A stretch of DNA of 36,355 nt from contig CAKZNA010000127.1 of NCBI GenBank assembly GCA_937129355.1, positions 1 through 36,355 of the forward strand, written 5' to 3'. Positions 1 through 36,355 of this stretch are shown piece after piece. Origin of the DNA: an uncultured Sphingomonadales bacterium (lineage in GTDB: Bacteria > Pseudomonadota > Alphaproteobacteria > Sphingomonadales > Sphingomonadaceae). The stretch's first letter is position 1. Each line of letters starts with the position of its first letter. The translations under genes and the position numbers were made by a program. Below the pieces are notes generated by a model, which searched no databases, had not been told where the DNA came from, and saw only the letters and a program-made list of their open reading frames with translations.

Positions 1-1149
1 CCCATATGGCCAAACGCTATGACTTTACATCCCGGAAATGCTGATTCGATGCTGGGTGTTTCCTCCGAGATAAATCGCGCCATATCGGGGACTGACACAC
101 TGATATCATGTTGCATGGCAGGGCCTTCCGCGCGTTCAGCCTCCGCTATGGAATCGCGAATTTTCCAGAATGCCTCTGCTTGAGCTTCGGACGCGGCCAA
201 GGCTGCATCTGCCAGCAAGCCGCTTTCCATTGCATTCGACAAAAGCAATTCTGCCAATTGAGACGGGTTTTGATGCTCGGCCTTATCCGACACAAATTCC
301 ATCAACACATGCCAGTGGTTTGTTCCGTCAAGCGGCGCGCGCGTTCCTTCGATATGCGTCAATACGTTGCCCAGAGCAGCATCGGGTAGGATTTCAAACC
401 CTTCCAACGCACCGCCAGCTTTTCCCTGCATTTCCAACATTAGGCGATAGGCCGCCTCGGGGCTATCTACCCCCGCCCATGCAACACAGCGATCGATAAG
501 CGCTGGGACGGTCTGTAAAATGGCTTTGGTCACGATTCCGAGCGTGCCTTCCGCGCCAATCAAAAGATGCTTCAAATCATAGCCGCGATTATCTTTTTTA
601 AGCGGCGACATGCCATCGAAAATACTGCCATCGGGCATGACTGCCTCAATACCTGTGACGAGCGCGCGCATGGTTCCGTGGCGCAAAACCTGTGTTCCAC
701 CCGCGTTGGTAGAAATCAGCCCGCCAACCGTTGCACTTCCTTTGCCGCCCAATGTCAGCGGAAAGCGCCGTCCGTATTTTGCGACTTCTTCATGCAATAT
801 TTGCAAAATCACGCCGGCTTCGCAGGTGACCTGGCCACTATCTGCGTCGAATGAAGATATACGGTTCATACGCCTGAGTGACAGCAAGACAGCATCTCCG
901 CTGTTATCCGGCGTCGCTCCTGCGCACATACCGCTATTGCCGCCCTGCGGGACAAGCGCAATTTTGTGCTTGGCTGCGATCTTTACAACTTCAGAAACTT
1001 GCTGCGTATCGGCCGGAGACAAGAGCGCCGCTGCCTTGCCGGTAAAACGGCCGCGCCAATCGGTTAGCCAGGGAGCGAGGTCAGCGGGGTCCGCGCTGAA
1101 TCCTTTGGCACCGAGTAGAGTTTCGAATGCTGTGAGCGCTTGTTGCATA
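1..1149 (-). CDS. FAD-binding oxidoreductase, GlcD/D-2-hydroxyglutarate dehydrogenase-like (partial, runs off window start)
   Basis: Manual minus-strand translation from ATG at 1149: MQQALTAFETLLGAKGFSADPADLAPWLTDWRGRF...VPQGGNSGMCAGATP...TLGGKGSATVGGLISTNAGGTQVLRHGTMRALVTGIEAVMPDGSIFDG...DLKHLLIGAEGTLGIVT. Typical FAD_binding_4 motifs. Open to the window edge, so absent from the ORF track. Confidence 0.9.
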
Positions 1150-1281
1150 TTGTTACATCTTTTTCGTTGTAAAAAGCCATGATTGACAGGATTTCCGTAA
1201 GAGGCTTTAGTCTCTAATTCATGCCATGTTCAATCGCTGAGATTATTTTGACAGCAGAAATTAAATCCCGGATTCGATATA

Positions 1282-1788
1282 TTGCGCCTTTCTCTTAGTC
1301 TGATTTTACTTTTCGCAGGCATTTTTGCCGCGGGGCAGGCCGTGCGCGGAGAAACGCGGGTGAATGATGCGCGCGAGAATGTTCAAGCAAGAATTCAGCT
1401 GTCGCAGGGTTGGTATCAGGTGCGGGTGCAGCAGCGAGTGATTATCCGCGTGCCGCGCCAACGAACGACGCCTGCCGCGATACAGATGGGTTCAAAGAGG
1501 CGGTCTGTGAAGTTGACCGAAGTAAAGACAGGCAAATGCCTTTGGATGAACCAACTTGCAGGTTCGCGTCCCGGCAAAGGAAAAAAACAAAATCTCGAAT
1601 TGGTGACCAAGAATGGCCAGATGTTCCGCGCCTATTTGGGTGACGGATGTCTGGCACGCGAATTTTACGCTGGCGCCTATATGGAAAAGTCGCTTGACGG
1701 GAAGCTATGTATCGACCGAGATATGGTCCACGCGCGTACCGGCGCAAAATGCGAAATTGACAAATTCCGGCGCGTTGTTGCGAAATAG
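1282..1788 (+). CDS. hypothetical secreted protein with four cysteines in the mature part
   Basis: 168 aa ORF with TTG start and N-terminal signal peptide (MRLSLSLILLFAGIFAAGQAVRG). In-frame stop just upstream (1249-1251). No family recognised. Confidence 0.65.
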   Translation: MRLSLSLILLFAGIFAAGQAVRGETRVNDARENVQARIQLSQGWYQVRVQQRVIIRVPRQRTTPAAIQMGSKRRSVKLTEVKTGKCLWMNQLAGSRPGKGKKQNLELVTKNGQMFRAYLGDGCLAREFYAGAYMEKSLDGKLCIDRDMVHARTGAKCEIDKFRRVVAK

Positions 1789-1901
1789 CGCGTAGTCGGC
1801 GCAGGCCGTCTTTTCTTGACAATTGCAGCAGAAATCCGCAAAGCGCCCGCCATTGCGCGGCTTTATAGTATAGCGCGCCCTTTTTTCCGGAAACAAAGTT
1901 T

Positions 1902-3278
1902 ATGAATTTTGCCGATCTCGGCCTTTCAGATGAATTATTAAAGGCGGTTGATGAATCCGGTTATACGGAACCAACGCCAATTCAGGCGCAAGCCATTCCG
2001 CCCGTTCTGATGATGAAGGATATTATCGGGATTGCGCAGACCGGAACGGGCAAGACCGCATCTTTCGTATTGCCGATGATCGACATTCTGTCACATGGCC
2101 GCGCGCGTGCCCGTATGCCGCGCAGTTTGATCCTCGAACCAACACGCGAACTCGCGGCGCAGGTTGCGGAGAATTTTGAGAAATACGGCAAATATACCAA
2201 TCTTTCGATGGCGCTGCTTATCGGCGGCGTATCGATGGGCGATCAGGTGAAAGCGCTTGAAAAAGGCGTCGATGTTCTCATCGCCACACCGGGCCGATTG
2301 ATGGATCTTTTCGAGCGCGGCAGAATTTTGCTTAACGGCTGCGAATTGTTGGTGATCGATGAAGCTGACCGGATGCTTGATATGGGTTTCATTCCCGATA
2401 TCGAACATATCTGTACCAAGCTTCCGACGACGCGCCAGACGATGCTGTTTTCGGCCACCATGCCGCCGCCGATTAAGAAGCTTTCCGATCGCTTTTTAAG
2501 CAATCCCAAATATATCGAAGTCGCGCGGCCAGCGACGGCGAACAAGAATATTGAACAGCATATCGCGAAGCTCCCAGCCAACCGCAAACATGATATGTTG
2601 AAATATCTGCTGCGGACCGAAAAGGTCGAAACGGGCATCATTTTCTGCAACCGCAAGGTTACGGTTCGTGATCTCAACAAGAAATTGAAACGCGACGGTT
2701 ACAAAAGCGGCGAAATTCATGGCGACATCGATCAAGCTGCACGGCAAGCTGAATTGGAAGCTTTCAAGACGGGCGAGATCAACCTGCTCGTCGCGTCCGA
2801 TGTGGCAGCGCGCGGACTGGACATTAAGGGCGTCAGCCATGTGTTCAACTATGACGCGCCATGGCATCCCGACGATTATGTCCACCGTATTGGCCGGACA
2901 GGCCGTGCAGGCGCATCCGGCAAAGCCTATACCTTTGTTACCAAAGCTGACGAAGAAGCGCTTGAGAATATCGAGAAGCTGATCGGGTATAAGATCGACG
3001 TTCTGGGCGCAGGCCGGAAAAAGTCTGATGGTAAGAAATCTGGCGGTAAGAAGTACGACGACAAGCCAGACGAAAAACCTGCCGGAAAATCTGAAGAAAA
3101 ACCGAAGGGCAAACCCGAGCGCAAGCACCGCGAGGAAGCTGCGAAGCCGGCAAAGACAGATCGGTCTGAAAAGCCGAAAGTCGCCAAGCGCGACAATAAA
3201 AATACCGATTCAGACGGCGGCGAAGACGGCTGGAACGGACCTGTTCCCGGTTTTCTAGGCGCCAAATTTAAGGACTAA
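1902..3278 (+). CDS. rhlE: DEAD-box ATP-dependent RNA helicase, RhlE-like
   Basis: Q motif, AQTGTGKT, PTRELAAQ, DEAD (VIDEADRMLD), SAT, HRIGRTGRAG. Lys-rich low-complexity C-terminal tail. Confidence 0.93.
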   Translation: MNFADLGLSDELLKAVDESGYTEPTPIQAQAIPPVLMMKDIIGIAQTGTGKTASFVLPMIDILSHGRARARMPRSLILEPTRELAAQVAENFEKYGKYTNLSMALLIGGVSMGDQVKALEKGVDVLIATPGRLMDLFERGRILLNGCELLVIDEADRMLDMGFIPDIEHICTKLPTTRQTMLFSATMPPPIKKLSDRFLSNPKYIEVARPATANKNIEQHIAKLPANRKHDMLKYLLRTEKVETGIIFCNRKVTVRDLNKKLKRDGYKSGEIHGDIDQAARQAELEAFKTGEINLLVASDVAARGLDIKGVSHVFNYDAPWHPDDYVHRIGRTGRAGASGKAYTFVTKADEEALENIEKLIGYKIDVLGAGRKKSDGKKSGGKKYDDKPDEKPAGKSEEKPKGKPERKHREEAAKPAKTDRSEKPKVAKRDNKNTDSDGGEDGWNGPVPGFLGAKFKD

Positions 3279-3823
3279 ACGCGCTCGAGATTTTGGTGTG
3301 GTTCAGCGGGCAACTGGACCGTAATAATGTCGCCGATAACCACTTCGCCGCCGCTTTCTACAACTGCCATTATTCCCGCTTTGCGAATAAGCGAGCCATC
3401 CTGCGCGCGATCCAGAACTGCCGCTAGCAAGCCCGATGCGAAGTTATCAAGCTGCTTACAAGGGTTACGCAGACCCGTAACCCGTAAAGCGACATCATCG
3501 CCAATTTGAAGGACCGTATCACGAGGGAGCGACAGCAGGTCGATACCGCGCGTAAGTATATTCTCGCCCATATCACCAGCTTCGATTTTGAAGCCATGGG
3601 CTGCAAGTTCACCAAAAAGTTCAGAATGAATCAAATGTACTTGTCGCAGATTGGGCTGGGTCGGGTCGGCGGCAACACGCGAACGGTGCTTGACGGTCTT
3701 GCCCCGATGCGCATCGCCTTCGACGCCCTCGCCAGCAATCAGGTTTAGTCTGAGTTCCGACTTCTTGCTAAACATATGGCTAGTCGATCGGCTTAGTGAA
3801 ATAATATTTCCCGTCAGTGCCAT
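3275..3823 (-). CDS. MOSC domain-containing protein
   Basis: GEGVEGDAHRGKTVKHRSR, RQVHLIHSELF, GDMGENILTRGIDLLSLP, LRNPCKQLDNF motifs of the MOSC family. Confidence 0.88.
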   Translation of the reverse strand: MALTGNIISLSRSTSHMFSKKSELRLNLIAGEGVEGDAHRGKTVKHRSRVAADPTQPNLRQVHLIHSELFGELAAHGFKIEAGDMGENILTRGIDLLSLPRDTVLQIGDDVALRVTGLRNPCKQLDNFASGLLAAVLDRAQDGSLIRKAGIMAVVESGGEVVIGDIITVQLPAEPHQNLERV

Positions 3824-3827
3824 AGCG

Positions 3828-4286
3828 TTAAAGCCGATATTCCATTAGCGGAAGGAAGCGCCCCGGCGTTACGGTGGATTCAGCTTTGCCGATAGTTTTA
3901 GCGCCCATTGCAGCATAGAATGGTTCGGCATCGGGATCGGCATCGATTGATATGGCCTTTACGCCGCGCCTTTCGCATTCATCTTTGACCCAATGAAACA
4001 GTATTTTGCCCGCGCCGGTTCCGATGGCCGGAGGATCAATGAATAATTTGTCGAGAATTGCGTTTTCGCCTTCAGTTATAATCTGGGCTACACCGCACAC
4101 CCCGCCGTTTGCATGCACCGCCGTCATGACATTGCCCAACTGCACGGCCTCTGCCGATACCGTCAATGCATCGCGGCAGGCTTCGATAAATTCTTCATCA
4201 TATTCCCAATACGCTTTTGACCGCAGGCATAGGTCGCTGAGTTCAGTGCATTGGTCTGTTTCAGCCATGACAAGCTGCACAGGCAA
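3828..4286 (-). CDS. GNAT family N-acetyltransferase
   Basis: LDKLFIDPPAIGTGAGKILFHWVKDECERRGVKAISIDADPDAEPFYAAMGAKTIG: acetyl-CoA-binding motif A and GNAT C-terminal pattern. Confidence 0.85.
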   Translation of the reverse strand: MPVQLVMAETDQCTELSDLCLRSKAYWEYDEEFIEACRDALTVSAEAVQLGNVMTAVHANGGVCGVAQIITEGENAILDKLFIDPPAIGTGAGKILFHWVKDECERRGVKAISIDADPDAEPFYAAMGAKTIGKAESTVTPGRFLPLMEYRL

Positions 4287-4288
4287 AC

Positions 4289-5305
4289 CTAAAGCTTCAC
4301 CAGCATCTTGCCGGTATTGGCGCCGCTGAACAGGCCGATAAAGGCATCGGGTGCTTTTTCGAGGGTCTCCATCGCCGTCTCGCGGCCCTGTATCTGTCCG
4401 GCCTGAATCATCTTCGCCATATCCGCATTGAATTCGGGAACCTGCGCCGCAAAATCAGGATAGAGAAATCCTTCAATCTTGATCCGCAGGCCAATAATCA
4501 TGGTTAGATATTGCATCGATTGCGGTTTTTGATCGTTATAGACATCGATCATACCGCAAATGGCAAAACGCGCGCGTTCGTTTGAACATGCGAGCGCCGC
4601 GTCGAAATGCTCACCGCCAACATTGTCGAAATAGACATCCACACCTGTCTTGCCGAGTTCATTCAGTGCGCCGCGCAGTTGCGGCAATACCGGACCTGCT
4701 TTGTAATCTATGCAAGCATCCGCGCCGATTTCTTTCACCCACGCGCATTTTTCCGCTCCGCCAGCAGAGCCAATGACGGTCATGCCCTTGGCTTTTGCAA
4801 TCTGCGTGACCGTTGACCCGACGGCGCCAGCTGCGGCGCTTACGAAAACCACTTCACCTTCTTTTGCGTGAGCGACCTTTAGCAGCCCAAACCAAGCCGT
4901 TCCGCCGGGCATGCCGAGGATTGAAAGCCAATGTTGATCTGGCACGCCGAGTTCCGGCAATTTTACCGGCTGCATTCCGCCTTCCGGCGCTTTGCCATCG
5001 GCAACCACATTGTCCCGCCAGCCTTCCATATGCAACACTTTGCAACCGACCGGATATTCCGCATTGTTGCTTTCGGTGACTTCACCCACTGCGCCGCCGG
5101 TCATAGGTTCGCCAATACCAAATGGAGGCGCATAGCTTTTCACGTCATTCATCCGCCCGCGCATATAGGGATCAACCGAAAGCCAGCTGTTGCTGATACG
5201 GAACTCGCCATCGCCAATCGGCGCATCAGGACTTTCCAAAAGCTGAAAATTGTCAGCCACAGGTGTTCCTTCGGGGCGGCTTTTCAAAGCCCATGCGCGT
5301 GCCAT
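4289..5305 (-). CDS. NADP-dependent medium-chain oxidoreductase (CurA / leukotriene B4 12-hydroxydehydrogenase-like)
   Basis: SVDPYMRGRMNDVKSYAPPFGIGEPMTGGAVGEV, GMPGGTAWFGLLKV, AAAGAVGSTVTQIAKAKG, VDVYFDNVGGEHFDA motifs. Start shares an A with the upstream stop (TAATG). Confidence 0.92.
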   Translation of the reverse strand: MARAWALKSRPEGTPVADNFQLLESPDAPIGDGEFRISNSWLSVDPYMRGRMNDVKSYAPPFGIGEPMTGGAVGEVTESNNAEYPVGCKVLHMEGWRDNVVADGKAPEGGMQPVKLPELGVPDQHWLSILGMPGGTAWFGLLKVAHAKEGEVVFVSAAAGAVGSTVTQIAKAKGMTVIGSAGGAEKCAWVKEIGADACIDYKAGPVLPQLRGALNELGKTGVDVYFDNVGGEHFDAALACSNERARFAICGMIDVYNDQKPQSMQYLTMIIGLRIKIEGFLYPDFAAQVPEFNADMAKMIQAGQIQGRETAMETLEKAPDAFIGLFSGANTGKMLVKL

Positions 5306-7014
5306 TATCGTGTCTCCTGATTGCTATTATTCGTGGTTGGTTTCTGTTTGCGTTTATAGGCTGGTCTGCCGCCTACCCAGGTTTCCTCCACCTTAGTTTT
5401 CCGGATGGCCGAGGGGCTGGCGAGCAGCGGGTCGGTGTCGATCAATATGAAATCAGCCCGGTGACCGGGAGTGAGCGAACCTACTTTGGTTTCGGCAAAT
5501 GCTGCATGAGCCGCGCCGGTTGTGAATCCGGCTAAGGCTTGGGGACGGGTTACGCGGTCTTGTGGACGCCAACCGCCAAAAGGCTGACCGTCTGCGTCTT
5601 CGCGGCTGATGGCGGTTGCAAGACCCGCGAATGGATCGGCGCTTTCGACAGGGACATCAGACCCGAAAGCCAGCTTCCCGCCTGCCTTCAAAATAGTGTT
5701 CCAGGCATAGGCACCTTCGAGCCGTTCTGGTCCCAACCGTGCTTCCGCCATTTTCCGGTCTGATGTTTGATGCACAGGCTGCATTGACGAAATAATCCCA
5801 TGCTTGGCGAGCTTTGGAAGATCGACAGGATCGACGATCTGTGCGTGCTCTATCCGCCACCGGCGGTCACCGGGAAATGTACCTGACAGATCCTCCACCG
5901 CATTGATAATATCCGCATTTGCCGCATCGCCAATCGCGTGCACCGCTGTTTGAAAGCCATCCATCGATGCGCGCACCATCGTGTTGCGCAATTCGGCATA
6001 GCTTAAGAAGCGCAGGCCTTTTTGGGTTGGCGCGTCCGCATAGGGTTTTTTCAGCCAGGCACCCCGGCTACCCAATGCGCCATCGAGATAGATTTTAACG
6101 CCGCCAAGCCGCAGTTTGTCCTGATATAGCCAAGGTGTTGGTGCGGAGCCAGCAATTTGCTCCATCTGTTTGGTTCCGGCGGCATAGCCAAAGATACGAA
6201 CATTGAGCCATCCATTGTCGCCGGCGCGGCGGTATGCCTGCCAGTCATCGATGCTAGTGCCCATATCGGCGATTGACGTTATACCTTGCGACAGGAGCTT
6301 CTCCTGCGCTTTTGCCAGCGCCACATCGCGGTCGCGGGCGCGGGGCGTGGGAACATGTTTCTGGATTAATTCTTCGGCTGCATCGACAAAAATGCCGCTA
6401 GGCTCGCCGGCCAAAATGATGATTTTGCCGCCAGCAGGGGGGGTGGTTTTTGAGGTCACGCCCGCAATGTCCATGGCACGCCAATTGGCCCAGCCCGCAT
6501 GGCCATCAACGCGCCCCAACCATATCGGGCGGCCTTTCGCTGCGGCATTGATTGCATCTGTTTCCAGCTCGCCAGCATTGGGGAATCGTTTGAGCCCCCA
6601 CTTTTCCTGATTCCACCCGCGCCCGATGATCCATTTGCGTTCGGGATATTTGGCCGCATAAGCGCGAATTGCTTCCTGCGCTTCTTCAAGGCTGTTTGTC
6701 GCAGACAGGTCGAGCGTCAGTTCCTGAAAGCCCATGCCCATCACATGCCCATGCGCATCGATCAGGCCGGGTAGCATTGTTAGCCCTTTGCCATCTGTGC
6801 GGAAATCCAGCCGTTTGGGCAGCTTGTCTTTCCTGCTTTTGATCAGTTTGCTGACTTTGCCTTCGCGGTCGATCAGCAATCCGGTAAAGCGGATGACATT
6901 GCCCTCTTCATCGAGCGTAATGCCATTCACATTTTCTACCAGCCCGTCCGCGAGCAATGGCGAGGCCGCCGTCAACGTCAAGGCAGCGGCGGCAATTGCA
7001 TGTTTCATTTTCAT
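5305..7014 (-). CDS. amidohydrolase family protein (YtcJ-like) with signal peptide
   Basis: Signal peptide MKMKHAIAAAALTLTAASPLLA, LPGLIDAHGHVMGMG, WIIGRGWNQEKW, VHAIGDAAN, RIEHAQIV, FGSDVPVESADPF. Confidence 0.92.
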   Translation of the reverse strand: MKMKHAIAAAALTLTAASPLLADGLVENVNGITLDEEGNVIRFTGLLIDREGKVSKLIKSRKDKLPKRLDFRTDGKGLTMLPGLIDAHGHVMGMGFQELTLDLSATNSLEEAQEAIRAYAAKYPERKWIIGRGWNQEKWGLKRFPNAGELETDAINAAAKGRPIWLGRVDGHAGWANWRAMDIAGVTSKTTPPAGGKIIILAGEPSGIFVDAAEELIQKHVPTPRARDRDVALAKAQEKLLSQGITSIADMGTSIDDWQAYRRAGDNGWLNVRIFGYAAGTKQMEQIAGSAPTPWLYQDKLRLGGVKIYLDGALGSRGAWLKKPYADAPTQKGLRFLSYAELRNTMVRASMDGFQTAVHAIGDAANADIINAVEDLSGTFPGDRRWRIEHAQIVDPVDLPKLAKHGIISSMQPVHQTSDRKMAEARLGPERLEGAYAWNTILKAGGKLAFGSDVPVESADPFAGLATAISREDADGQPFGGWRPQDRVTRPQALAGFTTGAAHAAFAETKVGSLTPGHRADFILIDTDPLLASPSAIRKTKVEETWVGGRPAYKRKQKPTTNNSNQETR

Positions 7015-7880
7015 CTCTTCGGAAGTCTCCTGACCAATGCGCTGGTGTCTTGCCTGCTACCGCCCATATGCTGAACGTCAGAGTAATATTGATCGACCAT
7101 GGCTGCCAAGGGAATGCTCGCGCCATTTGCCCGCGCTTCATCGATTGCGAGGCCCAAATCTTTGCGCATCCAATCAACCGCAAAGCCGAAATCAAATTCG
7201 CCCTTTGCCATAGTTGACCAGCGATTATCCATTTGCCAGCTTTGTGCAGCGCCGCCCGATATCGCTTCAAAAACCTTGTCCAAATCAACCTCGGCGCATT
7301 CGGCAAAATGCAATGCTTCGGATAGCCCTTGCAGCACGCCTGCTATCGCCACTTGGTTGACCATCTTCGCGGTTTGTCCGGCGCCCGGCCCGCCGACATG
7401 AACTATCCGAGCGGCATAGGCCTGCATAATCGGTTCGGCGCTTTCGAACGCATCATCCTTTCCGCCGCACATGATTGACAGTTTGCCATTTTCTGCGCCC
7501 GCCTGACCGCCGGAGACAGGTGCATCCAATGTCATTATCCCGTGCGATTTTGCTTCAACGGCGAGCTGCCGCGCAATGCGGGCGGAAACGGTTGTATGGT
7601 CGATAAACAGCGTTCCCTTTTTCATCGCTGAAAACGCACCATCGCGGCCGAGGGCAATGCTCGCCAAATCATCATCGGTGCCGACGCAGCTTATCACGGC
7701 ATCTGCATCACTTGCGGCCTCGGCCGGCGTTTCGGCCAGCTTGCCGCCATTATCCGCCACCCATTTTTCCGACTTTGCTTTTGAACGATTAAAAACGGTT
7801 AGATCATGCCCAGCGTCTTTCAGATGCCGGGCCATCGGGCCGCCCATTATCCCGATTCCGATAAAAGCTATTTTTGTCAT
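7011..7880 (-). CDS. NAD(P)-dependent oxidoreductase, 3-hydroxyisobutyrate dehydrogenase family
   Basis: IAFIGIGIMGGPMARHL Rossmann motif, DAPVSGGQAGAENGKLSIMCGG, GAGQTAKMVNQ. ATGA overlap with the next gene. Confidence 0.92.
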   Translation of the reverse strand: MTKIAFIGIGIMGGPMARHLKDAGHDLTVFNRSKAKSEKWVADNGGKLAETPAEAASDADAVISCVGTDDDLASIALGRDGAFSAMKKGTLFIDHTTVSARIARQLAVEAKSHGIMTLDAPVSGGQAGAENGKLSIMCGGKDDAFESAEPIMQAYAARIVHVGGPGAGQTAKMVNQVAIAGVLQGLSEALHFAECAEVDLDKVFEAISGGAAQSWQMDNRWSTMAKGEFDFGFAVDWMRKDLGLAIDEARANGASIPLAAMVDQYYSDVQHMGGSRQDTSALVRRLPKR

Positions 7881-7935
7881 AGTGTGGGCTTATCCTTTGT
7901 TTGCATGAATGGCCAGATAGGATAGGGGCCTATTT

Positions 7936-9156
7936 ATGAGTGATTTGCTGACCCTAGACCATATCCGCGCTGCACATGACCGCATCAAAGACGCGATAGT
8001 TGCCACGCCGACCCTGCACAGCAAGACGCTGTCGGAACTGACCGGCGCGGAAATTTATCTGAAGTTTGAAAATCTGCAATTTACGGCGGCCTATAAGGAA
8101 CGCGGCGCGCTCAATGCCTTACTCCTGCTGACCGAAGAGCAATGCGCGCGCGGTGTGATTGCGGCGTCGGCGGGCAACCATGCACAGGGGCTTAGCTATC
8201 ACGGCACCCGCCTTGGCGTGCCCGTTACCATTGTGATGCCGGTTTCGACGCCAACGGTGAAAATCATGCAGACCGAAAGTGTGGGCGGCAAGGTGGTGCT
8301 GTTTGGTGAGACTTTCGACGATGCCTATGCTCATGCGCGCGAGCTGGAGGCGGAGCAGGGGTTAACCTTTGTTCACCCCTTTGATGATGCCAATGTGGCG
8401 GCGGGGCAAGGCACCGTTGCTTTGGAGATGCTGGAAGCACAGCCCGATCTGGATATGCTGGTCATTCCAATTGGCGGTGGCGGGCTGCTAACCGGAATGG
8501 GAACTGCGGCACGGGCTTTAAAGCCGGATATCGGGCTCGTCGGTGTTGAAGCTGAACTTTATCCGTCCATGTATGCAAAGCTGAATGGAAAAGAGATGGC
8601 CTGCGGCGGTGATACGCTTGCAGAGGGTATTGCGGTCAAGCAGCCGGGCGAGTTTACCTCGGCAGTTATTAAAGGGCTGGTCGATGAAATCCTTTTGGTC
8701 ACTGAAGGCCAGTTGGAAAGCGCAGTCAGCTTGCTGCTGCAGATCGAGAAAACCGTTGTTGAAGGGGCTGGCGCTGCTGGATTGGCGGCGCTGCTGGCGC
8801 TGCCGGATAAGTTTAAGGGGCGCAAGATAGGTGTCGTTCTTTGCGGCGGAAACATCGATACGCGCTTGCTTGCCAATGTGTTGTTGCGTGATCTGGCGCG
8901 GTCCGGGCGTTTGGCGCGGTTAAGACTGACTTTGCAAGACCGCCCCGGCGCATTATTCAAAGTGATGCGGTTATTTGACCAGTTCAACGTCAACATAATA
9001 GAGATTTACCACCAACGCATATTTACAACATTGCCCGCTAAAGGATTGATTACAGATATAGAATGTGAAGCGCGCGATGCAGCGCAGCTTGATAGCTTGA
9101 TCGCGGGGCTGGATGATGCGGGCTACAGCGTGGAGCGGGTTGAGCTAAACCGTTAA
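7936..9156 (+). CDS. ilvA: threonine ammonia-lyase (PLP-dependent) with C-terminal ACT domain
   Basis: KFENLQFTAAYKERGALN (PLP lysine), ASAGNHAQG, PIGGGGLLTG, VVLCGGNID, ACT-like C-terminus (LRLTLQDRPGALFKVMRLFDQFNVNIIEIYHQR). Confidence 0.93.
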   Translation: MSDLLTLDHIRAAHDRIKDAIVATPTLHSKTLSELTGAEIYLKFENLQFTAAYKERGALNALLLLTEEQCARGVIAASAGNHAQGLSYHGTRLGVPVTIVMPVSTPTVKIMQTESVGGKVVLFGETFDDAYAHARELEAEQGLTFVHPFDDANVAAGQGTVALEMLEAQPDLDMLVIPIGGGGLLTGMGTAARALKPDIGLVGVEAELYPSMYAKLNGKEMACGGDTLAEGIAVKQPGEFTSAVIKGLVDEILLVTEGQLESAVSLLLQIEKTVVEGAGAAGLAALLALPDKFKGRKIGVVLCGGNIDTRLLANVLLRDLARSGRLARLRLTLQDRPGALFKVMRLFDQFNVNIIEIYHQRIFTTLPAKGLITDIECEARDAAQLDSLIAGLDDAGYSVERVELNR

Positions 9157-9288
9157 TCCGCGCCAATGCGGCGGGCTGCAATAGTTTTACCCGCATTTCG
9201 TGGTAAACGCCCTTTTCATTAGATGCGTATCGCGCCATAACAATGGCTCGCTCTTTGGCAGACTCGAATTTAGGCAAACGGATAGACA

Positions 9289-10026
9289 ATGACCGCACCC
9301 GTCAGGTTTCCGCGTTTCTTTGTTACAAACCCTTCGCCTTGCCCGTATTTACCGGGCAAAACAGAGCGTAAAGTATTCACTGAACTTAACGGCCCGCATG
9401 CGGCGGAGCTGAATGATGCGTTGAGCCGGATCGGATTTAGACGCAGCCAGAATGTTGCCTACCGTCCCAGTTGTATCGACTGCAAAGCATGTGTTTCTGT
9501 TCGCGTTGTCAGTGATGAATTTAAACCTAGCGCGACGCAGCGCAAGATTATCCGGCGTAACTCTGATCTGGAAGTCAGCGGCTGCAAGGCTTGGTCGACA
9601 TCCGAGCAATATGACCTTTTGCGTCGCTACCTGTCGAAACGCCATCCCGATGGCGGCATGACAAATATGGACGAGATGGATTTTGCCGACATGGTGGAGC
9701 AATCTCCCGTCACTAGTCAGGTTATCGAATATCGCGAGCCTTCTATAGACGGCGCCCCCGGAAAATTGATCGGTGCCTGTTTGACCGACTATCAGGGCGA
9801 CGGGCTATCAATGATCTACAGTTTTTATGACGCAGAGATTGGAAACCGTCCCGGTTTAGGCAATTTTATCATTCTGGATCATATCTTGCGCGCGCGTGAA
9901 GCAGGGCTGCCCTATGTCTATCTTGGCTATTGGGTGGATGGATCACCGCGCATGCAATATAAGACGCGGTATCGGCCGATCGAACGGCTTGGTCCTGATG
10001 GATGGGACCGTCTCCAAGACTCCTGA
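9289..10026 (+). CDS. arginyl/leucyl-tRNA--protein transferase (ATE/Bpt family)
   Basis: [88 protein letters not shown]. Confidence 0.92.
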
Positions 10027-10054
10027 ATAGCAATTTAAATTGCCGCAAAAAAAG

Positions 10055-10078
10055 CCCCGCCGAATGACGGGGATTTTT
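10055..10078. terminator. bidirectional rho-independent terminator between convergent genes
   Basis: AAAAAAAG-CCCCG-ccgaatga-CGGGG-ATTTTT: GC stem with A-tract before and T-tract after, so usable on both strands. Confidence 0.75.
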
Positions 10079-10100
10079 CTATTTTTCTGTGTTGCTTCGA

Positions 10101-11648
10101 CTAGCAATTACAACCTGGTTTGCGCAGACGCTTGCCTTTGTGCTTATAGCGGCGCTTGCCGGGGCGCGTGACATAGACATCCTCATATACATATTCGGTT
10201 GTCGTTGTGGTTGTCTGTGTGCCCGGAGTTACCGTTACCGTGGTGGTTGCAGGCGGATAATAATAGCCGCCTGGTGCCCAGTAATACCCATTGCTCCAGC
10301 CATAGCCAGAAGGCTGTTGCTGTTGCTGCGGGTAATATTGCTGCTGTGGATAGCTTTGCGGATAACCCTGTGGGTAAGAAGGAGCGCGCGCAATTGGCTG
10401 CTGCGCCCGCGGTAGATATTTCTCACATTTTGACGTCGCTTTTTCGAGCGTAGCACCTGTAATCGCGCCTATGCCGCCGCCGATAAGCGAACCAGCAAGA
10501 CGATTGCCGCGTCCGCCGATACGATTGCCGGCTACCGCGCCAATTATGGCACCAAGCGCGCCACCGCCAACGCCGCGGCCTTTCATGCAGCGTTCGTAGC
10601 GTTCATATCCCGCTGGCGCTTGATATTGCTGCGCAGGTGCGGGAGCTGGCCGGTAGGTTTGCGGCTGCGGCGCGGGATAGGTTGCTTGCGGCTGTTGTCC
10701 GCCCCATGCCGCTGCCTCATGATCCCAATTTTGCGGACGTTGCTGCGGCTGCGGCTGCGGATAAGGTGCGCCAGCGCTGCCGGTTCCCTGACGATAAACC
10801 GGATCACCAATAGATGTCCCGCGATAAGTGCCTTGATATACTTGGCCACGATCGTTTTTATAGGTGCCGTTCCATTCGCCGCGATAGACACGGTTTTCGG
10901 GGTCGATATATTTGCCCGTCCATGCACCGTCATAAACACCGCGTTCGGTTGTTCCTTCAGGTGTAGGCGCGCGATAAGTCTCTTCGCCCCAGCCATAGAC
11001 GCCGCTTTCGGCCTGAATGCTTGGGCCAGGTTGCGGTTGTGCATGATGCGGAGCCGGAGTGTAAGCCGGTGCCTGAGGCTGGTTGTAATAACCATTCGGC
11101 GCATAACCAGCACCGCCGCGGCTCCAATCGATATTCTGACGATAGTCATACACCTGACCGCGGGTATCGCGAAGCACAGCATCATCATAATAACGTGACC
11201 AGTTATATCCGGTCTGCGGACGGCTCAGTCCAAAATTGCTATAGTTTGAAATGTAGAAGCTGGGCGCCGACCAGTATGTTGGAAGACTGAAGCCATAGAA
11301 AGGGCGACGATATCTGCCAACGAAGCTGCTATGTTTTCTGCCATGAATTCCCATGTGAGGACGTTTCCCGCGCATGTGCATTTTTTTGCCGCCCATACGT
11401 TTTCCGCCCATGCGAGGGCCGCGCATCTTACCGCGCATCATTTTTCCGCCCATACGGGGACCGCGCATCTTGCCGCCCATCATTTTTCCACCCATCATCT
11501 TGCCGGCTTTGGCGCCATCGGCAGCCAATTTAAGCTGGGCAGATGCAGCATTTGCGTCCGCCGTGGTGAATGAGTCGCTGGCCTGCGCCGATGTGCTGGC
11601 TGCAATAAGCGCGGTGGCTGCAATGCCTGTAAATACAAGGCTTTTCAT
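10101..11648 (-). CDS. secreted protein with Met/Gly/Lys/Arg repeats, MORN-like repeats and glycine-zipper (2TM) domain
   Basis: Signal peptide MKSLVFTGIAATALIAASTSAQA. GKMMGGKMMGGKMRGPRMGGK repeats. VYDGAWTGKY..VYRGEWNGTY..VYQGTYRGT. Glycine zipper GVGGGALGAIIGAVAGNRIGGRGNRLAGSLIGGGIGAITGA. Longer ORF uses a GTG at 11675; ATG at 11648 is preferred because it begins the signal peptide. Confidence 0.8.
   Translation of the reverse strand: MKSLVFTGIAATALIAASTSAQASDSFTTADANAASAQLKLAADGAKAGKMMGGKMMGGKMRGPRMGGKMMRGKMRGPRMGGKRMGGKKMHMRGKRPHMGIHGRKHSSFVGRYRRPFYGFSLPTYWSAPSFYISNYSNFGLSRPQTGYNWSRYYDDAVLRDTRGQVYDYRQNIDWSRGGAGYAPNGYYNQPQAPAYTPAPHHAQPQPGPSIQAESGVYGWGEETYRAPTPEGTTERGVYDGAWTGKYIDPENRVYRGEWNGTYKNDRGQVYQGTYRGTSIGDPVYRQGTGSAGAPYPQPQPQQRPQNWDHEAAAWGGQQPQATYPAPQPQTYRPAPAPAQQYQAPAGYERYERCMKGRGVGGGALGAIIGAVAGNRIGGRGNRLAGSLIGGGIGAITGATLEKATSKCEKYLPRAQQPIARAPSYPQGYPQSYPQQQYYPQQQQQPSGYGWSNGYYWAPGGYYYPPATTTVTVTPGTQTTTTTTEYVYEDVYVTRPGKRRYKHKGKRLRKPGCNC
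11331..11504 (-). repeat. in-gene repeat region encoding Met/Gly/Lys/Arg-rich tract
   Basis: Encodes GKMMGGKMMGGKMRGPRMGGKMMRGKMRGPRMGGKRMGGKKMHMRGKRPHMGIHGRKH. The 11-aa unit GKMRGPRMGGK occurs twice. Confidence 0.85.
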
Positions 11649-11711
11649 GGTATTCGGCTCCCTATAGCATGTCACTCAATACGCTCCGCGCAGGTGCACG
11701 GAGCCATTTGG

Positions 11712-11726
11712 TTAACAAAGTCTTAA
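11712..11726. promoter_or_regulatory. candidate CtrA binding site (TTAA-N7-TTAA)
   Basis: TTAA-CAAAGTC-TTAA, 64 nt upstream of the ATG at 11648 (minus strand). Confidence 0.5.
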
Positions 11727-11819
11727 CATTTTTTGGAGGCTCAAGCCAATTGCCAGAATGTAAAATGCCGCACAGAATCCGCCTCTGTCTCAAAATGAGG
11801 CAGTTTTATTTTCTCTGAA

Positions 11820-12302
11820 TTACAGCCTGTTGGACAGCAATTCTGCCAGCGCTTCGACGCCAGCGGCATCTTCAGCATCAAATCGTGCGGGTTTCGGGCT
11901 ATCCAGATCGATGACGGCAATAACCTGCCCATAGCTTTTTACCGGCACGACCAATTCCGATCTGCTGTCGGCATCGCAGGCAATATGACCGGGAAAGTCA
12001 TGCACATCATCGATACGCTGTGTTTTACCGCTTTGGGCAGCCGTGCCGCAAACACCCTTGCCGGTTGGGATGCGAATGCAGGCTGCTTTTCCCTGAAAGG
12101 GGCCGAGCACCAGTTCCTCATCGACCATCCGGTAGAATCCCGCCCAGTTCAGGTCGGGAAGAAACTGCCACAGCAGCGACGCGATATTGGCCATATTGGC
12201 GATGCCGTCTGCTTCGCCATCAGTTAGCGCATCGGCGGCTTTTAACAGTTCGGCATAAAGTTCCGCTTTGGGTGTGCCGGGATCGATGTTGAAATTATAC
12301 AT
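11820..12302 (-). CDS. msrC: GAF domain protein, free methionine-(R)-sulfoxide reductase
   Basis: NWAGFYRMVDEELVLGPFQGKAACIRIPTGKGVCGTAAQSGKTQRIDDVHDFPGHIACDADSRSELVVPV is a characteristic fRMsr sequence. Confidence 0.9.
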   Translation of the reverse strand: MYNFNIDPGTPKAELYAELLKAADALTDGEADGIANMANIASLLWQFLPDLNWAGFYRMVDEELVLGPFQGKAACIRIPTGKGVCGTAAQSGKTQRIDDVHDFPGHIACDADSRSELVVPVKSYGQVIAVIDLDSPKPARFDAEDAAGVEALAELLSNRL

Positions 12303-12316
12303 GAACAGGGTCTTAG

Positions 12317-12757
12317 TCAGTCGAGGCTCGGCTTGCCACGATTTTTCTTAACCGATGACCGCGCCTTTTTATTATCCACCCGCCTGCGTTTTGCGGCGCG
12401 GCTGGGTTTGGTCTTTACGCGGCGTGCTTGCCGGATATGGGCCTTGTCGATTAGCTCGATCACTCGCTTGCGGGCGTCTTCCCGGTTAGCTTCGCGGCTG
12501 CGATGGCTCCGCGCAGTGACGATCAATTCGCCGGCCGCCGTCATCCTGCTTCCCGCCAGCTCCTTTAACTTCCGAAACGCGTAAGGTTGCAGGCCAAGCG
12601 CATATATATCCACCCGCAATTGGCATGCGGTGGCGACCTTATTCACATTCTGCCCGCCCGGTCCCGTGGAGGCGAGGAAGGTTTCTTCGACAAGGTCTTC
12701 GGGCAGGTGGAAGGGCATCGCCACTCCATAGCGGTCAATGCACACTTCAGTCGACAT
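12317..12757 (-). CDS. arfB: alternative ribosome-rescue factor / peptide chain release factor-like (ArfB/YaeJ)
   Basis: GPGGQNVNKVAT (GGQ motif) and basic C-terminal tail KTKPSRAAKRRRVDNKKARSSVKKNRGKPSLD. Confidence 0.92.
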   Translation of the reverse strand: MSTEVCIDRYGVAMPFHLPEDLVEETFLASTGPGGQNVNKVATACQLRVDIYALGLQPYAFRKLKELAGSRMTAAGELIVTARSHRSREANREDARKRVIELIDKAHIRQARRVKTKPSRAAKRRRVDNKKARSSVKKNRGKPSLD

Positions 12758-12848
12758 TCAATATGTCATTCGTCGAAAAACGAGCGAGTAAATTTGAAAA
12801 TTGGCAAGAAGGAGCATACGGTCGCCCGCACAAAATGGGAGGGAAATC

Positions 12849-13286
12849 ATGAGTGAAGAATTAAACGCAAAGCCGCCAATCTGGTTCTGGATTGTCAGCG
12901 GTTTGGCTTTCGTCTGGAATTTATTGGGTGTGGTTGCTTACTATACGCAGGTAACAATGAGCGACGAGGCATTGGCGAAACTGCCCGAAGCGGATCAGGC
13001 GGCTCTGGCATCGCTGCCATCATGGTATATGGGCGCATTTGCAATCGCCGTCTTCGGCGGTGCGCTTGGCTGTCTAGCACTGTTGCTCCGGAAGAAATGG
13101 GCGATGTTGTTGCTGGTCTTGTCGTTGGCAGCGGTGCTATTGCAGCAGCTGTATTTCTTCGTGCTAACCGATTTGGGAAGCAAGCAGCATGGCGGGGCTT
13201 TGGTGATGACCATCGCTATTCCGATCGTAGCATTGTTGCTGGTTTTATTTGCGCGCTCCTCGTCGGCAAAGGGCTATTTGCGCTAA
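12849..13286 (+). CDS. hypothetical membrane protein (about four TM segments)
   Basis: MSEELNAKPPIWFWIVSGLAFVWNLLGVVAYYTQVTM... four hydrophobic segments. GGGAGGG Shine-Dalgarno upstream of ATG 12849, preferred over the ORF-track start at 12801. Confidence 0.75.
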   Translation: MSEELNAKPPIWFWIVSGLAFVWNLLGVVAYYTQVTMSDEALAKLPEADQAALASLPSWYMGAFAIAVFGGALGCLALLLRKKWAMLLLVLSLAAVLLQQLYFFVLTDLGSKQHGGALVMTIAIPIVALLLVLFARSSSAKGYLR

Positions 13287-13870
13287 AGCTTTTCGCTAAT
13301 CGCTCGCTTTAATTCAGGCAGCACGTCTGCTTCGAACCAAGGATTCTTCTTCATCCATCCGGCGACCCGCCAGGATGGATGGGGCAGAGGGAAGATGTTT
13401 GTGCCATGGGCGCTGAAATTTTGGACACGGTGAGAGAGCGATTGTTTTTTGCTTTCGGGCAAGAACTCCACCTGAGCATAGCTGCCGACCAGCAACGTTA
13501 AACGGTCTTCAGGCAAATGCTCTAAGATGCGCTCATGCCACAATGGCGCGCATTCCTTGCGTGGCGGTAGGTCGCCGCTTTTGCCCTTGCCCTTGCCGGG
13601 ATAGCAAAACCCCATCGGCATCAGCGCGACTTTATCTGCATTGTAGAAATCGTCCGGCTTGATACCCGTCCATTCACGCAGACGCTCCCCACTCGGATCA
13701 TCCCAAGGCACGCCGGTCGCATGCACCTTGCTGCCCGGTGCTTGACCGATGATAAGGATGCGCGCGCTGCCGCTAAATTGTACAACGGGGCGGGGTCCAG
13801 CGCCGAGATGCTTCGCGCAATGGGTGCAGGCGGCGATTTGGCTGCGTAATGTCTCAATTGTTTCAGACAA
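13283..13870 (-). CDS. uracil-DNA glycosylase superfamily protein
   Basis: LRSQIAACTHCAKHLGAGPRPVVQ, ARILIIGQAPGSKVHATGVPWDDPSGERLREWTGI, LLVGSYAQ, PLPHPSWR motifs. Start inferred as TTG at 13870; the ORF track extends to 13993. Confidence 0.85.
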   Translation of the reverse strand: MSETIETLRSQIAACTHCAKHLGAGPRPVVQFSGSARILIIGQAPGSKVHATGVPWDDPSGERLREWTGIKPDDFYNADKVALMPMGFCYPGKGKGKSGDLPPRKECAPLWHERILEHLPEDRLTLLVGSYAQVEFLPESKKQSLSHRVQNFSAHGTNIFPLPHPSWRVAGWMKKNPWFEADVLPELKRAISEKL

Positions 13871-14975
13871 CGACCGTTTCCAACATCCGCAATGTGCCCG
13901 CATCTGCATCAATCTCCGCCTGCACGCCCACAGGTATGCAATATTGATTGCGGATATGGCCGAAATTTGCGCCGCTAAATGCGGGGATGCCAAGCGGCGC
14001 TATATGCTGCTGCAATATGGTCGAAAGCTTGAAACCGCTTTCGCTGCCACGTGCCTTGCAACTGGTGCATTGGCCGAAAACGAAACCCGACAGTTTTTTG
14101 AGGAGGCCAGCTTGCCCCATTTGTGTGAGCATTCGGTCGATCCGGTATTCGGCCTCGTCAACATCTTCGAGGAAAAGGATCGCTCCTTCAAAATCCGGAA
14201 GCCACTGCGTGCCGACCAGCGCGTTGAGTACGGTCAGGTTCCCGCCGAGCAATCGCCCGCGTGCCTTGCCGACGCCGATCGTCAGGTTTGGCCATGGAGG
14301 TATTATGGCGGTGTCGTCCGGACTATCGCTGGCGGAGTTGTCGCTCGCGGGTTTGGGCGGTTCGCCAAATGTCGGGCGCTCCCCATCGAAGGCCAAAGCC
14401 TGAAAACTGCCTTCCGAATTCTCCCACCAGCTACTTGTCGCATTTGGCCCGTGGATGGTGGCGAAGCCAGCTTTGGCCGCAATCGCCATATGCAGTGCCG
14501 TTATGTCGCTATAGCCAATGAGCAATTTCGGATTGGCGCGCACTATGTTCCAATCAATATAAGGCAACATGCGCGCACAGCCCCATCCACCACGCAGCGC
14601 GAATATGGCTTTCACTTGCTTGTCTGCGAACATAGCAGTCACATCGGCGGCGCGGCTTCGGTCGCTTCCGGCGAGATAGCCGAATTGGTCTTCCAGATGC
14701 TTACCCCGTTTCGGGATCAAACCCAGATTGCGGATGGCGGTTTCGGCGCGCTCAATTTCAGCGGTGCCACTGGACGGTGTGGCGGGCGCGATCAACCCTA
14801 CCGCATCACCTTTCCGCAATCGGGATGGTTTTCGCAAAGGCGATTTGGCAAAAGCCGGCGGCGCGATCAAATGCGATGCAGCAACCATGGAGGCCATTCC
14901 GGCGATTATTTGCCTTCTTGTTGCTGTCATCGAAAAGCCTTTCCGCGTGCCGTTTGCATCCATCATTAACTCCAA
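13863..14975 (-). CDS. S66 family peptidase (LD-carboxypeptidase / MccF-like) with twin-arginine signal
   Basis: KGDAVGLIAPATPSSG, FALRGGWGCARMLPYIDW, IGYSDITALHMAI, GNLTVLNALVGT, ILFLEDVDEAEYRIDRMLTQ. N-terminus MTATRRQIIAGMASMVAASHLIAPPAFA (alternative start 14930). Confidence 0.92.
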   Translation of the reverse strand: MELMMDANGTRKGFSMTATRRQIIAGMASMVAASHLIAPPAFAKSPLRKPSRLRKGDAVGLIAPATPSSGTAEIERAETAIRNLGLIPKRGKHLEDQFGYLAGSDRSRAADVTAMFADKQVKAIFALRGGWGCARMLPYIDWNIVRANPKLLIGYSDITALHMAIAAKAGFATIHGPNATSSWWENSEGSFQALAFDGERPTFGEPPKPASDNSASDSPDDTAIIPPWPNLTIGVGKARGRLLGGNLTVLNALVGTQWLPDFEGAILFLEDVDEAEYRIDRMLTQMGQAGLLKKLSGFVFGQCTSCKARGSESGFKLSTILQQHIAPLGIPAFSGANFGHIRNQYCIPVGVQAEIDADAGTLRMLETVVV

Positions 14976-15073
14976 ATTTCACGAAAATACCCGCATTTTT
15001 TGCGCGAATGTGTTTCGCTAGGTAAAAAATGCGACAAAATGCAAAAGAAATTTTTGCGGAGTCCGTGACTCTG

Positions 15074-15140
15074 TAACCCGCAGAATTGAGTCGTTTCGGT
15101 AAATTTATGTTGCAAACGACTCGTGGATCTCTGCGGGTTA
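15074..15140. repeat. nested inverted repeat in the ctrA upstream region
   Basis: Outer arms TAACCCGCAGA (15074-15084) / TCTGCGGGTTA (15130-15140). Inner arms GAGTCGTTT (15088-15096) / AAACGACTC (15114-15122). All arms perfect. Confidence 0.9.
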
Positions 15141-15152
15141 ACTCGAAATTAA
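15138..15152. promoter_or_regulatory. candidate CtrA binding site upstream of ctrA (TTAA-N7-TTAA)
   Basis: TTAA-CTCGAAA-TTAAC, matching the established CtrA box spacing. Downstream TATGGTTAATAA could serve as a -10. Confidence 0.65.
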
Positions 15153-15187
15153 CCTTTTCAGTTCATCTCCCTTATGGTTAATAAATG

Positions 15188-15226
15188 CCGAAGCGCGTCG
15201 TTACCTTTTAGAAAGACGTGTTTCGG
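15188..15226 (+). promoter_or_regulatory. potential RNA hairpin in the ctrA 5' leader
   Basis: CCGAAGCGCGTC (15188-15199) pairs with GACGTGTTTCGG (15215-15226), 12 bp with two G-U wobbles, loop GTTACCTTTTAGAAA. Confidence 0.45.
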
Positions 15227-15258
15227 GGGACTTAATTTTTTTAAGAGGGGTTACCTTC

Positions 15259-15957
15259 ATGCGGGTACTATTGATTGAAGACGAACCGACAACAGCGAAA
15301 GCCATCGAAATGATGCTCGCGACTGAAGGCTTCAATGTTTACACAACCGATCTTGGCGAAGAAGGCCTCGATCTGGGTAAGCTATATGATTACGACATTA
15401 TCTGTCTCGATCTGAACTTGCCTGACATGCATGGTTATGATGTGCTGAAAAAATTGCGCGTCGCCAAGGTGCAAACTCCCGTTCTTATTCTTTCCGGCAT
15501 TAGCGAGATGGACAGCAAAGTGCGTTCATTTGGTTTCGGTGCCGATGATTATGTGACCAAGCCTTTCCACCGTGAAGAGCTGGTTGCCCGCATTCACGCC
15601 GTTGTGCGCCGTTCAAAAGGCCATTCACAGTCGGTTATCCGCACTGGCAAGCTGGCCGTGAACCTTGATGCCAAAACTGTTGAAGTTGACGGCAGCCGCG
15701 TTCATCTAACCGGCAAGGAATATGCGATGCTTGAACTGCTTTCACTGCGCAAGGGCACGACGCTGACCAAGGAAATGTTCCTGAACCATCTATATGGCGG
15801 CATGGACGAGCCTGAGCTTAAGATCATCGACGTCTTCATCTGCAAGCTGCGTAAGAAACTCGCGCTGGCATGTGGCGGCGAAAATTATATCGAAACCGTG
15901 TGGGGACGTGGCTACGTTCTGCGCGATGTAGAAGCCGAAGAAGCGCAAGTCGCCTAA
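15259..15957 (+). CDS. ctrA: cell-cycle response regulator transcription factor CtrA
   Basis: [67 protein letters not shown]...[19 protein letters not shown]...[12 protein letters not shown]...[14 protein letters not shown]: near-canonical alphaproteobacterial CtrA. Confidence 0.97.
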
Positions 15958-16002
15958 ACCACTACAAACGAAATTTGCGAATACACCCGCGAAAATACGG
16001 GG

Positions 16003-16042
16003 AAGGGAGCGGAACCTTAGGGGTTCGCTCCCTTTTCTTTTT
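16003..16042. terminator. rho-independent terminator downstream of ctrA
   Basis: GGGAGCG-g-AACC-ttagg-GGTT-CGCTCCC followed by TTTTCTTTTTT. Confidence 0.8.
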
Positions 16043-16045
16043 TAG

Positions 16046-17362
16046 CTACCGGTTTCGTTGGGGCAGGCCCGCAAATGTGACTATGCTCTGATTGCCCTGC
16101 TCATCAAGCGCAGCCACACCAACAAAATGGTCATCCACGATAACGCCTTCCAGTGTATGGGTTTTAGCGCCGCCGTCTTTCACATCGACATGTTGCTGCC
16201 AGTCGCGATTGTCGGACCGGCGGTAAAATATCCGGTATCCGGCGGCACCCTTTACCGGTTTCCAGTTCACGATAGTATTTGAAGACACGGCTCCGCCAAG
16301 CGACACTTCGGTGGGCGCTGTCGGTGCATTGGCCAGTTGCGAGGCGACGGCAATATTCAGTTTGGTCACGCGCTGAAGATAATTGAAATCCATCTGGTCT
16401 ACCGTGTCACCATAGGCCAACCCTTCATGCGTGCGCAGGTCCTGATGCTGATGACGGTAATTTTCCACGCCAACGGTGAAACGCACAGCCGGGTAGCCAA
16501 GCTCCAGCGCCGGCAAATGATCTCCGCCGCGCCGGAAGCGGTCGGGCCGCCGCGCGCCAAATACTTCTAACTTTAGCGACCTGTCGGTCTTTCCAACCAT
16601 TTTGGCATAGCGCATCAAGGCACGGCTTGGCCCGTCATCTTCGCCGCCGCTGCCGCGTCTTTGCATTTGCTCGGTCAAGCTTTCCGACGAACGGATGCCC
16701 TCGCTAAACACGCGGACCCGGTTTTTGACAACGCGCCCGTCTGTTCCGATGCTGCCCCCGACGATATCGTTATTCAGCATCGCCGTTACATTCCAGCCGC
16801 GCGCCTTTGCCGTATCGGCGAGCAGCTTTCCGCCCCAGAGTCCCTGTTCCTCGCCGGAGAGAAGCGCATAGACAATTGTTGCGTCAAATTTCTGCTTCGA
16901 CATTACCTTCGCTGCTTCCATCGTGAGCGCTGTTCCCGACGCATCATCATTGGCGCCCGGTGCATCATCAGTGAAATTCATCGGATCGGTCACGCGGCTA
17001 TCGATATGGCCAGCGATAATGATAACATGGTCCCAGCCAAGGCGGCCTTTCTGGATGGCAAGCACATCGACGACATTGACGCCATTTGGTGCGCGAGGTC
17101 CCGAAACTTTGCGTTCGATCATTTCGATATCCAGACAGCCGCCGCATGCTTTCGATGTCGCTTCAAAGTCGCTCGCAGCCCATTTTCGTGCTGCGCCAAT
17201 GCCGCGTGTCGGGTGATCGGGCGAAGACAGGGTATGGCGAGTTCCAAAGCTGACTAGCTTTTCGACCTTCTTTTTCAAGGATTCTGCCGCGGCCTCTTCG
17301 GCGGCGGCGGGCGTAGCGAAAGCAAGCATCATGCAGCTTGCGAGCAGGGCTGTTTTCTTCAT
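16046..17362 (-). CDS. M28 family metallopeptidase with C-terminal fibronectin-III-like segment, secreted
   Basis: MKKTALLASCMMLAFATPAAA signal peptide. IIAGHIDSR, DDAPGANDDASGTALTMEAAKVM, LLSGEEQGLWGGKLLA, GDHLPALELGYPAVRFT. C-terminal APTEVSLGG...IVNWKPVKGAAGYRIFYR is FN3-like. Start set to ATG 17362. Confidence 0.9.
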   Translation of the reverse strand: MKKTALLASCMMLAFATPAAAEEAAAESLKKKVEKLVSFGTRHTLSSPDHPTRGIGAARKWAASDFEATSKACGGCLDIEMIERKVSGPRAPNGVNVVDVLAIQKGRLGWDHVIIIAGHIDSRVTDPMNFTDDAPGANDDASGTALTMEAAKVMSKQKFDATIVYALLSGEEQGLWGGKLLADTAKARGWNVTAMLNNDIVGGSIGTDGRVVKNRVRVFSEGIRSSESLTEQMQRRGSGGEDDGPSRALMRYAKMVGKTDRSLKLEVFGARRPDRFRRGGDHLPALELGYPAVRFTVGVENYRHQHQDLRTHEGLAYGDTVDQMDFNYLQRVTKLNIAVASQLANAPTAPTEVSLGGAVSSNTIVNWKPVKGAAGYRIFYRRSDNRDWQQHVDVKDGGAKTHTLEGVIVDDHFVGVAALDEQGNQSIVTFAGLPQRNR

Positions 17363-17381
17363 GGAAGAAAGAACTAACGTG

Positions 17382-18152
17382 TCAGGTTTGCAAATACCAG
17401 CGTTCTCCGCCTTCCAATGCAAGCGCGGTGAGTTTGCCGCTATCATATGCGCCGGTATCAATGCCAATGCGGCATCGTTTCTCTTTCACATCTTTGTAGA
17501 TGGTGTGGCCATACACGACTACTTTTTCAAAATCGTCCCGGTGATCGAGAAACTCTTCTCTTATCCAACGTAGATCACTTGGTTCTTGTTGCGGCAACGC
17601 GACGTCGGGCCGGATACCAGCATGGACAAACAGATAATCACCAATGATAATCTGATCTTCAAAGCTATCGACAAATTCCAAATGCTCTTCAGGGACAAGG
17701 TCAGGCAAGCGCTCGCTTAGCTCTTCAAGATCGAGCTCGCGATATTCTTTCTTTGATATCGGGTAGCTCAGAATCGTTTCTTCACCGCCGATCCGGATGA
17801 AAAAGCGCGTCACTTTTTTGTTATTCTCGCGGCAGGCCTTCAAAAATACTTCTTCATGGTTGCCCTTCAGAAAGCGGACATTATGTCCGCGCTTCTTTTT
17901 CAGTTTTATCGCTTTTTCAACTACCCCGGCGCTATCAGGCCCCCTATCAATCAGGTCACCAAGGAAGATGATATGCGTGCTCGCGGGCCCGCGAACGGCG
18001 CTATCTTCGTCGATTTGGGCTATCAGCTTTTTAAGCAGATCCTTCCGTCCGTGAATGTCGCCGATCGCATATACGCGCATTCCGTCCGGCACCCGCGCTA
18101 CATCAAGCGGGGTTTGTTTTTTCTTTCTGCGAGAGAGTAAGCCGAGAACCAT
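17382..18152 (-). CDS. serine/threonine phosphatase-like metallophosphoesterase
   Basis: YAIGDIHGRKDLLKKLI, IIFLGDLIDRGPDSAGVVE, FLKGNHEEVFL, FVHAGIRPDV, VYGHTIY: complete PPP-family signature. Confidence 0.92.
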   Translation of the reverse strand: MVLGLLSRRKKKQTPLDVARVPDGMRVYAIGDIHGRKDLLKKLIAQIDEDSAVRGPASTHIIFLGDLIDRGPDSAGVVEKAIKLKKKRGHNVRFLKGNHEEVFLKACRENNKKVTRFFIRIGGEETILSYPISKKEYRELDLEELSERLPDLVPEEHLEFVDSFEDQIIIGDYLFVHAGIRPDVALPQQEPSDLRWIREEFLDHRDDFEKVVVYGHTIYKDVKEKRCRIGIDTGAYDSGKLTALALEGGERWYLQT

Positions 18153-18313
18153 TAATATATTTTTCCTATGCCGATTCGAGCAGCATCGCAAGCTAGCTTG
18201 TTATGATGACGGTATATCGCATTGCGACAAAATTGGACAAGTATTGTGATTTATATATGTTCCTACAAATCGCGAGTCCCGTTGGGCAGCGATATCCAAA
18301 AAAGGAGAGAAAT

Positions 18314-18481
18314 GTGAACAACAGTCATTTGTCCGCCCTCAAACAGAAACATATCGATCTGGAAAGCAGATTGGAACAAGAGGAAAACCGGCCAATGCCT
18401 GATGAAACACTGCTCCACGCGCTCAAGAAACAGAAGCTTGCATTGAAGGACGAGATGTCCCGTGAGGCTGAACCGGCCTGA
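18314..18481 (+). CDS. YdcH family (DUF465) protein
   Basis: MNNSHLSALKQKHIDLESRLEQEENRPMPDETLLHALKKQKLALKDEMSREAEPA. AAAGGAGAG Shine-Dalgarno upstream of GTG 18314. Confidence 0.85.
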   Translation: MNNSHLSALKQKHIDLESRLEQEENRPMPDETLLHALKKQKLALKDEMSREAEPA

Positions 18482-18564
18482 CGGCAAGGAATTCGCCAAA
18501 AAAATTGAGGTAAATCGACTGCTTGCCCCTCGCGGCATGTGATTTCATCTGCTAGAGCCGCGTC

Positions 18565-20829
18565 ATGGAAAGCGCAGCCAAATCGGCAAGAGAAATTTTA
18601 ACGGGCCTTCACGATGTGATGGCGTCGAAGGTTGACGCGCAGGCAAAGCTTGATCGCGTTGTCGAAGTTATTGGCGACGCGCTGACCAGTGAAGTTTGCT
18701 CAATCTATCTTTTGCGCGATGGCGCATTGGAATTATGTGCGACGCTTGGTTTGAAAGAAACAGCGGTGCATGTGACCCGGCTTGGCAGCGGCGAAGGATT
18801 GATCGGGACTATCGCCCAGAATGTCGAGACGTTGAATCTGGATGAGGCGGCTTCGCATCCCGCATTTCTGTATAAGCCTGAAACAGGTGAAGAAAGCTTC
18901 CACAGTTTTGCCGGCGTACCAATTGTAAGGTCGGAAAACGCGGTTGGCGTTGTCAGCGTGCAACATGTCGAGCCGCGCCGGTATGACGAGGTGGAAATAG
19001 AAGCGCTGCAAACCGTTGCAATGGTATTGTCAGAACTGATTGCCAATGCTGGGATGATCGATGATCTTTCGCTGGGTTCTACATTTGATGATACGACCGC
19101 TTTGTTGAGCGGGCAGCCTTTGGTAGGCGGCCTCGCCGCTGGTGCTGCTATCTTCCATCAGCCTAATGTGCGCGTTGAGCATGTTGTCGCCGAAGATACC
19201 GAAGCAGAACGTCAAAGGGTCTATTCGGCTTTTGCAAAAATGCGAGAGCAGATAGACGACATGACCAAACAGGCCGATTTCGGCGCGGGCAGCGAACATG
19301 AAGAAATTCTCGAGACCTATAAAATGTTTGCCTATGACGAGGGTTGGTCGCGGCGGATAAACGAGGCGATAGATAGCGGCTTGACGGCAGAAGCCGCAAT
19401 TGAACGCGTCCAGCAACGTACCCGTATGCGTATGCGGCAAATTGATGATCCGCTGCTTGCCGACCGTATGCATGATCTTGAAGATCTCTCTAATCGCTTG
19501 ATGCGTATTGTCGCCGGGAAAATCGGCACTGCAGCCAAGTTGGGGCTAACCGAAGATTCAATTTTGATCGCGCGCAATTTGGGGCCTGCTGAATTATTGG
19601 AATATGACAAAAGACGGCTGCGCGGGGTCATATTGGAAGAGGGATCTTTAACTGCCCATGTTACGATTGTTGCGCGCGCCATGGGTATTCCTGTGCTGGG
19701 CCGTGTTGCCGACGTCAGGCATAAGGTTCGCGACGGTGACATGCTGCTGCTCAATGTCGAGCAAAAGAGCATTATTGCCCGCCCGCAGCAAAGCGCTCTT
19801 GATGTTTTCCAGGCGGAGCTAGCGGACCGTCAGAAGAAAAAAGCGCGCTATGCCGAATTGCGCGATGTGCCAGCCGAGACAACAGATGGCACGCGCATCG
19901 CCCTGATGATCAACGCTGGCCTGCGAGATGATGTGACGGCATTGTCGTTGGCGGGTGCAGACGGTGTCGGGCTTTTCCGCACCGAGTTTCAGTTCCTGAT
20001 ATCGGCCACTTTACCGCAGCGCGAACGTCAGCAGCGTTTCTATCGCGAAGTGATGGATGCTGCTGGTGAAAAGCCGGTAATATTCCGTACCGTTGATGTC
20101 GGCGGGGACAAAGCGTTGCCTTATCTGAAAATTGCATCGGCAAAGGAGGAAAATCCTGCGCTGGGTTGGCGCGCGTTGCGGCTTGCACTCGATCAGGAAG
20201 GTTTGATGAAAGCGCAGGCGCGCGGGCTTTTGGAAGCTGCGGCGGGGCGCACCTTGCATGTCATGTTTCCGATGGTATCGGAGCCGTGGGAATTTGATCA
20301 GGCAAAGGCTATCTTTGATGCTCAAATTGCATATCTGAAAGGGCGCAAACGGCAGTTGCCCACACATATTCGTTACGGCGTTATGCTAGAAGTACCTGCG
20401 CTTGCGGAGACGCTTGATCTAATCTTGCCAAAAATCGACTTCATCTCGATCGGCACCAACGACCTTACTCAGTTTCTTTTCGCCGCCGACCGAGCAGACC
20501 CGAGATTAGCTGAACGATATGACTGGTTTAGCCCGGCGATTTTTCGGTTTATCAGGCGAGTGCTTAAAACATGCGAAGGCCATGATGTAGACATCACCGT
20601 TTGCGGTGAAATGGGGGGCAGGCCGCTCGAGGCACTGGCGCTTATTGGTATAGGTATTCGGCGTTTGTCTATTACGCCGGCTGCCATCGGTTCGATCAAG
20701 GCAATGATCCGCACAGCCGATCAGGGAGAGCTTACCAAAAAAATGGATGAGCTGCTTGCCAATCCGTCAGAGAATATGCGGCAAACCTTTCGTGATTGGG
20801 TGGAAGCAAAGGGAATTGAGACGGGCTGA
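18565..20829 (+). CDS. ptsP: phosphoenolpyruvate--protein phosphotransferase PtsP (EI-Ntr) with N-terminal GAF domain
   Basis: GAF region, GSLTAHVTIVARAMGIPVLG (active His), GVGLFRTEFQFL, VDVGGDKALPYL, GTNDLTQFLFAADR, VCGEMGGRPLEALALIG. Confidence 0.95.
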   Translation: MESAAKSAREILTGLHDVMASKVDAQAKLDRVVEVIGDALTSEVCSIYLLRDGALELCATLGLKETAVHVTRLGSGEGLIGTIAQNVETLNLDEAASHPAFLYKPETGEESFHSFAGVPIVRSENAVGVVSVQHVEPRRYDEVEIEALQTVAMVLSELIANAGMIDDLSLGSTFDDTTALLSGQPLVGGLAAGAAIFHQPNVRVEHVVAEDTEAERQRVYSAFAKMREQIDDMTKQADFGAGSEHEEILETYKMFAYDEGWSRRINEAIDSGLTAEAAIERVQQRTRMRMRQIDDPLLADRMHDLEDLSNRLMRIVAGKIGTAAKLGLTEDSILIARNLGPAELLEYDKRRLRGVILEEGSLTAHVTIVARAMGIPVLGRVADVRHKVRDGDMLLLNVEQKSIIARPQQSALDVFQAELADRQKKKARYAELRDVPAETTDGTRIALMINAGLRDDVTALSLAGADGVGLFRTEFQFLISATLPQRERQQRFYREVMDAAGEKPVIFRTVDVGGDKALPYLKIASAKEENPALGWRALRLALDQEGLMKAQARGLLEAAAGRTLHVMFPMVSEPWEFDQAKAIFDAQIAYLKGRKRQLPTHIRYGVMLEVPALAETLDLILPKIDFISIGTNDLTQFLFAADRADPRLAERYDWFSPAIFRFIRRVLKTCEGHDVDITVCGEMGGRPLEALALIGIGIRRLSITPAAIGSIKAMIRTADQGELTKKMDELLANPSENMRQTFRDWVEAKGIETG

Positions 20830-20836
20830 TGTAAAT

Positions 20837-20857
20837 GCTCCGCTATGCGGGGCTTTT
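20837..20857 (+). terminator. rho-independent terminator downstream of ptsP
   Basis: GCTCCGC-TAT-GCGGGGC-TTTT (one G-U pair). Confidence 0.6.
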
Positions 20858-20925
20858 GTCATTGACTTTACTTCGGCGACATCCATTGTGGCGTCGAAGC
20901 CCGTCAGAGGCTTGGGAGATGGGTC

Positions 20926-21786
20926 GTGTCCGAAGAAATTGATGAAAATGCGGAAGGTGCTGTTGGGGCTCAGACGCCGGAAAATGAAGAATTCGAGTTT
21001 CATAAGGTTGGGGAGAAGCTCGCCGCCGAACGAAAGTCGCAAGGCCTTGATCTAACAACGATTGCCGAGCGAACCCGTGTGCCCATTCGGCATCTGGAGG
21101 GAATCGAAAAATCCGATTTTGCCACGCTGCCGGGTTCAACTTATACATTGGGCTTCGCGCGCAGCTACGCGCGAACGCTTGGCTTGGATGCTGCGGCCAT
21201 TGGCGCAGAATTGCGTAGTGAATTGAATGAAAGCGGTCATAGCGGGCATCAAGCCCCGTCACAAAGCTATGAACCAACCGATCCCGCGCGGATACCATCA
21301 AAGGCGCTTGCATGGACGGCGGCCGGCATTGCTGCGGTTTTGCTGATTGCCTATCTTGTATGGCGGAGCAGCATTTTTGACGGCGGCGACGAAGCGGGTG
21401 ATCTGGTGGCTGAAGAGGCTGCCGAAACTGGTGATACAGGAAGCGCGGCGGCCAGTGATGCGGTAGCGGCAGACCCGGCTGGTGCAGTGATACTGACCGC
21501 CAACGATACGGTTTGGGTGCGGATATATGATGCGGAAAATAAGCGCCTGTATGAAAAGGAAATGCAAAAGGGCGATAGCTTCACGGTTCCTGCAGATGCG
21601 AACAACCCGATGATTAACACCGGGCGGGCGCAGGCAATTGATGTGACTATCGGGGGCCAGAAAGTGGAAGCGCTGGGGGCTGCCGATATTCCCATTTTGG
21701 ATGTTGGTGTAAGCGCAGCCGCACTGGTCGCGCGAGGAACGGAAGAAGCGTCATCTGATGCAGATTTAGCAACTTCTGAACAATAA
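20926..21786 (+). CDS. RodZ-like helix-turn-helix membrane protein (DUF4115 C-terminus)
   Basis: GTG start. HTH VGEKLAAERKSQGLDLTTIAERTRVPIRHLEGIEKSDFATLPGSTYTLGFARSYARTLGLD, one TM, C-terminal TANDTVWVRIYDAENKRLYEKEMQKGDSF. Confidence 0.88.
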   Translation: MSEEIDENAEGAVGAQTPENEEFEFHKVGEKLAAERKSQGLDLTTIAERTRVPIRHLEGIEKSDFATLPGSTYTLGFARSYARTLGLDAAAIGAELRSELNESGHSGHQAPSQSYEPTDPARIPSKALAWTAAGIAAVLLIAYLVWRSSIFDGGDEAGDLVAEEAAETGDTGSAAASDAVAADPAGAVILTANDTVWVRIYDAENKRLYEKEMQKGDSFTVPADANNPMINTGRAQAIDVTIGGQKVEALGAADIPILDVGVSAAALVARGTEEASSDADLATSEQ

Positions 21787-21790
21787 AACC

Positions 21791-21806
21791 GCCTTTTATT
21801 AAAGGC
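21791..21806. repeat. short inverted repeat downstream of the rodZ-like gene (weak terminator or attenuator candidate)
   Basis: GCCTTT-TATT-AAAGGC, perfect 6-bp arms, five bases after the stop codon; no immediate T-tract. Confidence 0.45.
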
Positions 21807-21893
21807 TTAAGTCATTTTTCCCGCGAGACTCTTTATTGAGCGACTCGGGCAAGTTATAGGTCGTTTAAATAAGCGATTTCGGGGAGATCAACG

Positions 21894-22751
21894 ATGAAGC
21901 TACGACATATCATGCTGGTGACGGCTATCGTCTTTTCGCCTGCCGCAGCCTTCGCGCAAGACAGCGCAAATATCGAGGGCCGGGTAAAGAAGCTTGAAAA
22001 AGAAGTTCGCGCTGTTCAGCGCGTGGTATTCCCGGGCGGCGCTGGCAAATATTTCGAGCCCGAGATTAAACCTGAAGGAACATCGAAACAGAGCGGGGGT
22101 ACCAATTCAAACGCCGCGGCCGCTGGCCTCAATTCCCGAATTGATTCTTTGGAAGCGCAGCTTGCTGAATTGACGGGGCAAGTGGAGCAGCAAGGTAATA
22201 AGCTACGCACAATGGAAACCCGGTTGAAGGCGTTGGAGGCCGGTATCAAGACGGCTGATGTCGCACCTGCCACAACCACTGCAACGACAAAACCAGCAGC
22301 TACATCGACAATGAGCGCGCGAGCGAAGGAAGTCGCGGCGGTTGAAAAACCAAGCACGGGCGATGCCTTTGAAGATAATTATAATTACGGTTATCGTCTC
22401 TGGGCGGCCAAATTCTATCCTGAAGCGCAAACGCAATTGCAGGCAACCGTGGACAATTTTCCGAAACACGGGCGCGTTAGTTTTGCCCGCAATCTTTTGG
22501 GGCGTTCATGGTTGGATGACGGCAAACCAAATTCGGCGATAAAAATATTCTATGCGAATTATAAGGACATTCCGGCTGGCGGCAGAGCGCCGGAAAGCCT
22601 TTATTTTCTGGGCGTAGCGCTTACGCAGGTGAAGCAGGCACAGGATGCTTGTAAAACTTTCGCACAGTTGGAAGCCGCGTTTCCCGGCGAAACTTCCGGG
22701 CGTCTCGCTGGACGGCTGGAACGCGGCCGTGCCCGCGCCAAATGTAGCTAG
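21894..22751 (+). CDS. cpoB: Tol-Pal system protein YbgF/CpoB
   Basis: Signal peptide, coiled-coil (VKKLEKEVRAVQRVVFPGG...LNSRIDSLEAQLAELTGQVEQQGNKLRTMETRL), C-terminal TPR segment YNYGYRLWAAKFYPEAQTQLQATVDNFPKHGRVSFARNLLGRS. Confidence 0.9.
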   Translation: MKLRHIMLVTAIVFSPAAAFAQDSANIEGRVKKLEKEVRAVQRVVFPGGAGKYFEPEIKPEGTSKQSGGTNSNAAAAGLNSRIDSLEAQLAELTGQVEQQGNKLRTMETRLKALEAGIKTADVAPATTTATTKPAATSTMSARAKEVAAVEKPSTGDAFEDNYNYGYRLWAAKFYPEAQTQLQATVDNFPKHGRVSFARNLLGRSWLDDGKPNSAIKIFYANYKDIPAGGRAPESLYFLGVALTQVKQAQDACKTFAQLEAAFPGETSGRLAGRLERGRARAKCS

Positions 22752-23696
22752 GTGAAAACTGTCTCTGATTTGGTGACGCCATTTTCGGAGGCTTTAGGCA
22801 GGCTCACCAATGACGAAACCGGGCGTATCTGTCTGGCTGTTTCCGGAGGCGCGGATAGTTTGGCTTTGCTGCTGCTCGCCCATCAAGTTGCGCCAGAGCG
22901 TATCGTTGCAGCAACGGTGGATCATGGATTGCGTGACGAAGCGGCGGGTGAGGCGCTATTCGTGGCATCGCTTTGCAAGCGGCTGAACGTTCAACATGCA
23001 ATCTTGGAACCGGATGCGCCGATTACCGGTAACCTGCAATCATCCGCGCGTGCGGCGCGATACGCGCTGCTTGAAAAATTCGCCGATAAACAGGACTGCA
23101 GCTGGATCGCCACCGCGCATCATGAGGATGATCAGGTGGAAACATTCCTGATGCGTCTGGCGCGCGGCAGCGGTGTGGATGGGCTGGCAGCGATCCGCGC
23201 GGTCAATGGCAGAATAATCAGGCCATTGCTTGAGTATTCCAAACAGCAGCTCGAGCATATTTGCGCAAGCGCTGGCATCACGCCCATTAGCGACCCGAGC
23301 AACGATGATGAAAGTTTTGATCGCGTACGGATGCGCAGATGGCTCGCAAACTCAAAGCTACCTTTTGCGGGCGACGCTTTAGGCAAGAGCGCATCTGCAC
23401 TTGCCGATGCATCGCATGCGCTCGGTTGGGTAACGGAACAATTGGCCGCCGACCGTATCGAAAAACACGATGATATGCTGGTCTTCACTGCGTCAGATTT
23501 ACCGCTCGAATTGCAACGCAGATTATTGCTTCATGCGCTTGCCATTATGCAACCCGCTATTGTTCCGCGCGGCGAGACGTTGGGGCAGGCGATTGCCAAA
23601 GTCAGCGGCGGAGGAAAAGCGATGGTTGGCGAATGCCTGATCACCGGCGGCCAAAGCTGGAAAATCGAAAAATCACCCCCGCGGCGGACGACGTAG
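22752..23696 (+). CDS. tilS: tRNA(Ile)-lysidine synthase TilS
   Basis: AVSGGADSLALLLLAHQ (PP-loop), TVDHGLRDEAAGEA, TAHHEDDQVETFLMRLARGSGVDGLAAI, RPLLEYSKQQLE. GTG start directly abuts cpoB. Confidence 0.94.
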   Translation: MKTVSDLVTPFSEALGRLTNDETGRICLAVSGGADSLALLLLAHQVAPERIVAATVDHGLRDEAAGEALFVASLCKRLNVQHAILEPDAPITGNLQSSARAARYALLEKFADKQDCSWIATAHHEDDQVETFLMRLARGSGVDGLAAIRAVNGRIIRPLLEYSKQQLEHICASAGITPISDPSNDDESFDRVRMRRWLANSKLPFAGDALGKSASALADASHALGWVTEQLAADRIEKHDDMLVFTASDLPLELQRRLLLHALAIMQPAIVPRGETLGQAIAKVSGGGKAMVGECLITGGQSWKIEKSPPRRTT

Positions 23697-23766
23697 CGTC
23701 TTTGCATTCCGAAAAAACTACTCCTATCGTAGTGCTGGGGGATCGTTGCGTTGAGGGAAATTTAGT

Positions 23767-25197
23767 TTGGCGACACCGGGTGGAAAAGTAAGACTGCCGA
23801 CCAAGCTGGCCTATGGTTTTGGGTCGTCGGCTTACGGTATCAAGGATGGCGGCTTCGCCTATTTCCTATTGCTATTTTACGGCACGGTTGTCGGGCTCGA
23901 TCCGGGTCTGGTTGGCCTCGCCATTTTTCTTGCTTTGGTGTGCGATGCGATAAGCGATCCGCTTGTCGGTTACTGGTCGGATAATTTCCATTCCAAATGG
24001 GGACGCAGGCATCCGTTTATGTATGCCGCCGCGTTGCCAGTGGCGCTAAGTTATTTCATGCTTTGGAATCCACCGGATTGGGGACAGGCTGGGCTATTCT
24101 GGTATGTGCTTATTTTGGCGATTGTGATCCGGACGCTGATAACGTTTTATGAAACGCCCAGCTCCGCGCTGCTGCCCGAATTGACGCAAAATTATGAAGA
24201 ACGCACTTCTGTACAAACCTTCCGGACATTCTTTGGCTGGTTTGGCGGAAATGCACTTTCGGTGTTGATGTGGGGCGCGTTGCTTGTTGCCACGGCAGAA
24301 TATCCGGTCGGTATCCTCAACCGGGATGGGTATGCCAATTACGGCATTATCGCGTCAGTGCTTATGTTTGTAGCGATCATGACATCTGCGCTCGGAACGC
24401 ATGGAGATATCAAACATCTGCGTGCGCCGCCACCAAAGTCGAAAATGAGCTTCGGCAAGATATTTGGCGAGATGTTTGAAACATTGCGGGACAAGTCGTT
24501 CCTTTCTCTGTTTATTTCAGTCCTGTTCGGGAATGTGGCAACGGGTTTTTCCGGCGGACTTGCCTTTCTGATGCTGACCTTTTTCTGGGGCTTTTCGCCG
24601 CCGCAGATATTCCTTTGGTCGGTCTTGGTGTTCATTTCCGCCTTTATTGCTCTGGCAATCGCGCCTCTGCTGGTAAAACGCTTTGGCAAGAAACCTAGCG
24701 TGATAGGTCTTGGCACCATAGCCTTCACCTTGGCGCCTATGCCTGTGCTTCTAAGGCTCTTGGATATGCTTCCCGCCAATGGTGACCCTATGCTTTTCCC
24801 AATCGTTGCGAGCTTTAATACCATCGATCTTGGTCTTATCATCGCATATCAGGCCGTCGCCTATTCGATGATTGGTGATCTTGTCGAAGAAAGCGAATTG
24901 CGTACAGGTAGGCGGTCCGAAGGAGTGTTCTATGCCGCGATTACCTTTACCCGCAAATGTTCACAGGGCCTTGGCGCTGCCTTGGCAGGCGGTACTTTGT
25001 ACCTGATCGCCTTTCCGCAGGGCGAGGCGGCGGCCAATGCATCTGATGAGAAGCTTTGGCAGCTAGGCGCGACCTATGCGCCTATGCTTTGGTTCCTTTG
25101 GGCGTCGATGCTTTTGGCGATATCTTTCTACCGGATAGATAAAACAGCGCATCAGGCTAATCTCGATGCTTTGGCAGAAGGAAAAACGGCGGCCTAA
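23767..25197 (+). CDS. MFS transporter, glycoside-pentoside-hexuronide (MelB-like) family
   Basis: LAYGFGSSAYGIKDGGFAYFLLLFYGTVVGLDPGLVGLAIFLALVCDAISDPLVGYWSDNFHSKWGRRHPFMY: GPH:cation symporter signature; about 12 TM segments. Confidence 0.88.
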   Translation: MATPGGKVRLPTKLAYGFGSSAYGIKDGGFAYFLLLFYGTVVGLDPGLVGLAIFLALVCDAISDPLVGYWSDNFHSKWGRRHPFMYAAALPVALSYFMLWNPPDWGQAGLFWYVLILAIVIRTLITFYETPSSALLPELTQNYEERTSVQTFRTFFGWFGGNALSVLMWGALLVATAEYPVGILNRDGYANYGIIASVLMFVAIMTSALGTHGDIKHLRAPPPKSKMSFGKIFGEMFETLRDKSFLSLFISVLFGNVATGFSGGLAFLMLTFFWGFSPPQIFLWSVLVFISAFIALAIAPLLVKRFGKKPSVIGLGTIAFTLAPMPVLLRLLDMLPANGDPMLFPIVASFNTIDLGLIIAYQAVAYSMIGDLVEESELRTGRRSEGVFYAAITFTRKCSQGLGAALAGGTLYLIAFPQGEAAANASDEKLWQLGATYAPMLWFLWASMLLAISFYRIDKTAHQANLDALAEGKTAA

Positions 25198-25337
25198 CAG
25201 CGCCGATTCCGCGTCAATTTCGGCTGAGAATGCCCGGTACCCAAAAATTTGTGCTATATATTGCCATTCCGCCAATCGCGCCTACATAGGGTAGGCAAAG
25301 CGCAGGCATGGTTCTGCGCATATATAAGCAAGGCAAT

Positions 25338-27296
<1,959 letters not shown>

Positions 27297-27392
27297 AGCC
27301 AGAAAATACCGACAGTCTATTGAATTCACTGCGCATTCATGCAAGTTCAGCTTAAGCGGAACGAAAGTTTTAGGCAGTTGGGAGCATAACAC

Positions 27393-27761
27393 TTGCGTAT
27401 TTCGGTAATATTGGTGGCAACGGGACTATTGATCACGAGCAGTGCAGCTATGGCTGCCATGAATGCGGATGTCTTTTACTACAAGGCTGCCGCGCTAGAG
27501 AAGCAAGGGATGGCCGCTGCTTTATCCAAAGATCTCAAACCGGTTATGAACGAGATGAAAGCGGCCGGAAGGGCGCTAAAAGCCGAGAATGAAGCGGCGA
27601 AGAAGAGGGGTAAACCACTTTTTTGCCCGCCCAAAAAGAGCAGCATGAACAGCAAGCAGGCGCTGGCCGCGCTTCGGGCGCTGGGCTCTGCTAAGCGCAA
27701 ATCAATGAATGTGAAGCAAGCGTTCCGCGCGATAATGATTAAGAAATATCCCTGTCGTTGA
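27393..27761 (+). CDS. small secreted protein with Rap1a/Tai-like C-terminal two-cysteine pattern
   Basis: Signal peptide MRISVILVATGLLITSSAAMA. C-terminal LFCPPKKSSMNSKQALAALRAL...MNVKQAFRAIMIKKYPCR resembles the FCxP...(x)n...fPC pattern of Rap1a/Tai-type proteins. Family call tentative. Confidence 0.55.
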   Translation: MRISVILVATGLLITSSAAMAAMNADVFYYKAAALEKQGMAAALSKDLKPVMNEMKAAGRALKAENEAAKKRGKPLFCPPKKSSMNSKQALAALRALGSAKRKSMNVKQAFRAIMIKKYPCR

Positions 27762-27798
27762 AAAACTGCTGCGTTGACAGTCTGTTTCCTAGATAGCA

Positions 27799-27814
27799 TC
27801 GCATGACCATGCGA
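27799..27814. repeat. perfect short inverted repeat upstream of the DUF3800-like gene
   Basis: TCGCATG-AC-CATGCGA, 12 nt before the ATG at 27826. Confidence 0.8.
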
Positions 27815-27825
27815 GAAGCAAGCTA

Positions 27826-28470
27826 ATGCCAATTTACTGCGATGAAAGCGGCGGTGTGTCGCGCGGGGTTATGACACTGGCCGCGCTGTTCATAGACGAA
27901 GATGCGGCAGAAGCCGTGCTCTCGCGCTTCCGCGACGTTACCGGACTGCGCGGTGAGCTAAAGGGTAGCCGTATCGATTTGGCGGAACGTGCTCTGGTTG
28001 TTGAATTGCTGGAAAAGACAGATGCCACAGCAACCGTGTCAATCGCGCTTTCGGCAACAGAGTCCAAAAAGGGCATGGACCGCGGTAGCCATGACATAAA
28101 TGTTTACGCAGCGTTGATGGATGATGCGGTTAGCGCGCTTTTGCCTTCCACAGGGGGCTGTTCTAGCGTTGTCATGGATGATGGGCGATACGGCGAAAAA
28201 GTGCTCGAATATGTCCGGCGGGAAATTGCCGCGATTGCTGGTCCTTGGAATACAAGCCAGTTGGTCGAGAGTGACAAGCTTGCCGGATTGCAACTGGCCG
28301 ATGTGCTCGCCAACAGTTTTTACAACCGCGCACGCGTATCGGGCAAGCAATCACGCGTTGCCGCTATTGTACAGCCAATGCTGGATGCGGGGCGCATAGA
28401 GATGCGCATATTGGACGGTGCGGAGGTTGAACCGCTACCCAAAAGTGTCAGAGCTAAGAAAGAGGACTGA
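27826..28470 (+). CDS. DUF3800-like domain protein
   Basis: N-terminal IYCDESGGVSRGVMTLAALFID and C-terminal ESDKLAGLQLADVLANSFYN match the YxDESG...LQxADxxA layout of DUF3800. Confidence 0.65.
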   Translation: MPIYCDESGGVSRGVMTLAALFIDEDAAEAVLSRFRDVTGLRGELKGSRIDLAERALVVELLEKTDATATVSIALSATESKKGMDRGSHDINVYAALMDDAVSALLPSTGGCSSVVMDDGRYGEKVLEYVRREIAAIAGPWNTSQLVESDKLAGLQLADVLANSFYNRARVSGKQSRVAAIVQPMLDAGRIEMRILDGAEVEPLPKSVRAKKED

Positions 28471-28477
28471 AGTCCTA

Positions 28478-28813
28478 TTAGTCGCGGGCAACGCCTGCGC
28501 TACGTGTAGGTGCAGCAGCGGTCAAACGAAGCGCTTCGGCAGATCGGCTCAAAGAACCGATTTCATCCGCTTCTTCATCATCATCCACTTGAACTTTCTG
28601 AAGTGACTGGACGAGGCCTTCTTTCAAATGCTTCGGTTTGATGGTTTCTTCGGCGATTTCGCGAAGAGCAACCACAGGATTCTTATCGCGATCACGTTCG
28701 ATTGTCAGCTCGCCACCGCCGGAAATCTCGCGTGCGCGCTCTGCAGCGAGCAATACGAGGTCAAAACGGTTGGTAACCTTATCAATACAATCTTCAACGG
28801 TAACGCGTGCCAT
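28478..28813 (-). CDS. rpoZ: DNA-directed RNA polymerase subunit omega
   Basis: [33 protein letters not shown]...[16 protein letters not shown]. Confidence 0.97.
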
Positions 28814-28930
28814 GCTGGCTCCTGAAAACTTGGAATCATTTGGGAAGTCGAGCGCAAATAGGGTGCGCGCCGATTTTTGTCAATGGATGAGCGATTGCAC
28901 ATATCGTCGGTCCGGCTTATCCTTTTGAAC

Positions 28931-30118
28931 ATGGAAGCAAAAACCGAATTCACGGTCGACGGCCATCTGTTGCGGCTGGTCCATCAACCGAAGGAACGGC
29001 TTTCCGCGCTGCTTTCGCTTATAAATGAAGCGCAAAGCTCGATACAGTTGGTGATCTATATCTATCAAGCCGACCAAACCGGGCTGGAAGTGCTCGATGC
29101 GCTAGCTGCGGCGGCAAAGCGCGGCGTTAATGTCCGGCTGTTGATCGATAGTTTTGGATCTTCAGAAATGCGGGACAGTTTCTTTGCTCCGCTGGCGGAG
29201 GCAGGCGGTACATATCGGTGGTTTAGCTCAAAATGGAATGTTGGATATTTTGTCCGCAACCATCAAAAAATGGTGGTCGTTGATGGCGAAAAGGCCCTTA
29301 TCGGCGGTTTCAATATCGCCGATGATTATTTCGGGCGGGCGGGCGATGACAGCTGGGAAGATTTCGGGTTGTTGATTGAAGGTGATCAAGTGGCCCAGCT
29401 ATCGGCGCATTCTGGCCGGCTTTTCGATAGTGCAGAAGGTGGCGGCGTTAGGTTTTTGCAATTGCGGCACATGATCAATCACTGGGATGCGGGGAAGGGC
29501 AGGCTTCGCTGGCTGCTTGGCGGGCCGACCAACCGGATTTCACCATGGGCGATGCAGCTTAAGAATGATCTGGAGCAGGGCAAGCGTCTCGATATGGTCT
29601 GCGCCTATTTCACACCGACGCAAGCGATTTTGCGGCGCATATCACGGTTGACGCGGCAGGATGGCAAAGGGGTGATTATCTTTCCGGGCAAGACCGATAA
29701 TGGAGCGACGATCGGCGCGGCGCGGTCGCTCTACACCTATCTGCTCAAGCGCGGGGCTAGGCTGTTTGAATTCACGCCGCGACCCTTACATACCAAATTA
29801 TTGGTGATTGATGACGCAGCCTATATCGGATCGGCAAATCTCGACGTGCGCTCGCTCTTCATCAATATGGAGATCATGCTGCGGATTGAAGACGCGCAGT
29901 TGGCGGAATATCTACGCGGGCTGATTGCCACTATGGCCGAAGAATCTGAGGCACAGACGCTGGAGTTGCACCGCGCGCGCAAAAACTGGTTCAATCGCTT
30001 GCGTTGGGGGCTCGCTTATTTGCTCGTTGGCGGGATCGATTTTACGATTGGCCGGAGGATTAGATTTAGGCGATTGCGCAGCAAGACCAAATCGCTACCA
30101 TCGGATGCGCCTGACTAG
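28931..30118 (+). CDS. phospholipase D-like / cardiolipin synthase family protein
   Basis: Two HKD motifs: NHQKMVVVDGEKALIGGFNIADDYF and LHTKLLVIDDAAYIGSANLDVRS. Start uncertain (28877 in ORF track). Confidence 0.9.
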   Translation: MEAKTEFTVDGHLLRLVHQPKERLSALLSLINEAQSSIQLVIYIYQADQTGLEVLDALAAAAKRGVNVRLLIDSFGSSEMRDSFFAPLAEAGGTYRWFSSKWNVGYFVRNHQKMVVVDGEKALIGGFNIADDYFGRAGDDSWEDFGLLIEGDQVAQLSAHSGRLFDSAEGGGVRFLQLRHMINHWDAGKGRLRWLLGGPTNRISPWAMQLKNDLEQGKRLDMVCAYFTPTQAILRRISRLTRQDGKGVIIFPGKTDNGATIGAARSLYTYLLKRGARLFEFTPRPLHTKLLVIDDAAYIGSANLDVRSLFINMEIMLRIEDAQLAEYLRGLIATMAEESEAQTLELHRARKNWFNRLRWGLAYLLVGGIDFTIGRRIRFRRLRSKTKSLPSDAPD

Positions 30119-30741
30119 TCTTTCCAGCCCCAGAACAGATGGCAGGGCAAGATGTTCCAAGCCTCGAAACCGCTATCGATTTTCTTGAAATGCGGTTCCA
30201 TAAAATCACGCGCTCTTGCACGGAATTGATAGACAAGAAACGCCCCGCCCGTGCGGATAGCCTTTGCCGTTTCACTGGCAATTTTTGGGCCAAGATTGTC
30301 TGGAAGCGTCGAAAAGGGAAGGCCCGACAGGATATAGTCCGCCTGTTCAAAACCGGCATCAACGATAATCTCATTCACATCGGCTGCCGAGCCATGCACG
30401 GCAATGAAGCGGCTGTCGCGGAAGGTTTTTTGCAGATATTCGATAAAATCTTCATTGAGATCAATGACCAGCAAAGTCGCGCCGGGTTTCATACGGTCGA
30501 GCACTGGCTGACAGAATGTGCCTACGCCGGGCCCGTATTCGACGAATAGATCGCAATTTTCCCAATCAACTGGCGCCAGCATCTTTTTTACCGTGCGTGA
30601 TGATGATGGGATGATCGACCCCACCATGACCGGATGCTTCACGAAGCCCTTGAAGAATACGCCCCACGGGCCGAAAAACCGCCTGACCTTTGTCTTGATA
30701 CGTTCGATAAGTTGCGGCTTGGCGAGCGATGAAGATGTCAT
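30115..30741 (-). CDS. phospholipid N-methyltransferase-like SAM-dependent methyltransferase (PmtA-like)
   Basis: KHPVMVGSIIPSSSRTVKKMLAPVDWENCDLFVEYGPGVGTFCQPVLDRM..LLVIDLNEDFIEYL..ADYILSGLPFSTLP. Confidence 0.85.
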   Translation of the reverse strand: MTSSSLAKPQLIERIKTKVRRFFGPWGVFFKGFVKHPVMVGSIIPSSSRTVKKMLAPVDWENCDLFVEYGPGVGTFCQPVLDRMKPGATLLVIDLNEDFIEYLQKTFRDSRFIAVHGSAADVNEIIVDAGFEQADYILSGLPFSTLPDNLGPKIASETAKAIRTGGAFLVYQFRARARDFMEPHFKKIDSGFEAWNILPCHLFWGWKD

Positions 30742-30879
30742 GAAGGGCCTTTAGGAGATGAAAGCACGAAAGCCCTAAATCGCAAATGCCGTAGCGATAT
30801 GCAAGGCGATTCAGCATAAAATGAGTGGCAAACTGCAACCCTGCTTGTGCAGGCGCGCAAAATGAAGCAATGCCGGACT

Positions 30880-31203
30880 ATGATGACACATCCGCCCGAA
30901 ACCATTGCTGTAATTTTCATCGCGCAAAGAACGCGTAACGATGATGCTGGCTATGCCGATGCAGCCCAGGCGATGGCACAGCTGGCTAGTGAGCAAGATG
31001 GCTATGTCGGTATAGACAGTGTCCGAGATGAGGGCGGGTTGGGCATCACGGTAAGCTATTGGCGGGATGACGCGGCGGCAAAGGCATGGCGTAACAATGC
31101 TGAGCATGCGGCCATTCGGGAACAAGGCAGGGCAATCTGGTACAGCAGCTATAGCCTGCATGTAGCGTCGATAACGCGCAGTTATGACTGGACAAAGCCA
31201 TGA
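30880..31203 (+). CDS. antibiotic biosynthesis monooxygenase (ABM)-like domain protein
   Basis: PPETIAVIFIAQRTRNDDAGYADAAQAMAQLASEQDGYVGIDSVRDEGGLGITVSYWRDDAAAKAWRNNAEHAAIREQGRAIWYSSYSLHVA: ABM ferredoxin-like fold pattern. Confidence 0.82.
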   Translation: MMTHPPETIAVIFIAQRTRNDDAGYADAAQAMAQLASEQDGYVGIDSVRDEGGLGITVSYWRDDAAAKAWRNNAEHAAIREQGRAIWYSSYSLHVASITRSYDWTKP

Positions 31204-32492
31204 GCGAGACGCGGTTTATCCCCCGCGACAGAATGGCGATCCTGTTCACTGTCATGCTGGTAGCAGCAGCAGGCAATACCGCTATGCAATCCACATTGCC
31301 CGCCATTGCCAGCAAGCTGAAAATCTCCGATGTGTGGGTCAGCCTGGCATTTAGCTGGTCTGCATTATTGTGGGTTTATACCGCGCCCAAATGGGCACGC
31401 CTTTCCGATAGACGCGGACGCAAAGCACTTATGAAGCTTGGCACAACGGGGTTTATAAGCTCGATGCTACTTAGCGGCTTGGCGCTTTGGCTTGGACTCC
31501 ACGGATTTATCGCGCCAATCATTGCCTTCCTGTTCTTTGCGCTTTTCCGCAGCCTTTATGGCGGCCTCGGCTCAGCGGCGCCGCCAGCGGTTCAGGCCTA
31601 TGTCGCCTCGCGCACGGAGCGATCTGAACGGGCCAAGGCGCTATCTTTGCTCGCATCTTCATTTGGTCTGGGAACGGTTATAGGACCTGCTTTTGCCCAC
31701 TATCTGGTATTCCAGCCCTTGGGCCTGGCCGGACCAATGTTTGTCTTTGCGGCGATTGGTGTGCTGGTATTTGCAGCGCTCGTTTTCCGGCTCCCCAATG
31801 ACGAACCGCGTTTTCGTGCAAGAGGTTCGGTTTCATCCTATCCGTCCGCCGCATCGATGGCGACGCCGGATGTTGATGAAGAGAATGTTGTATCCGAAGA
31901 GTCGGATGATCCGAGACCCGATATCCGGCTTCCATGGCGGGATAGCCGTTTGCTGCCCTGGCTCATTGCCGGACTAGCAGGCGGTCATGCACAGGCCATT
32001 CTTTTGGGTGTGGTCGGCTTTCTGGTCCGCGACCGGCTGGGCTTGCAAGACAATCCCGCCGAGGCCGTTCAGGCAATTGGTTCTGTCATGTTTGTCGGCG
32101 CTATGGCGACATTGCTCGCGCAATGGGGCCTGATCCCGATCCTGTCGATGCAACCTCGCGATTCCGTGCTGTGGGGCTGTCTGCTTGCGCTTGTTGGTAT
32201 AGCCGTGGTCGGTGTTAGCCATGATCCATACAGCATCAGCCTCGGCTACGCGATTGCTAGCCTTGGTTTCGGACTTTATCGTCCCGGATTTACCGCCGGT
32301 GCCTCGCTTGCTGTAACGCGGGCTGAGCAAGGCGATGTTGCCGGTAAAATTGCCAGCACAAACGGTGCCGCCTATATTTTCGCGCCAGCCGTGGGTGTTG
32401 CGATGTTCAACTGGTGGGAACCATCGACCTTCATCTTGATGGGGATCGCACTGGTATGGCTTTTGATCTGGGGGCGTATTCGCCTCAACTAG
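31200..32492 (+). CDS. MFS transporter
   Basis: 12-TM-like hydrophobic profile, LWVYTAPKWARLSDRRGRKALMKLGTTG (MFS loop 2-3 motif). ATGA overlap with the upstream ABM gene. Confidence 0.9.
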   Translation: MSETRFIPRDRMAILFTVMLVAAAGNTAMQSTLPAIASKLKISDVWVSLAFSWSALLWVYTAPKWARLSDRRGRKALMKLGTTGFISSMLLSGLALWLGLHGFIAPIIAFLFFALFRSLYGGLGSAAPPAVQAYVASRTERSERAKALSLLASSFGLGTVIGPAFAHYLVFQPLGLAGPMFVFAAIGVLVFAALVFRLPNDEPRFRARGSVSSYPSAASMATPDVDEENVVSEESDDPRPDIRLPWRDSRLLPWLIAGLAGGHAQAILLGVVGFLVRDRLGLQDNPAEAVQAIGSVMFVGAMATLLAQWGLIPILSMQPRDSVLWGCLLALVGIAVVGVSHDPYSISLGYAIASLGFGLYRPGFTAGASLAVTRAEQGDVAGKIASTNGAAYIFAPAVGVAMFNWWEPSTFILMGIALVWLLIWGRIRLN

Positions 32493-34807
32493 GGCTCATG
32501 CTTCTCCGCGTTGACCGGCGTCACCATGCCGGGAGATACAAAACCAATGCCTTCTGGCGCAGAAGCCGCCTGTTTCAGCTTATTCTCTATCGATTTATAT
32601 TCCTCTTCCATTTCCGGCGTGACGGTTGCGCGGCTGTCTTTCAGCGCTTTCATGAAATGTTTCATGCCAACTTCTGCCGTATCATTACCATTCTCGCGCA
32701 ATGCCGCCAGACCCGCGCGGCGAACAAGGTCTTCAAGGTCCGCGCCAGAATATAATTCGGTATGTTCTTCAGCAATTTTGTCCAGATCGACGTCCTTGCC
32801 AAGCGGCATTTTGCTGGTGTGGATAGCGAGAATCCGGCGGCGACCCTCTTTGTCAGGAACGGTGACATAGACTAGCTCGTCAAAACGTCCGGGGCGCAGC
32901 AAGGCCGGGTCGAGCAAAGTCGGGCGATTTGTAGCGCCGATGACGACTACCGACTGCATATCTTCAAGGCCGTCCATTTCTGAAAGCAGCGTGTTTACCA
33001 CGCGCTCGGTCACTTGCGGTTCACCGCGTCCTTTCCCGCGCGCAGGTGCAAGGCTGTCAATTTCGTCGAGGAAAATGATGCATGGCGCAACCTGGCGCGC
33101 GCGAGCAAAAAGCCGTGCGATCTGCTGTTCGCTCTCGCCATACCATTTTGACAGCAAATCGGATGATTTGGTGGCAATGAAATTGGCATTAGATTCTCGT
33201 GCAGCGGCCTTTGCGAGCAAAGTCTTACCTGTTCCCGGAGGACCATAAAGCAGGAAGCCCTTGGCCGGCCGGATACCAAGCCGTGTGAAGCTGTCGGGAG
33301 ATTTCAGCGGCAGCTCCACGCCTTCTTTCAGGCGCATTTGCGCATTTTCCAGCCCACCAATATCGCTCCAACCGACATCGGGTGCCTGTACCATCACTTC
33401 GCGCATGGCCGATGGTTGGACGCGTTTTATAGCTTCCATGAAATCGTCTTTGCGCACCTCGAGCTCTTCGAGCACATCGGGCGGTATTTTTCCGCTTTCA
33501 AGATCAAGCTTTGGCATGATCCGGCGAACGGCCTCTATCGCCGCTTCACGGGTTAGCGCAGATAGATCTGCACCAACAAAACCATATGTGGTGCTGGCAA
33601 GCTTTTTCAGATCGACATCTTTGCCCAGCGGCATGCCGCGTGTGTGAATCGCAAGTATCTCGCGGCGACCGCTTTCGTCAGGCACACCAACGATGATTTC
33701 GCGATCAAAACGACCGGGCCGCCGAAGCGCCTCGTCAATCGCTTCGGGGCGATTGGTTGCCGCGATAACCACTAGGTTTGTGCGTGGCTCCAGCCCGTCC
33801 ATCAATGTTAGCAATTGTGCGACCAGACGTTTTTCAGCCTCGCCCTGCACCTGGCCACGCTTTGGCGCGATCGAGTCAATCTCGTCGATAAATAGGATTG
33901 AAGGCGCGGATTTTGTTGCTTGTTCGAATACTTCGCGCAGCTTTTTCTCAGACTCACCATAGGCACTGCCCATGATTTCCGGTCCGTTAATCAGGAAAAA
34001 TTCGGCATCGCTTTCATTGGCAACGGCGCGGGCAAGCCGCGTCTTGCCGGTTCCCGGAGGGCCATGCAGCAATACGCCTCGTGGTGGATCGACTCCAAGG
34101 CGCGTGAACAGCTCCGGATAGCGCAGCGGAAGCTCCACCATTTCGCGAAGGGCTTCGATGGTTTCGCCCATGCCGCCAAGGTCGTCATAGGTAACATCCG
34201 CGCGGCGCGCGTCTTTGGCTTCGGTATAATCTGCGCGCAGTTCGATTTCGGTTTCCGCATCTACATGTACGATACCTTTCGGAACCGTCGAAACCACGAT
34301 CAACCGAATTTCGGTCAAGGCGAAAGCAGGGGCCGCCAGCATCTGTTGAAGCTGCGGGGGCATATCGTCCGGTGCTACGCGTTGCTGGCCATGGGTGGCG
34401 CTTATGTCGCCAGCAATCAGAACACGTCCGGCAAAGCTGCGCCGGAGTGCCTCGGGGGAGCCTTGCAGATGCATATTCTGTTGAGCGGGGGCAAACACGA
34501 CCTTCTTCGCCGGCTTTGATTCCGCTTTTCGTATCTCGACATGATCGCCGGCATGTGCGCCCGCATTCGCCCTTTGAAGCCCATCAAGCCGGATAATTTC
34601 GAGACCTTTATCTTCGGAATAAGGATCAAGTACACGAGCGGGAGTAGCGCGCTTTCCGACGATTTCGATCACGTCACCCTGCATGACGCCAATCGCTTTC
34701 ATATATTCGCGAGACAGGCGCGCTAATCCGCTACCGGAATCTTCACGTTTAGCGTTTGCGACCTGTAATTTTTTTGGCTTTTCTTCTTCGGCGGGGGCGT
34801 CTGCCAT
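32489..34807 (-). CDS. CDC48/VAT family AAA ATPase (N domain + D1 + D2)
   Basis: N-domain [40 protein letters not shown]. Walker [19 protein letters not shown] and [18 protein letters not shown]. Walker [16 protein letters not shown] and [15 protein letters not shown]. Start at ATG 34807 with AGGAGAAGGAA upstream. Confidence 0.95.
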
Positions 34808-34902
34808 TTCCTTCTCCTCGGGCCGTTTGAAATAGAGATAAGGCGTTGTTCGGTGAATTGCCACAGCAAGCGCCAGAAAAATACGGCAAAAGCGCAAAAA
34901 AA

Positions 34903-34924
34903 GGGCCAGCACGAATGCTGGCCC
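34903..34924 (-). terminator. strong rho-independent terminator (minus strand)
   Basis: Perfect 9-bp stem GGGCCAGCA-CGAA-TGCTGGCCC; on the minus strand followed immediately by TTTTTTT. Confidence 0.85.
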
Positions 34925-34950
34925 TGAAATAAGTCTTTGGGAGAGGATGC

Positions 34951-35052
34951 CTAAAAGGCCAGATTGATATGTGCCAGAAAAGGCAGAAATACAAATGCCA
35001 AGGCGAAAAAGCTTGTTGCATCTTTTGCAACTAGTTGCTTAAAGAGATCCAC
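34951..35052 (-). CDS. candidate 33-aa hydrophobic (single-TM) small protein
   Basis: GTG-initiated ORF (V/M)DLFKQLVAKDATSFFALAFVFLPFLAHINLAF ending at TAG 34951, 26 nt before the terminator on the same strand. No clear Shine-Dalgarno. Below the ORF-track length cutoff. Confidence 0.4.
   Translation of the reverse strand: MDLFKQLVAKDATSFFALAFVFLPFLAHINLAF
35015..35038. promoter_or_regulatory. overlapping dyads upstream of the LysR gene (candidate LTTR operator)
   Basis: GTTGCA-TCTTT-TGCAAC (35015-35031) contains TGCATCTTTTGCA (T-N11-A); it overlaps the perfect 12-bp palindrome GCAACTAGTTGC (35027-35038). Confidence 0.5.
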
Positions 35053-35079
35053 AAAAATAAGCGTTTTCGGGAGTTTCAA

Positions 35080-35955
35080 ATGCGGCGATTACCGCCATTG
35101 AGGTCGCTTGAGGCCTTTGTCAGAGTTGCCAAACTTGGTTCCGCAAAAGCTGCAGCGAGCGAGCTTGCATTGTCTCCTCCTGCGCTAAGCCGTCGTATCA
35201 AGGCGCTGGAAGACTTTATGGATAAGCCGCTATTTGACCGTAAGGCTCAGGCTATGGTGCTGAATGGTGAGGGTAAGGCGCTGCTAGTAGCGATTGAACC
35301 CGCCATGGACACGATGGCAGAGGCGATTGAGGAGCTATCGGGGCAAGGCGGTGAATATCGTTTGCGGCTCGGCGTATTGCCGTTATTCGGTGCGCAGCGG
35401 CTCATTAGGCGCCTGCCGGAATTGCGTAAGCTATTCCCTAAATTACATATTGATGTCGATACATCCCATCATGCCCAAAATCTGCTGGGTGATGTGGTCG
35501 ACGCTGCGATTATTATCGCGGCAGAGGTCGACCCGAAACTATATAGCGTGAAGCTTGACCACAATACGGTTTATGCGATTGCGTCGGAAAAATTGGCCGC
35601 CGACCAAAATTTGAAAACGCCGGCGGACCTGAAGCAACAGACAGTTATGGTGCATAGCGATATGCCGCTAATCTGGGACAAATGGCGCGCGGAAGTTGGC
35701 ATTCCGAAACTGAAGCCAGCTGCGGTTGACCAGATTGACAGCGGACCATTGATGCTAGAGGCGGCTGCAAACGGTCTGGGCGTCGCGATTATGCATGGCA
35801 GTCACCTGACCGACGCGCGGGACGAGCGGTTGACGCGGCTTTTCGATATCGAGGTGGAAAGTCCGTATAGCTATTGGTTTGTGTGCCGCCAGAGCGCATT
35901 TAAACGGCGCGCGGTACGGATATTCCATGACTGGCTTTTGAAGGCTGACGTTTAG
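35080..35955 (+). CDS. LysR family transcriptional regulator
   Basis: LRSLEAFVRVAKLGSAKAAASELALSPPALSRRIKALEDFMDKPLFDRKAQAMVLNGEGKALL HTH. GGGAG Shine-Dalgarno upstream of ATG 35080. Confidence 0.93.
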   Translation: MRRLPPLRSLEAFVRVAKLGSAKAAASELALSPPALSRRIKALEDFMDKPLFDRKAQAMVLNGEGKALLVAIEPAMDTMAEAIEELSGQGGEYRLRLGVLPLFGAQRLIRRLPELRKLFPKLHIDVDTSHHAQNLLGDVVDAAIIIAAEVDPKLYSVKLDHNTVYAIASEKLAADQNLKTPADLKQQTVMVHSDMPLIWDKWRAEVGIPKLKPAAVDQIDSGPLMLEAAANGLGVAIMHGSHLTDARDERLTRLFDIEVESPYSYWFVCRQSAFKRRAVRIFHDWLLKADV

Positions 35956-36355
35956 AGCATACCAAACGGCACGATTTTATTGCCTGCATCATGGCCAATA
36001 TCGGCATTGCCGAGATAAGCTATACCCGTTCGCTCACACCAGCGTTTGGCAATCTGCTCTGCATTCTCGCCAAATGGCCGGTCATTATCCGGCACATCGC
36101 TGATGCGGCCAAGCATCAGGCCAGCCAGTCGAGCGCCCTGCAAATGTGTGGTGACATTGAACATCGCACGGTCAAATGCATAGAGATGCTCGGATACTTC
36201 CTCGACCATCAAAATATGTCCGGAAAGGTCGGGCATTATTGGCGTCCCGGTCATCATCGCTAATGTCATCAGATTGAACGCGGCATATTTTTGGCCGGCC
36301 TGCATATGCGGCTCAAGCGCGGCGGCATCGCGGTGGACCAACCAATCCAGCGCTC
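35952..36355 (-). CDS. S66 family peptidase (LD-carboxypeptidase) C-terminal part, runs off window end
   Basis: Minus-strand ALDWLVHRDAAALEPHMQAGQKYAAFNLMTLAMMTGTPIMPDLSGHILMVEEVSEHLYAFDRAMFNV..GNADIGHDAGNKIVPFG, parallel to the C-terminal half of the S66 protein at 13863-14975. Confidence 0.82.
   Translation of the reverse strand, partial: ALDWLVHRDAAALEPHMQAGQKYAAFNLMTLAMMTGTPIMPDLSGHILMVEEVSEHLYAFDRAMFNVTTHLQGARLAGLMLGRISDVPDNDRPFGENAEQIAKRWCERTGIAYLGNADIGHDAGNKIVPFGML

Follow-up and report, generated by a model that had tools for sequence, protein, structure and literature searches.

Results

Architecture of the ctrA upstream region

The window, by which we mean the whole 36,355-nt stretch of DNA analyzed here, carries a ctrA gene encoding a 232-residue response regulator with Response_reg and Trans_reg_C domains. 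Upstream of it, and outside the putative switch, lies a divergent gene identified by Pfam as an LD-carboxypeptidase, which is the upstream neighbor in only three of the compared loci. The ctrA intergenic region is 41% G+C, versus 54% for the window. A translated search found ctrA orthologues 96 to 98% identical in most members of the genus, and among named relatives the nearest ctrA genes belong to Sphingorhabdus and other Sphingomonadaceae. Besides the window's own genome (G000), we used 36 others from the genus. Promoters were compared in a genus set of 36 ctrA upstream loci (32 from the genus and four from named near relatives) and in an outgroup of about 70 other Sphingomonadales ctrA upstream loci, and the second TTAA of the CtrA box served as the anchor, upstream of which site positions are given as negative numbers. 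The genes and sites are as follows.

13863 to 14975, minus strand: LD-carboxypeptidase (Peptidase S66), divergent from ctrA
15059 to 15063, plus strand: fourth GANTC (GAGTC), at −90; 1/36 genus-set loci, particular to the own genome among those compared
15067 to 15071, plus strand: third GANTC (GACTC), at −82, 51 bp upstream of the core site; 10/36 genus-set loci
15088 to 15092, plus strand: second GANTC (GAGTC), at −61, 30 bp upstream of the core site
15117 to 15123, plus strand: candidate core methylation site CGACTCG, its GANTC at −31, 20 bp before the CtrA box; conserved in position and sequence
15138 to 15152, plus strand: CtrA box TTAA-CTCGAAA-TTAA (TTAA-N7-TTAA), ∼107 bp before ctrA
15259 to 15957, plus strand: ctrA

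The stretch from the divergent gene to the GANTC cluster also contains a perfect 10-bp inverted repeat (CGCATTTTTT/AAAAAATGCG, 14992–15033). In five genomes of the same genus that are 93 to 99% complete (G007, G016, G017, G023, and G034), the translated search did not find a ctrA orthologue, its best matches being paralogues ∼36 to 38% identical. The ctrA promoter core was likewise not found in these five genomes, and GcrA, CcrM, and ChpT are present in them; ctrA may possibly have been lost in part of the genus, or the assemblies may have gaps.

GANTC sites are clustered upstream of ctrA and held at fixed positions

As the original prediction stated, four GANTC sites, starting at 15059, 15067, 15088, and 15118, fall within 64 bp (15059–15122) upstream of ctrA. 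Such a cluster is unusual because GANTC is depleted in the window, which contains 57 sites, less than half of the 137 (SD 11) that dinucleotide shuffles predict. If 57 sites are placed at random over the window, any four of them fall within 64 bp with a probability of 0.006; no other such cluster exists in the window.

The original prediction depended on these sites being conserved in close relatives, and an alignment of related ctrA upstream regions bore this out for GANTC at fixed −31 and −61 positions. A GANTC lies exactly at −31 in 24 of the 36 genus-set loci and in 25/70 other Sphingomonadales loci (45/70 have none at exactly that position), and exactly at −61 in 18/36 genus-set loci, with a few more at −60 or −62; 12/36 genus-set and 12/70 other Sphingomonadales loci have one at −22 or −23. 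In the 80 bp preceding the anchor, GANTC density reaches 28.8 per kb in the genus set, ∼18-fold the window rate of 1.57 per kb, and 16.6 per kb in the other Sphingomonadales. The same comparison run with ten control pentamers did not yield a peak comparable to that of GANTC. On a ctrA tree of 49 rows, the presence of the −31 site requires four changes, as does that of the −61 site. The −31 site reads CGACTCG in 18/18 aligned promoters (those with both sites, which align without gaps) and in all 25 of the other Sphingomonadales loci that have it, and the combination GANTC-N12-18-CtrA box occurs a single time in the genome, at ctrA.

A sister lineage that encodes GcrA and CcrM has lost the −31 site and mostly lost the −61 site while keeping ctrA; the GANTC module is therefore dispensable there. 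We considered loss of CcrM or GcrA as the cause of the missing GANTC in some relatives and rejected it because both are present in those lineages. Several upstream loci (L023, L025, L028–L030, and L032–L034, and partly L007, L017, and L027) carry an inverted repeat of the type TTTGTGAAC-AAAAATA-TCACAA upstream of ctrA. This repeat is conserved and occupies the place of the lost −31 GANTC, as if another regulator had taken the place of the methylation site.

The CtrA box heads the most conserved intergenic block

A full TTAA-N7-TTAA upstream of ctrA, as expected of a CtrA-autoregulated P2-type promoter, is present here, and most genus members have the box. Its TTAA columns and AAATTAACC are invariant in the 18 aligned promoters. 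We propose that it could serve both as the activator site of P2 and, lying over the −10 region of P1, as a repressor site. The block that begins within it is the following.

15149 to 15182, plus strand: downstream core TTAACCTTTTCAGTTCATCTCCCTTATGGTTAAT, the proposed CtrA-activated P2; the most conserved intergenic block

The downstream core includes GGTTAA, the inverted form of a TTAACC half site, and a related core, TTAACC..TTCA..GGTTAAT, is found in other Sphingomonadales. Most Sphingomonadales ctrA promoters conserve the inverted CtrA half site GGTTAAT (15176–15182), which sits about 27 bp past the first base of the second TTAA. A scan for a sigma-70 consensus promoter did not find one; the −35/−10 frame used below is deduced from the GANTC 20 bp before the conserved TTAA.

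The nested dyad combines a putative P1 element with a shorter inverted copy

The original prediction described a nested inverted repeat, and both dyads are indeed perfect in the window: the inner one, GAGTCGTTT (15088–15096)/AAACGACTC (15114–15122), is nested within the outer one, TAACCCGCAGA (15074–15084)/TCTGCGGGTTA (15130–15140), whose right arm continues into the CtrA box. An additional small dyad, GAGTCCGTGACTC (15059–15071), had not been named separately. The elements that make up this arrangement are given below.

15075 to 15092, minus strand: inverted copy of the P1 element, 4 bp shorter (AACCCGCAGAATTGAGTC; minus-strand reading GACTCAATTCTGCGGGTT), consisting of the outer left arm and the −61 site
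15088 to 15122, no strand assigned: inner dyad, perfect here, its pairing not conserved
15118 to 15141, plus strand: P1 element GACTCGTGGATCTCTGCGGGTTAA, which includes the outer right arm

The P1 element recurs in Sphingopyxis, Sphingobium, Hephaestia, and others. Allowing up to three mismatches, it occurs only at ctrA, in the own genome and in 2/6 relatives, and no further copies of the whole element were found away from ctrA promoters in the own genome and the six relatives. The right arm belongs to an older element, close to GACTCGTGGATTTCTGCGGGTTAA, which Sphingopyxis, Sphingobium, and others possess without the left arm. Read on the minus strand, the left arm and the −61 site give GACTC-ATTTCTGCGGGTT, that is, the inverted and 4-bp-shorter copy, which may have arisen by inverted duplication. 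An inverted copy combined with palindromic GANTC sites results in a nested dyad. Despite differences in the upstream gene, the left arm is retained in much of the genus and also in L061, and because it persists with differing upstream neighbors and orientations, the left element seems to be part of ctrA control. The −61 site within it is probably an additional site for GcrA or for a partner protein.

The inverted left element could instead be a leftward GcrA-type promoter, serving the divergent gene or an antisense or noncoding RNA, a reading that we regard as unlikely. The minus strand does contain GACTC-N3/4-TCTGCGGGTT, which is P1-like but 4 bp shorter, and the neighboring gene is divergent in the own genome. 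Across the genus, however, the neighboring gene changes, and the longest upstream frame in L012, L014, and L024 is codirectional with ctrA, but the element (or its GANTC) is retained; nor was a conserved −10 on the left side seen by eye. As a divergent promoter for the LD-carboxypeptidase in particular, it was rejected because this neighbor is not conserved.

It is likewise improbable that the arms are operators for some dimeric regulator, or for SciP, with the GANTC overlap being secondary. GCGAC is a SciP half site (PMC4287350) and overlaps the −31 GANTC in most relatives, the own genome encodes a SciP-family homologue, and the left arm stays in species without a GANTC at that place, all of which would fit operator arms. 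The SciP half site is nevertheless absent at −31 in the window, which has ACGAC there, and it is the GANTC letters that form the invariant part and GANTC alone for which enrichment is seen.

Pairing between the arms is not conserved

The original prediction further took secondary structure or the symmetry of the dyad as a working part, and several features of the window speak for such a role. The single-sequence fold is strong (−73.5 kcal/mol, z = −5.7 versus shuffles), the 11-bp outer pair is the sole inverted repeat of its kind with a gap ≤60 that the window contains (P about 0.01 when the intergenic region is shuffled by a Markov model), and the pairing between the window's own two arms is far better than that of its left arm with any swapped partner. 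The inner dyad is partly nonindependent of the GANTC count because any two GANTC sites whose middle bases complement each other are reverse complements and form 5-bp arms automatically, so that five of its 9 bp come free.

Among the relatives, by contrast, pairing did not exceed that of shuffles: 66.1% of cells in both dyads were paired in the 18 promoters, compared with 66.9% after shuffling, and covariation stayed at shuffle level, with a two-sided change in one pair only. The arms of a given locus paired no better than arms swapped between species (permutation p = 0.11, or 0.30 when the window is omitted). The window itself is an outlier with near-ideal arms (−22.7 kcal/mol), L022 and L061 being next best. 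Four loci (L007, L017, L027, and L036) retain an intact left arm, AACCCGCAGAAA, and have lost the right arm, and changes in the middle base of the −61 GANTC are not mirrored at −31. Compensatory changes that keep the arms complementary, which would mark a conserved RNA or DNA hairpin, thus stayed at shuffle level in these promoters, and the covariation and conservation expected of both dyads failed to appear: the arms are not conserved as a pair, swapped arms do equally well, and the left arm outlives the right. On the between-species arm swaps and the pair counts we rejected a methylation-sensing hairpin or cruciform, in DNA or RNA, as the gate for ctrA, and we hold it to be very unlikely; the fold would moreover be absent from ctrA mRNA because the predicted start sites lie downstream of the dyad. 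The hairpin-like symmetry is probably a by-product. That the GANTC sites cluster by chance in an intergenic gap rich in A+T, as the low G+C content might favor, has a negligible probability given how rare such a cluster is in the window, and it is refuted by positions that are fixed in dozens of relatives.

A probable GcrA/CcrM-driven P1 and CtrA-driven P2

GcrA and ChpT are each encoded in 37/37 genomes (the GcrA of the own genome matching PF07750), and a CcrM-type RAMA domain in 36/37 (PF18755 in the own genome); the sole genome without a RAMA match, G027, is an assembly that is 85% complete. Both proteins on which a GcrA/CcrM-dependent P1-type promoter would rely are thus encoded. What stands of the original prediction is a putative methylation-sensing module coupled to CtrA autoregulation, to which the fixed distances between GANTC and the CtrA box, together with encoded GcrA, CcrM, ChpT, and SciP homologues, point.

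The Caulobacter P1 promoter is activated by GcrA and later repressed by CtrA as P2 is activated. We think it likely that the present locus is a sphingomonad version of this pair, with a P1 driven by GcrA and CcrM and a P2 driven by CtrA. We infer a GcrA-dependent P1 and a CtrA-dependent P2 because the arrangement resembles the overlap in Caulobacter, with the CtrA box lying 20 bp past the core GANTC and heading the most conserved block. The phased GANTC sites would be methylated by CcrM, and GcrA would bind the methylated CGACTCG, whereupon RNA polymerase would open the weak upstream P1. The −10 region of P1 would fall on the first half of the CtrA box, with a start near 15152. Accumulating CtrA would bind TTAA-N7-TTAA, shutting P1 and activating P2 in the conserved block directly downstream, with a predicted start near 15177–15184. 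Replication would leave the sites hemimethylated, and ctrA expression would in this way be tied to fork passage. Several observations count against this reading: the 20 bp from GANTC to TTAA, where Caulobacter P1 has 14 to 15 bp; the lack of a sigma-70 consensus match; the sister lineage that does without the −31 and mostly without the −61 sites; and the 45/70 other Sphingomonadales loci whose −31 position has no GANTC.

The −61 and −82 sites lie about three and five helical turns above the core site, which would suit side-by-side binding. We tentatively raise a further idea, to which we give rather low confidence, that Sphingorhabdus-like ctrA genes combine phased GANTC sites with an inverted P1 copy such that at least two GcrA molecules on the same face could count methyl marks (full, hemi, or none) cooperatively.

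Discussion

The locus shares with the Caulobacter crescentus ctrA promoters (P1, P2, and P3) a GANTC upstream of a TTAA over a putative −10 (PMC4287350 and PMC3667746) and a full TTAA-N7-TTAA that would serve the downstream promoter, and the CcrM, GcrA, CtrA, and SciP regulators are encoded here too. Caulobacter P1 has its GANTC at −28/−29 and a TTAA at −14; the complete TTAA-N7-TTAA occupies −39 relative to P2 and −14 relative to P3 (PMC4287350). The distance from GANTC to TTAA is 14 to 15 bp at Caulobacter P1 versus 20 bp here, and a single GANTC there contrasts with four phased sites at this locus (as many as five across the genus); the inverted copy of the element upstream is a feature of the locus described here. 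Two juxtaposed GANTC sites at the Caulobacter mipZ promoter (PMC3667746) offer a likeness in that multiple GANTC occur at one GcrA-dependent promoter, whereas the passages covered describe no array phased at 30 bp and linked to a complete CtrA box.

Within the Sphingomonadales, it is already known that ctrA can have multiple GANTC sites, 1 to 5 having been counted within 300 bp upstream (PMC8116508), and GcrA regulation of ctrA has been predicted, with the suggestion that it was acquired separately from the Caulobacterales (PMC7987155). Our locus belongs to this group, and the minus strand of CGACTCG (CGAGTCG) matches the GcrA-preferred motif YGAKTCK quoted in PMC7987155. The accessible parts of both papers give counts and predictions, without the fixed −31/−61/−82 spacing or the inverted copy. 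The fixed spacing, the unit of CGACTCG and CtrA box, and the genus-specific inverted copy are undescribed in the literature covered, which comprised the accessible parts of open papers.

The case shows that two conserved palindromic sites can mimic a conserved hairpin. For ctrA, the locus provides a precise and testable promoter anatomy for methylation control outside Caulobacter, and a sister lineage in which the sites are gone although GcrA and CcrM remain constitutes a natural evolutionary comparison. Cooperative counting of methyl marks, if true, would make for a steeper replication-coupled switch than the single-site P1 of Caulobacter.
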